Assembly (NCBI RefSeq): GCF_014486695.1
Contig: NZ_JACTAB010000001.1
Location: 682,001 to 746,000 of the forward strand
DNA length: 64,000 nt
Source: Flavobacterium buctense
GTDB taxonomy: Bacteria; Bacteroidota; Bacteroidia; Flavobacteriales; Flavobacteriaceae
Direction of reading: 5' to 3'
The translations under genes were made by a program, and so were the position numbers. The notes below the pieces were generated by a model. It saw only the letters and a program-made list of their open reading frames with translations, was not told the origin of the DNA and ran no database searches. Of this stretch, positions 1 through 64,000 are shown piece by piece (position 1 is the first letter of the stretch; each line of letters begins with the position of its first letter).

Positions 1-1949
1 GCAGTATTTCAGTATTCACGACCAGACCAGATACAATATTCGGAGTAACCTTTATGACCTTAGCACCGGAACATGAATTGGTTTCCATAATCACAACTCC
101 TGAACAAAAAGCAGCCGTTGAAGCCTATGTAGAAGCTACCGCCAAACGTTCCGAAAGAGAAAGAATGGCCGATGTTAAAACTATATCCGGAGTATTCACA
201 GGCGCTTTTGCCGAACATCCATTCACCAAAGAACCAATTCCGGTTTGGATTGGCGATTACGTATTAGCAGGCTACGGAACCGGAGCGGTAATGGCTGTTC
301 CTTGCGGTGACGAAAGAGATTATGCGTTTGCCCATTTCTTCAAAGGTCAGAAAGGCATGCCCGAAATCAAAAACATTTTCAACCAAGATATTTCAGAAGC
401 CGCTTATGGCGAAAAATCAGGTTTCGAATTAACCAACTCCGATTTCCTAAACGGATTGGGTTACAAAGAAGGCACTAAAAAAGTAATCGAAGAACTCGAG
501 AAAATCAAACAAGGCAAAGGCAAGACCAATTACCGTTTGCGCGACGCGGTTTTCTCTCGACAAAGATATTGGGGCGAACCGTTTCCGGTGTATTATGTAA
601 ACGGCTTACCGCAAATGATTGATGCGAAATATTTGCCAATCGTTTTGCCGGAAGTAGAGAAATATTTACCTACCGAAGACGGCCAACCGCCATTAGGTAA
701 CGCAACCGATTGGGCGTGGGATAGTGTTCAGTGTTCAGTGGTCAGTAATCAGTTGATTGATAACAAGACGATATTTCCTTTGGAGCTAAACACCATGCCG
801 GGTTGGGCAGGCAGTTCATGGTATTGGATGCGTTATATGGACGCACACAATGATGCTGAATTTGCCAGTCAAGACGCTTTGAAATACTGGGAAAGCGTAG
901 ACTTATACATAGGCGGAAGCGAACACGCCACCGGCCATTTGTTGTACTCTCGTTTTTGGAACAAATTCTTAAAAGACAAAGGCTTTGCCCCAACGGAAGA
1001 ACCGTTTAAGAAATTGATTAATCAGGGAATGATTTTGGGGATGAGTGCGTTTGTTTACAGAAGTGAAGATTCAAAAAAACTATATTCAAAAGGATTAATT
1101 GCCGGTGAAAAAGTTCATCCAATCCATGTCGACTTAGCTGTTATCAACGACATCACCAATGAATTAGATATCGAAGCTTTCAAAAATCATCCATTATATA
1201 CGGATTACAAAAACGCCGAATTCATTCTGGAAAACGGTAAATACATAGTCGGTCGCGAAGTCGAAAAAATGTCCAAATCCAAATACAATGTGGTCAATCC
1301 GGATGACATTTGCAACGATTACGGTGCCGATACTTTGCGTTTATACGAAATGTTCCTCGGTCCGTTAGAACAAGCCAAACCTTGGAACACCGCCGGAATC
1401 ACCGGAGTGTCAGGTTTCTTGAAAAAACTATGGCGTTTGTATTTTGATGAAAATACCGGTTTGACTGTCACCAACGACGAGCCAACGGCGGAAATGTACA
1501 AATCACTCCACAAAACCATCAAAAAAGTGACGGAAGATATTGAGAACTTCTCGTTCAATACTTCTGTGTCGCAGTTTATGATTTGTGTGAATGAATTGGC
1601 TTCGATGAAATGCCACCACAGAGCGATATTAGAACCATTGGCCGTAGTAATTTCGCCTTATGCGCCGCATATTGCCGAGGAATTATGGAGTCAATTAGGA
1701 CACGAAGGTTCTATCTCAACAGTAGATTTTCCAATCGTTAACGAGAAATACTTGGTAGAATCGGAAAAAGAATACCCGGTTTCCTTCAACGGAAAAATGC
1801 GTTTCACCATCAAATTGCCTTTGGATTTAACGGTACCACAAATACAAGAAATCGTAATGGCAGACGAAAGAACCATCAAACAACTAGAAGGAAGAACACC
1901 CAATAAAGTGATTATCGTTCCGGGGAAAGTGATTAACTTGGTGGGATAA
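1..1949 (+). CDS. leuS: Leucine-tRNA ligase, 5' truncated by window edge
   Basis: Class I leucyl-tRNA synthetase, which charges tRNA-Leu in the cytoplasm. The frame is open from base 3, so the ATG at 54 is an internal methionine: just before it the frame reads TTRPDTIFGVTF, the editing (CP1) domain. Further on come GTGAVMAVPCGDERD (editing pocket), RQRYWGEPFP, MPGWAGSSWYW, GGSEHATGHLLYSRFW and the KMSKS loop near 1268-1282, followed by the helical anticodon-binding domain. About 649 codons are visible and the catalytic HIGH motif lies upstream of the window. Oddity: bases 721-754 are a 7-base word repeat shared with the ruvC-hemW spacer, yet the reading frame and flanking motifs are intact. 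Identity is certain; the true start is not in the window. Confidence 0.97.
   Translation, partial: SISVFTTRPDTIFGVTFMTLAPEHELVSIITTPEQKAAVEAYVEATAKRSERERMADVKTISGVFTGAFAEHPFTKEPIPVWIGDYVLAGYGTGAVMAVPCGDERDYAFAHFFKGQKGMPEIKNIFNQDISEAAYGEKSGFELTNSDFLNGLGYKEGTKKVIEELEKIKQGKGKTNYRLRDAVFSRQRYWGEPFPVYYVNGLPQMIDAKYLPIVLPEVEKYLPTEDGQPPLGNATDWAWDSVQCSVVSNQLIDNKTIFPLELNTMPGWAGSSWYWMRYMDAHNDAEFASQDALKYWESVDLYIGGSEHATGHLLYSRFWNKFLKDKGFAPTEEPFKKLINQGMILGMSAFVYRSEDSKKLYSKGLIAGEKVHPIHVDLAVINDITNELDIEAFKNHPLYTDYKNAEFILENGKYIVGREVEKMSKSKYNVVNPDDICNDYGADTLRLYEMFLGPLEQAKPWNTAGITGVSGFLKKLWRLYFDENTGLTVTNDEPTAEMYKSLHKTIKKVTEDIENFSFNTSVSQFMICVNELASMKCHHRAILEPLAVVISPYAPHIAEELWSQLGHEGSISTVDFPIVNEKYLVESEKEYPVSFNGKMRFTIKLPLDLTVPQIQEIVMADERTIKQLEGRTPNKVIIVPGKVINLVG
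721..754 (+). repeat. Heptad word array inside leuS
   Basis: Four consecutive 7-base units of the TTCAGTG type (727-754), preceded by ATAGTG. The 34 bases match 53162-53195 in the ruvC-hemW spacer at 32 positions. In leuS the stretch is translated as a linker (around SVQCSVVSNQL) just before the LIDN...FPLELN block, a place where I expect synthetase sequences to vary. Confidence 0.8.
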
Positions 1950-1977
1950 AATAGAGAACGTTTTTAAGGGATAAGTC

Positions 1978-2023
1978 AAAAGGGATTGGGGAAAAGTAAG
2001 TTTGCTTTTTCCTAATCCCTTTT
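1978..2023. terminator. Hairpin of AAGGGA-type words after leuS
   Basis: Imperfect inverted repeat: 1978-1996 pairs with 2005-2023 (17 of 19 positions) around an 8-base loop, and more AAGGGA/TCCCTT words lie outside it. It begins about 28 bases after the leuS stop. It probably acts as a terminator and belongs to the same word-repeat class as the hairpin at 56723-56809. Confidence 0.6.
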
Positions 2024-2141
2024 CCTTTTTAACGCTCGCTACATAATTCTGTAACCAATTTAAAACTCTTTCGACTAATCGAAAAAAAAACCAACACCAT
2101 GAAATCGAAGATTCACGAATACCAAAAAAAAAATTTAACCC

Positions 2142-2330
2142 ATGAGTAAAAAACACGAAATCCACACCATTGTAGAAAAGGCAGGCTTTAGCAGTATGAA
2201 AGAAAAACTAACCGAAAAAGTAACCCTTTTCCTCAATGAAAAAGCCAACGCCGGTTACGAAATCATCAGCGTTTCCTTTACCTATTACGAAGGCGCCGAA
2301 TTAATCGCTTTCATTACTATCTGCAGATAA
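2142..2330 (+). CDS. Small conserved-looking hypothetical protein, 62 aa
   Basis: I do not recognise a named family. The 62-residue product has no signal peptide and no membrane segment. Its N-terminal half is charged and helical-looking (EKLTEKVTLFLNEK) and its C-terminal half is predicted beta (YEIISVSFTYYEGAELIAFI). This layout resembles small cytoplasmic alpha/beta proteins of Flavobacteria that use a DUF4177-like fold, but that link is a guess. It sits alone between leuS and the zinc peptidase on the same strand. An A-rich run stands in place of a Shine-Dalgarno site upstream of the ATG, as is usual here. Confidence 0.6.
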   Translation: MSKKHEIHTIVEKAGFSSMKEKLTEKVTLFLNEKANAGYEIISVSFTYYEGAELIAFITICR

Positions 2331-2401
2331 ATGACAAGCTGTCATTGTCAGTAGTTTGGCGTACAATTTGATGCAGTTTTAGAAACTAAAATTTACAAAT
2401 C

Positions 2402-3097
2402 ATGATAGGATATTATATTTTAATCGGCTTGATTGCCTTAGTCAGTTTTGCCGTAAGCTCCAAACTCAAGAGCAAATTCGCAGAATACTCTAAAATCCAT
2501 TTGCGCAACGGCATGAGTGGCGCCGAAATCGCTACGCAAATGCTACAAGACCACGGGATTTATGACGTAAAAGTTATTTCCACACCGGGCCAATTGACCG
2601 ACCATTACAATCCGGCGGACAAAACGGTTAACTTAAGCGAAGGCGTATACAACCAAAGAAATGCAGCCGCAGCCGCCGTTGCCGCTCATGAATGTGGTCA
2701 CGCTGTACAACATGCGACGGCTTACAATATGTTGCAATTGCGTTCGCAGTTGGTCCCGATTGTAAACGTTTCTTCGACCTTGTCGCAATACTTAATTTTT
2801 GGAGGTTTAATCCTTGGTGCCGCGGCCGGATTAGGTTTAGGATTTTACATAGCTGTTATCGGTTTGGTGCTAATGGCGATTGCCACATCCTTTGCCTTTA
2901 TAACACTTCCGGTAGAATACGACGCCAGTAACCGAGCTTTAGCTTGGTTGAAAAACAAAAACATGTTGAGCCAACAAGAATTCGCCGGTGCCGAAGACGC
3001 CTTAAAATGGGCCGCTCGGACTTATGTAGTCGCCGCGATTGGCGCTTTAGCTTCACTCTTATATTGGGCACTGCAAGTATTTGGTTCAAGAGATTAA
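2402..3097 (+). CDS. Membrane zinc metallopeptidase, YugP family
   Basis: Neutral zinc metallopeptidase of the YugP type (Pfam Zn_peptidase_2), 231 aa. The first 20 residues form a membrane anchor. The zinc site AAHECGHAVQHA (HEXXH) lies near residues 96-107, followed by two long hydrophobic segments (about 128-175) and a last hydrophobic stretch near the C-terminus. The length fits the family, whose natural substrate is not established as far as I know. It is the last gene before a strong terminator at 3108-3134, so it is probably transcribed alone or with the small gene upstream. Confidence 0.9.
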   Translation: MIGYYILIGLIALVSFAVSSKLKSKFAEYSKIHLRNGMSGAEIATQMLQDHGIYDVKVISTPGQLTDHYNPADKTVNLSEGVYNQRNAAAAAVAAHECGHAVQHATAYNMLQLRSQLVPIVNVSSTLSQYLIFGGLILGAAAGLGLGFYIAVIGLVLMAIATSFAFITLPVEYDASNRALAWLKNKNMLSQQEFAGAEDALKWAARTYVVAAIGALASLLYWALQVFGSRD

Positions 3098-3107
3098 AAA
3101 AACAAAA

Positions 3108-3134
3108 CCCGTTGCGAAAGTAGCGGGTTTTTTT
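3108..3134 (+). terminator. Intrinsic terminator with GAAA tetraloop
   Basis: Stem CCCGTTGC, loop GAAA, stem GTAGCGGG, then seven T. A near-identical copy lies at 3828-3853, where one stem pair changes from G-U to A-U. Confidence 0.92.
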
Positions 3135-3240
3135 ATACTATCTTTCTCTCATCCCAAGGATAAATGGGTGTTTATTGCTTGATTTTAGTAAAAGGAAAAT
3201 AATTTTTAGTAAGTTTGAACAACAAATACCACCACTTATA

Positions 3241-3819
3241 ATGCTCAGATTATACCCAAACGAAGTTTTTCGAGAAATCGAAACAGAAATTCCGTTGAAA
3301 TATAGATATGCAGTATCCAATAGAGGAAGACTGATTAGTTTTACCCATGATTTTAGAGACGGAAATGTTTTAAAAGGATCCATGTGCGGAGGCTATAAAA
3401 CGCTTCGTTACCGAATACTAGAGAACGGAGAATCTATTTGTAAAACCTTTTTTATTTACAAACTGGTGGCGGAATTTTTTATTCCGAAAACTTCCGAAGA
3501 CCAGCAATATGTTTTGCATTTGGATTATGTTCGCGATAATGATTCGGTGTCCAATTTAAAATGGGCGACTTATGAGGAAATGATGGTGCACCGAAAGAAA
3601 AGTCCGCACGTTATTAAAGCCAAGCAAAATCTACTCGAATTCAACCTAAAATCAGATGGTAGAAAATTGACTATAACTAAGGTGATTCATTTAAAAAAGT
3701 TGCTCAACAAACCCAATCAGAAGACACGCATGAAGATGTTGGCCAAACAGTTTGGCATAAGTGAAATGCAGGTTAGCCGAATCAAACGAGGGGAAAACTG
3801 GAGTCACATAAAGGTTTAA
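3241..3819 (+). CDS. NUMOD4/HNH-like DNA-binding protein
   Basis: A 192 aa protein with a NUMOD4-like N-terminus (residues 1-50, PNEVFREIE... YAVSNRGRLISF), then an HNH-like region reading KLVAEFFIP and LHLDYVRDNDSVSNLKWAT, the place where homing endonucleases have NHIDGN..NNRVENLEW. The catalytic Asn-His pair is degraded (LH-LD), so nuclease activity is doubtful. The C-terminus (about 150-190) looks like a helix-turn-helix (MLAKQFGISEMQVSRIKRG). The frame can be extended to a TTG at 3175, but a -7 box TAAGTTTG at 3210-3217 lies inside that extension, so I choose the ATG at 3241. Flanking copies of one terminator suggest it arrived as a unit. Confidence 0.72.
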   Translation: MLRLYPNEVFREIETEIPLKYRYAVSNRGRLISFTHDFRDGNVLKGSMCGGYKTLRYRILENGESICKTFFIYKLVAEFFIPKTSEDQQYVLHLDYVRDNDSVSNLKWATYEEMMVHRKKSPHVIKAKQNLLEFNLKSDGRKLTITKVIHLKKLLNKPNQKTRMKMLAKQFGISEMQVSRIKRGENWSHIKV

Positions 3820-3827
3820 AAAAATTA

Positions 3828-3853
3828 CCCGTTACGAAAGTAGCGGGTTTTTT
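3828..3853 (+). terminator. Second copy of the GAAA-tetraloop terminator
   Basis: Stem CCCGTTAC, loop GAAA, stem GTAGCGGG, then six T, eight bases after the NUMOD4 stop codon. It is a direct repeat of 3108-3134. Confidence 0.92.
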
Positions 3854-3857
3854 ATAT

Positions 3858-3953
3858 AGGAGCGAATGGCTTGGGCAGTTTCAGGAATGGTAATTCCCGC
3901 TTTACGTTCCAATAACTTTGATAAAGTTGATTTCCACTGCAATCGGGGCTAAA
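3858..3953 (+). repeat. Dispersed GGAGCGAA...GGGGCTAA element, copy A
   Basis: Starts GGAGCGAATGGCTTGGGC, has CCCGCTTTACGTTCCAAT in the middle and ends TTCCACTGCAATCGGGGCT. It shares both end blocks with the inverted copy at 4841-4920 and parts with six other sites in the window. It ends three bases before the stop codon of the minus-strand gene at 3957. Confidence 0.8.
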
Positions 3954-3956
3954 GAG

Positions 3957-4220
3957 TTATCCATTTAACTTAAAAAAGACAAAAAACAGCAACCAAACGA
4001 TAGGGTGAATAAGAATACAATACAACCTTGACTTTTCCGGCTCGCGATAATATTTATACAAATCTTTCAGCAATAAAATTACGCTAATAGGAATTAACAA
4101 TAGCAACAGCAAGAAACCCAATCCCGGAGTACAGACACCGCTTGGAGCCATTTTTTCACCTATTATCATCGTAATTACATAAGCCACATAAAACAAAACC
4201 CATTTAATCTCTTTTCGCAT
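3957..4220 (-). CDS. Small membrane protein, 87 aa
   Basis: Unrecognised. Three hydrophobic segments are visible: residues about 6-22, 32-52 and 68-84, with a charged loop DLYKYYREPEKSR between the second and third. It is therefore an integral inner-membrane protein, with no enzymatic motif. It lies downstream of the Lrp-type regulator on the same strand, separated by a short word repeat. The gene pair is enclosed by two inverted copies of the dispersed element (3858-3953 and 4841-4920), which could be coincidental. Confidence 0.6.
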   Translation of the reverse strand: MRKEIKWVLFYVAYVITMIIGEKMAPSGVCTPGLGFLLLLLLIPISVILLLKDLYKYYREPEKSRLYCILIHPIVWLLFFVFFKLNG

Positions 4221-4234
4221 AGTTTCTTTTTTAA

Positions 4235-4255
4235 ACTCCTAACTCCCAACTATAG
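4235..4255 (-). repeat. Heptad array overlapping the lrp stop codon
   Basis: Three 7-base units (ACTCCTA, ACTCCCA, ACTATAG on the plus strand). The first 20 bases are identical to 55574-55593, directly downstream of the S23 gene. The TAG stop of the Lrp gene (4250-4252) lies inside the array. Confidence 0.75.
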
Positions 4256-4720
4256 CTGTATCTGTCGCTCAATCTGCTGTTCTAAAGAAATAAAAGTTTC
4301 CGTTCTCGAAACACCGTCAATGGGTTGGACTTTTTTATTGAGGAGTTGCATCAGATGTTCGTTATCGCGGCAAATCATTTTGATAAGAATCGACCAGTTT
4401 CCGGTAGTGTAATGGCATTCTAACACTTCAGGAATTTTTTTGAGTTCTCTAACCGCATCCGCATTACTGGAAGCTTTGTCTAAATAAATCCCGATAAAGG
4501 CCATCGTTTTATACCCCAAAACCTTGTTATCAATGATAAATTTGGACCCCGAAATCACACCGGCATCTTCCAATTTACGCAACCGTTGGTGAATTGCCGC
4601 ACCGGAAATACCAATCTTGTTGGCGATTTGTAAAATGGGTTTACGGGCATCTTCCATTAAGTCGCGAAGGATTTCTTTGTCGATGCCATCAATTTCTATT
4701 TGTAGTTGATTTATCTTCAT
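4250..4720 (-). CDS. Lrp/AsnC family transcriptional regulator
   Basis: A 156 aa regulator with an N-terminal winged helix (DKEILRDLMEDARKPILQIA, then ISGAAIHQRLRKLEDAGVI) and a C-terminal RAM/AsnC ligand domain (IGIYLDKASS..., TTGNWSILIKM). These proteins sense amino acids and form octamers or other even oligomers. The frame extends to a TTG at 4726, but an ATG at 4720 gives the normal N-terminus. The next gene upstream on the same strand is a saccharopine-dehydrogenase-type enzyme, so control of lysine metabolism is plausible but unproven. The stop codon falls in a heptad repeat. Confidence 0.92.
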   Translation of the reverse strand: MKINQLQIEIDGIDKEILRDLMEDARKPILQIANKIGISGAAIHQRLRKLEDAGVISGSKFIIDNKVLGYKTMAFIGIYLDKASSNADAVRELKKIPEVLECHYTTGNWSILIKMICRDNEHLMQLLNKKVQPIDGVSRTETFISLEQQIERQIQL

Positions 4721-4772
4721 ATTCAATAATGTTTAAAGTAAAAGTAAAGAATATGTTTTAATTTGAAACAAG

Positions 4773-4802
4773 AAACCCAAAACTGTTTTAAGTTTTGGGT
4801 TT
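4773..4802. terminator. Stem-loop between saccharopine dehydrogenase and lrp
   Basis: Perfect 11-bp stem AAACCCAAAAC / GTTTTGGGTTT with an 8-base loop. A T-rich run follows only on the plus strand, so for the minus-strand genes it may attenuate rather than terminate. Confidence 0.5.
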
Positions 4803-4840
4803 GTATTTTTATTGTTAACTGAAATGAAAATGGTTTCCAA

Positions 4841-4920
4841 TTTAGCCCCGATTGAAGAGGTTACCATGTAACCCGTAAAGCGGGAATATGGATCCCAAAA
4901 ATGCCCAAGCCGTTCGCTCC
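4841..4920 (-). repeat. Dispersed GGAGCGAA...GGGGCTAA element, copy B
   Basis: Read on the minus strand it starts GGAGCGAACGGCTTGGGC, contains CCCGCTTTACGGGTTACATG and ends CAATCGGGGCTAAA. It is the inverted partner of copy A at 3858-3953. Confidence 0.8.
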
Positions 4921-4934
4921 AAATAACTTAGCTA

Positions 4935-6308
4935 CTAATTCCCCAACAATTTATCCGGATTATAGCCTACATAAGGCATTTCAGTTTCGTGGAAAACGAT
5001 TCCATGAACAGCGAGTTCTTTTAAAATGGGTTCGTAAACTTCTTTTTTAATAGGCAATTGTACGCCCGGCGTTTTGATGTTGCCGTTTAAGATTTGTAAA
5101 GTCGCCATCGCTACCGGTAAACCTACGGTTTTGGCCATGGCGGTGTAGATTTGGTCGTCGCCAATACAGACCATTTTGGAATCGATTTGCTTTCTTTCGC
5201 CGTTGAGTTCGTAGCCAAATTTGTGGTACATTACTATCATGTCTTTGTCTTCCGGTTGCAAGGTCCAACTGTCGTTTAGGATGCGTTCTAAAATTTGTGC
5301 CGGAGAAGCATTTTTGAGGCCAACGATTTTGTTAGGGTTAAAAATGTCGAGTTCCATTAATTTGTCCCACATGATGTCGTCTTGTTCGATGCCAAGCGCC
5401 ATTCGGGTTTTTAATTCCACCGAATCAGAGGCGTGAAAGGGTAAAAAGGAATTGATAAAATCACGATAACTCATCGTTTCTGAATTTTCCATCACATAAG
5501 CATCATCGGTCATGCCCAGTTGCACAAACATATTCCAGGCTTTAGAAAAACCAACTCTTCGAATCGTGCCTCGGTATAAAGTTAGGATGTCATCAAGACC
5601 ATAAATGCTTCGGTATTTTAAAGAATCGCGATTAGCATAGCCTTCAAATTTCCCGTAACCTTCAACATGAAAAAATTCGGTTCTGCGGAATAATTTGTGG
5701 TACGGGATGTATTTGTATTTGCCTTCTTGGATGAACTTTGCTGCACCGCCTTGACCGGCTAATACTACGTTTCTTGGTGCCCAAGTGAATTTGTAATTCC
5801 ATAAATTAGTATCACTTTCCGGAGCGACTAAACCCCCGCAAAACGATTCAAATAAGATCATTTTTCCACCTTTGGCTTTGATTTCGTCAATGACTTTCAT
5901 GGCACTCATGTGGTCAATTCCGGGATCGAGTCCTACTTCATTCATGAAAATCAAGTTGTTGGCTTTTACAGCTTCGTCCAAACTTTGCATTTCGTCTGAA
6001 ATATAAGAAGCGGTCACCATATTTTTTTGGAAGGTTACACAGTCTTTCGCCACTTCAATATGCATATTCGCCGGTAGCATTGAAATCACTATATCTGCTT
6101 TTTGAATTTCGGCTTGGCGTTGTGCTACATTATTAATGTCTAAAGCAATCGGTGTGGCATTCGGGTGATTGTATGTTTTTCTTCTGGCCAATTCTATAGA
6201 TAAATCAGCAAGGGTTACATTTAAGTTTTCTTGTGGAGATTTTCTTAAAAGGTATTTTATTAGTGACGATGCAGAGCGGCCTGCGCCTATGATTAAAATA
6301 GTTCTCAT
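4935..6308 (-). CDS. Saccharopine dehydrogenase family protein
   Basis: A 457 aa NAD(P)-binding oxidoreductase of the saccharopine dehydrogenase (Lys9/LYS-type) family. Residues 1-30 carry the Rossmann motif ILIIGAGRSASSLIKYLL; NEVGLDPGIDHMSA and SFCGGLVAPESDTNLW are typical blocks of the second domain. Family members make or cleave saccharopine in lysine metabolism. I infer lysine degradation, because a glutaryl-CoA dehydrogenase sits at 34032-35210, but some relatives have other substrates. The frame extends to a TTG at 6329; the ATG at 6308 starts exactly at the family N-terminus (MRTILIIGAG). An Lrp-type regulator lies downstream. Confidence 0.88.
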   Translation of the reverse strand: MRTILIIGAGRSASSLIKYLLRKSPQENLNVTLADLSIELARRKTYNHPNATPIALDINNVAQRQAEIQKADIVISMLPANMHIEVAKDCVTFQKNMVTASYISDEMQSLDEAVKANNLIFMNEVGLDPGIDHMSAMKVIDEIKAKGGKMILFESFCGGLVAPESDTNLWNYKFTWAPRNVVLAGQGGAAKFIQEGKYKYIPYHKLFRRTEFFHVEGYGKFEGYANRDSLKYRSIYGLDDILTLYRGTIRRVGFSKAWNMFVQLGMTDDAYVMENSETMSYRDFINSFLPFHASDSVELKTRMALGIEQDDIMWDKLMELDIFNPNKIVGLKNASPAQILERILNDSWTLQPEDKDMIVMYHKFGYELNGERKQIDSKMVCIGDDQIYTAMAKTVGLPVAMATLQILNGNIKTPGVQLPIKKEVYEPILKELAVHGIVFHETEMPYVGYNPDKLLGN

Positions 6309-6344
6309 TCGTTTGTTTGTTGACCACAAAGGTATGAATTTGAA

Positions 6345-6378
6345 ACAAAAAAGCCCATCCTTTCAGACGAGCTTTTTG
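6345..6378 (-). terminator. Terminator after the 6379-6702 gene
   Basis: AAAAAGC arm at about 6347-6353 pairs with GCTTTTT at 6371-6377, with partial pairing inside; T runs on both strands. It separates the 6379-7476 genes from the saccharopine dehydrogenase gene. Confidence 0.7.
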
Positions 6379-6702
6379 TTATTCTAAACCTTCTATTTCT
6401 TCGAGTTCTTTTCGAGCTTCTTGTTTGGTTTCTATTTTTTGTTGCTCAAATTGAGCGTCGGTGGCTATTTCGTCTTTAATTACTAAAGTTTTGCCGAGGA
6501 CAACCAGGGAACAAAATGCTACCAACAACACTATTATTTTTGGAAATTTTTTTTCCTTTTCTTCCGATTTTTTCAAGGTCAATAAACCAAAAATCAGGGC
6601 CAAACCAATAGGTAGAAAAGCAAGTGTATCCATGGGTAAAATGGTAAAGGCGATGGATAACGCACCAAAAACACAAGCTAAAATTAAAGATAGTTTTCTC
6701 AT
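6379..6702 (-). CDS. Small membrane protein with acidic C-terminus
   Basis: Unrecognised 107 aa protein. Hydrophobic segments at residues about 4-20, 25-42 and 55-72 suggest three membrane passes; a basic linker (KKSEEKEKKFPK) lies between the second and third. The C-terminal 30 residues are highly charged and probably coiled coil (EQQKIETKQEARKELEEIE). It follows the DUF3108 gene by 12 bases on the same strand, so the two are likely co-transcribed. Confidence 0.65.
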   Translation of the reverse strand: MRKLSLILACVFGALSIAFTILPMDTLAFLPIGLALIFGLLTLKKSEEKEKKFPKIIVLLVAFCSLVVLGKTLVIKDEIATDAQFEQQKIETKQEARKELEEIEGLE

Positions 6703-6714
6703 GATTTTACACTA

Positions 6715-7476
6715 TTAAATACCAGTGGCTGAGGTTAAAACCAATTGTCCGGTACCAACGGGAATGCTGAATTTAAGTAAAGCCGGGACTTTTTTTGCAT
6801 CTGCAGTAAGCCAAATTAAGTTTTTGTCTTTTCCTCGTAAAGCATCAGTTTTGGCGCCTATAGAAAGTTTGTAACATTCTTTTTTGCCTAAATTACCCGC
6901 GTTCACGGTTTCTTTCCCCATATATTTTAAAGTCACAGGAATTTGCTTTTCATCAAAAACGATCATCATCGATTGTGTTTGTCCCGCTTTGAATTTGCTG
7001 AAATCCATTGTTCTCACTTTATACAAAAGCGAAATCACATCTTGTGTTGAACCGCCTATAGTAAAGGTTTTTTGGGTTTCCGGTTTTTTTCTTTTTTTAA
7101 CGGTGCTGTTTACGGTATTGCCTTTGAAAACATATTTTTCTTTTTTGGTGTAACCTCCTTCATCGATGCTTCTTTTGTACAAACTCGGTTTTAAGGTCAC
7201 TGGATTTACATAAGATTCATAAATATCTCTAATCTTAAAAAATGAATCCCATTTGCTGTAGGTTGACAATTCGCAACTCAAATGCAGATAAGCGTTTTTA
7301 GCCGTAGAAACGGTTTCCGTACTCATAGTTACTTGTGCTAATTGTGTCATTAAACCACTCATGTTATACGAACCGGCATAAACCAATTTTTCACCCGATT
7401 TAATGGGTTGGTTTTTTTGAGGCGCAAACGAACTGAAAACAAAAACGGCGCTTAGTATATAAAGTAATCTCTTCAT
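6715..7476 (-). CDS. DUF3108 domain protein, exported
   Basis: A 253 aa protein with an N-terminal signal peptide (MKRLLYILSAVFVFSSFA, probable cleavage near residue 18-20). It matches the DUF3108 pattern: GEKLVYAGSYN near the start, YLHLSCELSTYSKWDSFFKI with the repeated IRDIYESYV, and a final strand-rich lipocalin-like barrel ending PVGTGQLVLTSATG. The function of the family is unknown; a periplasmic or outer-membrane-associated role is inferred from the signal peptide. It starts divergently from the DUF423 gene and leads the small membrane gene at 6379. Confidence 0.82.
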   Translation of the reverse strand: MKRLLYILSAVFVFSSFAPQKNQPIKSGEKLVYAGSYNMSGLMTQLAQVTMSTETVSTAKNAYLHLSCELSTYSKWDSFFKIRDIYESYVNPVTLKPSLYKRSIDEGGYTKKEKYVFKGNTVNSTVKKRKKPETQKTFTIGGSTQDVISLLYKVRTMDFSKFKAGQTQSMMIVFDEKQIPVTLKYMGKETVNAGNLGKKECYKLSIGAKTDALRGKDKNLIWLTADAKKVPALLKFSIPVGTGQLVLTSATGI

Positions 7477-7600
7477 AATTAAAAATTAAGGTGCAAATAT
7501 AAAATTTTAAAAAAGGTAACTAACCAAAAGAAAAGTGAAATTTCTTTATTTCTTAAAAGATAACGGATAAATTTGTGGAATAGTATTTAATTCAAAAACA

Positions 7601-7987
7601 ATGGAGAGAAAAATAACCGGAGTTGCAGTTGTATTAGGAATGACCGCAATTATTTTGGGGGCTTTTGGTGCTCATGCTTTAAAAAAACAGTTGACGGTTG
7701 AGGAACTGATTACTTTTGAAACAGGTGTTAAATATCAGCTGTATCATGCGCTGTTTTTGTTGTTTTTGGGAGTGACAACTTTGGTGACTGAAAAGAGTAA
7801 AAAAACGATCTTTCAGTTGGTTGTTTTGGGCGTAATTTTCTTCTCGGGTTCGATTTATGTATTGGCGACTAAAACCATATCAGGAATTGATTTTAAACCT
7901 TTAGGAATTTTAACACCTATCGGTGGAGCCTTATTAATACTGGGCTGGACCATTTTATTATGGAGCATCCTGAAAGATAAAAGATAA
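7601..7987 (+). CDS. DUF423 family membrane protein
   Basis: A 128 aa integral membrane protein of the DUF423/YgdD family. GMTAIILGAFGAHALKKQL, FETGVKYQLYHALFLLFLG and the conserved LTPIGGALLILGW block are diagnostic. Four membrane helices are visible at about residues 7-24, 45-62, 70-90 and 103-122. No activity is established. A -7 box TAAATTTG (7568-7575) lies 25 bases before the ATG. It is divergent from DUF3108 and appears to be a single-gene unit upstream of pckA. Confidence 0.9.
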   Translation: MERKITGVAVVLGMTAIILGAFGAHALKKQLTVEELITFETGVKYQLYHALFLLFLGVTTLVTEKSKKTIFQLVVLGVIFFSGSIYVLATKTISGIDFKPLGILTPIGGALLILGWTILLWSILKDKR

Positions 7988-8025
7988 TATTTTAATAAAA
8001 AAAATAGTTTCTAAAATTTAATTTT

Positions 8026-8033
8026 TACCTTTG
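8026..8033 (+). promoter_or_regulatory. -7 box of pckA
   Basis: TACCTTTG fits the Bacteroidota -7 consensus TAnnTTTG, 35 bases before the pckA ATG. No clear TTTG is seen at -33. Confidence 0.6.
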
Positions 8034-8068
8034 TCGTCGGATTCATAATACAACACAAACTAAATTTT

Positions 8069-9694
8069 ATGGAGAACTACGCTCAAATTACGAAATCGAT
8101 TTCGTTAGAACAATACGGAATCAAAAACGTTCAAGAAATTATCCACAATCCTTCTTTCGAAAAATTATACAATGATGAGTTAAATCCAAGCTTACAAGGT
8201 TACGAAAAAGGACAACTTACAGAATTAGGAGCGGTAAATGTAATGACCGGTGTTTTTACCGGTAGGTCTCCAAAAGACAAATACATAGTTAAAGACAATA
8301 TCACCGAAAATACTATTTGGTGGACTTCAGACAAAGCGGTTAACGACAACAAACCGATCAATCAAAACACTTGGGAAGCTTTAAAAGAAACTACAGTTGA
8401 CCAACTTTCAGGAAAAAAATTATATGTGGTAGATGCTTTTTGCGGTGCCAATGAAAATACGAGATTAAAAGTACGCTTCATTATGGAAGTGGCTTGGCAA
8501 GCACATTTTGTAACCAATATGTTTATCCGTCCAACGGAAGAAGAATTGGCCAATTTCGGCGAGCCTGATTTCATTGTAATGAATGGTTCTAAAACTTCTT
8601 TTAAAGATTACGCCGCTCACGGTTTGAATTCTGAGGTTTACGTAGCGTTCAATTTAACCGAAAAAATGCAGTTGATTGGTGGTACTTGGTACGGTGGTGA
8701 GATGAAAAAAGGAATGTTCGCCATGATGAACTACTATTTGCCATTACAAGGAATTGCGTCAATGCACTGTTCAGCCAATAAAGGAAAAGACGGCGATGTT
8801 GCCGTTTTCTTCGGATTGTCGGGAACAGGAAAAACGACTTTGTCTACAGACCCAAAACGCGAATTAATCGGTGACGATGAACACGGTTGGGACAATGAAG
8901 GTGTTTTCAATTTTGAAGGCGGTTGTTATGCTAAAACGATTGACTTAAGCAAAGAAAACGAACCTGATATTTATGGCGCTATCAAACGCGATGCGTTACT
9001 GGAAAACGTAACGGTCGATGCCGATGGAGTTATCGATTTCAAAGATGGTTCGGTGACTCAAAACACCCGTGTTTCTTATCCGATTTATCACATTCATAAT
9101 ATTGTTAAACCAATTTCTAAAGCCGGTCACGCGACTAAAGTTATCTTCCTAACGGCAGATGCTTTTGGGGTAATGCCACCGGTTTCTAAATTAACGCCGG
9201 AACAAACCCAATACTATTTTCTTTCAGGTTTTACAGCCAAATTAGCTGGAACAGAAAGAGGTGTTACTCAGCCTGAGCCAACATTTTCAGCGTGTTTTGG
9301 GAAAGCATTTTTAACTTTGCATCCTACAAAATACGGCGCAGAATTGGTGAAAAAAATGGAAGAAAATAATGCTACTGCATACATGGTAAATACCGGTTGG
9401 AACGGAACAGGAAAACGTATTTCGATTAAAGATACTCGAGCGATTATTGATGCTATTTTAGATGGCTCGATTGAAAAAGCGGAAACCAAAACGATTCCGG
9501 TATTCAATTTGACTGTGCCAACAGCATTACACGATGTGAATCCTGCGATTTTAGACCCGAGAGATACTTACACGGATGCAGCTGAATGGAGCGAAAAAGC
9601 AACTGATTTGGCTTCAAGATTCATTAAAAATTTCGCTCAATATACCGATAACGAGCAAGGGCAAAGCTTAGTAGAAGCCGGGCCACAGGTATAA
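8069..9694 (+). CDS. pckA: Phosphoenolpyruvate carboxykinase (ATP)
   Basis: ATP-dependent PEP carboxykinase, 541 aa, converting oxaloacetate and ATP to PEP, CO2 and ADP at the entry of gluconeogenesis. Visible motifs: [12 protein letters not shown] (about 67-78), [14 protein letters not shown], the kinase P-loop [11 protein letters not shown] at about 249-259, and [10 protein letters not shown] with the metal and substrate aspartates directly after. Length and motif order match the family. It is followed by a strong bidirectional terminator shared with hemD, so it is monocistronic. Confidence 0.98.
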
Positions 9695-9713
9695 CAAACT
9701 AACCTAACCAAAG

Positions 9714-9745
9714 AAAAAAGCCATTCATATTGAATGGCTTTTTTT
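9714..9745. terminator. Bidirectional terminator pckA/hemD
   Basis: Stem AGCCATTCA / TGAATGGCT with A run before and T run after, so it works for the convergent pckA (+) and hemD (-). Confidence 0.92.
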
Positions 9746-9764
9746 GATTTATATGGAAGATGTA

Positions 9765-10523
9765 TTATTTTCCTTTGTTCGCGTCAGCGATATACTTTTC
9801 TAAAGCCATAGTCATTGATGGGGTTTCCGGTGTTGGCGCTAAAATGTCTATACGTAATCCGTGTTCTAAAGCTTCCTTTTGAGTGGTGCTTCCAAAAACA
9901 GCAATACGCGTATTGTTTTGTTGGAAATCAGGGAAGTTTTTGAATAATGATTTGATTCCGGTTGGGCTAAAGAAAGCCAAAACATCATAATAAACATCTG
10001 CCAAATCAGACAAATCACTCATTACGGTTTTATAGAATGTGGCTTGTGTCCAATCGACTTTTAAATTGTTCAGTGTTTGTGGTACGTCATAATTCAATTG
10101 GTCTGAAGCCGGTAAGAGGAATTTCTCTTCTTTGTATTTTTTAATTAAGGGAGACAAATCGACAAAGTCTTTTTGACCCACATATATTTTGCGTTTTCTG
10201 TATACCACATATTTCTGTAGGTAGAAAGCTATCGCTTCCGATTGGCAAAAATATTTTAAATCTTCCGGAACTTTATAGCGCATCTCTTCAGCCACTCTAA
10301 AAAAGTGATCTACCGAATTTCTACTGGTCAAAATTATGGCCGTATAGTTGTTGAGATCAATTTTTTGAGCCCTAACATCTTTCGCACTAACTCCTTCGAC
10401 ATGTATAAACGGGCGGAAATCAACTTTTACCTTGTGCTTCTGTTGCAGTTCAAAATAAGGTGAATTCTCTACCTTAGGTTCTGGTTGTGACACCAAAATT
10501 GTTTTCACTTTCAAATTTGACAT
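9765..10523 (-). CDS. hemD: Uroporphyrinogen-III synthase
   Basis: A 252 aa HemD-family protein that cyclises hydroxymethylbilane to uroporphyrinogen III in haem biosynthesis. The two-domain pattern is visible: IILTSRNSVDHFF (about 63-75), CQSEAIAFYL in the hinge, YDVLAFFSPTGIKSLF (about 178-193), RIAVFGSTTQKEALEHG and the C-terminal APTPETPSMTMALEKYI. HemD sequences are poorly conserved, but these blocks are the usual ones. It is preceded by the DUF4271 gene with a 10-base gap, so the two form an operon; I know this pair from other Flavobacteria. Confidence 0.88.
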   Translation of the reverse strand: MSNLKVKTILVSQPEPKVENSPYFELQQKHKVKVDFRPFIHVEGVSAKDVRAQKIDLNNYTAIILTSRNSVDHFFRVAEEMRYKVPEDLKYFCQSEAIAFYLQKYVVYRKRKIYVGQKDFVDLSPLIKKYKEEKFLLPASDQLNYDVPQTLNNLKVDWTQATFYKTVMSDLSDLADVYYDVLAFFSPTGIKSLFKNFPDFQQNNTRIAVFGSTTQKEALEHGLRIDILAPTPETPSMTMALEKYIADANKGK

Positions 10524-10533
10524 TCTTAATGTG

Positions 10534-11199
10534 CTAATTTTTTGTAATCAAATAATATATAAAATAGTACGGTGCTATTTCGAGTGCGCAAAGATACAAA
10601 ATAAAATAAAACAACTTCCCGATGATTAAGTTTTGATAAATCTTCAACGAAATCAAATAAGAATACATGTTTATTATTAAAATCACACCAATAGTGCAAA
10701 AAATAAAAACATTTGATGAATTATCGTTATAAAACAAGTAGATGTTTACAGGCAATAACAACAAGCCTATGAATGTACGGTAGCTTACTTTCTGTAAATT
10801 GAGCTGCTCGGTGAATTCTTCGATATTAAATGTTGTAGCAATAATTTTTTCGATTAAAAATTTGGAAAGTACAAAAACACCAAAGAATGTAAAAATCCGT
10901 AGGAAAAGAATCCAATCGGTTTTGGAAACATAACCAAAATGACTTAGCGCTATTTGAATAAAAAACGAAAACGAAATAATTTGAACAATGAATAATAGAA
11001 TGGTGAAGCCACTCATCAAATGGGAAGTGTCTTTGTAAACCTTAATGTATTTATCTGAAACTAAAATCTTCAAAAAATCATTGAATCTAGTTTCAAAAGC
11101 ACTACGGGTTATCGCAATTAAAGCAAACGAAAAAACAAAAAGATAAGTGGCCCAATCTTGGGTTTCAATAACTCTCGGCGATAAAACTGTTTCTATCAT
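10534..11199 (-). CDS. DUF4271 membrane protein
   Basis: A 221 aa polytopic membrane protein of the DUF4271 type. Starts with a short tail ending RVIETQDWATYLF and the signature AFETRFNDFLKILVSDKY, followed by five to six hydrophobic segments and a final YFIYYLI. The function is not known. It directly precedes hemD (10-base gap) and is divergent from the glycosyltransferase at 11307. The constant pairing with hemD suggests a role linked to haem or membrane assembly, which is inference only. Confidence 0.82.
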   Translation of the reverse strand: MIETVLSPRVIETQDWATYLFVFSFALIAITRSAFETRFNDFLKILVSDKYIKVYKDTSHLMSGFTILLFIVQIISFSFFIQIALSHFGYVSKTDWILFLRIFTFFGVFVLSKFLIEKIIATTFNIEEFTEQLNLQKVSYRTFIGLLLLPVNIYLFYNDNSSNVFIFCTIGVILIINMYSYLISLKIYQNLIIGKLFYFILYLCALEIAPYYFIYYLITKN

Positions 11200-11255
11200 A
11201 ATCCCGACAAAATTACTAATTTTTTATTTGTTAAATTATTATATAATTATTAAGA

Positions 11256-11283
11256 TTGGGCGAAGATAAAAAGTTTATTTTTG
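11256..11283 (+). promoter_or_regulatory. Promoter of the glycosyltransferase gene
   Basis: TTG (11256-11258), 17 bases, TATTTTTG (11276-11283), 24 bases before the chosen ATG. It lies inside the longest open frame, so it also argues for the downstream start. Confidence 0.65.
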
Positions 11284-11306
11284 CATCGAAGTATGACTAC
11301 AACTAT

Positions 11307-12032
11307 ATGAGCGACGGTATTGTAATTATTCCTACCTATAACGAAATTGAAAACATCGAAAGTATTATTCGAGCTGTTTTTGCTTTACCAAAAACGTTTC
11401 ATGTTTTAATTGTTGATGATAATTCACCTGATAAAACTGCCGCTAAGGTAATTGAGCTGCAAAAAGAATTTCCAACCCAATTGTTTCTGGCTTCCAGAAC
11501 AAAAAAAGCCGGATTGGGAACTGCTTATGTTCACGGGTTCAAATGGGCTTTGAAAAACAATTATCATTATATTTTTGAAATGGATGCTGATTTTTCACAC
11601 AACCCAAATGATTTAGAAAGGTTGTATGATTGTTGTGTCAAAGAGGGTGCTGATTTGGCCATTGGTTCGCGTTATGTGACCGGAGTGAATGTGGTGAATT
11701 GGCCCTTGAGCCGAGTGTTATTGTCGTATTTTGCTTCTGTTTATGTGCGAATGATCACCGGGATGAAAATTATGGATGCCACCGCCGGATTTATTTGTTA
11801 CAGAAAAGAAGTTTTAGAGAAAATAAATTTGGACGCCATCAAGTTCATAGGTTATGCGTTTCAAATAGAAATGAAATACAGGGCTTTTGCCAAAAATTTT
11901 AACATACAGGAAGTCCCCGTTATCTTTACAGATAGGACTAAAGGACAATCTAAAATGAGTGGCGCCATTATCAAAGAGGCCATTTTCGGAGTGATCTCTC
12001 TGAGAATAAGGAAATTTTTCAACCGATTATAA
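11307..12032 (+). CDS. Polyprenol monophosphomannose synthase-like GT2
   Basis: A 241 aa family 2 glycosyltransferase resembling dolichol/polyprenol-phosphate mannose synthase, which moves a sugar from a nucleotide donor to a lipid phosphate at the inner face of the membrane. Motifs: IVIIPTYNEIENI at the N-terminus, LIVDDNSPDKT, EMDADFSHNPNDL (DXD metal site), GSRYVTG, and the RTKGQSKM block near the C-terminus. There is no membrane domain, so it is the short, soluble DPM1 type. The frame extends to a TTG at 11256, but the promoter lies there. pyrC follows after 11 bases. Confidence 0.9.
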   Translation: MSDGIVIIPTYNEIENIESIIRAVFALPKTFHVLIVDDNSPDKTAAKVIELQKEFPTQLFLASRTKKAGLGTAYVHGFKWALKNNYHYIFEMDADFSHNPNDLERLYDCCVKEGADLAIGSRYVTGVNVVNWPLSRVLLSYFASVYVRMITGMKIMDATAGFICYRKEVLEKINLDAIKFIGYAFQIEMKYRAFAKNFNIQEVPVIFTDRTKGQSKMSGAIIKEAIFGVISLRIRKFFNRL

Positions 12033-12043
12033 AATACCCAAAA

Positions 12044-13384
12044 ATGAGTACCGTTTTAATTAAGAATGCCAAAATTGTAAATGAAGGAAAGGTTTTTGAA
12101 GGCGATGTTTTGATTGAAAACGAATTTATTGTCGAAATAGCCGAAAGCATCAGCGCCAAATCTGCGAGTTGTAAAATCATCGATGCCGAAGGCAGTTATT
12201 TGATTCCGGGTGCCATTGATGACCAAGTGCATTTCCGCGAACCCGGACTTACCCACAAAGGCGATATCGCTTCCGAAAGTCGGGCTGCTGTTGCCGGTGG
12301 AATCACTTCATTCATTGAACAACCCAATACGGTTCCCAATGCGGTTACCCAAGAACTTTTAGAAGATAAGTACCAAATTGCAGCCAAAACATCTTATGCG
12401 AATTATTCGTTTATGATGGGTGGAACCAACGACAATTTAGAAGAAGTGTTGAAAACCAATCCGAAGAATGTGGCCGGAATCAAGTTGTTTCTAGGTTCGT
12501 CAACGGGAAATATGTTGGTGGATAATGAGGAAACTTTGGAGAAAATATTTTCATCTACCAAAATGCTGATTGCTGTGCATTGCGAAGATGAAGCGACCAT
12601 TAAAGCCAACTTAGAACGATACAAATTGCAGTTTGGGGAAGATATTCCGGTAGAATTTCACCATTTAATCCGAAGTGAGGAAGCCTGCTATTTATCGTCT
12701 TCCAAAGCAATTGCCTTAGCTCAAAAAACCGGTGCAAGATTGCATGTTTTTCATTTGTCAACGGCGAAGGAAATGGATTTGTTTACCAACAAAATTCCGT
12801 TAGAGGAAAAGCAGATTACAGCCGAAGTTTGTATCCATCATTTATGGTTCTCTGATGCCGATTATAAAACCAAAGGCAATTTGATCAAATGGAATCCGGC
12901 AGTAAAAACCGCAGAAGACCGAGACGCTTTGTGGAAGGCATTGTTGGATGACCGAATTGATGTCATTGCGACGGATCATGCACCTCATACCTTGGAAGAA
13001 AAAAAGCAAACGTATTTAAAAGCACCATCCGGCGGTCCTTTAGTACAACACGCTGTAGTAGCCATGTTTGAAGCTGCGCACCAAGGCAAAATTTCGATTG
13101 AAAAGATAGTTGAAAAGATGTGTCACAATCCGGCAAAGATTTTCAAAATTGAAAAGCGAGGATTCATCAAAGAAGGGTATTATGCCGATTTGGTTTTAGT
13201 CAATACCGGTTTGCCATGGAACGTGAAGAAAGAAAATATTTTGGCCAAATGCGGATGGTCTCCATTTGAAGGCTATAATTTTAAATCGAGAATTACCCAT
13301 ACTTTTGTAAATGGAGAATTGGTTTATAAGAACTTTAAAGTAAGCGAAAACCCTGTTGGGAAGCGATTGCTGTTTGACAGATAA
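12044..13384 (+). CDS. pyrC: Dihydroorotase
   Basis: A 446 aa class I dihydroorotase of the amidohydrolase family, closing the dihydroorotate ring in pyrimidine synthesis. Metal-site motifs: IDDQVHFREPGLTHKG (about 58-73), the lysine of GIKLFLGSSTG, AVHCEDE, LHVFHLST and IATDHAPHTLEEK. In the usual first motif HxH the first histidine is replaced by Gln61 (QVH). I recall this from other Bacteroidota, so it may be a lineage trait, but it deserves a check. The gene sits in an operon with the upstream glycosyltransferase and the DUF4296 gene. Confidence 0.93.
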   Translation: MSTVLIKNAKIVNEGKVFEGDVLIENEFIVEIAESISAKSASCKIIDAEGSYLIPGAIDDQVHFREPGLTHKGDIASESRAAVAGGITSFIEQPNTVPNAVTQELLEDKYQIAAKTSYANYSFMMGGTNDNLEEVLKTNPKNVAGIKLFLGSSTGNMLVDNEETLEKIFSSTKMLIAVHCEDEATIKANLERYKLQFGEDIPVEFHHLIRSEEACYLSSSKAIALAQKTGARLHVFHLSTAKEMDLFTNKIPLEEKQITAEVCIHHLWFSDADYKTKGNLIKWNPAVKTAEDRDALWKALLDDRIDVIATDHAPHTLEEKKQTYLKAPSGGPLVQHAVVAMFEAAHQGKISIEKIVEKMCHNPAKIFKIEKRGFIKEGYYADLVLVNTGLPWNVKKENILAKCGWSPFEGYNFKSRITHTFVNGELVYKNFKVSENPVGKRLLFDR

Positions 13385-13436
13385 AATGATTTGGATGAAA
13401 CCGATGTCCTCGAATTCCCTAGTAAAATTGTTTAGC

Positions 13437-13817
13437 ATGAGTAAAAGAAGTATTTTGATTGGATTGCTGTTGGCGTTTATCAGTTGTAACGATACAATCG
13501 ATAAGCCTAATAACCTAATTGAAAAGGACAAGATGGTAGATATTTTGTATGACATTTCATTGTTAGAAGCCATAAAATCTCAGAATATAAATGGTGGAAT
13601 CAGCAACAAGAACGCTAATGCATATTTGTACAAGAAATATAAAATCGACAGTATTCAGTTTGCCCAAAGCAACAAATACTATGCTGCGGATGTTGAGGAA
13701 TACAAAAAAATGTTTGAAGAAGTCAAAACCAGACTCGAAGAGCAGATAAAAAAAAACAGTGGTAATCCCAATGAAGGAAATGCTCCGATTAATCCGGATG
13801 TACCACAAGTACAGTAG
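13437..13817 (+). CDS. DUF4296 lipoprotein
   Basis: A 126 aa lipoprotein. Starting at the ATG 13437 the product begins MSKRSILIGLLLAFISC, a lipoprotein signal with the cysteine at residue 17. The body matches DUF4296: KDKMVDILYDISLLEA followed by YLYKKYKIDSIQFAQSNKYYA. The last 30 residues are a charged, low-complexity tail (NSGNPNEGNAPINPD). The longer frame overlapping pyrC from 13356 would hide the signal peptide, so I reject it. Function unknown; in Flavobacteria I know it next to pyrC, as here. Confidence 0.82.
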   Translation: MSKRSILIGLLLAFISCNDTIDKPNNLIEKDKMVDILYDISLLEAIKSQNINGGISNKNANAYLYKKYKIDSIQFAQSNKYYAADVEEYKKMFEEVKTRLEEQIKKNSGNPNEGNAPINPDVPQVQ

Positions 13818-14816
13818 TTATTTTTGTTGATAATCCACCACTTCTTGAACCACCGAATCAATGCTTTGAAACTCAAAATTCAGAGCATTTTTTATTTTGT
13901 CATTGGAGATACTATCATCAGATAGTATGGCGTTAACGCTGTATTTAGACAGTTGTCTTTTGGTTCTGAAGAAAGTCGCCAAAAACCAATCCAATCGCCA
14001 GGCGATGGCGAGCATCCAAGGTTTGGCTTCTGTTTTTGGTTTTTTGGCTTTTAGTTTTTCGGCTATGGTATAAATTGCTTCTTTGAAGGTCAGGTTTTCA
14101 GCTATGAGGGAAAATCTTTCGCCGTTAATGTCACTTTTCAGCAATTCTATCATGATTTTAACCACATCGGTCACGCCGACATAACCGGTGGAGCCCTTGG
14201 TGTAAAACGGAAATCCTTTTTTTACCGAAGTAAAGAAGACTCCGCTTCCTTGTTCCCAAAAGCCTGTTCCGAAAATCACGCCCGGATTGACAATAACGAC
14301 TTGCAAACCTTCTTGTTGACCACGCCAAATTTCCATTTCGGCACCATATTTTGAGATGGCGTAATCGCTATGTGCTGCTTCGGGATTCCATTCTGTTTCT
14401 TCGGTGATTTGTTTTTCGTGGGGTTTTAAATCGCCCAAAGCGGCAATCGAGCTAACGTGGCAAAGCTTTTTTACTTTGAAGTCTAAGCACAAATTGACAA
14501 TATTGGCTGTGCCTTCGATGTTGGTTTTTCGGAGTTGGTCTTCATCATTGGGGTCATAGGAAATCAAGGCCGCGCAGTGGTAAACGTAGGCTATATTTTG
14601 AAAAGCAATTTCTAAGGACGGAATGTCGATGATATCGGCTTCAACCCAGTCAATTTTGGAGAATAAAGCTTCTTTTTGGTAAAGGTAAAACAGTGATTTG
14701 GTCTTTTCAATGGATTTTTTATTTCGGTAAATGGCGCGAATACCCACTTCATTTTCTGCCAATTGCAGCAGCAAATGTGCGCCGACCAAACCCGTTCCGC
14801 CTGTGACTAATATCAT
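13818..14816 (-). CDS. NAD-dependent epimerase/dehydratase family protein
   Basis: A 332 aa extended short-chain dehydrogenase. It starts with the Rossmann motif LVTGGTGLVGAHLL, has VYHCAALISYDP, the active-site serine region HVSSIAALGD, and the catalytic YxxxK as YAISKYGAE (about residue 152-160), then VVIVNPGVIFG. Substrate not evident; relatives include 3-beta-HSD/DFR-like reductases. The stop codon directly abuts the convergent DUF4296 gene. A 7-base-periodic repeat lies just upstream of its ATG. Confidence 0.88.
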   Translation of the reverse strand: MILVTGGTGLVGAHLLLQLAENEVGIRAIYRNKKSIEKTKSLFYLYQKEALFSKIDWVEADIIDIPSLEIAFQNIAYVYHCAALISYDPNDEDQLRKTNIEGTANIVNLCLDFKVKKLCHVSSIAALGDLKPHEKQITEETEWNPEAAHSDYAISKYGAEMEIWRGQQEGLQVVIVNPGVIFGTGFWEQGSGVFFTSVKKGFPFYTKGSTGYVGVTDVVKIMIELLKSDINGERFSLIAENLTFKEAIYTIAEKLKAKKPKTEAKPWMLAIAWRLDWFLATFFRTKRQLSKYSVNAILSDDSISNDKIKNALNFEFQSIDSVVQEVVDYQQK

Positions 14817-14822
14817 TTAGCG

Positions 14823-14856
14823 AAATTACGAATTAGAAATTACGAATTAGAAATTA
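14823..14856. repeat. Heptad array AAATTAC/GAATTAG
   Basis: Two perfect 14-base copies AAATTACGAATTAG plus AAATTA; each copy is two 7-base words. It is located 7 bases upstream of the epimerase start. No reverse-complement arm is seen here. Confidence 0.75.
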
Positions 14857-14889
14857 TTTTGAGTTTCCAAGTAAGCGAAAAGACTTTCT

Positions 14890-14970
14890 TTTAGCCCTGA
14901 TTGTAGCGACTACCGCGTAGTGCGGAAAGCAGGAACACGGATTACTGATAAATCCCGAGCCTTTCGCTCC
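14890..14970 (-). repeat. Dispersed GGAGCGAA...GGGCTAA element, copy C
   Basis: On the minus strand it starts GGAGCGAAAGGCTCGGG and ends CAATCAGGGCTAAA, with TTTCCGCACTACGCGGTAG in the middle. It lies just upstream of the tyrS promoter. Confidence 0.75.
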
Positions 14971-14988
14971 TAAATAATCAATTCTCAT

Positions 14989-14996
14989 TATATTTG
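14989..14996 (+). promoter_or_regulatory. -7 box of tyrS
   Basis: TATATTTG, 19 bases before the ATG at 15015. It overlaps the alternative TTG start at 14994, which supports the ATG. Confidence 0.7.
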
Positions 14997-15014
14997 CGCA
15001 AATTTGATTACACG

Positions 15015-16307
15015 ATGAGAAATTTAGTAGCAGAATTGCAATGGCGTGGCTTGGTTCACGATATGATGCCCGGAACTGAGGAGCAACTTTTAAAGGAAAT
15101 GACCACGACTTATATTGGGTTTGACCCAACCAGTGATTCGTTGCATATTGGGAGTTTGGTGCCGATTATTTTGTTGGTTCATTTAGAAAAATTTGGGCAC
15201 AAACCTATTGCTTTGGTTGGTGGTGCTACGGGTATGATTGGCGATCCATCGGGGAAATCGGATGAGCGAAACTTGTTGGATGAAGCGACTTTAGAGAAAA
15301 ATGTGGCCGGCATCAAAGCGGTTTTGTCACGCTTTTTAGATTTTAATTCGACGGCAGCTAATGCGCCGATTTTGGTGAACAATTATGATTGGATGAAAGA
15401 CTTTTCGTTTATCAATTTTGCGCGTGATGTGGGTAAAAGAATTACCGTAAACTACATGATGGCAAAGGATTCTGTGAAGAAAAGATTGAGCGCGGAAGGT
15501 GAAGGCATGAGTTTTACGGAGTTTACGTACCAATTGATTCAAGGCTATGATTTTCATCATTTGTACAAAACCCATAACTGTTTGTTGCAAATGGGCGGAA
15601 GCGACCAATGGGGAAATATCACAACGGGAACCGAATTAGTGCGCAGAATGAATGGTGAAGGTGCCAAAGCTTACGCGATGACTTGTCCGTTAATTACGAA
15701 AGCAGATGGTTCTAAATTCGGGAAATCCGAAGGTGGAAATGTTTGGTTGACTGCGGATAAGACTTCGGTTTATAAGTTTTACCAATTTTGGTTGAACACC
15801 ACCGATGTTGATGCCGAGAAATACAGTAAGATTTTCACGTTTTTAGATAAAGAAACCATTGATGCTTTGATTGCTGAGCACCAAACAGCGCCGCATTTGC
15901 GGGTGTTGCAAAAACGTTTGGCGGAAGAAGTGACGACTTTTGTACACGGCAAAGAAGAGTTAGAGAAAGCGGTTTTTGCTTCGGGTGCCTTTTTTAGTCC
16001 GACGATGGATGATTTGAAAAAGTTGGACACGAAGACTTTCTTAGAAGTTTTTGAAGGCGTTCCGCAAGCGGAAGTAGCGAAGGCAGATTTAGCAAATGGT
16101 TTGGATATGATTGCAGCGCTTTCGGCTAAGACCGGTTTCTTGGCTTCGAATAGTGATGCGCGTCGCGAGTTGCAACAAAATTCGATTTCGTTGAACAAAG
16201 AAAAAGTAGCGGCTGATTATTTAGTTACGGAAAAAGATTTAATCAACGGTCAGTTTTTGATGTTGCAAAAGGGAAAGAAGAATTACTATTTAATTAAGGT
16301 TATATAA
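15015..16307 (+). CDS. tyrS: Tyrosine-tRNA ligase
   Basis: Class I tyrosyl-tRNA synthetase, 430 aa. [19 protein letters not shown] carries the HIGH-type motif (HIGS, about residue 42), followed by [17 protein letters not shown]; the [14 protein letters not shown] block binds tyrosine, and KFGKSEGG near residue 233 is the KMSKS equivalent. The C-terminal S4-like RNA-binding domain ([20 protein letters not shown]) is present. The last 8 bases overlap the convergent LuxE-type gene. Confidence 0.97.
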
Positions 16308-17280
16308 CCATCAGGTTACAACCTCGGATATCAGAATTGTCAAAGCGGCCCAATATTTCGAAAGAATTGTTGGGCTGTTTTTTGCCCAAATCTTGTGTGG
16401 CAATGAACGAACATGAATTGATATTCGCCAAGTCAATCACATTCACACCACCGGTTTTGCCATAATTTACGTAAGTTAAAGCGTCTTCGGTATCACGGAT
16501 TAAAATTTGCATCCAACTTGGACATTCAAAAATACCGTTGCCCAAGGAATACGCTTGCGATAATAATTCGGTCATGCCATATTCAGAATGGATGCTGGAA
16601 ACGCCAAAACCTTGACATAAAATCTCGTGTAACTCTTCGCGGATGATTTCTTTTCGTTTGCCTTTCATGCCGCCGGTTTCCATGATGATGGTGTTTTTGA
16701 GCTGAAAATTTTGTTTTTCAATTAAATCCAATAAAGCATAAGTCACGCCAATTAGGATTACATTTTGCCCGGAATTATCTAACTCAATCAATTTCGAAAT
16801 AAGTTCATCGTAATTGTGCAGGTAAAAGCCGCTGTGTTCGTTGTTGGACAATTCGATTAAATCCTTTACCATATAAATCAAAGACGAACCGTTGCGTTCT
16901 AAATAGGATGGAAGCAAAGCCAAAACGGCGTAGTCTTCGATGTTGCCGTAGAATTCGGAGAATGCTAAGCGATAGCTTTGTTCGTATAACGAAATGTCAG
17001 TGACTAAATGTTTACTAGTAATCATTCCCGTGGTTCCGCTGCTGGTGAAGGTTTCTAGAATCTCATCGGTATTAGAAATTACATCATGGCTTTTAAAAAA
17101 CTGTATCGGTAGAAACGGAATTTGGGGTAATGATTTTACTTTTTGAACATCGGTATTCAGAAAATCACAAAACTCACGATAGACCAAGTTGTTTTCGTAT
17201 TGGTAACGAAAAACCTTTAGCGCTATTTTGTCAAATTGCTTTTGAGAAGAAATGCTGAATATGTCTTGTGGATTGACCAA
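16300..17280 (-). CDS. LuxE/PaaK-type acyl-protein synthetase
   Basis: A 326 aa protein of the LuxE acyl-protein synthetase family (adenylate-forming). Visible: [12 protein letters not shown], the phosphate-binding [15 protein letters not shown] (about 83-97), [19 protein letters not shown], and [15 protein letters not shown] with the conserved YGMTE. No luciferase or reductase genes are near, so it is not a luminescence operon; in Bacteroidota I know such stand-alone genes with unknown acyl substrate. No ATG is available near the N-terminus: the first usable codon is TTG at 17280, with an in-frame stop just upstream. Confidence 0.82.
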
Positions 17281-17310
17281 GGATTATTTTTTGGTAAAAG
17301 TAAGGAAAAT

Positions 17311-17341
17311 AAAAAAGCCCTAACTTACGAAAGGGCTTTTT
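17311..17341 (-). terminator. Terminator of the T9SS gene
   Basis: AAAAAGCCC ... GGGCTTTTT with loop TAACTTACGAAA, 17 bases beyond the stop codon of the T9SS gene. Confidence 0.88.
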
Positions 17342-17358
17342 GATATTGGGATAAACAA

Positions 17359-19071
17359 TTAGTTGATCACTAATTTTCTTGTAGCAGTTTTACCTTCTTC
17401 AGTAACTTTAACCACATAAACGCCACCTCTTAATGAGCTTACGTTAATGGTATTGTTAGAAGTGGTAGCATTTAAAACTTGTTTGCCTAAGATGTCATAA
17501 ACAGTAACTGTCTTTTCAGCGTTAGCGGCTGTTTCGATGAATAAAGTTCCGTTTGAAACCGGGTTAGGATATACTTTTAAACCTGTGATTTCGTTTTGTT
17601 GCGTTCCTAAAGTAAAGTTAGGAGTTGCATCAATTCTTAATTCGTCAGCAATGATGGTTGGTGTATTAGTCGCTCCATCTTGTCTGAACATGAATCCGCC
17701 TAAATTAGCGAATGCCGTTGCCGGTGTTACAGCAACTGTAGGAGCAGCACTTCCACCGATAGTAGGATTGATAAATAATGACAATGTGTTACCGGTAAAG
17801 TCATAGCTTAATACAACGTATTGAACATCTCCGGCATTGTATAAAGTAGGATCCCAGTCTGTTGGAGCAGAACCTGTTCCTAAACCATATTGGTATTGAT
17901 TTGCATTTTTTCTGATCCAAATTCTGGCATTAGTTGAAGCTCCGGTATCGTCTGTAAACAAAGCAAAGTAAGTATTGGCTAAATCAGCAGTAACGTTAGT
18001 ATAATCACTAGCGGTTACAATAAATGAAGCATAAACATATCCGGTGTTAGTACTTGTAAATAAAGATCTTGATTCACCACCTGTACCAACAAAAGTGATT
18101 GAATTTCCTGTAGCTGTAATTCCAGGGTAAGCTAAACTTCCAGCGGCAATAGTAATATTGTCACCTGAATTAACCAATGACCATTTTTGCTCAGCATTTA
18201 ACGAACCACCAACGGAATAAGGAAATGACTCTAAGTATGGTAATGTATTTACCGGTTTGCATTCAGGAGAATTAACATTAGATTGGTAAGAACAAGTACC
18301 ACTTGTAATGTTAACAGTAAGTGCAGTTCCTTCTGCAACACCAGAAATAACAATGTTTCCGGCAGCAACGCTAGCAGGATTGTCTCCGCCAACAGTACCT
18401 GAAGAAGGAATAATAGTATAACTTCCTGAACCACCACCAGTGTATGGTATAGTCGCCGTGTAGGTGTCTAAGTTTAAAGTAGAAGCATCACATGCTGTAG
18501 TTGCGATTCCTAATACTAACGTACATGAAGGATCAAAGTTAGATACACTTACGTCGTCTATTCTGATCTGTGCAGCTAAATTTGGCTGAGTGAATCTTAT
18601 GCTTAATGTAGTAGATGACGGAATTACACCACCACCTATGGTTACTAGGTTCCAACTTGTATTAGTGTTAGTCGTGTAAGTTAATGGTGTCCAGTTGGTA
18701 GCATCAGTACTAACTTCAACGATTAAACCTGCATTTGCAACACTGTTTGCTAAATAACCAAATTTCAATTGTAAGTTAGCTGTAGTGAAAGCTGATGAAT
18801 TGATACCGTCAATTTGAAAAAACTCGGCTGTGGTAGTATTGGATAAAAAAACATTTACACTTCCTGAAGCACCCACATAACCTGTTGAGGCAGTAGTAGT
18901 TCTCATGTCTCCTGTTCCTGTGTAAACGATTGGGGAAGAATTTTGAAATCCTGTGTAGGCAGTAATAAGTGGGTTTCCACTAGCTGTGGTTCCCATGTTT
19001 TCAGTGTAAAACGTCTGTCCAAAGGATACAGAGGTAATTACCAAAAGTAATAAAGAGTAGATTTTTTTCAT
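17359..19071 (-). CDS. T9SS-secreted protein with C-terminal sorting domain
   Basis: A 570 aa secreted protein. The start at 19071 gives a clean signal peptide (MKKIYSLLLLVITSVSFGQ). The N-terminal part (about 20-160) is a beta-sandwich rich in Thr/Ser/Asn, a middle part has an SprB-like CDAST...YTIIPSSGT pattern, and residues about 260-480 look like a second jelly-roll. The last 75 residues are a type A sorting domain: LKVYPNPVSNGTLFIE, VYDILGKQV, RGGVYVVKVT and the end KLVIN. No catalytic motif is recognised. It has its own promoter (19094-19123) and terminator. It is the last of four minus-strand genes from the TonB receptor on. Confidence 0.88.
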   Translation of the reverse strand: MKKIYSLLLLVITSVSFGQTFYTENMGTTASGNPLITAYTGFQNSSPIVYTGTGDMRTTTASTGYVGASGSVNVFLSNTTTAEFFQIDGINSSAFTTANLQLKFGYLANSVANAGLIVEVSTDATNWTPLTYTTNTNTSWNLVTIGGGVIPSSTTLSIRFTQPNLAAQIRIDDVSVSNFDPSCTLVLGIATTACDASTLNLDTYTATIPYTGGGSGSYTIIPSSGTVGGDNPASVAAGNIVISGVAEGTALTVNITSGTCSYQSNVNSPECKPVNTLPYLESFPYSVGGSLNAEQKWSLVNSGDNITIAAGSLAYPGITATGNSITFVGTGGESRSLFTSTNTGYVYASFIVTASDYTNVTADLANTYFALFTDDTGASTNARIWIRKNANQYQYGLGTGSAPTDWDPTLYNAGDVQYVVLSYDFTGNTLSLFINPTIGGSAAPTVAVTPATAFANLGGFMFRQDGATNTPTIIADELRIDATPNFTLGTQQNEITGLKVYPNPVSNGTLFIETAANAEKTVTVYDILGKQVLNATTSNNTINVSSLRGGVYVVKVTEEGKTATRKLVIN

Positions 19072-19093
19072 TTTTTTAAATTTAATTAGCCTA

Positions 19094-19123
19094 CAAATAT
19101 AATGACAATATTTGTTAGCCAAA
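19094..19123 (-). promoter_or_regulatory. Promoter of the T9SS gene
   Basis: On the minus strand: TTTG (19123-19120), 18 bases, TATATTTG (19101-19094), 22 bases before the ATG. It is an essentially perfect Bacteroidota promoter. Confidence 0.8.
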
Positions 19124-19174
19124 AATAACAAAGTAAAAAAATGATTAAATAAAAGTTAAAATCACAAAGAATAA

Positions 19175-19486
19175 CTATCTGACAATTAGTTTTCTAGTAG
19201 TAGTGGTTTCTCCTTCGGTGATTTTTATGATGTAAACACCTGGTGGGATTGAGGTAATGTTCAATTCTTTAGAAGAAATGGTAGTTTGTAATACTTTTTT
19301 ACCCAAAACATCAAAGATAAGAATCTCTTTATCTAAGGAAGTTTTAGAAGTGATGTAGATTTTTCCGTTACTAACCGGGTTAGGATAGAAACCAAGCGTT
19401 TCTCCTTGTTGTTTTCCGTCTTGTGCCATAGACACTAACGCAAACAATAAGAAAAAGCATGTAGTTAAAAAGTAGTTTCTTTTCAT
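19175..19486 (-). CDS. Orphan T9SS sorting-domain protein, 103 aa
   Basis: Signal peptide MKRNYFLTTCFFLLFALVSMA (cleavage near residue 21), about ten linker residues, then a complete type A sorting domain: LGFYPNPVSNGKIYI, IFDVLGKKVLQT, PPGVYIIKIT, RKLIV. There is no cargo domain. It may be exported and trimmed like other T9SS substrates, or be a remnant of a larger gene. The start at 19486 is chosen because upstream codons lack the signal. Its sorting domain differs clearly from that of the next gene downstream. Confidence 0.82.
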   Translation of the reverse strand: MKRNYFLTTCFFLLFALVSMAQDGKQQGETLGFYPNPVSNGKIYITSKTSLDKEILIFDVLGKKVLQTTISSKELNITSIPPGVYIIKITEGETTTTRKLIVR

Positions 19487-19540
19487 GACACTAATTTGGT
19501 TATTACAAATGTATAAAATATATTTCAAATATTGTACCAA

Positions 19541-19570
19541 AAAAAACTCCTTCTTTTTGGGAAGGAGTTC
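19541..19570 (-). terminator. Terminator of the beta-helix lipoprotein gene
   Basis: AACTCCTTC / GAAGGAGTT stem with a T-rich loop and A/T runs, 21 bases beyond the stop codon. Confidence 0.88.
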
Positions 19571-19591
19571 AGATATGATTTTAATTGCTGT

Positions 19592-20752
19592 TTATTGGAT
19601 AAGGTTCACACCTTCAACGGTTGCCCATGCGCCAGAAGTAAGTGTTGCACCGGTTGCGGCATTGTTTAATGTATAGTTACTTAAAGGGAAATTAACTACA
19701 ATAGTTCCTGCACCGGCAGATTGAGAAGTTCCATCGTTAATCTTTACATTAAGCAGTTTTATTTTCCCGCCGGTTACTTGGTTGTTATTCGTATTGTTAT
19801 CTTGAATACGAACAGCGGTTGAATTGGCAGTTGTGTAACCTGAAATTAAAATGTTAGTAAACTCACCGTTTCCTTCTTTTTTAAATTGTATGGCATCATA
19901 CTCAGCAGCCGATGAACCACCTTCAGTTTGTGTTCCTGCATTTCTTTTTAAAGTGATGTTAGAAACTTTAGGGAAATAAGCATTATTATTGTTTGAAGCT
20001 TCTATTTCCATTCCAAAGTTTCCTGTTCCTGTTTGAAACGCATACCAGTTGGTATTATTTTCGCCTCTCCATCCATCTTGCCAATCAAAAGAATCGTCAA
20101 AATTTCCGTATGATATTAAATTGGAAGCGCTTACGGTACCACCATAAAATTCATAACCATCATCAGCCCCTTTATAAGAAACTAAGTTTTCCAAAATTGT
20201 ACCAGAACCTACCGAGTAAAAAGAGAAACCATTCATTTCACTTGTACCGTCTGTAATTTTTTTCCCGGCATACTCAACTCTTACATAGCGTAATGTACCT
20301 CCGTTGTGAGCAGCATTGCTTCCTCCATATGAAAGTGCTAATCCGTCTTCTGATGTTTTGGTTGTAACTCCTCCAGCACCATTTATTGGCGCATCTCCAT
20401 ACATAATGATTCCACCCCATGAACCAGGAACTTTTGAAATTTCAGTAAATACAACAGGCGAAGAAGCTGTTCCGTTTACAATTAGCTTTCCACCATTTTT
20501 TACTACAATGGCATCTACACCACTTGTTTGGTTAGCTGTAATTGTTGAACCGGCATCAAAAGTTACGGTAACACCATTTTCAATAGTTACAATACCATTT
20601 AGAGTATAGTTTCCAAAAGCAAATGTTCTGTTTGAGGTAATTGCTCCAGTAATTTCACCTTCTACCGGTTGTAATGTTGTTTCATCGTCACTACTTGTAC
20701 AAGCTGTGAATAAAGTTGCTAATAAAACAATTGTTCCTAATTTTTTTTTCAT
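19592..20752 (-). CDS. Beta-helix lipoprotein next to TonB receptor
   Basis: A 386 aa lipoprotein: MKKKLGTIVLLATLFTAC gives a lipobox with Cys18, followed by the SSDDE linker usual for surface-bound Bacteroidota lipoproteins. The body reads as a right-handed parallel beta-helix (GVTVTFDAGSTI, NGGKLIVNGTASSPVVFTE, GSWGGIIMYGDAPING, then repeated short strands). Databases often mislabel such proteins as transporters; I see no membrane domain. Its position directly after the TonB-dependent receptor suggests a SusD-like partner role on the outer membrane, but it is not a SusD homologue. A -7 box TACCTTTG lies at 20788-20781. Confidence 0.78.
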   Translation of the reverse strand: MKKKLGTIVLLATLFTACTSSDDETTLQPVEGEITGAITSNRTFAFGNYTLNGIVTIENGVTVTFDAGSTITANQTSGVDAIVVKNGGKLIVNGTASSPVVFTEISKVPGSWGGIIMYGDAPINGAGGVTTKTSEDGLALSYGGSNAAHNGGTLRYVRVEYAGKKITDGTSEMNGFSFYSVGSGTILENLVSYKGADDGYEFYGGTVSASNLISYGNFDDSFDWQDGWRGENNTNWYAFQTGTGNFGMEIEASNNNNAYFPKVSNITLKRNAGTQTEGGSSAAEYDAIQFKKEGNGEFTNILISGYTTANSTAVRIQDNNTNNNQVTGGKIKLLNVKINDGTSQSAGAGTIVVNFPLSNYTLNNAATGATLTSGAWATVEGVNLIQ

Positions 20753-20780
20753 TTTGTTTAGTTTTTTAATTTTGATGAAG

Positions 20781-20788
20781 CAAAGGTA
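20781..20788 (-). promoter_or_regulatory. -7 box of the beta-helix lipoprotein gene
   Basis: TACCTTTG on the minus strand, 28 bases before the ATG; no convincing -33 box is seen. Confidence 0.5.
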
Positions 20789-20883
20789 GCTTTGGTATTT
20801 TCAGTTATGGTTATGATAATATTATATAACTGTTAGTAGTAAATCAATTATTTGTAAATGGAATGTTTCTTTATTGTAAAGAC

Positions 20884-20912
20884 AAAAATCAACCCGTTAA
20901 GGGTTGATTTTT
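20884..20912 (-). terminator. Terminator of the TonB receptor gene
   Basis: Stem AAAAATCAACCC / GGGTTGATTTTT with loop GTTAA, 9 bases beyond the receptor stop codon. Confidence 0.92.
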
Positions 20913-20921
20913 GATTATTTA

Positions 20922-23690
20922 CTAAAACGTGTAGCCTACATTTAGTGAAAAGCCTGTTCCTCTTCTGAAGGTTAATAAATCAAGAGAGGATTCGTTTATC
21001 GCAATTTGGCTTTCGTCTCCAAGTGATCTTCTGTACAATGGATTTAGAATATTATCGATGCCTAATTTTACATCCCATTTTTTAGCAATTGTGCTTCCCC
21101 AAATTAAATCTAACTTGTTAAATGGTTTTTCATAAATATGGTCTAAACCAGCAATTCCAACAGCATAAATTCTTTCTCCATATACGCTGTAAACCAATGT
21201 GATAGTGTTTTTCCATTGCTCATTCATTTCAAATTCATATTTTAAATCGGAATTGATTAACCAATTAGAAGCTCCTTGTAAATTTCTCTCTTCAAAAGTG
21301 TCAAAATATCCTTGACGATTTTTATCAACTTTGGCATTCGTGTACATTAATGAGGTGTTGAATCCGAATGAGAATCCGTCTAATTTTTCGTTTATTCTTG
21401 ATAATTGTAATAATAATTCAAGTTCTGCTCCAAACAATGTAGCACTTTCGTTATTGAAATAAGTTATGATTTGACCACTACCAGTTGCTGCAGCTTCGAT
21501 GGTTCTTTCTATTGGTTTATCAATATATTTTGTAAAAAGGGTTGCAGCAAACATTTCTTTGTTGGTTGGAAAAACTTCAAATTTAATATCGGCGTTATAA
21601 TTTTGAGAGTTTACCAAATTTTGATTTCCTCTTTCAGTGGTACCATCAGCATTTACATATTGAATTGGAATGGCTTCCATCAAAACCGGTCTTGTAATTG
21701 TTTTTCCAATAGCCATACGGATATTACTTTTTTCATTCAAAGCATACTTAGCATTTACCGAAGGAAGGATATCCAGTTTGTCGTAGTTTTGTTTTCTAAA
21801 TGGCGAATTGATTGGATCAAGAATTGGTCTAAACTTTAATTCACGAATAGTGTTTTCGGTTCTCACACCAGCATTTATTTCTAATTTTTCGTTAATCGGA
21901 ACAAAAAGATTAGCATAACCGGCAACTACATTTTGGAAAATTTTAGTTCTATAATCCGCATTAGATTCTTCTCTGAAAGAAAAGACATTATTGTTGATGT
22001 CATTTTCAATAGCGTTATCAATAAAGTTTAAAGTTAAGTTTTGAGGATTGGCAGGTGTATTAGGTCTTCCAAACACAAAACGATAGGATGTTGCCAAATC
22101 TTCTGCATAGCCATTATAACCAACCGACAATTTGTTTTTTTGTTCTTTTTTACCAAACTGAAGTGAGTATTCTGCCATTCCAGAAAGGAAATAATTGCCT
22201 TCAACTTTAAGAAATTGGCGGATTAAATGATTACCGCCATAAGTAGTCTGAATGGTATTATTGTCAATTAATGTTCCGTTAATAAATTTTCTGTCAGGTT
22301 GCTCAAAAGTGGTTTTAGAGAACGAAATTCCTCCTTTGATGGTGTGTTTTTTATCGGCAGTTAAATCATAGCTGCCATAAGTTTGAAAATTCAAATAATC
22401 GGATTGTTCATATTGGTTTAAACGAATGATTTCATTTGGATTTTGCACGTTTGTTCTAGTGTAACCCACTTGGTCTTGAATCATATTCTCTGTTGAACGC
22501 AGAAATAAAGCATTGGCAGCTAATTTTAAACGATCTGTTTTATATTGCAATCCAAGTAAAGTTGAACTTTGAGTTTGAAATTTATATTGACTTCTATTCA
22601 AGTCATTGTCATAAATCCCTTGATTTCCTTGGGTAAATATTCTATCAACCCCTTTTCTAATTTGATAACGATTTTCAAAATTAGAAGAGAAAATATAGTT
22701 TAGTTTATGGCTGTTTTTACCCACTGTAAGTTTGCCGGTATGCGTCACCCCAAAATTGGTGTTTAAGGGTGCAGAATATTCAGTTACATCAAATCCAGAA
22801 TTGAAATCATTGTTAATTTGACCTGTTGGAATGTTGCCAAAAGCACTTGGTAAATCTCTGTTATTGCCCCCAAATCCAAAGAAATGGTTGCTGTTTGAAG
22901 CGTCAGATGCTATGGCAAAGTTTGACAAGTTATTGTTGGTAGTAAATCCAGTTCCAAAATTAATTTTAGTTTGACTTTGAGTTCCTTGCGAAGTATTAAT
23001 GTTTACAGTTCCACCAGCAAAATCTCCATAAATATCAGGATTAAAGGTTTTGTAAACATCCATAAAACCAACAATATCTGTTGGAAATAAATTTAAAGGA
23101 ATAATTTTTTTGAATGGACTGTTTGATGGTATTGCTAAACCGTTCAATAACAAATTATTGTAGCGGTCTTCTAATCCACGAATAAACAAACCTCTATCTT
23201 CTACTTTTGTAAACCCGGTGATTTTGGTTAAGCCTTCTTCTACATCGCTTACTCCTTTTCTCGACATTTCTTGAGCGCCGATACTTTGTTTGATTTCTAC
23301 CGCTTTTTTCTGTTCCAATAATAAGGCGGTTTCTTTTTCACGGCTAACCGTATTTTGAATTACCACATCTTGTAATTGGTAACTGCCTGAACCTAGTGCT
23401 TTATTAATGGTAAGCGTTTCACCAGCTTTTACTATAATTTGCTCTTCTATAGTTTCATAACCCACAAAGGTAAATTGAAGGGTGTAAGTTCCGGATTCAA
23501 CTGCTATGGTATATTTTCCGGTTTCGTCAGTAGTAACCCCGATGGCTGTTCCTTTTATAATAACATTAGCAAAAGGCAAAGGTTCGTTGTTTAAATCTTT
23601 ATCTGTTAATGTGCCGGTGATAGTTCCTTTGGTTTGGGCCAATCCGATTACATTGATAAGTAAAAAAGTAACAATTAATTTTAGTCTCAT
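20922..23690 (-). CDS. TonB-dependent outer membrane receptor
   Basis: A 922 aa SusC-like/TonB-dependent receptor. Signal peptide MRLKLIVTFLLINVIGLAQ; a carboxypeptidase-D-like regulatory domain (about 22-105, GTITGTLTDKDLNNEPLPFA... FVGYETIEE); plug domain (about 125-235, IRGLEDRYNNLLLNGLAIP... FAGGTVNINT); and a beta-barrel ending in an aromatic residue (NVGYTF). It imports a bound substrate through the outer membrane using TonB energy; the substrate is not evident. It lies upstream of a beta-helix lipoprotein and divergent from a PhoB/PhoR-like pair, so phosphate- or organophosphate-linked uptake is one hypothesis. Confidence 0.9.
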   Translation of the reverse strand: MRLKLIVTFLLINVIGLAQTKGTITGTLTDKDLNNEPLPFANVIIKGTAIGVTTDETGKYTIAVESGTYTLQFTFVGYETIEEQIIVKAGETLTINKALGSGSYQLQDVVIQNTVSREKETALLLEQKKAVEIKQSIGAQEMSRKGVSDVEEGLTKITGFTKVEDRGLFIRGLEDRYNNLLLNGLAIPSNSPFKKIIPLNLFPTDIVGFMDVYKTFNPDIYGDFAGGTVNINTSQGTQSQTKINFGTGFTTNNNLSNFAIASDASNSNHFFGFGGNNRDLPSAFGNIPTGQINNDFNSGFDVTEYSAPLNTNFGVTHTGKLTVGKNSHKLNYIFSSNFENRYQIRKGVDRIFTQGNQGIYDNDLNRSQYKFQTQSSTLLGLQYKTDRLKLAANALFLRSTENMIQDQVGYTRTNVQNPNEIIRLNQYEQSDYLNFQTYGSYDLTADKKHTIKGGISFSKTTFEQPDRKFINGTLIDNNTIQTTYGGNHLIRQFLKVEGNYFLSGMAEYSLQFGKKEQKNKLSVGYNGYAEDLATSYRFVFGRPNTPANPQNLTLNFIDNAIENDINNNVFSFREESNADYRTKIFQNVVAGYANLFVPINEKLEINAGVRTENTIRELKFRPILDPINSPFRKQNYDKLDILPSVNAKYALNEKSNIRMAIGKTITRPVLMEAIPIQYVNADGTTERGNQNLVNSQNYNADIKFEVFPTNKEMFAATLFTKYIDKPIERTIEAAATGSGQIITYFNNESATLFGAELELLLQLSRINEKLDGFSFGFNTSLMYTNAKVDKNRQGYFDTFEERNLQGASNWLINSDLKYEFEMNEQWKNTITLVYSVYGERIYAVGIAGLDHIYEKPFNKLDLIWGSTIAKKWDVKLGIDNILNPLYRRSLGDESQIAINESSLDLLTFRRGTGFSLNVGYTF

Positions 23691-23785
23691 TTTGTCTTGT
23701 TTAATTTTGGTGCAAAGAAACTACCGCATTGTAAAGGACGTGTTACTTCATCATTACCATTTTGTTGGCTGTGCATTACGAAATT

Positions 23786-23810
23786 GTTAACAAATTAAAT
23801 TACGGTTAAC
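23786..23810. promoter_or_regulatory. Two GTTAAC boxes between receptor and response regulator
   Basis: GTTAAC at 23786-23791 and 23805-23810, 19 bases apart, in the divergent spacer. They could be a regulator-binding direct repeat; the protein is unknown. Confidence 0.3.
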
Positions 23811-23880
23811 TCAAGTTTTATTGCATGTAATCATTTTGTATTATCTTTACATTTACATCCACAAAACAATTGTGTCCGTT

Positions 23881-24564
23881 ATGAAAAAAAAAGACATCAA
23901 GATTTTATTAGTAGATGATGAGCAGGATATCCTCGAAATTGTGGGCTACAATCTTTCCCAAGAAGGATATCAAATTGTAACCGCAACCAATGGAAAAGAA
24001 GCCATTACAAAAGCTAAAAAAGAATTGCCTCAACTCATCATTATGGATGTAATGATGCCTGAAATGGATGGTATGGAAGCTTGTGAAAACATTCGTAAAC
24101 TGCCTGAACTAAGCAACGTAATTATCACTTTTTTAACGGCTCGAAGCGAAGACTACTCTCAAGTGGCCGGTTTTGATGCCGGTGCCGATGATTATATTAC
24201 CAAACCCATCAAACCAAAATTATTGGTTAGTAAAGTAAAAGCTTTGTTACGCCGCTTGAAGAATGAAGAACAAAACTCAGAAACACTTAACGTTGGCGGT
24301 ATTGAAATCAATCGTGAAGAATACAAAATCATTAAAGAAGGCAAAGAAATTGTCCTGCCTAGAAAAGAATTTGAATTGTTCTATTTATTGGCTTCAAAAC
24401 CCGGAAAAGTATTCAAACGCGAAGAAATTTTAGATAAGGTTTGGGGCAATGAAGTCATTGTAGGCGGAAGAACTATTGATGTTCACATTAGAAAACTTCG
24501 AGAAAAAATTGGGGAAGATTTATTCAAAACCATCAAAGGAGTTGGCTATAAATTAGAAGTATAA
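23881..24564 (+). CDS. PhoB/OmpR-type response regulator
   Basis: A 227 aa response regulator. Receiver domain 1-120: acidic pocket LLVDDEQDI, phospho-acceptor Asp in LIIMDVMMPEMDG (about residue 54), FLTAR, and the lysine of DDYITKPIKP. C-terminal OmpR-type winged helix (about 135-225: LPRKEFELFYLLASKPGKVF, VWGNEVIVGGRTIDVHIRKLR). The ATG at 23881 is taken; the longer frame begins with TTG and a hydrophobic stretch unlike the family. The stop codon is followed immediately by the kinase ATG. It resembles PhoB most, but the stimulus is not proven. Confidence 0.92.
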   Translation: MKKKDIKILLVDDEQDILEIVGYNLSQEGYQIVTATNGKEAITKAKKELPQLIIMDVMMPEMDGMEACENIRKLPELSNVIITFLTARSEDYSQVAGFDAGADDYITKPIKPKLLVSKVKALLRRLKNEEQNSETLNVGGIEINREEYKIIKEGKEIVLPRKEFELFYLLASKPGKVFKREEILDKVWGNEVIVGGRTIDVHIRKLREKIGEDLFKTIKGVGYKLEV

Positions 24565-25608
24565 ATGAAAGTTAATTTCAAGAAAACCTACCGTTTTGCT
24601 GTAGTTTCGTCCTCCTATATTACGGTTTTTGCTACTGGTTTTCTTGGATTATTATTGTGGTTTTTTCACCAATTTGCCTGGCAAATCTGCTTGGTCTTTG
24701 CTTTATGTATTTTCACCTTTTCCTTTTTCGTCATCCAATACCGTGTCGAGCATTTTATCTATCGAAGGGTAAAAAAGATTTATGATGACGTTTCTCTATT
24801 AGAATCGACTTCCTTTCGAAACCAACCCATTACAACCGATATGGCAACCTTAACCAAACAGGTAAAGAAGTTTGCTACCGATAAAAAAATGGAAATAGAA
24901 ACACTCAAAGTACGTGAAGAATACCGAAGAGAGTTTTTAGGCAATGTTTCACACGAATTGAAAACCCCATTGTTTACTGTTCAAGGGTATCTTTCTACTT
25001 TGTTGGATGGCGCCATGAATGATAAAAATATCCGCAAAAAGTATTTAGAACGGGCCGAAAAAGGGGTAGAAAGACTAATCTACATCGTGGAAGATTTAGA
25101 CATGATTTCCAAACTGGAAACCGGTGATTTGAACCTTGAACTGTCTAAGTTTAATATAGTCGAATTAATTCAAAATGTCTTTGATTTATTGGAAATGAAA
25201 GCCGATAAAAAGAATATCATTCTCATGTTCGATCGAAAATACAACAAGCCGGTGAAAGTCTTTGCCGATAAAGAAAAAATACAACAAGTATTGACCAATT
25301 TGGTGATGAATTCCATCAAATACGGCAAAGAAAACGGTACGACTGAAGTTACGATAGAGGATTTAGTCAATGATAAAATCATAGTACGCTTCAGAGACAA
25401 TGGCGAAGGCATCGAACAACAATACATTCCAAGATTGTTTGAACGTTTTTTCAGAGTTGATAAAAGCGGTGCCAGAAGCGAAGGCGGTTCCGGTTTAGGG
25501 TTGTCCATTGTCAAGCATATCATCGAAGCTCACGGCGAGAAAATCTATGTAGAAAGTGAATTCGGAAAAGGATCTGAATTCTCATTCACCCTTGAAAAGT
25601 ATAAATAA
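24565..25608 (+). CDS. Sensor histidine kinase (PhoR-like)
   Basis: A 347 aa membrane kinase. Two adjacent membrane helices (about 15-35 and 38-58) with almost no periplasmic loop, so it senses in or through the membrane. Then a HAMP-like linker, the H box LGNVSHELKTPLFTVQGYL (His near residue 131), N box NLVMNSIKYG, G1 DNGEGIE, F box and G2 GGSGLGLSIVKHI. It phosphorylates the response regulator encoded one base earlier. The short input region is like PhoR types that lack a PAS domain. Its 3' end overlaps the convergent glycosyltransferase by 27 bases. Confidence 0.92.
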   Translation: MKVNFKKTYRFAVVSSSYITVFATGFLGLLLWFFHQFAWQICLVFALCIFTFSFFVIQYRVEHFIYRRVKKIYDDVSLLESTSFRNQPITTDMATLTKQVKKFATDKKMEIETLKVREEYRREFLGNVSHELKTPLFTVQGYLSTLLDGAMNDKNIRKKYLERAEKGVERLIYIVEDLDMISKLETGDLNLELSKFNIVELIQNVFDLLEMKADKKNIILMFDRKYNKPVKVFADKEKIQQVLTNLVMNSIKYGKENGTTEVTIEDLVNDKIIVRFRDNGEGIEQQYIPRLFERFFRVDKSGARSEGGSGLGLSIVKHIIEAHGEKIYVESEFGKGSEFSFTLEKYK

Positions 25609-26637
25609 TTGCTTCCAATTTACCCTTTCATTAAGTCGGGGTAATCCTTTATAAAGCGGAATTTCCATTAAATTTTCTACTCTAAAATCTTCTTGTTTAG
25701 CATAAGGTGCAATGCCGTTTCTTTTGAATCTTTTGGCCAAATATTCTTGCTCAAATTGTCCCGGTGTTGGGATAAAAAAAGCTTTCTTTTCTAGTTTTGC
25801 CAAATCCATTACAGTGGTATAACCGGAACGAGAAAGCACTATTTCACTTTCATTAAAGGCAGTTTCTATTTCGGAGGAAGTCATGAAATTGTAATAAGTG
25901 ATGTTTTTGATGACATCTATTTTCTGTTCGTCTTCGACTTTTCCTTTAATAAAAATTATTTGACCACTATAGTTTTGAAGTTCGAAGGTCAGTTTCTCTT
26001 CCAGCATTGTTCGTTGCGGTTCCGGACCAGAAAGAATGACCATTAGTTCGTATTTAGATTCCAAATCCTTTTTCTCTAAACGACTCAACGGACCCAAATA
26101 GTTCAATGCCAAATCACTATTTTTCAAATGGCCTAATTTTCCTGTCAGATTGGGTTGTTCTTTCATGTCAGGAATCCAACATTCGGTAAATTTACCTATG
26201 AAATATTGGTGCAGTTTACTCGATATCCAAGTCGTTTTTCCGGATAAAACATTCAATTGGTGTGTCATGAAAATACTCGGCACTTTTTTGCTGTATACGC
26301 CTAAGCGATTGTCAGAAATAATGCCTTTCAAACCGTATTTTTTGACCAAAGATTTGACCAATTTTTTCTCTTCAAAAATAGCCTGAATCATTTTCGGACT
26401 GTTTTTAATGAGTTTCCATTTAAAATCGGCGCCGTCTTTGGCATACTCAATTTCATATGAAGGCAACGCTACTGATTCTAAATGGGGAAATTCTTTTTGC
26501 AGAATTTGAAGCGCGATTCCATCAGAAGCAATGATCGGTGTAAAACCATAGGATTCCAATTCCCGAATAATCGGGATGCAACGAGTGGCGTGACCTAAAC
26601 CCCAATTTAACGGAGCAACAAGTATGTTTTTTGACAT
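25582..26637 (-). CDS. MurG-like glycosyltransferase
   Basis: A 351 aa GT-B-fold glycosyltransferase of the MurG/GT28 type. N-terminus ILVAPLNWGLGHATRCIPII has the glycine-rich acceptor loop; the C-terminal half has VILSGPEPQRTMLE, SEIVLSRSGYTTVMDLA (nucleotide-sugar binding, like MurG RAGA) and FIPTPGQFEQEYLAKRF. The acceptor is unknown; lipid or cell-envelope glycosylation is likely. It is 6 bases downstream of an LpxH-like gene on the same strand, and the pair suggests an envelope operon. Confidence 0.82.
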   Translation of the reverse strand: MSKNILVAPLNWGLGHATRCIPIIRELESYGFTPIIASDGIALQILQKEFPHLESVALPSYEIEYAKDGADFKWKLIKNSPKMIQAIFEEKKLVKSLVKKYGLKGIISDNRLGVYSKKVPSIFMTHQLNVLSGKTTWISSKLHQYFIGKFTECWIPDMKEQPNLTGKLGHLKNSDLALNYLGPLSRLEKKDLESKYELMVILSGPEPQRTMLEEKLTFELQNYSGQIIFIKGKVEDEQKIDVIKNITYYNFMTSSEIETAFNESEIVLSRSGYTTVMDLAKLEKKAFFIPTPGQFEQEYLAKRFKRNGIAPYAKQEDFRVENLMEIPLYKGLPRLNERVNWKQLFILFKGE

Positions 26638-26643
26638 TATTTT

Positions 26644-27483
26644 TTATTTATTCAAAATGCTGATAAACTGTTCAGCCAATTGGTCTTCATATTCAAAATG
26701 GGATTCGTCCTTTAAATAGGAATCATTCGGATTGTGTTTGAACAATTTCCATTTTTTATTATTGTATTCTAAAGCAGTTAAATTTTCAATCCAATCACCC
26801 GAATTCAAATAAGTGGTACTGCCTTTTTCATTTTCCACCAAAGAGATTTTCGGCTCGTGTATGTGCCCGCAAATTACATAATCGTATTGGTTTTCTATCG
26901 CCAATTCGGTACAAACATTTTCAAAATTAGTGATAAACTTGACCGCCGATTTGACATTGTCTTTTATTTTTTTGGAGAGCGAATAAGGTTCTTTGTTGCA
27001 TTTCTCCAAAATCCAGTTCAAAAAACGATTGATTACAATCAGCATATCATAACCCCAACCACCTAATTTAGCCAGCCATTTGGCATGATTAATTGAAGCA
27101 TCAAAAACATCGCCATGAAAAATCCAGGCCTTTTTGCCGTCTAAATCCAAAACCAGTTTATTGAGCAAACTTAAATTTCCCAAGTGCAAATCGGTAAACT
27201 TTCTCAAAAATTCATCATGGTTACCGGTTAAATAATAGATTTTGGTGCCTTTGGAACTCAACGAAATAATTTTTTTAATGACTTTCAAATGCGATGTAGG
27301 AAAGTAGGATTTCCTGAATTGCCAAATGTCAATAATATCTCCGTTCAGTACTAAGACTTTAGGTTTTACGGAGGACAAATAGTCTAATAATTCTTTGGCA
27401 TGACAACCATAAGTACCTAAATGGACATCGGAAATCACAACAACTTCTACTTTTCTTTTTTTCAAAATAAATAAGTTTTTCAA
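26644..27483 (-). CDS. UDP-2,3-diacylglucosamine diphosphatase-like phosphoesterase
   Basis: A metallophosphoesterase of the LpxH/UDP-diacylglucosamine pyrophosphatase type, about 279 aa. Metal motifs: VVISDVHLGTYG, VLNGDIIDIW, LTGNHDEFL, FHGDVFD, and VICGHIHEPKI. The LpxH role in lipid A synthesis is likely, though broader YbbF-type members exist. No ATG is in frame before the first motif and a stop lies upstream, so the start must be TTG: either at 27483 (MKNLFILKKRK) or at 27465 (MKKRKVEVVV), the latter matching relatives I recall better. Listed at the longer limit. Confidence 0.82.
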   Translation of the reverse strand: MKNLFILKKRKVEVVVISDVHLGTYGCHAKELLDYLSSVKPKVLVLNGDIIDIWQFRKSYFPTSHLKVIKKIISLSSKGTKIYYLTGNHDEFLRKFTDLHLGNLSLLNKLVLDLDGKKAWIFHGDVFDASINHAKWLAKLGGWGYDMLIVINRFLNWILEKCNKEPYSLSKKIKDNVKSAVKFITNFENVCTELAIENQYDYVICGHIHEPKISLVENEKGSTTYLNSGDWIENLTALEYNNKKWKLFKHNPNDSYLKDESHFEYEDQLAEQFISILNK

Positions 27484-27535
27484 AGAAAGGATTTTCCCGA
27501 AACAATTAGGTTACTTAAACATTATCAAAACTTTA

Positions 27536-27565
27536 TTTGTACTGACTTTAATTTCCTTAATTTTG
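27536..27565 (+). promoter_or_regulatory. Promoter of trmB
   Basis: TTTG (27536-27539), 18 bases, TAATTTTG (27558-27565), 16 bases before the GTG start, so the leader is very short. Confidence 0.78.
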
Positions 27566-27581
27566 CTCAAAATTTAAGTTT

Positions 27582-28256
27582 GTGGGCAGTAAGAATAAAT
27601 TAAAGCGATTTAAGGAAAACGAAACTTTTCAAAATGTTTTCCAACCAACAAGAGAAGAAGTGGTAAGCGGTGTATTTCCGCTAAAAGGCAAATGGAATAG
27701 TGATTTCTTCAAAAATGACAATCCAATCATTATCGAATTAGGTTGTGGCAAAGGCGAATATTCCGTTGGTTTAGCCGAAAAATATCCCGATAAAAACTTT
27801 GTTGGCATTGATATTAAAGGGGCTAGATTTTGGCGCGGTGCCAAAACTGCCGTAGAAGAAGGCATGCACAACGTGGCTTTTGTTCGTACCCAAATTGAAT
27901 TAATAGAAGGTATTTTTGCTTCACAAGAAGTGTCTGAAATTTGGATTACGTTTCCCGATCCGCAAATCAAATACAAACGGACCAAACACCGAATGACTAA
28001 CAGTGAGTTCTTAAAATTGTACAAAAGAATTTTAAAACCTGATGGCGTAGTCAACTTGAAAACCGATAGCGAGTTTATGCACGGCTACACTTTAGGGTTG
28101 TTGCATGGTGAAGGTCATGAAGTCTTGTATGCTAACCATAACGTATACAAAAATGAAGGTGCACCAGAAGAAGTAATCGGTATCCAAACGTTTTACGAAA
28201 AGCAATATTTGGAAATCAATAAAGCAATTACGTATATTCGCTTCAAAATCAAATAG
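27582..28256 (+). CDS. trmB: tRNA (guanine46-N7)-methyltransferase
   Basis: A 224 aa SAM-dependent methyltransferase that makes m7G46 in tRNA. SAM site IIELGCGKGEYSVGLA, then NFVGIDIKGARFWRGAKTA, the TrmB signature EIWITFPDPQIKYKRTKHR (about 129-147) and LKTDSEFMHGY. The start codon is GTG at 27582 (MGSKNKLKRFKEN), supported by a two-box promoter directly upstream. The next gene begins right after its stop codon, so trmB heads a three-gene operon with a LysE transporter and an alkyltransferase-like protein. Confidence 0.95.
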   Translation: MGSKNKLKRFKENETFQNVFQPTREEVVSGVFPLKGKWNSDFFKNDNPIIIELGCGKGEYSVGLAEKYPDKNFVGIDIKGARFWRGAKTAVEEGMHNVAFVRTQIELIEGIFASQEVSEIWITFPDPQIKYKRTKHRMTNSEFLKLYKRILKPDGVVNLKTDSEFMHGYTLGLLHGEGHEVLYANHNVYKNEGAPEEVIGIQTFYEKQYLEINKAITYIRFKIK

Positions 28257-28883
28257 ATGACTTATATTTTGCCTCTTGTCTTGGGTTTTTGCATTTCGTT
28301 TTTGGCGGTTATACTTCCGGGTTTAATCAATATGACAGTGGCAAAAATCAGTTTGCAAGAGAGTAAAATTGAAGCCATTAGCTTTGCTGCCGGGGCTTCT
28401 ACGGTAGTTTTTTTCCAAACCTTTATCGCTGTTATGTTTGCTCGGTTTATTAGTATTCACGAGGAAATTGTGGCTACTTTACAGGAAATAGGTATTTTCA
28501 TTTTCTCGGGCTTAAGCATTTATTTTTTTTGGATTGCTAAAAAACCTAAAAAAATAAAAACCCATAAAACAGTCAAAGGGAAATCCAATCGTTTCTTTTT
28601 TGGAATGCTATTGTCAATGCTCAATTTGTTGCCGATTCCGTTCTACGTTTTCGCCAGTATGGGTTTAGCCGCCGCCGGTTATTTCAGCTTTGATAAAATT
28701 CCGGTTTCTTCCTTTGTAATTGGCGTAGTTCTCGGTTCGTTTAGCGTTTTTTACCTCTACATTGTCGCCTTCAAAAAGATTGAAAAGAAGACCGAATTCT
28801 TAATGCAAAACATCAATATTGTTATTGGTTCGGTGACGACTTTTATGGCAGTGGTGACTTTGATTAAATTACTTTACGGCTAA
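28257..28883 (+). CDS. LysE family transporter
   Basis: A 208 aa membrane protein of the LysE/RhtB amino-acid exporter type. Six hydrophobic segments are visible (about 1-22, 38-60, 68-88, 113-135, 145-170, 186-206). The N-terminus LGFCISFLAVILPGLINMTVAKISLQE matches the LysE pattern PGP..., here PGLINM. Substrate unknown. Its ATG follows the trmB stop without a gap and it ends one base before the next gene. Confidence 0.83.
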   Translation: MTYILPLVLGFCISFLAVILPGLINMTVAKISLQESKIEAISFAAGASTVVFFQTFIAVMFARFISIHEEIVATLQEIGIFIFSGLSIYFFWIAKKPKKIKTHKTVKGKSNRFFFGMLLSMLNLLPIPFYVFASMGLAAAGYFSFDKIPVSSFVIGVVLGSFSVFYLYIVAFKKIEKKTEFLMQNINIVIGSVTTFMAVVTLIKLLYG

Positions 28884-28884
28884 A

Positions 28885-29211
28885 ATGGAAGATAATTTTT
28901 TCGAAAGAGTATACGCGATAGCACGACAAATTCCGGAAGGAAAAGTGACTTCGTATGGTGCTATTGCCAGAGCATTAGGTACAGCTCGTTCCGCCAGAAT
29001 GGTTGGCTGGGCCATGAATGCCTGTCACGGTAGAGAAGATATTCCGGCGCACAGAGTGGTGAATAGGATAGGAGTGCTTTCAGGGAAACACCATTTCCAA
29101 GGCACTAATTTAATGCAACAACTACTCGAAAGCGAAGGCATTGAAGTCATCGATAATCAGATTGTCGATTTCGAAAAACACTTTTGGCAACCGGAGATTA
29201 GCAATCAGTAG
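28885..29211 (+). CDS. Alkyltransferase-like protein (MGMT family, Cys lost)
   Basis: A 108 aa protein of the O6-alkylguanine-DNA alkyltransferase family. RQIPEGKVTSYGAIARALG and RMVGWAMNACHGR belong to the DNA-binding domain. Where true transferases have PCHRV it reads IPAHRVVN: the acceptor cysteine is Ala. It is therefore an ATL, which binds O6-alkylguanine and hands it to nucleotide excision repair rather than reversing it. It is the third gene of the trmB operon. Confidence 0.92.
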   Translation: MEDNFFERVYAIARQIPEGKVTSYGAIARALGTARSARMVGWAMNACHGREDIPAHRVVNRIGVLSGKHHFQGTNLMQQLLESEGIEVIDNQIVDFEKHFWQPEISNQ

Positions 29212-29246
29212 GCTGTTATAAATTGTAATTATCATACCATCAAAAA

Positions 29247-29272
29247 CTTTTCCCTTTTCCCTTTTCCCTTTT
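29247..29272. repeat. Heptad array CTTTTCC
   Basis: Three perfect CTTTTCC units and a partial fourth, 36 bases after the ATL stop codon. The same words occur at 1978-2023 and 56723-56809. Confidence 0.7.
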
Positions 29273-29348
29273 AACTATTTTCAAACTATCTTTGTAATCT
29301 AAATTCAGTTTAAATAAACGCAACTGAAAAGCTTAATTATCATTCGAA

Positions 29349-30482
29349 ATGAAACTAGATAGAAAAGAAATCTTAGCAGCTTTAGAAACCATTACTATCG
29401 CAGGCGAAGGAAAAAATATGGTCGAAAGCGGTGCCGTAAAAAACGTACTGACCTTCGGCAATGAAGTCGTAGTCGATTTAGTAATCACAACACCGGCGAT
29501 GCACATCAAAAAACGCGCGGAAGACGACATCAAAAAATTAATCCACGAAAAATTCTCTTCGGATGCTGAGGTTAAAGTCAACATCAAAGTAGAAACACCA
29601 ACCCAAAATCCGAACGAAATTAAAGGCAAAGCCATTCCGGGTATCAGCAATATTATTGCGGTTGCTTCAGGAAAAGGCGGCGTTGGGAAATCAACTGTGA
29701 CCGCAAACTTAGCCGTGACTTTGGCCAAAATGGGTTTTAAAGTCGGAATCTTGGATGCCGATATTTATGGTCCATCAATGCCGATTATGTTCGACGTAGA
29801 AAATGAGAAGCCAATCTCGATTGAAGTTGACGGCAAATCCAAAATGAAACCGGTCGAAAGCTACGAAATCAAATTGCTTTCTATTGGATTCTTTACAGCT
29901 CCGAGTCAGGCCGTAATTTGGCGTGGTCCAATGGCTTCTAAAGCTTTGAACCAAATGATATTCGATGCCGCTTGGGGCGAATTAGATTTCATGCTAATCG
30001 ATTTACCACCGGGAACAGGCGATATTCATTTGTCAATTATGCAATCCTTACCAATCACCGGTGCTGTTGTAGTAAGTACTCCACAGGCAGTTGCTTTGGC
30101 GGATGCCAAAAAAGGAGTATCGATGTTTTTATCAGACAGTATCAATGTTCCGGTTTTAGGAATCATAGAAAATATGGCTTATTTCACTCCTGAAGAATTG
30201 CCAAATAACAAATATTACATCTTCGGAAAAGAAGGTGCCAAAAACCTGGCGGAAGATTTACAAGTGCCGTTTTTAGGGGAAGTGCCATTGGTACAAAGCA
30301 TTCGCGAAGCTGGCGATTACGGTCGTCCGGCAGCGTTGCAAACGGCTTCGGTAATCGAAAGGGTTTTCGAAGAAATCACCAGAAATGTTGTGCAGGAAAC
30401 GGTAAACAGAAACAATGATTTGCCACCAACCGAAGCAATCAAAATAACTACCATGGCAGGTTGTTCTGCTGTAAAAAAATAG
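29349..30482 (+). CDS. Mrp/NBP35 family Fe-S carrier ATPase
   Basis: A 377 aa P-loop ATPase that helps load iron-sulphur clusters. N-terminal MIP18/FSCA-type domain (about 1-85), then ASGKGGVGKSTVTANLAVTL (deviant Walker A, about 102-120), ILDADIYGPSMP, and LIDLPPGTGDIHLS. The CxxC pair that usually binds the bridging cluster is absent: after ENMAYFTP the sequence reads EELPNNKYYIFG. I recall the same in other Flavobacteria. A NifU-type scaffold gene follows after a repeat-filled spacer. Confidence 0.92.
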   Translation: MKLDRKEILAALETITIAGEGKNMVESGAVKNVLTFGNEVVVDLVITTPAMHIKKRAEDDIKKLIHEKFSSDAEVKVNIKVETPTQNPNEIKGKAIPGISNIIAVASGKGGVGKSTVTANLAVTLAKMGFKVGILDADIYGPSMPIMFDVENEKPISIEVDGKSKMKPVESYEIKLLSIGFFTAPSQAVIWRGPMASKALNQMIFDAAWGELDFMLIDLPPGTGDIHLSIMQSLPITGAVVVSTPQAVALADAKKGVSMFLSDSINVPVLGIIENMAYFTPEELPNNKYYIFGKEGAKNLAEDLQVPFLGEVPLVQSIREAGDYGRPAALQTASVIERVFEEITRNVVQETVNRNNDLPPTEAIKITTMAGCSAVKK

Positions 30483-30485
30483 ACC

Positions 30486-30567
30486 GGTTAGACTTCTTAG
30501 ATTATTAGACTACTCAGAAAATGAAGTATCTAAAAATCTAAAAGGTCTAACAATCTAACCATCTAAA
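30486..30567. repeat. Octad array with forward and reverse words
   Basis: Four 8-base words of the TTCTTAGA type (30486-30517), a 10-base gap, then five words of the complementary ATCTAAAA type (30528-30567). It can fold as an imperfect hairpin. It begins 4 bases after the mrp stop codon. Confidence 0.75.
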
Positions 30568-30578
30568 ATGTCAAAATT

Positions 30579-30818
30579 ATGACTAACGAAGAATTGATTT
30601 TAAACATCGAAAAAGCACTCAACGAAATCAGACCATTTCTGAATTCCGATGGCGGCGATATCAGTTTGGTTTCCATAGAAGACGAAAAGCATGTAAAAGT
30701 GCGTCTTCAAGGTGCTTGTACTTCTTGCAGTTTAAGCATCAGCACTATGAAAGCCGGTGTGGAAACGACTATTAAAAAATACGCACCACAGATAGAAACG
30801 GTTGAGAATGTAGCTTAG
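30579..30818 (+). CDS. NifU-like C-terminal domain protein
   Basis: A 79 aa Fe-S scaffold consisting only of the NifU C-terminal (Nfu) domain. The ligand motif is GACTSCSLSISTMKAGVE with CxxC near residues 48-51; RPFLNSDGGDISLV is the other family block. It carries a [4Fe-4S] or [2Fe-2S] cluster between two subunits for delivery. It is downstream of the Mrp-type ATPase, consistent with a shared role in cluster delivery. Confidence 0.95.
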   Translation: MTNEELILNIEKALNEIRPFLNSDGGDISLVSIEDEKHVKVRLQGACTSCSLSISTMKAGVETTIKKYAPQIETVENVA

Positions 30819-30820
30819 TT

Positions 30821-30890
30821 GGGCGTTACCCGTTGAAAAAACGGGTCGGGCTGTCCGCAGTACACGGTACTTGCTCCCATCCCTAACGCA
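30821..30890 (+). repeat. Dispersed element, copy D
   Basis: Begins with hairpin ACCCGTT-GAAA-AACGGGT, then TCGGGCTGTCCGCAGTACA, and ends CTCCCATCCCTAACGCA. Its middle and end resemble copy E (44855-44900) and the end of copy H. Confidence 0.65.
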
Positions 30891-30940
30891 TTCGTGCTGA
30901 ACATGACAAAAATCATAAAATAAAAGTTCCGGTTTAAAGA

Positions 30941-30980
30941 CCTTAGCGCCTCAGAACCTCAGAACCTTAGAACCTCAAAA
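30941..30980. repeat. Octad array CCTNAGNN, five units
   Basis: Exactly five 8-base units of the CCTCAGAA type, the last ending 1 base before the reductase ATG at 30982. Confidence 0.78.
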
Positions 30981-30981
30981 A

Positions 30982-32040
30982 ATGATTGAAACAGATATAC
31001 TCATAATCGGTGCCGGACCAACAGGACTTTTTACTGTCTTCGAAGCCGGATTATTAAAATTAAAATGCCACATTATCGATGCTTTGCCACAACCTGGTGG
31101 ACAATTAGCAGAATTGTATCCCAAAAAACCCATTTACGATATTCCCGGTTATCCCGAAGTATTGGCCGGTGATTTGGTGACCAATTTAATGGAGCAAATC
31201 AAACAATTCCAACCCGGATTTACCTTAGGAGAAACCGCCGAAACCATTGAAAAACTGGAAGACGGTAATTTTATTGTAACTACGAATGAAGGCACAAAAC
31301 ACTTGGCTAAAGCCATAGCTATTGCCGGTGGTTTGGGAACATTCGAACCCAGAAAACCCATCTTAAAAGACATAGAGTTTTACGAAAAAGAAGATAGAGG
31401 CGTAGATTACTTCGTCAAAGATCCCGAAAAATACCGAGGCAAAAACATAGTGATTTCCGGTGGTGGTGATTCTGCATTGGATTGGAGTATTTTCCTTTCG
31501 GATGTGGCGGCTTCAGTAACTTTGGTACATCGTAGAAACGAATTCCGTGGCGCTTTAGATTCTGTTGAAAAAGTACAAGAATTAAAATCGGCAGGAAAAA
31601 TCAAACTAATCACTCCGGGAGAAGTTGTAGGCTTTAAAGGTTCGGAACGAATAGAATCCGTGGACATTGAAGTCAACAGTGCTCGTATGAATGTGGTAAC
31701 CGATTATTTTATTCCGCTTTTCGGATTAACACCTAAACTGGGTGCCATCGCCAATTGGGGATTGGAAATTGAAAAAAACGCCATCAAAGTTAACAACGCT
31801 TTAGATTATCAAACCAATATTGAAGGCATTTACGCCATCGGTGATGTGAATATTTATCCGGGCAAATTAAAATTGATTCTTTGTGGTTTCCACGAAGCGA
31901 CTTTGATGTGCCAAAGTGTGTACCAACGATTAAATCCGGGCAAGAAATATGTCTTGAAATACACCACAGTTTCCGGCGTTGACGGATTTGACGGTACGCG
32001 TAAAGAAGCCGAAAAGGCTGTAGTAAAATCGATAGAATAA
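30982..32040 (+). CDS. Ferredoxin-NADP reductase (TrxB-like)
   Basis: A 352 aa FAD enzyme of the thioredoxin-reductase-like ferredoxin/flavodoxin-NADP+ reductase family (YumC/FNR2). FAD site ILIIGAGPTGLFTVFEAG; PQPGGQLAELYPKKPIYDIPG; NADPH site VISGGGDSALDWSIFL; C-terminal AIGDVNIYPGKLKL. There is no CxxC redox pair, which separates it from thioredoxin reductase. It moves electrons between NADPH and ferredoxin, and the ferredoxin gene starts 1 base after its stop codon. Confidence 0.93.
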   Translation: MIETDILIIGAGPTGLFTVFEAGLLKLKCHIIDALPQPGGQLAELYPKKPIYDIPGYPEVLAGDLVTNLMEQIKQFQPGFTLGETAETIEKLEDGNFIVTTNEGTKHLAKAIAIAGGLGTFEPRKPILKDIEFYEKEDRGVDYFVKDPEKYRGKNIVISGGGDSALDWSIFLSDVAASVTLVHRRNEFRGALDSVEKVQELKSAGKIKLITPGEVVGFKGSERIESVDIEVNSARMNVVTDYFIPLFGLTPKLGAIANWGLEIEKNAIKVNNALDYQTNIEGIYAIGDVNIYPGKLKLILCGFHEATLMCQSVYQRLNPGKKYVLKYTTVSGVDGFDGTRKEAEKAVVKSIE

Positions 32041-32041
32041 C

Positions 32042-32374
32042 ATGGCAAACGACGTTACTATAACCATAACCGACAGAGAAGGCATCAGTCACGAAGTGCA
32101 AGCACCAACCGACATGAACATGAATATCATGGAGTTGGTTCGCGCCTATGAATTAGCACCCGAAGGAACTATCGGAATTTGTGGTGGCATGGCAATGTGT
32201 GCTTCTTGTCAGTGTTATGTGTTAAATGATTTTCCATTGCCGGAGAAAAGTGACGATGAGCAAGCCATGCTTTGGGAAGCTTTCAATGTTAAAGAAAACA
32301 GCCGCTTGGGTTGTCAAATCCATATTACTGAAGACCTTGAAGGACTCGAGATAGAATTAGCACCTGAAGCTTAA
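32042..32374 (+). CDS. 2Fe-2S ferredoxin, adrenodoxin type
   Basis: A 110 aa ferredoxin. Cluster ligands appear as CGGMAMCASCQCYV (C-x5-C-x2-C, about 47-56) and a fourth Cys in SRLGCQIH near residue 92. The spacing is that of the adrenodoxin/vertebrate class, which feeds Fe-S assembly or monooxygenases. It is the partner of the reductase directly upstream. Its stop codon is immediately followed by the stop of the convergent SGNH gene. Confidence 0.93.
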   Translation: MANDVTITITDREGISHEVQAPTDMNMNIMELVRAYELAPEGTIGICGGMAMCASCQCYVLNDFPLPEKSDDEQAMLWEAFNVKENSRLGCQIHITEDLEGLEIELAPEA

Positions 32375-33085
32375 CTACAATCCTAACTTAATTTTTGCCA
32401 CGGGCAAAATCCGCTCTACAAATTTTGAATAAGCAACCGTTGATGGATGTAAACCGTCGTTGGCCACCAATTCGGGTTGTGCCAATCCCAATCGCGTGAT
32501 ATCAGTAATGGTGATAAAAGTAATGCCATTGGTGATACAATAGTTTTGGGCAAAGGCATTGTAAGTATCTAACTGAGTGGAAATGTTGGAAGGATTTGAA
32601 GTGCCTTGCCCAAACGGTGTGTAAGCATAATCAGGAATGGAAACTACAATAAGGTTATTTTTATCTCCTTTTCCACGGGCAATGGCAGTGTTAACCAACG
32701 TTACAAATTCCTGTTCATAGACACTAAATGGAATGTTTTGGTACTGATTGTTTACACCGATTAAAAGCGTCACTAAGTCATAATCACTCAGTAAAGGCTC
32801 ATTGGAAATTGCCGTATTTAAATTGGTTGTGGTCCAGCCGGTTTGCGCTATGAGTTTAATGTTAAAAGAATCTTCTGTGTTCAGAAATTGTTGCAAACTA
32901 TCTTTTAACTGCTCGGGAAATCGACAATCGGCGCAAACGCTCTGACCAAAAGTATAGCTGTCGCCTAAAGCTAAATATTTATAATTTACAGCCGTAATTT
33001 CAGTGTTTTCTTCAGCATCGGCACTGCAACCCATCAAAAGTAAACCCCAAAAGAAAAGCAAGAATAATTTAGCGGCGTATTTCAT
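32375..33085 (-). CDS. SGNH/GDSL hydrolase lipoprotein
   Basis: A 236 aa esterase/lipase-type hydrolase. The start at 33085 yields MKYAAKLFLLFFWGLLLMGC, a lipoprotein signal with Cys20. Catalytic blocks: ALGDSYTFG (GDS serine, about 46-54), LIGVNNQY (Asn block), and NDGLHPSTVAY (Asp and His) near the C-terminus. It is probably anchored in the outer membrane. The substrate is unknown. The longer frame from 33175 would bury the signal peptide. Confidence 0.9.
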   Translation of the reverse strand: MKYAAKLFLLFFWGLLLMGCSADAEENTEITAVNYKYLALGDSYTFGQSVCADCRFPEQLKDSLQQFLNTEDSFNIKLIAQTGWTTTNLNTAISNEPLLSDYDLVTLLIGVNNQYQNIPFSVYEQEFVTLVNTAIARGKGDKNNLIVVSIPDYAYTPFGQGTSNPSNISTQLDTYNAFAQNYCITNGITFITITDITRLGLAQPELVANDGLHPSTVAYSKFVERILPVAKIKLGL

Positions 33086-33131
33086 AAGTTTTTCATCAAT
33101 TAATCCTTTTTGGTAATACCATAGTGGTTGG

Positions 33132-33914
33132 TTAAGCCAATTCCATATGGGCTTCAATTTTTTCTTCAATGGCATTCCATAGTCCGATTCTTTTCTCCAA
33201 AGCCAAAACCGAAACTTCTTCCACTTCTTTCCATTTTTGAGTGTCGTTTTGACAAAGTTCGGTAATCATTTGCATGGCCATTGGTCCGTGTTCATCGGCG
33301 TCTAATTCGATGTGTCTTTCGAAGTAATAAATCAATTTAGACAGATCAACATCCGGGAAGTTTTGTTGGAAGTTTTTCAAGATTTCCGTAAACATATTCG
33401 GAATCAAATCTTCTCTACCAAAAGTAAACGCCGCAGCAATTTTGTGCACTTTGCCTTCTTCGATTACACGGAAAGTAAAGTCGAGAAACGCTTTGACTTC
33501 TGGATGTAAATCGCTTTTTTTGATGGCGATAAAAACGTTTTTGGTATCGATTACATTTTGTAAAAACGCGTCTAATTCTTTGGTACAAGCACCGCAACTT
33601 TGCATGGCATCGACATACATTTCGAAATGACTTAAACGTTTGCCGTCTAAAGTCAGGTCGCTTTCTTCGGCCAACACAATTTCGTTAATCAAATACCTCG
33701 TTTCCGGATTGGCTGAAGCAAACCATGGCGTAGTAGTGCAAGTCAGTTTGCTTTGCAACGCTTTTAACAATGACATAAAATCCCAAACAGCATACACGTG
33801 ACTTTCTAAAAATTGGTGTAAATCGTCAATGGTTTTTACTTTTTCATACAAAGAATGTTGAAGTAAAATGTCTTTCTGTGATTGGATTTTTTCGTTGATG
33901 ATAGATATGGTCAT
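33132..33914 (-). CDS. DUF3050 protein
   Basis: A 260 aa soluble protein of the DUF3050 family, thought to have a haem-oxygenase-like helical fold. Typical blocks: HPLYEK-like QHSLYEKVKTIDDLHQFLESHVYAVWDFM is seen in part as LHQFLESHVYAVWDFMSLLK, then CTTTPWFASANPETRYLINE, FTFGREDLIPNMF, and YYFERHIELDADEHG. The conserved His and Glu residues could bind a di-iron centre. Function not established. It lies 46 bases upstream of the SGNH gene on the same strand. Confidence 0.85.
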   Translation of the reverse strand: MTISIINEKIQSQKDILLQHSLYEKVKTIDDLHQFLESHVYAVWDFMSLLKALQSKLTCTTTPWFASANPETRYLINEIVLAEESDLTLDGKRLSHFEMYVDAMQSCGACTKELDAFLQNVIDTKNVFIAIKKSDLHPEVKAFLDFTFRVIEEGKVHKIAAAFTFGREDLIPNMFTEILKNFQQNFPDVDLSKLIYYFERHIELDADEHGPMAMQMITELCQNDTQKWKEVEEVSVLALEKRIGLWNAIEEKIEAHMELA

Positions 33915-33976
33915 AGCTTTTTTTATTGTATTTACGAAGGAAAGAACTTTTCAGTTTCTGCTTTAAACAAAAGTAA

Positions 33977-34005
33977 AAATGCTTCCCGAAAAAGAGAAGC
34001 ATTTT
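33977..34005 (-). terminator. Terminator of the acyl-CoA dehydrogenase gene
   Basis: AAAATGCTTC (33977-33986) pairs with GAAGCATTTT (33996-34005), 27 bases beyond the stop codon. Confidence 0.9.
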
Positions 34006-34031
34006 ATATCAATTTTATTGATTGTTTAATC

Positions 34032-35210
34032 TTATTTAAAAGCCGGAATTCCGGTGATATCCGCGCCGGTAATCAACAAATGAATGTCGTGAGTGCCTTC
34101 GTAAGTAATCACGGATTCCAAGTTCATGCTATGGCGCATGATTGAATATTCGCCGGTGATTCCCATTCCGCCTAGGATTTGTCTGGCTTCACGAGCTATA
34201 GTAATCGCCATGTCAACGTTATTTCTTTTGGCCATAGAGATTTGAGCGGTCGTGGCTTTGCCTTCATTTCTCAAAACCCCTAAACGCCAAGTTAAGAATT
34301 GGGCTTTGGTGATTTCGGTAATCATTTCAGCCAATTTCTTTTGTTGTAATTGCGTTCCGGCAATCGGTTTGTCAAATTGTATTCTTTCTTTGGCATAACG
34401 CAAGGCAGTATCGTAACAATCCATTGCGGCTCCAATGGCACCCCAAGCGATTCCGTAACGGGCCGAATCCAAACACATCATCGGCGCACCAAGTCCGGAT
34501 TTGCCGGGCATTAAATTTTCTTTAGGCACTTTTACGTTGTCAAAAATTAATTCACCTGTAGCCGAAGCACGAAGTGACCATTTGTTATGGGTTTCCGGAG
34601 TTGTAAAACCTTCCATGCCGCGTTCTACGATTAAACCGTGGATTCTGCCTTCTTCATTTTTCGCCCAAACTACCGCGATGTCAGCAAATGGCGCGTTTGA
34701 AATCCACATTTTAGCACCGTTTAACAAATAATGGTCGCCCATGTCTTTGAAGTTGGTGGTCATTCCGCTTGGATTCGAACCATGATCAGGTTCGGTCAAT
34801 CCGAAACAACCCATGAATTCTCCGGTAGCCAGTTTTGGTAAATATTTTTGACGTTGTTCTTCCGTTCCGAATTTCCAAATTGGATACATCACCAAAGACG
34901 ATTGAACCGATGACGTAGAACGCACACCAGAATCACCTCTTTCAATTTCCTGCATAATTAAACCATACGAAATTTGGTCTAAACCGGCACCGCCGTATTC
35001 TTCCGGAATGTATGGTCCAAAACCACCAATTTCGCCCAAACCTTTGATGATTTGTTTTGGAAATTCCGCACGTTGTGCATAGTCTTCAATGATAGGAGAA
35101 ACTTCGCGTTTCACCCAGGCACGAGCTGAATCACGCACAAGTTTGTGTTCTTCTGTTAATAAATCATCTAAATTGTAGTAATCAGGAGCTTGAAATAAAT
35201 CGGGTCTCAT
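34032..35210 (-). CDS. Acyl-CoA dehydrogenase, glutaryl-CoA type
   Basis: A 392 aa FAD enzyme, most like glutaryl-CoA dehydrogenase, which oxidises and decarboxylates glutaryl-CoA to crotonyl-CoA in lysine and tryptophan breakdown. Supporting blocks: RSTSSVQSSLVMYPI, GCFGLTEPDHGSNPSGM, KMWISNAPFADI, SARYGIAWGA, and catalytic Glu in VITYEGTHDIHLLITGADI. A saccharopine dehydrogenase at 4935 would supply the same pathway. A -7 box TAGCTTTG (35248-35241) lies 31 bases before the ATG. It is a monocistronic unit with its own terminator. Confidence 0.9.
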   Translation of the reverse strand: MRPDLFQAPDYYNLDDLLTEEHKLVRDSARAWVKREVSPIIEDYAQRAEFPKQIIKGLGEIGGFGPYIPEEYGGAGLDQISYGLIMQEIERGDSGVRSTSSVQSSLVMYPIWKFGTEEQRQKYLPKLATGEFMGCFGLTEPDHGSNPSGMTTNFKDMGDHYLLNGAKMWISNAPFADIAVVWAKNEEGRIHGLIVERGMEGFTTPETHNKWSLRASATGELIFDNVKVPKENLMPGKSGLGAPMMCLDSARYGIAWGAIGAAMDCYDTALRYAKERIQFDKPIAGTQLQQKKLAEMITEITKAQFLTWRLGVLRNEGKATTAQISMAKRNNVDMAITIAREARQILGGMGITGEYSIMRHSMNLESVITYEGTHDIHLLITGADITGIPAFK

Positions 35211-35327
35211 AGTCTTTAATTTGGTTTACGAAAACGTTTGCAAAGCTACATAATCTTACGCAAAAACGCCATCAACAACTGTTATAATTTTTTGAAGCTT
35301 TTTGCTTCGCCAGTTCACTCCTTGTCA

Positions 35328-35409
35328 GGAGCTCGGGTCCAGCTGTACGCTATATCTTTTTCTTTTTTATTTAAAAAAGAAAAAGGATGCCGCTTCCATC
35401 TGGGCTAGG
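35328..35409 (+). repeat. Dispersed element, copy F, with long A/T hairpin
   Basis: Begins GGAGCTCGGGTCCAGCTG and ends CTTCCATCTGGGCTAGG. Inside, 35356-35385 is a perfect 13-bp stem (CTTTTTCTTTTTT and its complement) with loop ATTT. Same layout as copies G and H. Confidence 0.7.
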
Positions 35410-35424
35410 GTAGTCGGCTTTAAA

Positions 35425-36159
35425 TTAACGCTCGAGTTTCTTAAATGCTTCATGTTTTTCAAATAAAAAGTCGGCCATTTCCAATAGGTCTTGTAGTTCG
35501 GCCAAACTTTTAGCTCTCGAATCAACTTCGCAATAAGCAATGAATAAATCTATTTCTTCGGGTTTGAGTTTTAGTTTTTGGGTATAAAAAGCAGTGTCAA
35601 AATTCAAGGTGAGATAGTCTTTAAACAGAATCGGAGGAAGTGCATTTTCGGGTTTTTCTTTGTCTTTATTTTTAAATAAATTAAACAACCCTTTGCCCAT
35701 TCTCACAAAGTCGATGCCGTTTTCGATGATGCCGTCATAAACATTGACAACTTTCAATGCGTTAGCTTGTTTGGCTAGCTTTATGGCGTCAATATCCGAT
35801 TGTTTTACTTCTACTTTTAAGCTTGATTTTTTCAAGATTTCCACATCTTCCAATGCGATTGGTTTTTGCTCCAAATAAAGGATGAGGCTTTCTAGTTCAA
35901 ATAGTTCTTGGGTTAAGACTATTCTTCGGTCGGTATATTCTTTTGAAATAATGAAAAGGGTGTCCTTAACTTTTGCCTCAATACTAAATTCACCCTCTTT
36001 ATTGGTTGTGGTACTTTTTCTCGAATTCAGAGTAACAATATCGATTCCTGATAAAGCAATTTTCCCATATAAAACTTTGCCGTGAAGATGTTTTTCGCTT
36101 TGCGCAAAGCCAAGGAAACCATTAAAAACTAATAGGAGTAAGAGTAAAATTTGCTTCAC
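35425..36159 (-). CDS. Exported protein with carboxypeptidase-like regulatory domain
   Basis: A 244 aa exported protein. Signal peptide MKQILLLLLLVFNGFLGFAQ; residues about 25-100 form a carboxypeptidase-D regulatory-like beta-sandwich (LHGKVLYGKIALSGIDIVTL, TTTNKEGEFSIEA); the rest is helical and charged with LPPILFKDYLTLNFDTAFYT. I know such proteins as frequent periplasmic Flavobacterium proteins without a defined role. The start is GTG at 36159; an in-frame stop lies just upstream and no ATG is available. Confidence 0.75.
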   Translation of the reverse strand: MKQILLLLLLVFNGFLGFAQSEKHLHGKVLYGKIALSGIDIVTLNSRKSTTTNKEGEFSIEAKVKDTLFIISKEYTDRRIVLTQELFELESLILYLEQKPIALEDVEILKKSSLKVEVKQSDIDAIKLAKQANALKVVNVYDGIIENGIDFVRMGKGLFNLFKNKDKEKPENALPPILFKDYLTLNFDTAFYTQKLKLKPEEIDLFIAYCEVDSRAKSLAELQDLLEMADFLFEKHEAFKKLER

Positions 36160-36262
36160 AAAGAATGGCGTTTAAGATATCAAGCCCTAAAGTACAGCAT
36201 TCAAATCCGCTTAGTTATAAAGAATTGTTAATTATGATTTTTTTATATCTGCAGGCAAAGCA

Positions 36263-36970
36263 TTACATCTTCAGATAAAAATCTTTAGTCAAAGCAATAT
36301 AATCTTCAGTATAGTGATGACGCGCCGTTTCGATGATGAGTTCATCGATAGGGAAACTGGTTTTTTCAGCAAAGGTAAAAGCGAGTAAACTTCTTTTGAT
36401 TTCGGAAGTTGGCGTTCCTTTCACGCGGGTAATCTTGAGGGGAAACAAGTTACATTCTTGGGCTAAGCCGATAAATTTGGCTTCTTCTTTGTGCGGAATA
36501 ATCACCGAGAAAATACCGTTTTCAGAAAGCAAAACTGAAGCGGCTTCAATCAAATCGGCAAAAGGCAAAGCGTCTTGAAATCGGGCTAAATCTCTTTGTT
36601 CGCTTTTGGTTTTGTAATCTTCGCTGTAGAATGGCGGATTGGAAACGATCAAATCGTACTCGTCTTCGGGTTCTTCCATGAATTCATCTAAACCGGCGTG
36701 ATAGCAGTACAAGCGGTCAGACCAAGGCGAATTTTCAAAGTTTTCTACGCATTGTTCAAAAGCTTCTTCGTCAATTTCGATGGCGTCAATTTGTTCGGCC
36801 GGACTTCTTTGGGCCAACATCAAAGCCAAAATTCCCGTTCCTGCACCAATATCTAAAACCGAAAACGGACGATGCTCAATTGGAGTCCAAGCACCAAGCA
36901 AAACGCCATCGGTACCTACTTTCATGGCACAACGGTCTTGGTTTACTGAGAATTTTTTGAATGAAAACAA
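36263..36970 (-). CDS. trmN6: tRNA1(Val) (adenine37-N6)-methyltransferase
   Basis: A 235 aa class I SAM methyltransferase of the YfiC/TrmN6 type, methylating A37 of tRNA-Val. MKVGTDGVLLGAW near the N-terminus, SAM site LDIGAGTGILALMLAQ, and the catalytic DLIVSNPPFY (NPPF, about 109-118). The start is TTG at 36970 (MFSFKKFSVNQDRCAMK); an in-frame stop upstream rules out an ATG. It follows rimM on the same strand after a short repeat-like spacer, so it may belong to the rpsP-rimM operon. Confidence 0.9.
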   Translation of the reverse strand: MFSFKKFSVNQDRCAMKVGTDGVLLGAWTPIEHRPFSVLDIGAGTGILALMLAQRSPAEQIDAIEIDEEAFEQCVENFENSPWSDRLYCYHAGLDEFMEEPEDEYDLIVSNPPFYSEDYKTKSEQRDLARFQDALPFADLIEAASVLLSENGIFSVIIPHKEEAKFIGLAQECNLFPLKITRVKGTPTSEIKRSLLAFTFAEKTSFPIDELIIETARHHYTEDYIALTKDFYLKM

Positions 36971-37041
36971 ATGATTGTTGATTGAAGATTAACGATTTTA
37001 GATTCCAGAAATCTGAAAACTGCGACTGCGACTGAAAACTT

Positions 37042-37566
37042 TTACAAATACATTTCAACCAAGCCTTCCGGTAAATCCATCACGACTTTTTTGTTTTTTC
37101 GGTCAATTTCGACTAAAAAATGGTCAATCATAGGAATCAGCATTTCTACTTCGCCATTTAATACTTCGAATAAAGGTTGCGCAGTGGTATCGTTGATGGA
37201 TTGAATTACGCCAAAAATGCCTAAACGTTTGTCTTCAATCTCAAAACCAATCACTTCGTGGAAATAGAATTTATTGCCTTCCAATTTGGGCAACATAGAA
37301 AGCGGAAGATAAATTTCGCAACCAATAAGTTTATCCGCTTCTTCTTCAGAGTCAACATCTTCAAATTGTACGCGAAGAAAGTCGTTTTTGTGCAGGGAAC
37401 TATTTTCAATAAAAAATGGAACCAGATTTTTGTTGAACTCAACAAACACTGATTCCATATTTTCATATAACTCGGGTTCGTCTGTGTCTAAATAGATTAA
37501 AACTTCCCCTTTGAAACTAAATTTTTTTGCAATTTTACCTAAATAGAAACAATCTTCTTTACGCAT
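37042..37566 (-). CDS. rimM: Ribosome maturation factor RimM
   Basis: A 174 aa RimM, which binds S19 and helps assemble the 30S head. N-terminal RimM barrel: YLGKIAKKFSFKGEVLIYLDT; C-terminal PRC-barrel: YFHEVIGFEIED, LFEVLNGEVEMLIPMIDHF, and the final KVVMDLPEGLVEMYL, which is diagnostic. It lies 14 bases downstream of rpsP on the same strand, the conserved ribosomal operon order. Confidence 0.95.
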   Translation of the reverse strand: MRKEDCFYLGKIAKKFSFKGEVLIYLDTDEPELYENMESVFVEFNKNLVPFFIENSSLHKNDFLRVQFEDVDSEEEADKLIGCEIYLPLSMLPKLEGNKFYFHEVIGFEIEDKRLGIFGVIQSINDTTAQPLFEVLNGEVEMLIPMIDHFLVEIDRKNKKVVMDLPEGLVEMYL

Positions 37567-37580
37567 AATTGCTGGAAATA

Positions 37581-38228
37581 TTAAGCTTCTGTTTCTTCGC
37601 TAGCTTCTTCAGCAGCAGGAGTTTCTTCCGCAGCCGGTGCTTCTTCAGCAACAACTTCAGCTACAGCTTCTTCAGCAGCAGGAGTTTCCTCAACCGCAAC
37701 TTCAGCTACAACTTCCGGAGTTTCTTCTGCTACAGTTTCTTCAACTGCAACTTCTTCCGCTACTTCTTCTACTTTTGCAGCTTCTACAGCGGCAGCAGCA
37801 CGTTTTTCATTAGCTTCTTTTTCTGCTTTTAAAGCTTTCACTTTGGCAGCTTCTTGTGCTTTTGTCAAACCTTCTTTTTTAGCAGTAACTTTACCTGCTT
37901 TGTCTTCTAACCATTTAGCCAATTTAGCATCAGCTTGTTCTTGCGTTAAAGCTCCTTTACGAACGCCGCCATCAAGGTGGTGTTTCATTAAGGCACCTTT
38001 GTAAGAAAGGATAGCTCTTGCTGTATCAGTTGGTTGAGCGCCATTGTGTAACCATTGAACCGCTTGGTCAATGTTTAAATCAATAGTGGCAGGATTGGTG
38101 TTTGGATTGTAAGTTCCTAATTTTTCAAGGTATTTACCATCTCTTTTTGAACGAGCATCAGCTGCTACGATCCAGTAAAAAGGTTTTTGTTTTTTACCGT
38201 GTCTTTGTAATCTAATTTTTACTGACAT
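37581..38228 (-). CDS. rpsP: Ribosomal protein S16 with long acidic tail
   Basis: 30S protein S16; the first about 80 residues are the standard domain (MSVKIRLQRHGKKQKPFYWIV, KYLEKLGTYNP, AVQWLHNGAQPTDTARAIL). The total of 215 aa is more than twice the classical length. Residues about 85-150 are Lys/Ala-rich and helical, and the last 65 are almost only Glu, Ala, Val, Thr and Pro (repeats of the EETPAAEE type). Extended S16 proteins occur in Bacteroidota, but the role of the tail is unknown to me. A -7 box TATCTTTG lies at 38284-38277. rimM follows. Confidence 0.95.
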   Translation of the reverse strand: MSVKIRLQRHGKKQKPFYWIVAADARSKRDGKYLEKLGTYNPNTNPATIDLNIDQAVQWLHNGAQPTDTARAILSYKGALMKHHLDGGVRKGALTQEQADAKLAKWLEDKAGKVTAKKEGLTKAQEAAKVKALKAEKEANEKRAAAAVEAAKVEEVAEEVAVEETVAEETPEVVAEVAVEETPAAEEAVAEVVAEEAPAAEETPAAEEASEETEA

Positions 38229-38427
38229 AATCTTTTTGATTAATTTGAGGTACTCGACCTCGATTATTTAAGGGTGCAAAGATAGTTATTTTTTGCAAAC
38301 AAACTAATTGGAGGTTATATTTTTAGGCTTAAGTTCTTGTTTTCACTAACTTTAACGTTATTTTTTTAAAATTTAATTAGCATTTTTATATTAAAAAGTT
38401 ATTTTTGTGGAGAAATACATTGAAAAA

Positions 38428-39144
38428 ATGAAAAGATTTTTGTCCCTTATCATAGTTGCAGTAGCACTGTCTTCCTGTCAAGAAGACGTAAAATTTAATA
38501 ATCCCGGTTTTCAAGGGTTGAAAGATGATGTGCTTTGGATAGCCAATGACACAAGAGCGTATGTCTCAGCTTCTGGCCAACTTTCTATTGAAGCCTACAC
38601 TGCATTTGAGCTTATTACTTTAAATACGAGTAGCGCTAATGAAGGGACTTATATTTTGGGGACAACCAATGTTAACAATTCAGCTACTTATTCCTCAACA
38701 TTTGACGATGTTAATTTAGAGTACGCCACAATAGCAGTTCCCGGTCCGGTTTCTCAAATAGCTATAGCAAATGCAGGTACGGGATACAGTAGCGGGACAT
38801 CAGTAGCCACAACGGGTGGTTCCGGTAGCGGTTTGACCGTTAACGTAGTTGCAAACCCTTCGGGAGTTGTTACAGGATTGACGCTTTCTTCTAGAGGAAA
38901 CGCTTATACCGCAGGTGATTTGATTACAGTTACCGGTGGTAATGTTAATTGTAGGTTCAGGGTTTTGAATGTGCAGAATAGTAACGGTGAAGTTAAAATT
39001 ACAGAGTTTGACAATGTTAACATGACGGTATCAGGTAAATTCAAGTTTAATGCAGCTAATGCCAATAACAGTCCTTTTGCTAATCCAATTTTGAATTTTC
39101 AATACGGGGAGTTTTATAAAATTCCAATTTACCCATCTCTTTAA
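38428..39144 (+). CDS. DUF6252-like lipoprotein with inserted glycine repeats
   Basis: A 238 aa lipoprotein; MKRFLSLIIVAVALSSC gives lipobox Cys17. The frame QEDVKFNNPGFQGLKDDVLW and the end FANPILNFQYGEFYKIPIYP match a Flavobacterium lipoprotein family (DUF6252, from memory). In the middle (about 115-185) there is an extra block with two units of the pattern NAGTGYSSGTSVATTGG and GNAYTAGDLITVTGG, which I know from phage and tail-fibre-like proteins. A -7 box TATTTTTG at 38400-38407 covers the alternative GTG start, so the ATG at 38428 is used. Confidence 0.72.
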   Translation: MKRFLSLIIVAVALSSCQEDVKFNNPGFQGLKDDVLWIANDTRAYVSASGQLSIEAYTAFELITLNTSSANEGTYILGTTNVNNSATYSSTFDDVNLEYATIAVPGPVSQIAIANAGTGYSSGTSVATTGGSGSGLTVNVVANPSGVVTGLTLSSRGNAYTAGDLITVTGGNVNCRFRVLNVQNSNGEVKITEFDNVNMTVSGKFKFNAANANNSPFANPILNFQYGEFYKIPIYPSL

Positions 39145-39167
39145 GAATCAAATCATTTGAATTATAC

Positions 39168-39191
39168 AAGCCATCTTCGGATGGCTTTTTT
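39168..39191 (+). terminator. Terminator of the lipoprotein gene
   Basis: AAGCCATC-TTCG-GATGGC with six T; UUCG tetraloop. Confidence 0.92.
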
Positions 39192-39273
39192 ATTTATTTG
39201 CAATAAAGTCCAAATTTATAGCGGTTTACGTTTTATTTAAGTTACCTTTGTGGCTGAATTTTAAAATTAAAAT

Positions 39274-39651
39274 ATGAACATTTTTGTTGGAAGTCTTCCG
39301 TTTAGTATTGACGAAGCAGATTTAAAAGAATCCTTCGGGGTTTATGGTACGGTTAATTCCGTTAAAATTATTACTGATAAATTTACTGGAAGAAGTAAAG
39401 GTTTCGGTTTTGTGGAAATGGAAAATGACACAGAAGCTGAAAAAGCCATTCAGGAATTAAACGGTGCAACTGTTGAAGGTCGTACTATTGTAGTAAATAA
39501 ATCTGAACCAAAACCGGAAGGTGAAAGAAGAACTTTTAACAACAACCGTTCAGGCGGAAGTGGTGGAGGTTATAACGGCGGTGGAAATTCACGTGGTGGC
39601 GGAAGCTACAGTGGTGGAAACAGCGGTGGTGGAAATAGAGGAAGATACTAG
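39274..39651 (+). CDS. Glycine-rich RRM RNA-binding protein
   Basis: A 125 aa protein. Residues 1-80 are one RNA recognition motif: RNP2 NIFVGSLPF at the N-terminus and RNP1 SKGFGFVEM near residues 42-50. The tail (about 95-125) is Gly/Arg/Ser-rich (GGGYNGGGNSRGGGSYSGG), like bacterial cold-induced RNPs that bind single-stranded RNA. A -7 box TACCTTTG at 39243-39250 lies 23 bases before the ATG. It is monocistronic, between two terminators. Confidence 0.93.
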   Translation: MNIFVGSLPFSIDEADLKESFGVYGTVNSVKIITDKFTGRSKGFGFVEMENDTEAEKAIQELNGATVEGRTIVVNKSEPKPEGERRTFNNNRSGGSGGGYNGGGNSRGGGSYSGGNSGGGNRGRY

Positions 39652-39673
39652 TTTGTACACTTTATAGATATTT

Positions 39674-39703
39674 AAAAGCCAACTCAAACGAGTTGGCTTT
39701 TTT
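39674..39703 (+). terminator. Terminator of the RRM gene
   Basis: AAAAGCCAACTC-AAAC-GAGTTGGCTTTT stem-loop followed by T. Confidence 0.93.
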
Positions 39704-39724
39704 GTTTTTTGTTGATAACTAAAA

Positions 39725-39755
39725 TTGATTTCTAACCATTGAAAATGTATTTTTG
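39725..39755 (+). promoter_or_regulatory. Promoter of dnaE
   Basis: TTG (39725-39727), 20 bases, TATTTTTG (39748-39755), 30 bases before the ATG. Confidence 0.6.
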
Positions 39756-39785
39756 AAAAGTTAGAATTTCTTCAAATTTCCTTGC

Positions 39786-42700
39786 ATGTATTTAATTTTC
39801 GATACCGAAACCACCGGATTGCCTAAACGTTGGGGTGCACCTATTTCCGACACTGACAACTGGCCAAGATGTATTCAGATTGCCTGGCAGTTGCACGACG
39901 CGATGGGGAATCTGATTGAACATCAGGATTATTTAGTAAAGCCAGAAGGTTTTAATATTCCGTATGATGCCGAGCGAATTCACGGAATTTCAACCGAGTT
40001 AGCAGAAACGCAAGGAATACCTTTATCAGATGTTTTAGAAAAATTCAATACCGCTTTGGCGAAAGCCAAATTTATAGTCGGGCAAAATGTAGGCTTCGAC
40101 GTTAATATTATGGGTTGTGAATTTTACCGATTAGGCGTGAATTCACCCATGGCTTCTATGCCGGTTTTGGACACGTGTACTGAAGTTACCGCATCCCTTT
40201 TGAAGTTGCCCGGTGGACGTGGCGGGAAGTTCAAATTGCCAACACTAACCGAACTTCACGGATATCTTTTTAATGTGCCATTCGCAGAAGCGCATAATGC
40301 TACAGCAGACGTTGAAGCAACAACCCGTTGTTTCTTGGAGTTAATTCGCAGAACCATTTTTACCAAAGAAGAACTGGATGTTCCTGCTGATTATTTCAGA
40401 GAGTTTGGAGAGAATAATCCAAAGGAAATTCAACTTATCGGATTAAAACACATCAATCTCAAGCAGGCTTCGGAGGAAATTCGAAAACAGATTAGTCAGA
40501 ATGAAGAAGTTGTTGTTCCGACTGAGGTAGACGAACAAATTCACCATGATTTAGCCGATGTTGATTTTGTGCAATTGCACAATCACACCCAGTTTTCAGT
40601 ATTGCAATCAACCATCAGTGTAGCCGATTTGGTCAAAGCAGCTGTTCAAAACAAAATGCCGGCCGTAGCCATGACCGATCATGCCAATTTAATGGGTGCT
40701 TTTCATTTTGTTAGAGATATTTTATACCACAATAAATCGGCGCAAGCTAAAAACAAACAAGCCGAAGAAAACGGTGAAGCGCCAACAGAAACTATCATAA
40801 AGCCCATCGTAGGTTGCGAATTTTATGTGTGCGATGATTTAAGAGACAAGTCCCGAAAAGAAAATGGATACCAAATCGTTTTTTTAGCCAAAACCAAAAA
40901 AGGCTATCACAATTTGGCTAAATTATCTTCCATCGCTTACACTGAAGGGTTTTATTACGTACCAAGAATTGACCGAAAAGCCATCCAGCAATACAAAGAG
41001 GATTTAATCGTTTTATCCGGAAATCTCTATGGAGAAATTCCGAGTAAGGTATTAAACATTGGTGAAAACCAAGCCGAAGAAGCACTCATTTGGTGGAAAC
41101 AAGAATTCGGTGCTGATTTTTACATCGAGTTAATGCGTCACAATCAGGAAGATGAAAATCGGGTTAATACCTCGCTGATTGCTTTGGCTAAAAAACACCA
41201 AGTCAAAACCGTTGCTACCAATAACGTTTTCTATATCAATAAAGAAGATGCCAATGCGCATGACATTTTATTGTGTGTGCGCGATGGTGAAAAACAATCT
41301 ACACCAATTGGTCGCGGACGAGGTTATCGCTATGGTTTAAACAATAAAGAATACTATTTCAAGTCGGGCGAAGAGATGAAAAAACTCTTCCATGATTTAC
41401 CAGAAGCGATTGTTTCCACAGAAGAAATCACCAATAAAATCGAAATTTACGATTTGTCGAGAGAAGTTTTACTTCCTAAATTCGACATTCCGGCAGAATT
41501 TTTAGTAGCTGAAGATGAAGCTGATAAAGGCAAACGTGGAGAAAATAAATACCTTCATCATTTAACTTATGAAGGCGCCAAAAGACGTTATGCCGAAATC
41601 ACACCTGAAATTCAAGAGCGCATCGATTTCGAATTGTTAACCATTGAAAATTCCGGTTATCCCGGTTATTTCTTAATTGTGCAGGATTTCATCGCCGAAG
41701 CCCGAAAAATGGGTGTTTCTGTTGGTCCAGGTCGTGGTTCTGCCGCCGGTTCTGTAGTGGCTTATTGTCTCGGAATTACCAATATTGATCCGTTGTTATA
41801 CAATTTGCTTTTTGAGCGTTTCTTAAATCCGGACAGGGTTTCACTTCCCGATATCGATATCGATTTTGATGACGAAGGCCGAAGCCGTGTCATGGATTAT
41901 GTAATCAATAAATACGGTTCCAAACAAGTAGCACAAATCATCACTTATGGAACTATGGCGACCAAATCAAGTATTCGGGATACCGCAAGGGTTATGGATT
42001 TGCCGCTTTTTGAAGCCGATAAGGTAGCCAAATTGATTCCGGGCATGATGCCTTCCAAATGGAATTTGGCCCGACTTTTATCCGAAGATGAAGCTACTAT
42101 TAAAAAAGTATTGCGTCCGGAAGAGTTTGATAAAGTAAAAGAATTGATTTCGCTTTCTAAAGAAAATTCGCTTTGTTCTGAGACTATCAATCAAGCCAAA
42201 TTTTTAGAAGGAAATCTTAGAAATACCGGAATTCATGCTTGTGGCGTTATCATTACGCCAAGTGACATCACTAATTTCGTTCCCGTAGCCACGGCCAAAG
42301 ATTCCGATTTATATGTGACTCAATTTGACAACTCTGTGGTAGAAAGTGCCGGTTTGTTAAAGATGGACTTCTTGGGTTTGAAAACCCTAACCTTGATAAA
42401 AGACACGGTAAAATTAGTAAAATACAGAACCGGAAAAGACCTAAATCCGGATGAGTTTCCTATTGATGATGCCAAAACGTATGAACTTTTCCAACGGGGA
42501 GAAACAGTCGGGATTTTCCAGTATGAAAGTGCCGGAATGCAAAAATATATGAAGGAATTGAAGCCAACGGTTTTTGGTGATTTGATTGCGATGAACGCGT
42601 TATACCGACCGGGACCTATTGCTTACATTCCAAGTTTCATCAAACGAAAAAATGGGGAAGAACCTATTGAATACGACTTAGACGCGTGTGAAGAATTGCT

Positions 42701-44333
42701 TAGTGATACGTACGGAATTACCGTTTACCAAGAACAGGTAATGCTTTTGTCCCAAAAATTAGCCGGTTTCTCTAAAGGTGATGCCGACGTGTTGCGTAAA
42801 GCTATGGGGAAAAAGCAAAAAGATGTTTTGGATAAAATGAAACCCAAATTCATTTCGCAAGCCGAAGCCAAAGGTCATCCGGCAGAAAAATTAGAAAAAA
42901 TCTGGAAAGATTGGGAAGCCTTTGCCGAGTATGCTTTCAATAAATCCCATTCCACATGTTATGCTTGGATTGCTTACCAAACGGCCTATTTAAAAGCCAA
43001 TTATCCGGCAGAATATATGGCAGCGGTTTTATCCAATAACATGAACGATATCAAACAGGTTTCGTTCTTTATGGAAGAATGTAAACGCATGGGATTGCAA
43101 GTGCTCGGTCCGGACGTGAATGAGAGTTTCTACAAATTTACAGTAAACGAAAGTTACGCCATTCGTTTCGGAATGGGCGCTGTAAAAGGTGTAGGGGCCA
43201 ATGCCGTAGAGACAATTGTTCAAAACAGAAAAGACGAAAAGTATAAATCGATATTTGATTTGGCCAAAAAAATAGATTTGCGTGCCGCAAATAAAAAAGC
43301 TTTCGAAAGCTTGGCTCTAGCCGGTGGATTTGATTGTTTTCAAAACACTCATCGCGCACAATACTTCCATATTGAAGGCGAAGGCATCACTTTTTTGGAA
43401 AAAGCAATTCGGTATGGTTCCAAGTTTCAGGAGAACGAAAATTCTTCTCAAGTCAGTTTGTTTGGCGAAGCCAGTGAAGTTCAAATAGCAGAACCAATCG
43501 TTCCTCCGTGTGAAGAATGGAGTACGATGGAAAAGTTGGCCAAAGAAAAAGAAGTGGTTGGGATATACATTTCCGGACATCCATTGGACGATTTTAAATT
43601 CGAAATGAAATATTTCTGCAACAGTAAATTAGAGTATTTAAAAAATCTTAATAACTATATAGGTAAGAATTTAACTTTTGCCGGAATTGTAACCAATGTG
43701 CAATACAAAACCGCCAAAAACGGCAAAGACTGGGCCATGTTTACCTTGGAAGGCTACGATGAAAGTTACGACTTCAGGATTTTTGATGAAGAGTATTTGA
43801 AATTCAGACATTTCTTGGTCAACAACCAATTTGTATATTTCAAAATCACAGTGAAAGACGGTTGGGTCAATAGAGAAACCGGAAAAAAATCAGAACCTAG
43901 AATACAGTTTTTGGATGTTAAACAATTACAGGATGTTTTACCGCAATACGCCAAAAAGTTAAGCATTCAGATGGATATCAGTGATTTACAACAGAGTTTA
44001 ATTCAAAAATTAAATGAGATTTTCAGAGTTAATGAAGGTGATAAATCAGTGAATTTTGAAGTAATAGAAACCGAGATTGTAGCCAAACCAATCGAAGTTG
44101 TAAAACCAATCGAATCTGTTTCATTGGTTAGTGACGAGGAAGAAATTGACATCGAAAACCTAGAAGGCAATGAGATTATGTCAGAAGAAATGTCGGAAGC
44201 CATCCCAATCATAGCCGAAGAAGTGAAAAGAATAACCACATTAGAAATGCCAAGTAGAAGATTAAAGATTAAGATATCCAAAGAATTATTATTAGAATTG
44301 GAAAAAATGAATGTGAAATTCGGCTTAAATTAG
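39786..44333 (+). CDS. dnaE: DNA polymerase III alpha subunit with fused exonuclease
   Basis: Replicative polymerase, 1515 aa. Residues 1-185 are a DEDDh 3'-5' exonuclease (LIFDTETTGLPKRWG, then AKFIVGQNVGFDVNIM and AHNATADVEATTRCF), normally the separate DnaQ subunit. From about 260: PHP domain (FVQLHNHTQFSVLQ, AMTDHANLMG). Polymerase: GPGRGSAAGSV near 646, catalytic aspartates in LPDIDIDFDDEGR near 686, and LRKAMGKKQKDVLDKM. From about 1297: OB fold (LTFAGIVTNVQYKTAKNG). The C-terminal 150 residues are weakly conserved. PHP residues look intact, so two nuclease sites may coexist. trxA follows. Confidence 0.95.
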   Translation: MYLIFDTETTGLPKRWGAPISDTDNWPRCIQIAWQLHDAMGNLIEHQDYLVKPEGFNIPYDAERIHGISTELAETQGIPLSDVLEKFNTALAKAKFIVGQNVGFDVNIMGCEFYRLGVNSPMASMPVLDTCTEVTASLLKLPGGRGGKFKLPTLTELHGYLFNVPFAEAHNATADVEATTRCFLELIRRTIFTKEELDVPADYFREFGENNPKEIQLIGLKHINLKQASEEIRKQISQNEEVVVPTEVDEQIHHDLADVDFVQLHNHTQFSVLQSTISVADLVKAAVQNKMPAVAMTDHANLMGAFHFVRDILYHNKSAQAKNKQAEENGEAPTETIIKPIVGCEFYVCDDLRDKSRKENGYQIVFLAKTKKGYHNLAKLSSIAYTEGFYYVPRIDRKAIQQYKEDLIVLSGNLYGEIPSKVLNIGENQAEEALIWWKQEFGADFYIELMRHNQEDENRVNTSLIALAKKHQVKTVATNNVFYINKEDANAHDILLCVRDGEKQSTPIGRGRGYRYGLNNKEYYFKSGEEMKKLFHDLPEAIVSTEEITNKIEIYDLSREVLLPKFDIPAEFLVAEDEADKGKRGENKYLHHLTYEGAKRRYAEITPEIQERIDFELLTIENSGYPGYFLIVQDFIAEARKMGVSVGPGRGSAAGSVVAYCLGITNIDPLLYNLLFERFLNPDRVSLPDIDIDFDDEGRSRVMDYVINKYGSKQVAQIITYGTMATKSSIRDTARVMDLPLFEADKVAKLIPGMMPSKWNLARLLSEDEATIKKVLRPEEFDKVKELISLSKENSLCSETINQAKFLEGNLRNTGIHACGVIITPSDITNFVPVATAKDSDLYVTQFDNSVVESAGLLKMDFLGLKTLTLIKDTVKLVKYRTGKDLNPDEFPIDDAKTYELFQRGETVGIFQYESAGMQKYMKELKPTVFGDLIAMNALYRPGPIAYIPSFIKRKNGEEPIEYDLDACEELLSDTYGITVYQEQVMLLSQKLAGFSKGDADVLRKAMGKKQKDVLDKMKPKFISQAEAKGHPAEKLEKIWKDWEAFAEYAFNKSHSTCYAWIAYQTAYLKANYPAEYMAAVLSNNMNDIKQVSFFMEECKRMGLQVLGPDVNESFYKFTVNESYAIRFGMGAVKGVGANAVETIVQNRKDEKYKSIFDLAKKIDLRAANKKAFESLALAGGFDCFQNTHRAQYFHIEGEGITFLEKAIRYGSKFQENENSSQVSLFGEASEVQIAEPIVPPCEEWSTMEKLAKEKEVVGIYISGHPLDDFKFEMKYFCNSKLEYLKNLNNYIGKNLTFAGIVTNVQYKTAKNGKDWAMFTLEGYDESYDFRIFDEEYLKFRHFLVNNQFVYFKITVKDGWVNRETGKKSEPRIQFLDVKQLQDVLPQYAKKLSIQMDISDLQQSLIQKLNEIFRVNEGDKSVNFEVIETEIVAKPIEVVKPIESVSLVSDEEEIDIENLEGNEIMSEEMSEAIPIIAEEVKRITTLEMPSRRLKIKISKELLLELEKMNVKFGLN

Positions 44334-44447
44334 GTATCAGTTCTGATAATGATTTGATAGCCAAAACTGATTTTTTTAGTATAGAAAACCAAAATAAAAT
44401 GTCTAATTTTGTGGTCAAATAAATACAGTAATTTAAAAATATAAAAT

Positions 44448-44765
44448 ATGGCTTTAGCAATTACAGACGCTACTTTTGACGAAGTAGTATTAAAATCAGA
44501 TAAACCGGTAGTAGTAGATTTTTGGGCAGCATGGTGTGGACCATGTCGTATGGTTGGACCGGTTATTGATGAAATTTCTTCAGAATACGAAGGAAAAGCA
44601 GTGGTTGGAAAAGTAGACGTTGATGCAAACCAAGAGTTCGCTGCCAAATACGGCGTGCGTAATATCCCAACGGTTCTAGTGTTCCAAAATGGGGAAGTTG
44701 TAGGACGTCAAGTTGGCGTTGCACCTAAAAAGACTTATACTGATGCTATCGATGCATTGTTGTAA
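44448..44765 (+). CDS. trxA: Thioredoxin
   Basis: A 105 aa thioredoxin with the active site [10 protein letters not shown] (CGPC near residues 31-34) and the cis-proline region [12 protein letters not shown]. It keeps cytoplasmic proteins reduced. A -7 box TAATTTTG at 44404-44411 lies 36 bases upstream, so it has its own promoter after dnaE. A strong terminator follows. Confidence 0.97.
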
Positions 44766-44788
44766 AATACCAATGAAAAAGAAATGGA

Positions 44789-44815
44789 GGTCTAACGAAA
44801 GTTAGGCCTTTTTTT
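44789..44815 (+). terminator. Terminator of trxA
   Basis: GGTCTAAC-GAAA-GTTAGGCC and seven T. The core CTAACGAAAGTTAG recurs in the terminator at 62823-62853. Confidence 0.93.
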
Positions 44816-44854
44816 ATGATTAGAAGCAAACGATTAGCTTTTTTAGGAAATACA

Positions 44855-44900
44855 GACCCGCTGTCCGCGCTACATGGTAGCCAGCTCCCATCGGGGCTAG
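44855..44900 (+). repeat. Dispersed element, copy E
   Basis: GACCCGCTGTCCGCGCTACA, then GGTAGCCAGCTCCCATCGG ending GGGGCTAG; close to copy D in the first half and to copies A and B at the end. Confidence 0.65.
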
Positions 44901-44952
44901 TGTTCCCGTTTTGTGATTTACAGGATAACTTTTTAAGTAGTGCAATTTTACC

Positions 44953-44960
44953 TATATTTG
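44953..44960 (+). promoter_or_regulatory. -7 box of the DUF58 gene
   Basis: TATATTTG, 41 bases before the ATG at 45002. The -33 region is T-rich without a clear TTTG. Confidence 0.55.
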
Positions 44961-45001
44961 ACACGAGCCTTGCGCAAGCATGACGAACTGACGAAGTAAT
45001 T

Positions 45002-45928
45002 ATGAAGATCGAAGAACAAAAAGAACTCGTTTCCGGATTTAAACACCTCGAATTGCTAGCCAATCAAGTGGTAGAAGGCTTTATTTCGGGCATGCACAAA
45101 TCTCCTTTTCATGGTTTTTCTGCAGAATTTGCAGAACATAAAGTCTACAATGCCGGCGAAAGCACCAAACATATCGATTGGAAGTTGTTTGCCAAAACGG
45201 ACCGATTGTACACCAAAAAATTTGAAGAGGAAACCAATCTGCGTTGTCATTTGATTATCGATAATTCGTCTTCAATGCATTATCCGAAATTGAAAAGTGA
45301 CGAGCCGTTTTACCACAATAAAATTGGGTTTTCAGTATTGGCTTCGGCCGTTTTAATGAATTTATTGAAGAAACAACGCGATGCCGTTGGGCTAAGTGTC
45401 TATTCGGATACTTACGAATATTACGCGCCCGAAAAAGGCAGTGATCGCCATCATCGTATGATTTTGAATAAGTTGGAAAATCTTTTAGAAAACCCCAAGG
45501 AATCTAAAAGCACGGATACCGTTACATTTTTACATCAAATTGCCGAAAAAATCCACCGTCGTTCGATGATTATTTTGTTTACCGATATGTTTCAAACCGG
45601 CAATAATGAAGCACTATTTAATGCCTTACAACATTTGAAACACAACAAACACAAAGTAGTAGTGTTTCATGTGATTGATAAAAAAACTGAAATTAACTTC
45701 AATTTCGACAATGCCCCAAGAAAATTTATCGATTTAGAAACCGGAGAACAGATTACTATTTTTGCAGATTCGGTAAAAGAAGCCTACGAAGAAAAAGTCA
45801 ACGAGTATTTCAAAACCTTAGCGATGACCTGTGCGCAAAACAAAATAAAGTATGTACCGGTCGCAGTAGAGGAAAGTTTTGAAAAAATTTTAACGACATA
45901 CTTGGTTGAAAAACAAATGTTTGGTTAG
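45002..45928 (+). CDS. DUF58 domain protein
   Basis: A 308 aa protein of the DUF58 family, which has a von Willebrand A-like core. Visible: HKSPFHGFSAEFAEHKVYNAG and HIDWKLFAKTDRLYTKKFEEE (the family signature), LIIDNSSSMHYP with the DxSxS MIDAS motif, and MIILFTDMFQTG. Such proteins work with MoxR-type AAA ATPases in Bacteroidota (the bat operon), but here no moxR is adjacent, so this is a stand-alone copy. Cytoplasmic; no membrane helix. Confidence 0.9.
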   Translation: MKIEEQKELVSGFKHLELLANQVVEGFISGMHKSPFHGFSAEFAEHKVYNAGESTKHIDWKLFAKTDRLYTKKFEEETNLRCHLIIDNSSSMHYPKLKSDEPFYHNKIGFSVLASAVLMNLLKKQRDAVGLSVYSDTYEYYAPEKGSDRHHRMILNKLENLLENPKESKSTDTVTFLHQIAEKIHRRSMIILFTDMFQTGNNEALFNALQHLKHNKHKVVVFHVIDKKTEINFNFDNAPRKFIDLETGEQITIFADSVKEAYEEKVNEYFKTLAMTCAQNKIKYVPVAVEESFEKILTTYLVEKQMFG

Positions 45929-45966
45929 GAATAAAAAAAAGAGTTGATTTTTTTAGCAAAAAAAAG

Positions 45967-45996
45967 TTGCAGAAATCAAAATCAGTTGTATATTTG
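45967..45996 (+). promoter_or_regulatory. Promoter of tRNA-Asp
   Basis: TTG (45967-45969), 19 bases, TATATTTG (45989-45996), 18 bases before the mature tRNA. Confidence 0.82.
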
Positions 45997-46014
45997 CAAC
46001 CGCAATTAAGCGAT

Positions 46015-46088
46015 GGTTTGGTAGTTCAGTTGGTTAGAATACATGCCTGTCACGCATGGGGTCGCGGGTTCGAGTCCCGTCCAGACCG
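46015..46088 (+). tRNA. tRNA-Asp (GTC)
   Basis: 74-base cloverleaf. Acceptor GGTTTGG pairs with CCAGACC (one G-U pair), discriminator G. Anticodon arm CATGC-CTGTCAC-GCATG gives anticodon GTC. T arm GCGGG-TTCGAGT-CCCGT. CCA is not encoded. Confidence 0.97.
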
Positions 46089-46100
46089 CTAAAATTGGGA

Positions 46101-46127
46101 AAGGTTTTCAGAAATGAAAACCTTTTT
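46101..46127 (+). terminator. Terminator of tRNA-Asp
   Basis: AAGGTTTT-CAGAAATG-AAAACCTT followed by T. Confidence 0.88.
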
Positions 46128-46130
46128 TGC

Positions 46131-46395
46131 CCAAAATAGGATTTTAAAATTCTCTTTAGGCTCCAAGAAAGTATCTAAGATTAGTTGTGTTGTTTCGCTA
46201 CGACTTTGTAACTCGTAGCAGGTTTAGTAGTTAGACCAATGAAAAGCTTTCCACTTTATTGTGGATGGCTTTTTTGCTTTATAGTGTTTTGATTTTTTGT
46301 TTTGTAATTAACTGAAAATTTGTAACTTGCATCGCCTTTTAAGTACAAATACTACTCATAGGTCAATTGTCAATCAACCCAACCAATTCCAAAAC
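46131..46395 (+). other. Gene-free spacer with two hairpins
   Basis: No ORF of note. A GCTACG/CGTAGC hairpin at 46197-46219 is followed by a terminator-like hairpin at 46242-46276. It could hold a small RNA or be a relic; the last part carries the leader of the giant T9SS gene, with TAACTTGC at 46323-46330 as a weak -7 box. Confidence 0.35.
46242..46276 (+). terminator. Terminator-like hairpin in the spacer
   Basis: AAAGCTTTCCAC pairs with GTGGATGGCTTT (one mismatch) around TTTATT, followed by T. No annotated gene ends directly before it. Confidence 0.65.
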
Positions 46396-49300
46396 ATGAA
46401 AAAACTATTACTTGTTCTCGCTTTGTTTTTTTCAAGCTCAATTTTATGGGCTCAAAATTTTAATCAGCCTACACAATTCAACAATGTGTGTGATGATAAT
46501 AACGATGGTTATGCCTCTTTTTGGCTTGGGGAAATTACATTTGAAATTTTAGGAAATTTGAATCCTGAAGATTATGTGATTACCCATCATGAAACCCAAA
46601 ATGACGCCACAACGGGATTTAACGCTTTAACAAGTCCGTACAACAATATTTATTCTTTTACTCAAACTATTTTTGTTAGAGTTGTAACAGTAGCTACCAA
46701 TGAAGTTACGATATTGACCTATACTTTAACGGTCAATCCAATGCCCGAAGCACCCACAGTAACTCTCACCAATTGTGCTAGCTTAATTACGAGTTTTCCT
46801 TGTTGGGACTTGACTTCGATTGAAGCGCAAATTGTACAAGGACAAACATCGGTATTAGTCACTTATTATCAGACATTAGCCGATGCACAAACCGGAACCA
46901 ATCCGATACAAAATCCAAGTTGCTATCTTAGCCCTGTAATGGCTCCGAATCAACCACCTGTTTATTACCGAGCAGGTTTTGCAGGAAATGGTTGTTTTTC
47001 TGTAGGAATGATAGAATTAGTAACTATTGATTGTCAAAATCCAACTTGTGTTGCACCAACCCAATTGATGGTAAGTAACGTCTCCGAAACTTCAGCCGTA
47101 TTAAGTTGGACGGCCAATGGAGATGAAACAGTATGGAATCTAATGATCTCTGCTAATGGTGTAACTACCATGCCTATTGTTGTCCAACAAAATCCATTTG
47201 TTGTAACAGGTCTAACTTGTGGTACCGTCTATGTTTTTTCAGTAAGTGCCAATTGTGGTAATGATGGCACTAGCGCAACTTCAGACTGGTTTACTTTTGC
47301 TACCGGTACTTGTGCACCTCAAGCAGGCCAACCCATTAATTTAACCGTATGTGGCGATACACCGCAAGGTTGTTTTGATCTTACCATTAATGATGGTTAC
47401 ATTTTAGGGAATTTAAATCCTACAACATACACCATTTCTTATCATTTATCACAAGCCAATGCCGAAAGTAACATAGCACCAATTCTAAATCCGGCTAACT
47501 TTTGCGCCCCAAGTGGTCAAATTATTTATGCTCGATTACAAAACAATGTTACTTCGGAATATCAAATTTTCGGCTTTGCATTGGTCGTAGAAACTTTCTC
47601 AAATAATCCACCTCTTTCATTAAATGATATTCAGCAATGTGATGATAATAATGATAGCATAGTCACTTTTGATTTAACTTCTGTTCAATCGCAAATCAAT
47701 TCAACCAATGCTTTAGAATATTATCCTAGTTTGGCCAATGCCCAAAATCAAGTGGTGCCATTTACTAATCCATCAGCCTTGAATATTGGAACTCAAAATC
47801 CGGTAACCAATGTTTTTGTTAGGGAAATTGTTCCAAATGGTTGTGACACTATTTATACTTTCCAGTTGTTGGCTTATCCTAATTGTAATTTGGCGTATAC
47901 CTGTGTAGGCGCTAACTCACTATGTAATTCATTGGGTGTTCCTTTTCAGAATACTATTAATGCTCCATCGGGAGGAGCAGTTGGATGTTTAGGAACAACA
48001 CCAAACCAAACATGGTTTTATTTGCCAATAAGTGGTGCAGGAACCATTAATTTACAAATAACACAAGCTTCTTTAAACGGATTTCAATCAGATGTAGATT
48101 TTATCGTATATGGGCCATTTTCAACATTGGCTAATGCTTGTAATCAAATATCTCCCAACAATATAGTTAGTTGTAGTTATTCAGCAGCAGCAGTTGAGTA
48201 TCCTATAATTCCTAATGCACAACCCGGACAATATTATTTGATGATGGTTACTAATTTTAGCAATCAATTGGGTTTAATAACAATTAGTGAACTCGGCAAT
48301 TCAATGGGTGCTATTGATTGTTCCGGATTAAAATTGAATGCCTTTTTAGATGCCAATAATAACGGTACTCAAGACAATGGCGAACAAAATTTCCCATTAG
48401 GACAATTTACCTATGAAATGAACAATAATGGAAATGTTCACAATATTGTTTCTCCAACAGGAATCTACAATATCTATGATACTAATGGTTCTAATTCCTA
48501 TGATTTGAGTTACTCTATTGATCCAAACTATGCAGCTTCATACGGAATTACAACAGCTTCCTATAGCAATGTAAATGTAATTATCGGAGCCGGAATGCAA
48601 ACGTATAATTTCCCGATTACGGTAACGCAAACCTACAATGATTTATCGATAACAATAATCCCTGTAAATGCGCCAAGACCCGGATTTACTTACCTGAATA
48701 AAATCGTTTATACTAATAATGGAAACCAAACAGTTGCCGCTGGTACGGTGACTTTCAATCATGATGCGCAAGTTTCTATTATCGAGAATTCACAAACTGG
48801 AACTACTCCAATTACCAATGGATTTACTTATAATTTCACTAATTTGTTGCCTTTCGAATCAAGAGAAATGATGGTTACTATGCAAGTGCCAACTATTCCA
48901 ACAGTAACCATTGGAGGATTATTAACTAATACAGCCTCAATTGTTCCGTTAACCGGAGATGTGGTTCCGGCGAACAATTCGGCTACTAATACCCAAATCA
49001 TTATCGGTGCCTATGATCCGAATGACAAAATGGAAGCCCATGGAGAACGAATTTTGCATGCAACATTTACGCCAAACGATTACTTAACTTATACCATTCG
49101 TTTTGAAAACACCGGAAATGCCAGCGCTTTTAATGTTAGAGTTAACGATGTTTTAAATTCCCAATTAGACACCAATAGCATCCGAATGATTAGTGCCAGC
49201 CATTCGTATGTAATGGATAGGGTTGACAATAATATCAATTGGTATTTTGATGATATTATGTTGCCACCGTCTGTAGCCAATACTGAAATTGGAAAAGGTT

Positions 49301-49698
49301 ATATTACTTTTATGGTAAAACCATTACCGGGTTATGCCGTAGGAGATATCATTCCAAATACGGCTGCCATTTATTTCGATTTCAATCCGGCAATTATTAC
49401 CAATACTTTTAATACTGAATTTGTAGCACAATTGGGTGTTGGCGAATTTGAAAATGCCGATTTTGTATTCTATCCAAATCCGGTTTCAGATATCGTTACC
49501 ATTACCGTTAAAAACGAAGGTGCTATTGCCAATATTGCTATTTACGATGTTTTGGGTAAAATGATAATGGTTCAAAAACCAACCAATGCTTTAGCAACGC
49601 AAACGTTAGATTTGTCGGCAGTTTCCAAAGGGATGTATCTTTTAGAAGTAACCACAGACACTAACCTAAAAGTAGTTAAGAAATTGATAGTCGAATAG
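46396..49698 (+). CDS. Large T9SS surface protein with FN3 and DUF7619-like modules
   Basis: A 1100 aa secreted protein. Signal peptide MKKLLLVLALFFSSSILWAQ (1-20). Modules beginning CDDNNDGYASFWL and CDDNNDSIVTFDL with NPEDYVITHHETQND and NPTTYTISYHLSQANAES, found in gliding and adhesion-type proteins. A fibronectin type III domain at about 214-305 (VSETSAVLSWTANG). A conserved block at about 745-1011 (DPNDKMEAHGERIL, YTIRFENTGNASAFNVRV, NTAAIYFDFNPAI) that I know as DUF7619. Type A sorting domain at about 1022-1100 (FYPNPVSDIV, YDVLGKMI, KGMYLLEV, KKLIVE). Probably a surface adhesin. The start at 46396 is chosen for the signal peptide. Confidence 0.9.
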   Translation: MKKLLLVLALFFSSSILWAQNFNQPTQFNNVCDDNNDGYASFWLGEITFEILGNLNPEDYVITHHETQNDATTGFNALTSPYNNIYSFTQTIFVRVVTVATNEVTILTYTLTVNPMPEAPTVTLTNCASLITSFPCWDLTSIEAQIVQGQTSVLVTYYQTLADAQTGTNPIQNPSCYLSPVMAPNQPPVYYRAGFAGNGCFSVGMIELVTIDCQNPTCVAPTQLMVSNVSETSAVLSWTANGDETVWNLMISANGVTTMPIVVQQNPFVVTGLTCGTVYVFSVSANCGNDGTSATSDWFTFATGTCAPQAGQPINLTVCGDTPQGCFDLTINDGYILGNLNPTTYTISYHLSQANAESNIAPILNPANFCAPSGQIIYARLQNNVTSEYQIFGFALVVETFSNNPPLSLNDIQQCDDNNDSIVTFDLTSVQSQINSTNALEYYPSLANAQNQVVPFTNPSALNIGTQNPVTNVFVREIVPNGCDTIYTFQLLAYPNCNLAYTCVGANSLCNSLGVPFQNTINAPSGGAVGCLGTTPNQTWFYLPISGAGTINLQITQASLNGFQSDVDFIVYGPFSTLANACNQISPNNIVSCSYSAAAVEYPIIPNAQPGQYYLMMVTNFSNQLGLITISELGNSMGAIDCSGLKLNAFLDANNNGTQDNGEQNFPLGQFTYEMNNNGNVHNIVSPTGIYNIYDTNGSNSYDLSYSIDPNYAASYGITTASYSNVNVIIGAGMQTYNFPITVTQTYNDLSITIIPVNAPRPGFTYLNKIVYTNNGNQTVAAGTVTFNHDAQVSIIENSQTGTTPITNGFTYNFTNLLPFESREMMVTMQVPTIPTVTIGGLLTNTASIVPLTGDVVPANNSATNTQIIIGAYDPNDKMEAHGERILHATFTPNDYLTYTIRFENTGNASAFNVRVNDVLNSQLDTNSIRMISASHSYVMDRVDNNINWYFDDIMLPPSVANTEIGKGYITFMVKPLPGYAVGDIIPNTAAIYFDFNPAIITNTFNTEFVAQLGVGEFENADFVFYPNPVSDIVTITVKNEGAIANIAIYDVLGKMIMVQKPTNALATQTLDLSAVSKGMYLLEVTTDTNLKVVKKLIVE

Positions 49699-49717
49699 TT
49701 TAAAAGAAATCAATAAC

Positions 49718-49749
49718 AAAGCCTTCTTTCGAGAAGGCTTTTCTTTTTT
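49718..49749 (+). terminator. Terminator of the large T9SS gene
   Basis: AAAGCCTTC-TTTCGA-GAAGGCTTT stem-loop followed by a T-rich run. Confidence 0.9.
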
Positions 49750-49816
49750 GGGCAAACCGTAGCTTCGTGAATATAATTTCTTATTTTTGAAACTGTTAAT
49801 CCGATGGAACCCTTAC

Positions 49817-50293
49817 ATGAAAAAAGCATTCGCTTTATTGTTGCTTACTCTTTGTTTTTCTTGCCAATACTTGGAGAAGAAAGTGCCTTCCGAACAGGAA
49901 TTGCTCGACCAACAAATGCGAGAAATCAACTGGAAAGAAGTGGATGAATATCCTTCGGTAGGCGATTGTGAAAAACTAACCGATGCCACGCAACGCAAAC
50001 AATGCTTTTTCGACTTTCTAACCGCAACCATTGAACAAAAATTAGCCATTGACACTTTGGCCACAATGTTCCCCAAATTAGATACCATTGAAGTTAGGGT
50101 TACCGTTTTCCCTGATGCGACTTTAGAATTTAAACCCGAATTCCCTAAAGATTCCGTAGCCTACGACACCATCAAAATCGACAGCATCCTCCGTGCGCGT
50201 TTAATCGATTTTCCTAAAGTTAATCCGGCACTCAAAAGAGGTATTCCGGTCAAGACTCAGTTCATGCTACCGGTGATTATTAAACAGGAGTGA
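49817..50293 (+). CDS. Lipoprotein with TonB-C-like end
   Basis: A 158 aa lipoprotein: MKKAFALLLLTLCFSC gives Cys16 as lipid anchor. No named family is recognised with certainty. The C-terminus, ARLIDFPKVNPALKRG then IPVKTQFMLPVI, has the spacing of a TonB C-terminal domain (proline before a helix, then PV..xF.LPV). Two cysteines in DCEKLTDATQRKQCFFDF may pair. If correct, it may be an outer-membrane protein that mimics or contacts TonB. The start at 49817 is chosen over the earlier in-frame TTG. Confidence 0.65.
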   Translation: MKKAFALLLLTLCFSCQYLEKKVPSEQELLDQQMREINWKEVDEYPSVGDCEKLTDATQRKQCFFDFLTATIEQKLAIDTLATMFPKLDTIEVRVTVFPDATLEFKPEFPKDSVAYDTIKIDSILRARLIDFPKVNPALKRGIPVKTQFMLPVIIKQE

Positions 50294-50309
50294 TTTTTTA
50301 GTAGCTAAT

Positions 50310-50409
50310 CCGGCTATACGTTCCAATCTTTTTACAGTTTGTCACCCTGAGCGCAGTCGAGAGGCTTTTCACAAACTATAAAAAGGATTTCCACTGCTAT
50401 CCGGGCTAG
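50310..50409 (+). repeat. Dispersed element, copy G, with nested repeat
   Basis: Left arm GGCTATACGTTCCAATC, right arm AAAAAGGATTTCCACTGC ending CCGGGCTAG, as in copies A and H. Between the arms (50338-50377) lies TCACCCTGAGCGCAGTCGA, a word widespread in bacterial intergenic regions, framed by AGTTTGT/ACAAACT. Confidence 0.72.
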
Positions 50410-50505
50410 GGTCAGCGATAAAAAAGGACTTTAAAATACCTAAAGCTCACCCGTATAAAAACCGAAGTTCACCGGACATTCTCCTCTTAATATCAAATAT
50501 CCGGG

Positions 50506-51639
50506 CTATTTAGAAAACCTTCTGCCTTTCCAAGAAAAGCTGCCAAACAAAGAATAAACCCCAACCAAACCAGAGTAAAAAGGGTAAATCACACCAGTCG
50601 CTAAAGGTAAAATCCATTGGCCTTTCAATAAGTAATTGTTGGTTTTAAAAAGCAACCAGTAATCCACCAAATATTTAGCTGAAAACACACCAAGCAAAAT
50701 ACGCCACTCAAATTTTCCAACAGCAGCCAACAAACAACAGACAACTAGTCCAAGATTCATCATCAAGACAATGACCGCTAAAAACTTAGCATAAACGCTT
50801 GGGTAATCTGTAGTTTTGCTCGCCCAACGAACGCGTTGCATAAAGAACTCGAACAAATCATTTTCGGGTTTGGTTTTAACGATGCTTGCCGGATTTTTCA
50901 AGTAATGTATTTTATCCAAGTGATTTTTTGTTGCCTTTTGCAATAAGAAAACATCATCGCCACTTGCCATTTTATCATTGCTGTTAAAACCGTCCAATTC
51001 GTTGAAGAGTCTTTTGGTATAGGCAAAATTAGCGCCATTACACATAAACGGTTTCCCAATCCCAAAACTACCTATCGTGGTACCTTGCAAACTCAATAAA
51101 TCCATTTGTTGGAACTTATGAAACCAGTTGTTTTTAGTTTTATAAGCCACAGCACCAACTATCATCTCCGGTTCGTTTTTTTGAATGTAATCGTCTAAGG
51201 TCAGCAACCAATTTTTAGGCACAGTACAATCAGCATCCGTTGTGATAATCCAATCGTGTTTGATAATCGGGACGGCTCTTCCGATAGCATCCTTTTTGGG
51301 CGAATTCGATAAACGTAAATTTTCCAAAAGTGTCGTGTCCAAAAACTCATGGTCCAAACGCCATCGGATACAAATGCGCTCCGAACTATCAGTCGAGAAA
51401 TCATCAACCATCACTATTTCGATTAACTTATAAGGATAATTCAGTTGGGAAAATGAGGCTAATAGTTTGGGCAAATTCTTTTCCTCATTGCGAAACGGAA
51501 CGATAATCGAGAAGGCCGTTTTAGGTTCAACATCCGTTCTTTTAAAAGATTTGACTTTATCATAGCCTAAAATCAATTGAACAATAAGTATGACATATGC
51601 TAATAAAATCAAGCAAATAATAATTGTAATTATTTCCAT
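50506..51639 (-). CDS. Family 2 glycosyltransferase, membrane bound
   Basis: A 377 aa processive-type GT2. One N-terminal membrane helix (about 3-25), then the catalytic domain: FSIIVPFRNEEKNLPKLLAS, EIVMVDDFSTDSS, ITTDADCTVPKNW (DXD), SGDDVFLLQKA and QRVRWASKT (QxxRW), followed by three C-terminal helices. It polymerises or transfers sugars at the cytoplasmic face. Its start overlaps the end of the upstream flippase-like gene by 10 bases, implying coupled translation and a shared pathway. Confidence 0.88.
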   Translation of the reverse strand: MEIITIIICLILLAYVILIVQLILGYDKVKSFKRTDVEPKTAFSIIVPFRNEEKNLPKLLASFSQLNYPYKLIEIVMVDDFSTDSSERICIRWRLDHEFLDTTLLENLRLSNSPKKDAIGRAVPIIKHDWIITTDADCTVPKNWLLTLDDYIQKNEPEMIVGAVAYKTKNNWFHKFQQMDLLSLQGTTIGSFGIGKPFMCNGANFAYTKRLFNELDGFNSNDKMASGDDVFLLQKATKNHLDKIHYLKNPASIVKTKPENDLFEFFMQRVRWASKTTDYPSVYAKFLAVIVLMMNLGLVVCCLLAAVGKFEWRILLGVFSAKYLVDYWLLFKTNNYLLKGQWILPLATGVIYPFYSGLVGVYSLFGSFSWKGRRFSK

Positions 51640-52553
51640 TTCGGTTTAAATTTTAAGACAAAATAACTACCGATGACCACCGGCAAAACGATATTCAAAA
51701 ACCACATTAGCATGGAAATGAAAACCACTATCCATTCGTTGATACCCAATTTTTCGAAGAAAAAAAGCGCCACACTTCCTTTTACAGCAAAGTCCAGAAA
51801 CTGAAAACTCGGTAATGAAGAGGCCAAAAAATAAACCGCCGCAATCGAACCCATCATCGTTAGATAAGGTAAATCTACATCAAAAGCCAGAAATAAAAAA
51901 TAGTATTGGTGTGAAAAAACCAAGTATCGACCCGTAGCCATGATTATATTTTTTCGGTGAATGGTTTTCGGTATTTCGTTGATTTTGGCTAAAATTTTCT
52001 CAATAGAATAGCCTTTAATAGTTATAGTTTTGGTTAGAAAAGAAGCAAACAAGACGAGGGATAAGAAACCAATTATAGTCAATGCCCATTTCCAATATCC
52101 AATAAAAAATAAACCAATCGTGCCGAGAACAATGGTCAAAATCATTTGGATGCCATTGCAAATTAAGTTCAGGAAAATGATTTTTTTGGTCTTCTTTTTA
52201 TCAAAATACAAAGCTTTTCCGGCGTATTCGCCCAAGTTGTTTGGAGTGAAAATTCCGGCAGTCAATGCGCCAAGCACTTGTTTTGAAGATTCGCCAACTG
52301 AAATAGGTTTTATAAATGAAACTAAATTTTGCCATTTTAGAATTTCCAAATAACGATTTATCACGCTAAAAGAGAATATGAATGATATCCCTAAAATCGA
52401 CATTTTATCCAACACCAAATTTTGGAACTTCTCCCAATCCAATTTTGAATTTTCCGCCAATTGGTCATAGATAAAATAAAAAGCAGCAGTTACAATCAAA
52501 AGTTTGATTAGAAAAACGATGAATTGCTTAGCTTTGTGAGGAATTGAAATCAT
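51630..52553 (-). CDS. Flippase-like membrane protein, LPG synthase TM family
   Basis: A 307 aa protein of the UPF0104/lysylphosphatidylglycerol synthase transmembrane family. About seven to eight hydrophobic segments; the pattern VLGALTAGIFTPNNLGEYAGK and DFAVKGSVALFFFEKLG are family-like. There is no aminoacyl-transferase domain, so it is the flippase-like half only. ATG at 52553 is preferred to a GTG at 52568. It is translationally coupled with the downstream GT2 and may move the lipid-linked product. Confidence 0.8.
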   Translation of the reverse strand: MISIPHKAKQFIVFLIKLLIVTAAFYFIYDQLAENSKLDWEKFQNLVLDKMSILGISFIFSFSVINRYLEILKWQNLVSFIKPISVGESSKQVLGALTAGIFTPNNLGEYAGKALYFDKKKTKKIIFLNLICNGIQMILTIVLGTIGLFFIGYWKWALTIIGFLSLVLFASFLTKTITIKGYSIEKILAKINEIPKTIHRKNIIMATGRYLVFSHQYYFLFLAFDVDLPYLTMMGSIAAVYFLASSLPSFQFLDFAVKGSVALFFFEKLGINEWIVVFISMLMWFLNIVLPVVIGSYFVLKFKPKWK

Positions 52554-52571
52554 TAGGCAAAGAAACACAAA

Positions 52572-52599
52572 ACTTTGAACTTGAAACTTTAAACCTGAA
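52572..52599. repeat. Heptad array ACTTTGA type, four units
   Basis: Four consecutive 7-base words of the pattern AC(T/C)T(T/G)(A/G)A, upstream of ruvC and just beyond the flippase-like gene start. No complementary arm is seen. Confidence 0.65.
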
Positions 52600-52610
52600 A
52601 CAAAAATCTT

Positions 52611-53165
52611 TTGGCCAACGAACGCATCATATTAGGCATTGATCCAGGAACCACAATAATGGGTTTCGGACTAATCAAAGTAGTCAACAAAAAAATGGAG
52701 TTCATTCAGTTGAACGAGCTCATTTTGAGTAAGTATGATGATCATTACACTAAGTTAAAAGTCATTTTCGAAAGAACCATTGAACTAATAGAAACCCATC
52801 ATCCCGACGAGATTGCCATCGAAGCCCCGTTTTTCGGAAAGAATGTGCAATCAATGTTAAAATTAGGAAGAGCACAAGGCGTTGCTATGGCAGCGGGTTT
52901 GTCACGTCAAATTCCTATCACCGAATACGAACCCAAAAAAATTAAAATGGCCATCACCGGCAACGGAAATGCCAGCAAAGAACAAGTCGCCAAAATGCTA
53001 CAACAACTTCTAGGGTTAAAAGAATTGCCCAAAAATCTAGATTCCACCGATGGTTTAGCTGCGGCAGTTTGTCATTTTTTTAACTCAGGAAAAGTGACAG
53101 GCGCAAAAAGTTATACCGGTTGGGATGCTTTTGTGAAACAAAATGAAGAACGAATAAAAAAATAG
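52611..53165 (+). CDS. ruvC: Crossover junction endodeoxyribonuclease RuvC
   Basis: A 184 aa Holliday junction resolvase. Catalytic acids: first Asp in ILGIDPGTTIMGFGL, Glu in IAIEAPFFGKNVQS, and the C-terminal pair in NLDSTDGLAAAVCHFF. The usual start codon position is TTG at 52611 (MANERIILGIDPG); no ATG exists before the catalytic motif. The TAG stop (53163-53165) is inside the first bases of the heptad array that fills the gap to hemW. Confidence 0.95.
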   Translation: MANERIILGIDPGTTIMGFGLIKVVNKKMEFIQLNELILSKYDDHYTKLKVIFERTIELIETHHPDEIAIEAPFFGKNVQSMLKLGRAQGVAMAAGLSRQIPITEYEPKKIKMAITGNGNASKEQVAKMLQQLLGLKELPKNLDSTDGLAAAVCHFFNSGKVTGAKSYTGWDAFVKQNEERIKK

Positions 53166-53216
53166 TGTTCAGTATTCAGTGTTCAGTAATCAGTTCTGAC
53201 CACTGACCACTGTCCA
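53162..53216. repeat. Heptad array, forward then reverse-complement words
   Basis: In strict 7-base register: four TTCAGTA-type words (53168-53195), then three CTGACCA-type words (53196-53216), the complement of TGGTCAG. The switch keeps the phase and gives a foldable hairpin. The first 34 bases match leuS 721-754 at 32 positions. Confidence 0.85.
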
Positions 53217-53231
53217 TTGAGTACTAAAAAA

Positions 53232-54365
53232 ATGAGTGGCATCTACATCCATATTCCTTTCTGCAAACAAGCTTGTCATTATTGTGACTTTCATTTTTCG
53301 ACTTCCTTAAAGAAAAAAGACGAAATGGTTTTGGCTTTGGTGAAAGAAATTACTTTGCGAAAAGACGAGTTTAAAGATGAAACAGTCGAAACCCTTTACT
53401 TCGGTGGCGGGACTCCGAGTATTATACAGACTTCAGATTTGCGATTGTTGATTGATACCGTTTTTCAAAATTTTAAAGTTGTTGATAATCCCGAAATCAC
53501 TGTCGAAGCCAATCCTGATGATTTAACTAAAGAACGAATTGTCGAGTTGTCAAAAAATAAAGTAAATCGATTAAGCATCGGAATCCAATCTTTTTTTGAA
53601 GACGATTTGAAACTGATGAATCGAGCACACAATGTGGCTGAAGCCAAAAAATGTTTGGAAATTGCAACAAAATATTTCGATAACATCACCATCGATTTGA
53701 TTTACGGCATGCCCAATATGAGTAATGAAAAATGGCTTCAAAATGTCGAATTGGCTTTGGCTTACAACATTCCGCACATTTCGAGTTATGCACTCACTGT
53801 TGAGCCGAAAACCGCTTTACATAAGTTTATAAAGCAAGGTGTAATTCCGCAACTCGATGATGAATTGGCGCAAGAGCATTTTAATTTATTGGTAGACAAA
53901 TTAGAAGAAAACGGATTCATTCATTATGAGTTGTCCAATTTTGGCAAAGAAAACTATTTTTCCAAAAACAATTCGAGTTATTGGTTAGGAAAAAAGTATA
54001 TCGGAATCGGTCCGTCAGCACACAGTTATGATGGCGAAAAACGAGGTTGGAATGTGTCCAATAACTCACTTTACTTAAAATCTTTAGCCGAAAATAAAAT
54101 CCCAATTGAAATGGAAACCTTAACTAAAACCGACCGCTATAACGAATACATCATGACCGGTTTGCGAACGATTTGGGGTGTTTCTTTAGACAGAATTGAA
54201 ACCGAATTCGGACCGAAATATTTAGAGTATCTCAACCAACAATCAGCTAAATACATCGAAGATCATTTGCTTTTTGTAGACGATAATGTTTTGCGAACCA
54301 CAAAAAGCGGGAAGTTTTTGGGAGACGGAATAGCGTCCGACTTATTTTTGCTAAATTTGGAGTAA
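53232..54365 (+). CDS. hemW: Radical SAM haem chaperone HemW
   Basis: A 377 aa radical SAM protein of the HemW/HemN-like family. Start region SGIYIHIPFCKQACHYCDFH holds the cluster-binding CxxxCxxC; then ETLYFGGGTPSII, EANPDDLTKERI, RLSIGIQSFFEDDL and DLIYGMP. It lacks the extra N-terminal part of coproporphyrinogen dehydrogenase HemN, so the haem-chaperone role is more likely. ATG at 53232 is preferred to the TTG at 53217. It overlaps no gene; the cyclase follows after 11 bases. Confidence 0.93.
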   Translation: MSGIYIHIPFCKQACHYCDFHFSTSLKKKDEMVLALVKEITLRKDEFKDETVETLYFGGGTPSIIQTSDLRLLIDTVFQNFKVVDNPEITVEANPDDLTKERIVELSKNKVNRLSIGIQSFFEDDLKLMNRAHNVAEAKKCLEIATKYFDNITIDLIYGMPNMSNEKWLQNVELALAYNIPHISSYALTVEPKTALHKFIKQGVIPQLDDELAQEHFNLLVDKLEENGFIHYELSNFGKENYFSKNNSSYWLGKKYIGIGPSAHSYDGEKRGWNVSNNSLYLKSLAENKIPIEMETLTKTDRYNEYIMTGLRTIWGVSLDRIETEFGPKYLEYLNQQSAKYIEDHLLFVDDNVLRTTKSGKFLGDGIASDLFLLNLE

Positions 54366-54376
54366 AATCCATTCCA

Positions 54377-55132
54377 TTGAAAGCAGTAATCAATAATAAC
54401 TTCGAAATCGACTTATCAAAACCCATTGATATTTCCATTCCATTATCCAACTCCGATGCGAATCCGATTGCGTGGTATCTTGAAAAACCTGAAATCAAAC
54501 CGGTTATATTTGGAGATTGGGTTGGAAAAGTATCCGAAGGCAGTTCGACCAATTTCAATAACATTTTCTTCAATCCGCACGGACACGGAACGCACACCGA
54601 ATGTCTCGGTCATATTACTAAAGAATTTTTCAGCATCAACCAATGTTTGAAACAGTTTTTCTTTACTGCCGAATTGATTTCTATTGAACCGGAAAGTGTA
54701 GTAGATGATTTAATTATTACTAAATTTCAAATAGTATCCGCTTTAGCAGGTAAATCTCCGGAAGCCATTGTTATTAGGACTTTACCAAATGAAACGGGTA
54801 AAAAACATAAAAATTATTCCCATACCAATCCGCCATATTTAGCCGAAGACGCAGCGATTTTTATTCGTGAAAGCGGCATCAAACATTTGCTAATTGATTT
54901 GCCAAGTGTAGATAGGGAAGAAGACGAAGGAAAACTATTGGCACACAAAGCTTTTTGGAACGTGAAAAATGTCGATAATCTCAATGCTGATGCGAGATTG
55001 GATTCCACAATTACTGAAATGATTTATGTGGAAGAAGATGTTAAAGACGGAAGTTATATTCTTAATTTACAAATCGCTTCGTTTGAAAATGATGCTTCGC
55101 CAAGCAAACCGGTTTTGTATAGTTTGGAGTAG
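54377..55132 (+). CDS. Cyclase family protein (kynurenine formamidase-like)
   Basis: A 251 aa protein of the cyclase/KynB metal-dependent hydrolase family. The metal motif reads NPHGHGTHTECLGHI, where the family has H.GTH.D.P.H: Glu stands for Asp and the Pro is missing, so the site is divergent. Later IVIRTLPNE and HLLIDLPSVDREEDEG are family blocks. The start is TTG at 54377, 11 bases after hemW. The C-terminal SLE-stop is encoded by the first copy of the AGTTTGGAGT repeat, which suggests the repeat trimmed or replaced the original gene end. Confidence 0.82.
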   Translation: MKAVINNNFEIDLSKPIDISIPLSNSDANPIAWYLEKPEIKPVIFGDWVGKVSEGSSTNFNNIFFNPHGHGTHTECLGHITKEFFSINQCLKQFFFTAELISIEPESVVDDLIITKFQIVSALAGKSPEAIVIRTLPNETGKKHKNYSHTNPPYLAEDAAIFIRESGIKHLLIDLPSVDREEDEGKLLAHKAFWNVKNVDNLNADARLDSTITEMIYVEEDVKDGSYILNLQIASFENDASPSKPVLYSLE

Positions 55133-55176
55133 GGAGACTTTAGTTTGGAGTAAGAAAAAGGAGTTTGGAGTTTATT
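55121..55176 (+). repeat. Heptad array AGTTTGG, left of the S23 gene
   Basis: Three copies of AGTTTGGAGT at 55121, 55142 and 55162, in 7-base spacing with one slip, starting inside the cyclase coding end. It is the inverted partner of 55560-55594. Confidence 0.82.
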
Positions 55177-55187
55177 AAAATAGTATT

Positions 55188-55559
55188 ATGGATTATAGAG
55201 ATTTATTGGGTTATAAGAAATCATTTGAATTGGCTATGAAGGTATTTGAAGTTTCTAAACATTTTCCAAAAGAAGAAAAATATTCTTTAACTGATCAAGT
55301 CAGAAGGAGTTCAAGGAGTGTTACTGTCACTATAACTGAAGCTTATAGAAAAAGAGTTTATCCAAAGAGCTTCTTTAGTAAGCTTAGTGATGCAGAAGCT
55401 GAAAATTCTGAAACTCAGGTATGGTTAGATTTTTCATTAGCTTGTGATTATTTGGAAGAAGTAAAATATAATGAACTCACTGCTATAAATAATGAAGTAG
55501 GAAAATTAATTTATTACATGATGAACAATCCAGATAAATTTGGTTCAAGCAAAATCTAA
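55188..55559 (+). CDS. Four-helix-bundle protein, S23 rRNA intervening-sequence family
   Basis: A 123 aa protein of the S23/IVP four-helix-bundle family (relatives lie in 23S rRNA intervening sequences of Leptospira, and the family includes Avd of diversity-generating retroelements). Typical blocks: YKKSFELAMKVFEVSKHFPK, YSLTDQVRRSSRSV, the helix IEAY-type ITEAYRKR, FFSKLSDAEAENSETQVWLDF, and LIYYMMNN. Basic residues on helices 2-3 suggest nucleic-acid binding. The gene is bracketed by inverted heptad arrays (AGTTTGG left, ACTCCAA right), and the right array fills the gap to the next ATG exactly. No rRNA or reverse transcriptase is nearby. Function unknown. Confidence 0.92.
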   Translation: MDYRDLLGYKKSFELAMKVFEVSKHFPKEEKYSLTDQVRRSSRSVTVTITEAYRKRVYPKSFFSKLSDAEAENSETQVWLDFSLACDYLEEVKYNELTAINNEVGKLIYYMMNNPDKFGSSKI

Positions 55560-55594
55560 ACTCCAAACTAATCACTCCTAACTCCCAACTATAA
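55560..55594. repeat. Heptad array ACTCCAA, right of the S23 gene
   Basis: Exactly five 7-base words between the S23 stop and the next ATG. The first ten bases are the reverse complement of AGTTTGGAGT; bases 55574-55593 are identical to 4235-4254. Confidence 0.85.
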
Positions 55595-55966
55595 ATGGAC
55601 ATCCAACAGCTTTACGAATTCTGTCTTTCCAAAAAAGGCGTAACCGAGCACTTTCCGTTCGACGAAGACACTTTGGTGTTTAAAGTCGGCGGTAAAATGT
55701 TTTGCCTGACATCGTTTAAAGAATGGGAAAAAGGAACGCCTGCGCTCAATTTAAAATGTGATCCCGAACGTGGTGAAGAACTTCGGGCTGAATTCGAGGC
55801 GATACAACCCGGTTATCACATGAGCAAAATCCATTGGAATACCATAAGTTTTAACAGCGATGTTTCAGATAAAATGATGTGTGAACTGATAAATCATTCC
55901 TATGAATTGGTTTTCAAAAGTTTGACCAAAAAAAGTCAAAACGAAATTCTCGAAAATGAGAATTAG
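55595..55966 (+). CDS. MmcQ/YjbR family protein
   Basis: A 123 aa protein of the MmcQ/YjbR family (DNA-binding-like double-wing fold). IQQLYEFCLSKKGVTEHFPFD, TLVFKVGGKMFCLTSF, LNLKCDPERGEELRAEF and KIHWNTISF are characteristic. The biochemical role is unclear; some members are linked to DNA or to drug resistance annotations. The ATG directly follows the heptad array. Confidence 0.92.
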   Translation: MDIQQLYEFCLSKKGVTEHFPFDEDTLVFKVGGKMFCLTSFKEWEKGTPALNLKCDPERGEELRAEFEAIQPGYHMSKIHWNTISFNSDVSDKMMCELINHSYELVFKSLTKKSQNEILENEN

Positions 55967-56011
55967 GCATTACTTTTGCTAAAAATATTGCGTCAAATTA
56001 AAACACAAACC

Positions 56012-56719
56012 ATGTTAGATAATTTAAAGAAGATATTAAACGAAGACCAAGACCCGAAAGCGATTGAGAAAATCACTGCCAAATTGGACAATTTATTGAT
56101 GACCAATGAAGAAGTGGGTTATATAGCGGTACAAAAAAAACCGGCTGTAAATATTTTTCCCGACAGCATAGTTGTGACCAATAAAAGAATCATTCTTTGC
56201 AAGCCTAAAAATTTAGGGTTGTCGATGGAATTTATCGATTATGATTGGGATGATATTGAAGCGAGTTTTGTAAAAGAAGGGATTTTAGGAGCCGATTTTA
56301 CTTTTTCTACCAAGTCTGATTTAACGCATACCGTTGATTATTTACCTAAAAATCAAGCGCGAAAATTATACACTTTTGCCAAAGAACAATTAGATTTATT
56401 AAAGCACCCGAAGGCAGAAACGCCAATTGTTGAGCAACCTAAAGCTGTAGTTATTGATGAACCAATAGTTATTGATGAAGCAGAAGTGATAGAAGAAGTA
56501 GCTACCGAAGAAGTAACCAATTATGCCGAAATTATTCCGGTGGAACAATCAGGTTACCGTGATGAAAAACAATTTCCCGATGATAAATCAGGTTTAGGAG
56601 AATTATCACAAGACGAATTGTTCGAAAAGCTTCAGAACTATAAAAAATTATTAGACAACGGATTGATTCTTCAAGGCGAATATGATTCTTTGAAAAAAGA
56701 AATATTGAGCCATATGTAA
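56012..56719 (+). CDS. Bacterial PH domain protein with SHOCT end
   Basis: A 235 aa cytoplasmic protein. Residues about 25-130 form a bacterial PH-like domain (GYIAVQKKPAVNIFPDSIVV, TNKRIILCKP, YDWDDIEASFVKEGIL). A Pro/Glu/Val-rich linker follows (about 140-190). The last 35 residues are a SHOCT motif (SQDELFEKLQNYKKLLDNG, GEYDSLKKEIL). A -7 box TACTTTTG at 55971-55978 covers the upstream TTG, so the ATG at 56012 is used. Role unknown. Confidence 0.85.
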   Translation: MLDNLKKILNEDQDPKAIEKITAKLDNLLMTNEEVGYIAVQKKPAVNIFPDSIVVTNKRIILCKPKNLGLSMEFIDYDWDDIEASFVKEGILGADFTFSTKSDLTHTVDYLPKNQARKLYTFAKEQLDLLKHPKAETPIVEQPKAVVIDEPIVIDEAEVIEEVATEEVTNYAEIIPVEQSGYRDEKQFPDDKSGLGELSQDELFEKLQNYKKLLDNGLILQGEYDSLKKEILSHM

Positions 56720-56722
56720 TTT

Positions 56723-56809
56723 AAGGGATTAGTAATAAGGGAAAAGCAAAAAGGGAATAATTAAAATATAATTAACTATTCCCTTTTTGCTTTTCCCTTA
56801 TCCCTTTTT
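56723..56809. terminator. Long perfect hairpin between convergent genes
   Basis: A 23-bp perfect inverted repeat (56737-56759 with 56777-56799) around a 17-base A/T loop, with further AAGGGAT/ATCCCTT pairing outside. It fills the whole gap between the PH-SHOCT stop and the convergent DUF4407 stop and can terminate both. Confidence 0.85.
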
Positions 56810-57910
56810 CTACATCGATTTCTTCTGCTTATCCACAAAACCATCGGCTTGGAGTTTGAGCAATTCGATAGCGCCTTTTTTCTTGTAGTTGTAGATTTCT
56901 TTGTCATCTCTGATATCGGCATAGACTTTATCGTAGATTTCTGCATCGGTTTTCTTTTGCAATTCGCTTTGGTAACGGTTTTGCGCAATGACATTTTTGA
57001 TACCCATTTCTTGGTCTTCTTGTTTTAAATCATATTCTCCTTTGGGCGATAATAATTTGGCAAAAATGGGTGAAGTTTCTATCGCTAAAAATAACAGCAT
57101 GATGAAGAAAGATGGCAACCAAGGCAATTTTCCTAAAGCGTTAATTCGGGCCATTAAACCATCGAAACTGTCAATGATGGGTTGGCTATCAGACACTTTT
57201 TTGTCTAAATCGGCTTGAAGAGTTTTGCTTCTGGCTTCTTTTTCAGCTATGGCATTCACACTCGAAGTTTTTAACGAATCCAATTGTTTGGTGGCCAAAT
57301 CGTGTGCAGCACGTTTTTCTTTATAAATCGGTCCTTTCCCCATTTTCTTAGTTCCGGCTGAACCTTCGGCTTCGGTGATGTAGGAATCGTATAAAGCGGA
57401 AACTTCTTTTTCTTTTTTGGCAATTGATGATTTTAAGCTGTCTATTTCGGCTTTGTTTTTATCGACATCGCCTTTGAAATAATTGGTCACCTGATTTTTA
57501 TTGGCGATGGCCATTTCATTTTTCTCCTTTAATAAAACGGTATTGATTTCTTTTTCAAAAATTTTGATTTCTAGAGGTTTAGAAATTACAATGGCAATAA
57601 TTACTGCTAAAGCAATTCGGGGAGAAGCCTGAATAAATTCGTCTAAAAAACTATCCCTTTTTTTGATGGTAGACACGATAAATCTATCCAAATTGAAAAT
57701 TAAAAACCCCCAAATCAGTCCGAAAAAAATCGCGGTATAGAGATTATCAAAAACAGTGTAAAGGGCATAACTTCCCGCAATAAAAGCCATAACTGCTGTA
57801 AAAAATACGGTAGCGCCAATGCCCGCGTATTTGTTTTGTTCGCCATTGGAACAAGAGTTCACTATGTCGCTGTCGACACCGGAACAAAGGAGGAAAAAAC
57901 GTTTTAACAT
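56810..57910 (-). CDS. DUF4407 membrane protein
   Basis: A 366 aa protein of the DUF4407 family. Three N-terminal membrane helices (about 30-55, 60-78 and 95-112; GATVFFTAVMAFIAGSYAL, FFGLIWGFLIFNLDRFIV), a long charged coiled coil (about 115-245), a fourth helix (WLPSFFIMLLFLAIE) and a helical tail. Family function is unknown. A -7 box TATATTTG lies at 57973-57966. It is a single-gene unit. Confidence 0.88.
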   Translation of the reverse strand: MLKRFFLLCSGVDSDIVNSCSNGEQNKYAGIGATVFFTAVMAFIAGSYALYTVFDNLYTAIFFGLIWGFLIFNLDRFIVSTIKKRDSFLDEFIQASPRIALAVIIAIVISKPLEIKIFEKEINTVLLKEKNEMAIANKNQVTNYFKGDVDKNKAEIDSLKSSIAKKEKEVSALYDSYITEAEGSAGTKKMGKGPIYKEKRAAHDLATKQLDSLKTSSVNAIAEKEARSKTLQADLDKKVSDSQPIIDSFDGLMARINALGKLPWLPSFFIMLLFLAIETSPIFAKLLSPKGEYDLKQEDQEMGIKNVIAQNRYQSELQKKTDAEIYDKVYADIRDDKEIYNYKKKGAIELLKLQADGFVDKQKKSM

Positions 57911-58009
57911 GATGATTGATTTTACTCCGAAACGGGTTCGGAAGATTTTGATTATGATGATTATACAAATATAACGCCAAAAGTTTTAGTTTATTGTAAG
58001 GCGTTGATT

Positions 58010-58043
58010 TTAAATAAAAAACCCGCTAATTTATAGCGGGTTT
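58010..58043 (-). terminator. Terminator overlapping the lipoprotein stop codon
   Basis: Minus strand: AAACCCGCTA, loop with the TAA stop, TAGCGGGTTT and a T-rich run. The 5' stem encodes the last residues PNPL of the gene. Confidence 0.88.
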
Positions 58044-58459
58044 GGTTTTATTTCTTCTTCAGAAATCAGAACGCCTTTTTCATATTTTTTGATGCCAATG
58101 ACTTTACCGTTTTGATCAAAAAAAGTCCATTCACCAATTATATACCAATGCGTTCCGTCTTGTTCTTCTAGCATCATCGATTGACCGGTTGAAGTAATTC
58201 TGCCTTTATGGTCAAAAGTTTTGATGTGACAAATCCCATCTGAGTATTTCTCGGTTTTGACCAGCTTTCTGTTTTCGTAATATTTCCAGGTTTTGATTTC
58301 TATGCTTTTTCTATATTGGCCTTTTGATTTGTAAAGTATGCCGTTAACGGTGTCTTTGTAAACCCATTTGCCAACACGGTCATGATTTACCGTTTTATTG
58401 ATTTTACAACTGCCAATCAACAAAGAAAGCATCAATAATGATAGAAATCTAGAATTCAT
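58031..58459 (-). CDS. Small lipoprotein with MORN-like repeats
   Basis: A 142 aa lipoprotein (MNSRFLSLLMLSLLIGSC, Cys18). The body has repeats of the MORN/YwqK-like kind (GKWVYKDTVNG, WKYYENRKLVKTEKYSDG, EWTFFDQNGKVIGIKKYEKG). These repeats bind surfaces or lipids in other proteins, but no role is known for this one. The gene starts 1 base after the stop of the M56 peptidase gene and is in the same transcription unit. Confidence 0.8.
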   Translation of the reverse strand: MNSRFLSLLMLSLLIGSCKINKTVNHDRVGKWVYKDTVNGILYKSKGQYRKSIEIKTWKYYENRKLVKTEKYSDGICHIKTFDHKGRITSTGQSMMLEEQDGTHWYIIGEWTFFDQNGKVIGIKKYEKGVLISEEEIKPNPL

Positions 58460-60490
58460 TTACTCAGATTTTATGGAAATCGGTAAGCTGTACATTGTTC
58501 TGACCGGTTTTCCGTCTATTTTTCCCGGTTTCCATTTTGGGGATTCTTTCAAAACTCTTACCGCTTCTTCTCCGGTTCCGTAACCCATATCTCTAAGTAT
58601 TTTTATGTTGGATAAACTGCCGTCTTTTTCTACGATGAAACTGGCAAAGACTCTTCCTTTCAGTTTGTTTTTGGTTACTTCTTCAGGGATTTTAAAGTTG
58701 GCGCCGATGTATTTGTAGAAGGCTTCTAAACCCAATTCGAACTCCGGTTTTTCGTTTAGATCGGATAAATTATAAACATCAGTTTCTTGTTTCTTTGTTG
58801 GAACTTCCTCAATAGTGTTGCTTTTGGGTTCTATTTTTATTCCATAAATGTCAATGCTATTCCCTGTGGGATCAAAATATTTAATTTCTCCTTTTTGATT
58901 CGTTACATAGAAACAAGTTTGGTTGTTTATTTTTATATAGCCTTCTTTGAATTTGTTTTTTCCGGTTACATCGAACGACCCCTTTTCGTTGAAGTATTTC
59001 TCTCCCACTTTTTCATATACTTCACCGTTAATGGTAACTTTTTCTAATGGCTTTTTCTTAATAGTGTCATTAATTGTAGGGATAATTTCTGCAGTTACTT
59101 TTGATTTATTGGTTTTTGTATTCCCTTCTTTCCAAATTACAATTTCTTCACCCGTATATTTCTTTTTTTGTTTTCCCATTCCTTCTTTTTCAAAATAAGG
59201 ATGCGTATAAAACCAATATTGAAATGGTTGTGGATGTTTTTTTGTTCGGGCATTTTTTAGAATTACACTTCCCGAAAAATGGGCAATGTCTTTAGGATTA
59301 TACTTGTTCAATTCATTGTTTGGAACGTTTTTTCCGTCAATCCAAATGGCATATTTTTTTGAGTTTTTGAACTCATTTAATTCAATTGTTGTTGGAGATT
59401 TTTTTTCTAATGGTTTAGGAACGAACAAATACAGTATGATGTCTTTCTTTTCATTTTCAGTAAGTTCTTGGTATTTTTTATTAAAAATTAGCTTTCCAAA
59501 TTTATAGCCATCTTTAGTTTTAATTCTGCTTTCGTAATATTTGATACGAACATTTTTATAAAATTCTTCTTCGTAATTTGTTTTGCTATTTTCTGTAATT
59601 GAATTTCTATCTGAAATTACTTTTTCCTGCGCCACAATTTCAATACAGAAAAAGTAAATTAAACCTGCAAGAATAGGTGTAATGGCTATTTTCTTCAAAA
59701 AAACTATACTTTTCGAAGTGCTTTTTGTCATCATAATTAATCGTTTTTTGGTTACTAAATAATTCAAGTTACTGGCCAAGTAAATCGTTGCGTTGACGTT
59801 TCCTTTTCGCAATAGCAAGCTTTGGTAAAACGGAACATCATTATAGGATTGCACCACTTTTTCATCTGCGAAAAATTCGTGGTTGAGTTGGATTGCTTTT
59901 TTATAGTAATAAAATACAGGATTGAACCAAAAAACGGTTTTCAAAAACTCAATAAACAAGATGTCTAAAGTGTGTTTTTGCGTAACGTGAACTAGTTCGT
60001 GTGTGTACAATTCGTCTTCAATATTCCTTTGGTTGTAGTCGTCAAAATTGATGAAGATGGAATTCAAAAAGGTATGTGGAAGTGTTTTTTCATCCACCAA
60101 AACCAGTTGGGCGTTTTTGTATTTTACGGTTGGATTAGAAGAAGATTTTGCCATTAATTTCCAGATGTTTTTACCGAAACGAATGGTTAAGAGAAGCGTT
60201 GTTAGTCCGTATAAACTCCAAAATATTATTGGCGTATAATCAATTGTTTCTATAACCGGAATGGTTTCATTCGACATAGGTATCGGCATGTAAATCGGTT
60301 CTGTGATTGCTGCCACCGGAATTTCTTTGATTATTTCAAAAGTTATAAACGGAATGGCAAGTGAAATTACTATCGAAAACAATAAGTAAAACCGATTGAA
60401 TTGGTGCATTTTTTCTTTTTCTAATACCAAATGATAGAAGCCAAGAAAAAGGATTAAGCTGATGGTTGATTTGATTAGAAAGTCGGTCAT
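58460..60490 (-). CDS. M56 BlaR1-like metallopeptidase with TonB C-terminal domain
   Basis: A 676 aa membrane sensor-peptidase. Four membrane segments in the first 290 residues; zinc motif LYTHELVHVTQKH (HExxH near residue 163), then NHEFFADEKVV. Residues about 310-580 are a periplasmic or linker region with TonB-like KKPLEKVTINGEVYEKVGEK. The last 90 residues are a TonB C-terminal domain (GRVFASFIVEKDGSLSNIKI, ESPKWKPGKIDGKPV). No penicillin-binding sensor domain is present. It overlaps the BlaI-type gene by 4 bases, so it probably cleaves or relieves this repressor upon a signal. Confidence 0.9.
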   Translation of the reverse strand: MTDFLIKSTISLILFLGFYHLVLEKEKMHQFNRFYLLFSIVISLAIPFITFEIIKEIPVAAITEPIYMPIPMSNETIPVIETIDYTPIIFWSLYGLTTLLLTIRFGKNIWKLMAKSSSNPTVKYKNAQLVLVDEKTLPHTFLNSIFINFDDYNQRNIEDELYTHELVHVTQKHTLDILFIEFLKTVFWFNPVFYYYKKAIQLNHEFFADEKVVQSYNDVPFYQSLLLRKGNVNATIYLASNLNYLVTKKRLIMMTKSTSKSIVFLKKIAITPILAGLIYFFCIEIVAQEKVISDRNSITENSKTNYEEEFYKNVRIKYYESRIKTKDGYKFGKLIFNKKYQELTENEKKDIILYLFVPKPLEKKSPTTIELNEFKNSKKYAIWIDGKNVPNNELNKYNPKDIAHFSGSVILKNARTKKHPQPFQYWFYTHPYFEKEGMGKQKKKYTGEEIVIWKEGNTKTNKSKVTAEIIPTINDTIKKKPLEKVTINGEVYEKVGEKYFNEKGSFDVTGKNKFKEGYIKINNQTCFYVTNQKGEIKYFDPTGNSIDIYGIKIEPKSNTIEEVPTKKQETDVYNLSDLNEKPEFELGLEAFYKYIGANFKIPEEVTKNKLKGRVFASFIVEKDGSLSNIKILRDMGYGTGEEAVRVLKESPKWKPGKIDGKPVRTMYSLPISIKSE

Positions 60491-60858
60491 TTTTTCTTTT
60501 TTTGAAGTTCAACATCGATGATTTTCTTTAAGTCTTCCAATTCTTTTTCAGACAAATTAGTTGAAGTCGTAAAAAAAGAAGCAAATTGCGAAGCCGAATC
60601 GTTAAAGAAGTTTTTAATCAATCCGTTGACATGTTTAGAGAAATAATCCGATTTTTGGACCAGCGGATAATATTCTCTGGAGTTTCCAAATTCGGTATAA
60701 GCCACAAATTTCTTGTCGATCATTCTTTTCAAAAGTGTGGCTACGGTTGTCGTGGCCGGTTTAGGTTCGGGAAAAGCTTCCAATAAATCTTTCATGAAGG
60801 CTTTCTCTAGTTTCCACAAATGTTCCATCAATTGTTCTTCTGAATTGGATAGTTGCAT
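60487..60858 (-). CDS. BlaI/MecI/CopY family repressor
   Basis: A 123 aa winged-helix repressor. LSNSEEQLMEHLWKLEKAFMKDLLEAFPE and PKPATTTVATLLKRMIDKKFV are the DNA-binding part, with the C-terminal dimer helix NLSEKELEDLKKIIDVELQ. In the BlaI/BlaR1 scheme, the M56 peptidase (overlapping next gene) inactivates it. Two TACAnnTGTA-type operators lie directly upstream on the promoter, so autoregulation is expected. No beta-lactamase gene is near. Confidence 0.92.
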   Translation of the reverse strand: MQLSNSEEQLMEHLWKLEKAFMKDLLEAFPEPKPATTTVATLLKRMIDKKFVAYTEFGNSREYYPLVQKSDYFSKHVNGLIKNFFNDSASQFASFFTTSTNLSEKELEDLKKIIDVELQKKKK

Positions 60859-60881
60859 TGCTCTACGATTTTAGAAATTAC

Positions 60882-60895
60882 TCTACAAATGTAGA
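60882..60895. promoter_or_regulatory. BlaI-type operator 1
   Basis: Perfect inverted repeat TCTACA-AA-TGTAGA. On the minus strand it contains the -7 box TACATTTG (60893-60886) of the blaI promoter. Confidence 0.82.
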
Positions 60896-60915
60896 AGAAA
60901 AATTCAATTCTACAA
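60886..60915 (-). promoter_or_regulatory. Promoter of the blaI-M56 operon
   Basis: Minus strand: TTG (60915-60913), 19 bases, TACATTTG (60893-60886), 27 bases before the ATG. Both boxes lie inside operators. Confidence 0.78.
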
Positions 60916-60922
60916 CTGTAGA
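60909..60922. promoter_or_regulatory. BlaI-type operator 2
   Basis: Inverted repeat TCTACA-AC-TGTAGA, centre 27 bp from operator 1. It contains the -33 TTG of the promoter. Confidence 0.82.
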
Positions 60923-60960
60923 GTAAAAATTTAACATTTGGGTCTGGTTTAATCTTGGAC

Positions 60961-61024
60961 TTGCGTTAAGGATTGCAGTGGAAATCCTTTTTCTTGATAA
61001 AGAAAAAGATTGCAACGGAAAGCC
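60961..61024 (-). repeat. Dispersed element, copy H
   Basis: Minus strand: GGCTTTCCGTTGCAATC, hairpin CTTTTTC/GAAAAAG, then GGATTTCCACTGCAATCC ending TTAACGCA. Same layout as copies F and G. Confidence 0.7.
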
Positions 61025-61085
61025 TGACCTCGTTGCTTTTGGGGATTTCTTTTAAATAAAAATGTTGTGCAACAAGGTAACGCCC

Positions 61086-61123
61086 AAAAAAAATCCGCTC
61101 ACTTACTAGAAGGAACGGATTTT
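61086..61123 (-). terminator. Terminator of the M20 peptidase gene
   Basis: Minus strand AAAATCCGTTC ... GAGCGGATTTT followed by T, 30 bases after the stop codon. Confidence 0.82.
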
Positions 61124-61153
61124 CTTTGTGACTTTGTGTCTTTGCGAGAAATA

Positions 61154-62542
61154 TTACTTACTCAACTCCACAAAATATTTATAAAATAACGGTATCGTTT
61201 CAATGCCTTTTAAGTAATTAAATACTCCGAAATGTTCGTTAGGTGAGTGAATTGCGTCAGAATCTAGACCAAATCCCATCAAGATAGTTTTTGATTTTAG
61301 CTCTTTTTCAAACAAAGCCACAATAGGAATACTTCCACCGGAACGCACTGGTATTGCCTGCACTCCGAAGGTTTCAGTGTACGCTTTATTAGCTGCTTTG
61401 TAACCAATGCTGTCAATTGGCGTTACATAACCTTGTCCGCCGTGGTGTGGTGTTACTTTTACTTTTACCGCTTTTGGCGCAATACTTTCAAAGTGGTTTT
61501 TAAACAATTCGGTAATTTCTTCCCAGTCTTGGTTGGGCACCAAACGCATTGAAATTTTAGCATAAGCTTTACTGGCGATAACGGTTTTCGCGCCTTCACC
61601 GGTGTAGCCACCCCAAATTCCGTTCACGTCTAAGGTTGGGCGAATGGAGTTTCTTTCATTAGTTACATAACCGGTTTCACCATAAATATCGGCGATATCT
61701 AAGGCTTGTTTGTATTTGTCTAAAGAGAATGGTGCTTTCGCCATTTCTGCTCTTTCGGCTGCGGAAAGTTCTTCGACTTTGTCATAAAATCCCGGAATCG
61801 TAATGTGGTTGTTTTCATCATGAAGCGAAGCAATCATTTTGGTCAACACATTAATAGGATTGGCCACAGCGCCGCCATATAATCCTGAGTGTAAATCTCT
61901 GTTTGGTCCGGTAACTTCTACTTCTACATAACTCAAACCACGCAAACCGGTTGTGATACTCGGTTGTTGATTGGAAATCATTCCGGTATCGGAAATCAAA
62001 ATCACGTCGCAACTTAGTTTTTCTTGGTTTCTTTCAACGAACCAGCCTAAACTTTTGGAACCCACTTCTTCTTCGCCTTCAATCATAAACTTCACGTTAC
62101 AAGGCAATGAATTACTTTGAATCATATATTCAAAAGCTTTTACGTGCATGTACATTTGACCTTTGTCATCACAAGCGCCTCGGGCGAAAATAGCGCCTTC
62201 AGGATGAATTTCGGTAGTTTTGATTACGGGTTCAAATGGTGGCGATGTCCATAAGTCAATCGGATCCGGCGGCTGTACGTCGTAATGACCGTAAACCAAA
62301 ACCGTTGGTAAATTCTTGTCGATAATATGTTCACCAAAAACGATTGGATAACCAGGCGTTTCGCAAATTTCTACAAAGGTACAACCGGCTTTTTCCAAGC
62401 TGGTTTTTACCGCATCGGCGGTGTTGATTACGTCTTGGGCATAAGCGCTGTCGGCACTTACTGATGGGATTTTTAGGAGTTCAATTAACTCGTTTATAAA
62501 ACGTTCTTTGTTTTGTTGAACGTAATTTTTTATGTTGTCCAT
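61154..62542 (-). CDS. M20 family dipeptidase
   Basis: A 462 aa zinc dipeptidase of the M20/M28-like CNDP type. Metal and catalytic motifs: VLVYGHYDVQPPDP (His, Asp), FARGACDDKGQMYMHV (bridging Asp), IEGEEEVGSKSLG (Glu pair), DVILISDTGMI, and the C-terminal PNEHFGVFNY. It cleaves dipeptides, probably in the cytoplasm; no signal peptide is seen. ATG at 62542 is chosen, as a -7 box TACTTTTG at 62571-62564 overlaps the alternative TTG. Confidence 0.93.
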   Translation of the reverse strand: MDNIKNYVQQNKERFINELIELLKIPSVSADSAYAQDVINTADAVKTSLEKAGCTFVEICETPGYPIVFGEHIIDKNLPTVLVYGHYDVQPPDPIDLWTSPPFEPVIKTTEIHPEGAIFARGACDDKGQMYMHVKAFEYMIQSNSLPCNVKFMIEGEEEVGSKSLGWFVERNQEKLSCDVILISDTGMISNQQPSITTGLRGLSYVEVEVTGPNRDLHSGLYGGAVANPINVLTKMIASLHDENNHITIPGFYDKVEELSAAERAEMAKAPFSLDKYKQALDIADIYGETGYVTNERNSIRPTLDVNGIWGGYTGEGAKTVIASKAYAKISMRLVPNQDWEEITELFKNHFESIAPKAVKVKVTPHHGGQGYVTPIDSIGYKAANKAYTETFGVQAIPVRSGGSIPIVALFEKELKSKTILMGFGLDSDAIHSPNEHFGVFNYLKGIETIPLFYKYFVELSK

Positions 62543-62605
62543 GGGATTAAATTTGTTGTGCTTCAAAAGTACAAAATTGACTGTTATTTTTTTTAATAAT
62601 TTTCC

Positions 62606-62635
62606 TTTGAAAGTTTGAAGTTATGATTATATTTG
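62606..62635 (+). promoter_or_regulatory. Promoter of tRNA-Leu
   Basis: TTTG (62606-62609), 18 bases, TATATTTG (62628-62635), 13 bases before the mature tRNA. Confidence 0.82.
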
Positions 62636-62648
62636 CACTCACCATTTT

Positions 62649-62730
62649 GCGGGTATGGCGAAATTGGTAGACGTGCCAGACTTAGGATCTGGTGCCGCAA
62701 GGCGTGTAGGTTCGAGTCCTATTACCCGCA
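62649..62730 (+). tRNA. tRNA-Leu (TAG)
   Basis: 82-base class II tRNA. Acceptor GCGGGTA pairs with TACCCGC, discriminator A. Anticodon arm CCAGA-CTTAGGA-TCTGG gives anticodon TAG. Variable arm TGCCGCAAGGCGT; T arm GTAGG-TTCGAGT-CCTAT. CCA is not encoded (CACAG follows). Confidence 0.97.
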
Positions 62731-62734
62731 CAGA

Positions 62735-62765
62735 AAGTCCGAAATGAAAGTTTCGGACTTTTTTT
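62735..62765 (+). terminator. Terminator of tRNA-Leu
   Basis: AAGTCCGAAA-TGAAAG-TTTCGGACTT and a T run. Confidence 0.92.
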
Positions 62766-62803
62766 GTTACATAGGACGAGAAGTTTATCCCGATTCATCT
62801 GGA

Positions 62804-62826
62804 AGTCCTATTACCCGCACAGAAAG
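62804..62826 (+). repeat. Duplicated tRNA-Leu 3' end
   Basis: 23 bases identical to 62715-62737, i.e. the 3' T-stem, acceptor strand, discriminator and following bases of the tRNA, 89 bp downstream. A TAGG before (62772-62775) could mimic the 5' T-stem. Confidence 0.85.
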
Positions 62827-62853
62827 CTCTAACGAAAGTTAGGGCTTTTTTTT
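62823..62853 (+). terminator. Second terminator after the tRNA 3' copy
   Basis: AAAGCTCTAAC-GAAA-GTTAGGGCTTT and a T run; the core CTAACGAAAGTTAG is as in the trxA terminator. Confidence 0.9.
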
Positions 62854-62973
62854 ATTGGCAGCAATTGGTTAATAATATGTTTACAGTTTATTGTTTTTGA
62901 GTGTTTTAAATTTTGAAAATTCGATTATTTTTACACCATCAATATTAATTTGAGGTAAAAATCTTTTATTCTA

Positions 62974-63738
62974 ATGAAAGGGAAAAAGCTTATGATAACT
63001 GTGGTACTGGGAATTTTTGGATTTGTTTTATTAGCACTGTCGGGGTATTTGCTATATAGAAATAGTTCCAATTCCATTTCGACTGAAAAACAGAAGCAAT
63101 TAGACGAAGCCATCAAACAAATTGAGGTTTTAAATGCCGAAATTGTTGAAAAGGATAAAATTGTAGATGAAGCCGAGCAAAAAATAAAAACCCTAAGATT
63201 TGATACTTTTGCTTTAACCGCCGGTCAAAATATTCCTATCATAGAAATTGTGGATAACGATTTAAGTGAAGGCGCACCAACAGAAGAAGGCAATAAAAAG
63301 GTCCATAAATTAATGTACCATCACCAAATCAAATTTTCCTTAGTCAATGCGGGTAAAAGTGCTTTGAAAGATGTAATTTTTTCTATTAAGGATGATTACA
63401 ACAAAGGCAAAGAGAAAAAGAAAATGGCAAAGGCCGTTGCGAGTGTTGATTATTTAGGCAAAAAAGTGAATGACGCAGAAATGGGTGAATATGAAAACAT
63501 AGAAGTCAATACGCTTAATTTGAAATCAAAAAAATTACTTTACACTAGTAATCTACCAAGTAGTTTTGGCATCGGAGATTATGAATATCATTTGGTGGTT
63601 GAATGGAGCCAAGGCTTTTACCAAATGTTTATCAAGATTGAAGAAATCGACGGAAAATTAAAATATACTTATGAGTTTTTTGACGTAAACGGCAACACGA
63701 TTGATTTCAATAACCTCGAGAATAGTATTAGTAATTAA
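62974..63738 (+). CDS. Hypothetical protein with one membrane helix and coiled coil
   Basis: Unrecognised, 254 aa. Membrane helix at residues 7-28 (MITVVLGIFGFVLLALSGYLL), a coiled coil at about 38-72 (EKQKQLDEAIKQIEVLNAEI), then a beta-rich domain (about 95-250) containing HHQIKFSLVNAGKSALKDVI, like an extracytoplasmic beta-sandwich. It is probably anchored in the inner membrane with the domain in the periplasm. It is alone, between tRNA-Leu and a strong terminator. Confidence 0.75.
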   Translation: MKGKKLMITVVLGIFGFVLLALSGYLLYRNSSNSISTEKQKQLDEAIKQIEVLNAEIVEKDKIVDEAEQKIKTLRFDTFALTAGQNIPIIEIVDNDLSEGAPTEEGNKKVHKLMYHHQIKFSLVNAGKSALKDVIFSIKDDYNKGKEKKKMAKAVASVDYLGKKVNDAEMGEYENIEVNTLNLKSKKLLYTSNLPSSFGIGDYEYHLVVEWSQGFYQMFIKIEEIDGKLKYTYEFFDVNGNTIDFNNLENSISN

Positions 63739-63740
63739 TA

Positions 63741-63770
63741 AAAAAGCCGCTCAATCGAGCGGCTTTTTTA
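63741..63770. terminator. Terminator after the hypothetical membrane protein
   Basis: AAAAAGCCGCTC-AATC-GAGCGGCTTTTT; runs on both sides, so it may also serve the convergent DUF885 gene. Confidence 0.92.
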
Positions 63771-63805
63771 TTAAAGCTCCGGCGCGCCTGCTGGCTCCTT
63801 TACTA

Positions 63806-63826
63806 AAAATGTTCACTGAACATTTT
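63806..63826. repeat. 21-bp palindrome AAAATGTTCA
   Basis: AAAATGTTCA, one C, TGAACATTTT: a perfect dyad 15 bases beyond the DUF885 stop codon. GGCGCGCC lies at 63781-63788. Looks like an intergenic repeat element or a terminator. Confidence 0.7.
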
Positions 63827-63840
63827 CTTTACGCTTGGCC

Positions 63841-64000
63841 CTATTTCCCAGTGGCAATCCAGTTGTTGATTTTCTTTTCGAGCAATGCTAAGGGCAGACT
63901 TCCAGATTCTAGTACTTTTTGATGAAAAACTTTGATGTCGAATTTGTCGTTCATCTTTTCCTCTGCTTTTTTACGCAATTCCAAAATTTTCAATTGCCCA
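63841..64000 (-). CDS. DUF885 family protein, C-terminal end only
   Basis: The last 52 residues of a minus-strand gene that continues beyond the window: GQLKILELRKKAEEK, then DKFDIKVFHQKVLESGSLPL and LLEKKINNWIATGK. The pattern (G.L.I..LR..A, F.I..FH..VL..G.LPL..LE..I..WI) is the C-terminus of DUF885 proteins, which are often lipoprotein or peptidase-like zinc proteins. The start lies outside, so no further description is possible. Confidence 0.82.
   Translation of the reverse strand, partial: GQLKILELRKKAEEKMNDKFDIKVFHQKVLESGSLPLALLEKKINNWIATGK

Follow-up and report, generated by a model that had tools for sequence, protein, structure and literature searches.

In the window analysed here, a 64-kb stretch of DNA (64,000 nucleotides) from Flavobacterium buctense, an S23/IVP gene forms the loop of an inverted array of seven-base words. 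This gene probably represents the coding form of a dispersed family of hairpins in intergenic DNA, whose arms are mirror-image runs of 7–8 base words, with the S23 protein as the partner of the word.

The S23 element of the window and its six counterparts

The element lies between a putative cyclase gene and a yjbR gene, in the following arrangement:
54377–55132, + strand: putative cyclase gene upstream of the element (PF04199, E 1.6e-17)
55121–55171, + strand: left arm, with AGTTTGGAGT words at 55121, 55142 and 55162 and related words between them; holds the cyclase stop
55188–55559, + strand: S23/IVP four-helix-bundle gene of 123 aa (PF05635), loop of the inverted array
55560–55594, + strand: right arm, ACTCCAAACT plus CTCCTAACTCCCAACT words, reaching the next ATG
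55595–55966, + strand: YjbR gene downstream of the element (PF04237, E 1.8e-30)

The S23 protein matches positions 1–105 of the 106-position PF05635 profile (23S_rRNA_IVP, S23) with 97 bits, against a cut-off of 33.8 (E 9.1e-28). The only other Pfam match is to bAvd, at 39.6 bits and thus just under the cut-off of 40, with none to a nuclease or transposase family. Two solved relatives, 2rld and 2gsc (one entry each), contain five chains per entry, and the available part of PMC4990558 calls the Xanthomonas S23 protein a homopentamer and describes the function of S23 proteins as not known. Among the window S23 gene and five homologues at the same site, dN/dS was 0.05–0.11, indicating strong purifying selection, although this estimate is rough because most dS values were near or above 1.

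The 64-kb window contains three copies of AGTTTGGAGT, at 55121, 55142 and 55162, and a single copy of its reverse complement, at 55560. The arm-to-arm inverted match was 19, a value reached in none of 2000 dinucleotide shuffles and none of 3000 random window pairs of the same spacing, which confirms that, as the first-pass annotation proposed, an inverted heptad array encloses the S23 gene as its loop. The right array also spans exactly 35 bases, as claimed there, from 55560 to the ATG at 55595. The further claim that the left array begins inside the cyclase coding end and supplies its stop holds for the stop, a TAG within the word run, but the first word may be old coding sequence, since it encodes the cyclase C-terminus YSLE and the array-free relative L239 also has YSLES.

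The genome of the window contains seven PF05635 genes, and by eye each has a word of its own on both sides:
L003: TTAGACTTC
L004: CTAAGGTG/CTGAGG
L005: GTCTTAAT
L006: GATAATT
L007 (the window element): AGTTTGG
L008: AATTTTGAA
L009: ATATTAAA

Six of these seven loci entered the scored sets (L006 has no clean ATG start), and all six scored at least 12 in the gapped inverted-match test, from which L006 and L030 were left out for want of a clean ATG open reading frame. Word similarity among the six averaged 0.045 over 15 pairs. PF05635 was present in 60 of 61 genomes sampled from the genus and in 90 of 118 from the phylum.

Flanks, words and proteins of S23 homologues

Flanks were compared at 136 distinct S23 loci, namely 144 hits kept from 157 loci minus 8 duplicates; hits were left out if they matched the model incompletely, lacked an ATG or had less than 150 bases of flank. 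Eighty S23 loci were found with the window's own protein, so that its wider clade is over-represented in the set, and those taken from the genus and phylum samples were the best-scoring ones. The inverted match, taken as the best score between 120 bases upstream and 120 bases downstream, was at least 10 at 113 of the 136 S23 loci, compared with 48 of 380 control genes taken from the longer loci, which is near the rate of 63 in 680 for shuffles; it was at least 12 at 96/136 and 15/380, respectively. A further set of 28 loci (L460 left out; a 29th row, L436, is L008 again) gave values of at least 10 in 26 cases. Thus, S23 homologues elsewhere do mostly carry flanking arrays, and such arrays are far from equally common beside unrelated genes, the two points on which the first-pass annotation had made the link depend. 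Contamination of the controls by second S23 genes was considered, but redoing them with this in mind left the count nearly unchanged (48/380 versus 49/381).

Among the 15 control genes that scored at least 12, nine look like GxxExxY genes and one like a GIY-YIG gene (one member of each being confirmed by Pfam), three lie beside S23 arrays (hemW of L071, ruvC of L047 and L065), and two, a yjbR and a long gene, had no clear cause. A strongly periodic flank was found at 115 of the 136 S23 loci and at 57 of 238 control genes away from S23, and periodicity alone is less specific than inversion. The best period in these 115 loci was 7 in 87, 8 in 20, 9 in 5 and 6 in 3.

Genes of the GxxExxY type were seen in the loops of inverted CTTTGCG / CACAAAG arrays (L051:4740–5118, L060:4746–5124, L040:1738–2116 and others), the L051 gene being PF13366, with a PD-(D/E)XK fold. 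The inverted match was at least 10 in 15 of 19 parsed GxxExxY loci (30 fetched, 11 unparsed by the motif search), and the family occurs in 49 of 61 genomes of the genus and not in that of the window. Additionally, a GIY-YIG gene (L052:4688–4994) lies between inverted GAACTAGTTTCAGGATC-type words and is perhaps a third family of hairpin passengers. S23 is therefore not the sole passenger of such hairpins.

Native arm pairs exceeded the 95th percentile of mismatched pairs in only 16 of 34 cases, mismatched pairs often sharing words, and native arms folded no better than chimeras with arms of the same word type from other genomes (three word types). Locus-specific compensatory pairing of the arms is thus unsupported, and the pairing may simply follow from the words being mirror images.

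The polarity of the words is fixed relative to the S23 gene: in the 49 loci where each side has two or more AGTRNTC words, the upstream words were mainly forward in 47 and the downstream words mainly reverse in 46. Furthermore, close S23 proteins share a word at different sites, in two clades. Across different-site pairs, word and protein similarity were correlated with a Mantel r of 0.42, the largest value in 500 permutations being 0.115. This first signal was due to the AGTRNTC clade, which comprises 60 loci spread over 12 sites; their proteins cluster in a single group, no member having a median distance above 0.37. When this clade was removed, r in the first locus set dropped to 0.025 and was not significant (143 of 500 permutations as high). 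The further 28 loci are matches of the genome's own S23 protein L008, picked because this genome has gene-less arrays of the L008 word, and a clade with the word AATTACG, present at several sites, entered among the more distant of these matches. With these loci added, r without the AGTRNTC clade was 0.109, as high as in none of 500 permutations. In the 24 different-site pairs closer than 0.3 in protein distance, word similarity was 0.52, versus about 0.05 beyond a distance of 0.6. Different-site pairs between genera gave r 0.189 (largest of 300 permutations, 0.079), with the caveat that one group code may be Flavobacterium itself. The window's S23 clade is about 0.32–0.36 distant from the AGTGNTC clade and has a different word; words turn over quickly.

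By eye, the S23 genes of L013 and L024 lie upstream of fadB-like and fadA-like genes and carry TATACAAT-type words, and at L013 both flanks read in the same direction.

A tblastn search placed S23 in 29 plasmid records, 19 of which were inspected. Three tests were applied to the flanks, one for the inverted match and one each for a period on the upstream and on the downstream side. Of 16 cyanobacterial plasmid loci, some of them close relatives, 15 had p ≤ 0.05, uncorrected, in one or more of these tests and L358 in none; the inverted match was significant in 11 of the 16. The flanks of Riemerella L363 were significant too, and in Gemmatirosa L372 the gene lies between 8-base runs that share one direction (no p-value attached). 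The cyanobacterial words, which we take to be the STRRs of older literature, include:
Nostoc L359: AGTAGGG/ACTCCCT
Anabaena L360: GTGACAG
Pseudanabaena L357: AAAAGCT/AAAAGCC, direct and not inverted

In Azospirillum L373, the S23 gene lies inside a 23S rRNA gene (RF02541, 1469 bits), with arms that read by eye AGGACGG-ATGACAG-AGGACGG-AGGACAG and CCGTCCT-CTGTCTT-CTGTCAT-CCGTCTT; the 120-base test, positioned at the start of the open frame, gave only 6.5 here because the left arm is inside the called frame.

As to the gene neighbourhoods of the cyanobacterial plasmid loci, S23 lies between cas6 and cas4 in L357 and L360, followed in L360 by type I-D cas1d, and between two type III-B genes in L366.

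Gene-less arrays and turnover of sites

The first-pass annotation had listed eight further arrays without a gene in the window. Three of these are significant hairpins, with fold z of −6.3 near 30486, −5.5 at 53162 and −9.6 at 56723, but the other five (4235, 14823, 29247, 30941 and 52572) are one-sided word runs without a significant fold (z between −1.3 and 1.3):
4234–4254, no strand assigned: AACTCCTAACTCCCAACTATA, letters nearly those of the right arm of the S23 element
14822–14856, no strand assigned: GAAATTA/CGAATTA words (7) on one side only; another S23 clade has the word AATTACG
29247–29272, no strand assigned: one-sided run of CTTTTCC (7)
30480–30557, + strand: gene-less hairpin array, word TTAGACTTC/TTAGATT; word type like the L003 flanks (by eye)
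30941–30981, + strand: CTTAG/CTCAG words (8) on one side only, immediately preceding an ATG
52570–52601, no strand assigned: one-sided run of AAACTTT/AAACCTG (7/14)
53163–53226, + strand: hairpin array without a gene, of AGTGTTC words with period 7, in the ruvC|hemW spacer; fold z −4.7 and −5.5 in two runs
56723–56807, no strand assigned: gene-less hairpin array, word AAGGGAA, between convergent genes

Across 864 kb of the window's genome, 41 of 433 spacers were both hairpin-forming and periodic; by eye not all of them are clean word arrays, some being terminators. Ten of these 41 gene-less arrays matched the word of one of the genome's own S23 loci at 0.6 or more in the same polarity, and none in the opposite polarity; in the comparison sets, a match at 0.6 was found in 1 of 410 shuffles and 3 of 213 other candidate spacers. 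The AGTGTTC and AAGGGAT arrays of this genome have no cognate among its seven S23 loci. In 400-kb samples, hairpin-and-period spacers numbered 17/204 in the window's genome, 19/214 in G032, which has 12 S23 genes, and 1/202 in G041, which has none; G045, whose one S23 gene is interrupted by stops, had 14/213, with few word arrays by eye. Of the 22 genomes that encode a clade-A S23 protein (≥160 bits), 19 had CAGTRWT arrays, versus 13 of the 39 that do not (Fisher p 1e-4, uncorrected for phylogeny); G021 and G040 are exceptions, with 60 CAGTRWT matches each and no clade-A S23.

In the same genome, the region around 3583–3747 of L312 holds a CTTCGACAGGCTCAG...CTGAGCTTGTCGAAGG palindrome, a repeat type unlike the word arrays.

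We examined the ruvC|hemW junction in 96 genomes of the genus, 89 of which had both ends (7 rows without the ruvC end were dropped). The two genes abut (gap of at most 5) in 16 genomes, are separated by gaps of 25–188 in 54, enclose an S23 gene in 11 and lie further apart in 8. Among the 54 short gaps, a few of which have an uncertain hemW start (e.g. L186, L202, L227), 41 are periodic (p ≤ 0.05) and 38 have a fold z below −2. Their words are of at least four types by eye, AGTGTTC, AGTTTTC with AGTCTC, AATTTGAA and ATTAGATA, and the window's genome belongs here with its gene-less array. A quick hemW tree was built from 72 rows, 62 of which could be given an unambiguous state. It requires no fewer than 15 changes among the three states and 7 for S23 presence, at least 4 of these 7 being forced by branches with good support; support is weak for 29 of 69 inner branches. 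A search for target-site duplications at this junction found suggestive repeats only, confounded by A-rich start contexts. The cyclase|yjbR junction is less informative; its 99 rows (some genomes twice) comprised 2 with S23, 17 that abut, 11 with short gaps, 54 with yjbR further off and 15 without yjbR.

The occurrence of gene-less forms at a site that holds S23 in relatives supports the suggestion of the first-pass annotation that S23 is linked with a family of word arrays as their partner protein.

Competing explanations and known systems

On the partner-protein reading, the element would be transcribed with its operon and its arms would pair to form a stem whose loop is the S23 message. An S23 pentamer may then recognise these repeated words, whether in RNA or in single-stranded DNA, and help the element to persist and spread, with the gene-less copies served in trans; S23-bearing copies could in that case be the 'autonomous' mobile form envisaged in the first-pass annotation, and no reverse transcriptase would be needed for spread. 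RNase III might trim the stem, as the available part of PMC4990558 reports for an rRNA form.

S23 could instead be an RNA-binding regulator, with the word arrays as its sites in operon leaders and spacers, its own arrays autoregulatory and nothing mobile, an account that we consider unlikely but worth keeping in view. It agrees with the location of 33 of the 41 hairpin-and-period spacers between co-directional genes, with arrays that often abut start codons, with the strong purifying selection on S23 at the cyclase site, and with the translational regulation, by candidate binders other than S23, that the accessible text of PMC4679880 proposes for TAACTGA repeats. However, at the ruvC|hemW junction a single genus includes genomes with no spacer, with a gene-less spacer of one of several word types and with an S23-bearing one, and this switching of states points to turnover rather than a conserved regulon; moreover, S23 genes with one word recur at 12 sites. 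More doubtful still is a DNA-level, REP/RAYT-like process in which the arms would be single-stranded DNA hairpins and S23 would guide a host nuclease or polymerase. The logic of REP/RAYT, the fixed word polarity relative to the gene and the gene-less copies in the same polarity speak for it, but the window S23 protein lacks a nuclease or transposase family match in Pfam, and the present data would fit a reading of RNA as well as of DNA.

Slippage and template switching in AT-rich spacers, with S23 genes merely tolerating the location, would accommodate word numbers that vary between loci and the presence of other small genes in hairpin arrays, but this origin is disfavoured and very improbable given controls near the shuffle rate, words that track the S23 clade across sites in two clades, the near absence of arrays from the S23-free genome G041, and recurrence in Cyanobacteria and rRNA. 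The accessory proteins Avd/bAvd of diversity-generating retroelements are a related family by the sub-threshold Pfam match, and the bAvd score just below its cut-off would suit a bAvd-like accessory role for S23, which we find hardly credible: the window's genome has seven S23 genes but 0 RVT_1 matches, and 30 of 61 genomes of the genus are without a reverse transcriptase match, including the one-contig G042 with 6 S23 genes. Such a partnership was rejected for the window's genome because of the lack of a reverse transcriptase match, barring a highly divergent enzyme.

The window element is close to several known systems. In REP/REPIN–RAYT systems, a partner gene likewise lies between inverted repeats of fixed polarity, and gene-less copies carry the partner's word, as some of the gene-less arrays here may; the first-pass annotation had called its proposed family comparable to REP/RAYT in logic, and the likeness may go beyond logic. 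Unlike the RAYT partner, a Y1 HUH transposase, the window S23 protein is a four-helix bundle without a transposase match in Pfam, and whereas REP/RAYT arms are one 20–30 base palindrome, those of the window element are runs of 7–8 base words.

ORF-less forms of rRNA intervening sequences (IVSs) occur in Salmonella. With 23S rRNA IVSs that contain an S23p/IVP ORF, the window element shares inverted arms enclosing the same ORF family, and with the Azospirillum IVS also arms of heptad words. It differs in lying between protein genes, without any Rfam match at the gathering score, in a genome with seven S23 loci, and in its word-array arms and their link with the S23 clade, which are absent from the part of PMC4990558 at hand. 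The same source describes another rRNA IVS in which a variable number of heptameric GACAGAT repeats immediately precede the S23p start, reports RNase III excision of that IVS and suggests that S23p from one rRNA IVS is not produced in vivo; within the literature searched, these heptads are the nearest prior work. The best reading of rRNA IVSs is that they are one case of a dispersed family of word-array hairpins with an S23 partner.

Heptameric repeats in spacers have been reported in Cyanobacteria, Xanthomonas, Beggiatoaceae and Bacteroidetes. Like the heptanucleotide repeats of Cyanobacteria, of Xanthomonas/Nostoc (GGGNATC) and of Beggiatoaceae (TAACTGA), the arms of the window element are tandem 7-base words in a spacer, and cyanobacterial S23 genes sit between such heptad runs. 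In the accessible portions of PMC4692102 and PMC4679880, heptad repeats often lie between aligned genes, and the terms S23 and 'four helix' do not appear; for the TAACTGA repeats, horizontal spread is suspected, although 'no mechanism is evident' (PMC4679880, same portion). A search by title and abstract start, whose coverage excludes most subscription journals and bioRxiv, found no literature that links S23/IVP genes with heptad arrays.

We tentatively suggest, as a possibility that falls somewhat short of even, that many orphan bacterial tandem repeats of 6–9 base words (cyanobacterial heptanucleotides, Xanthomonas GGGAATC, Beggiatoa TAACTGA and the Flavobacterium spacer hairpins) and rRNA IVSs may be one class of element. 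These would be word-array hairpins propagated by S23 proteins that read a clade-specific word and have no nuclease, transposase or reverse transcriptase of their own, with the GxxExxY nucleases as a parallel class. S23 proteins and heptad repeats thereby each gain the other as a candidate partner, and the word code becomes testable in vitro. On this view, rRNA IVSs would be one of the places where a more widespread element lands, and the spread would take place with no mobility enzyme that can be recognised.
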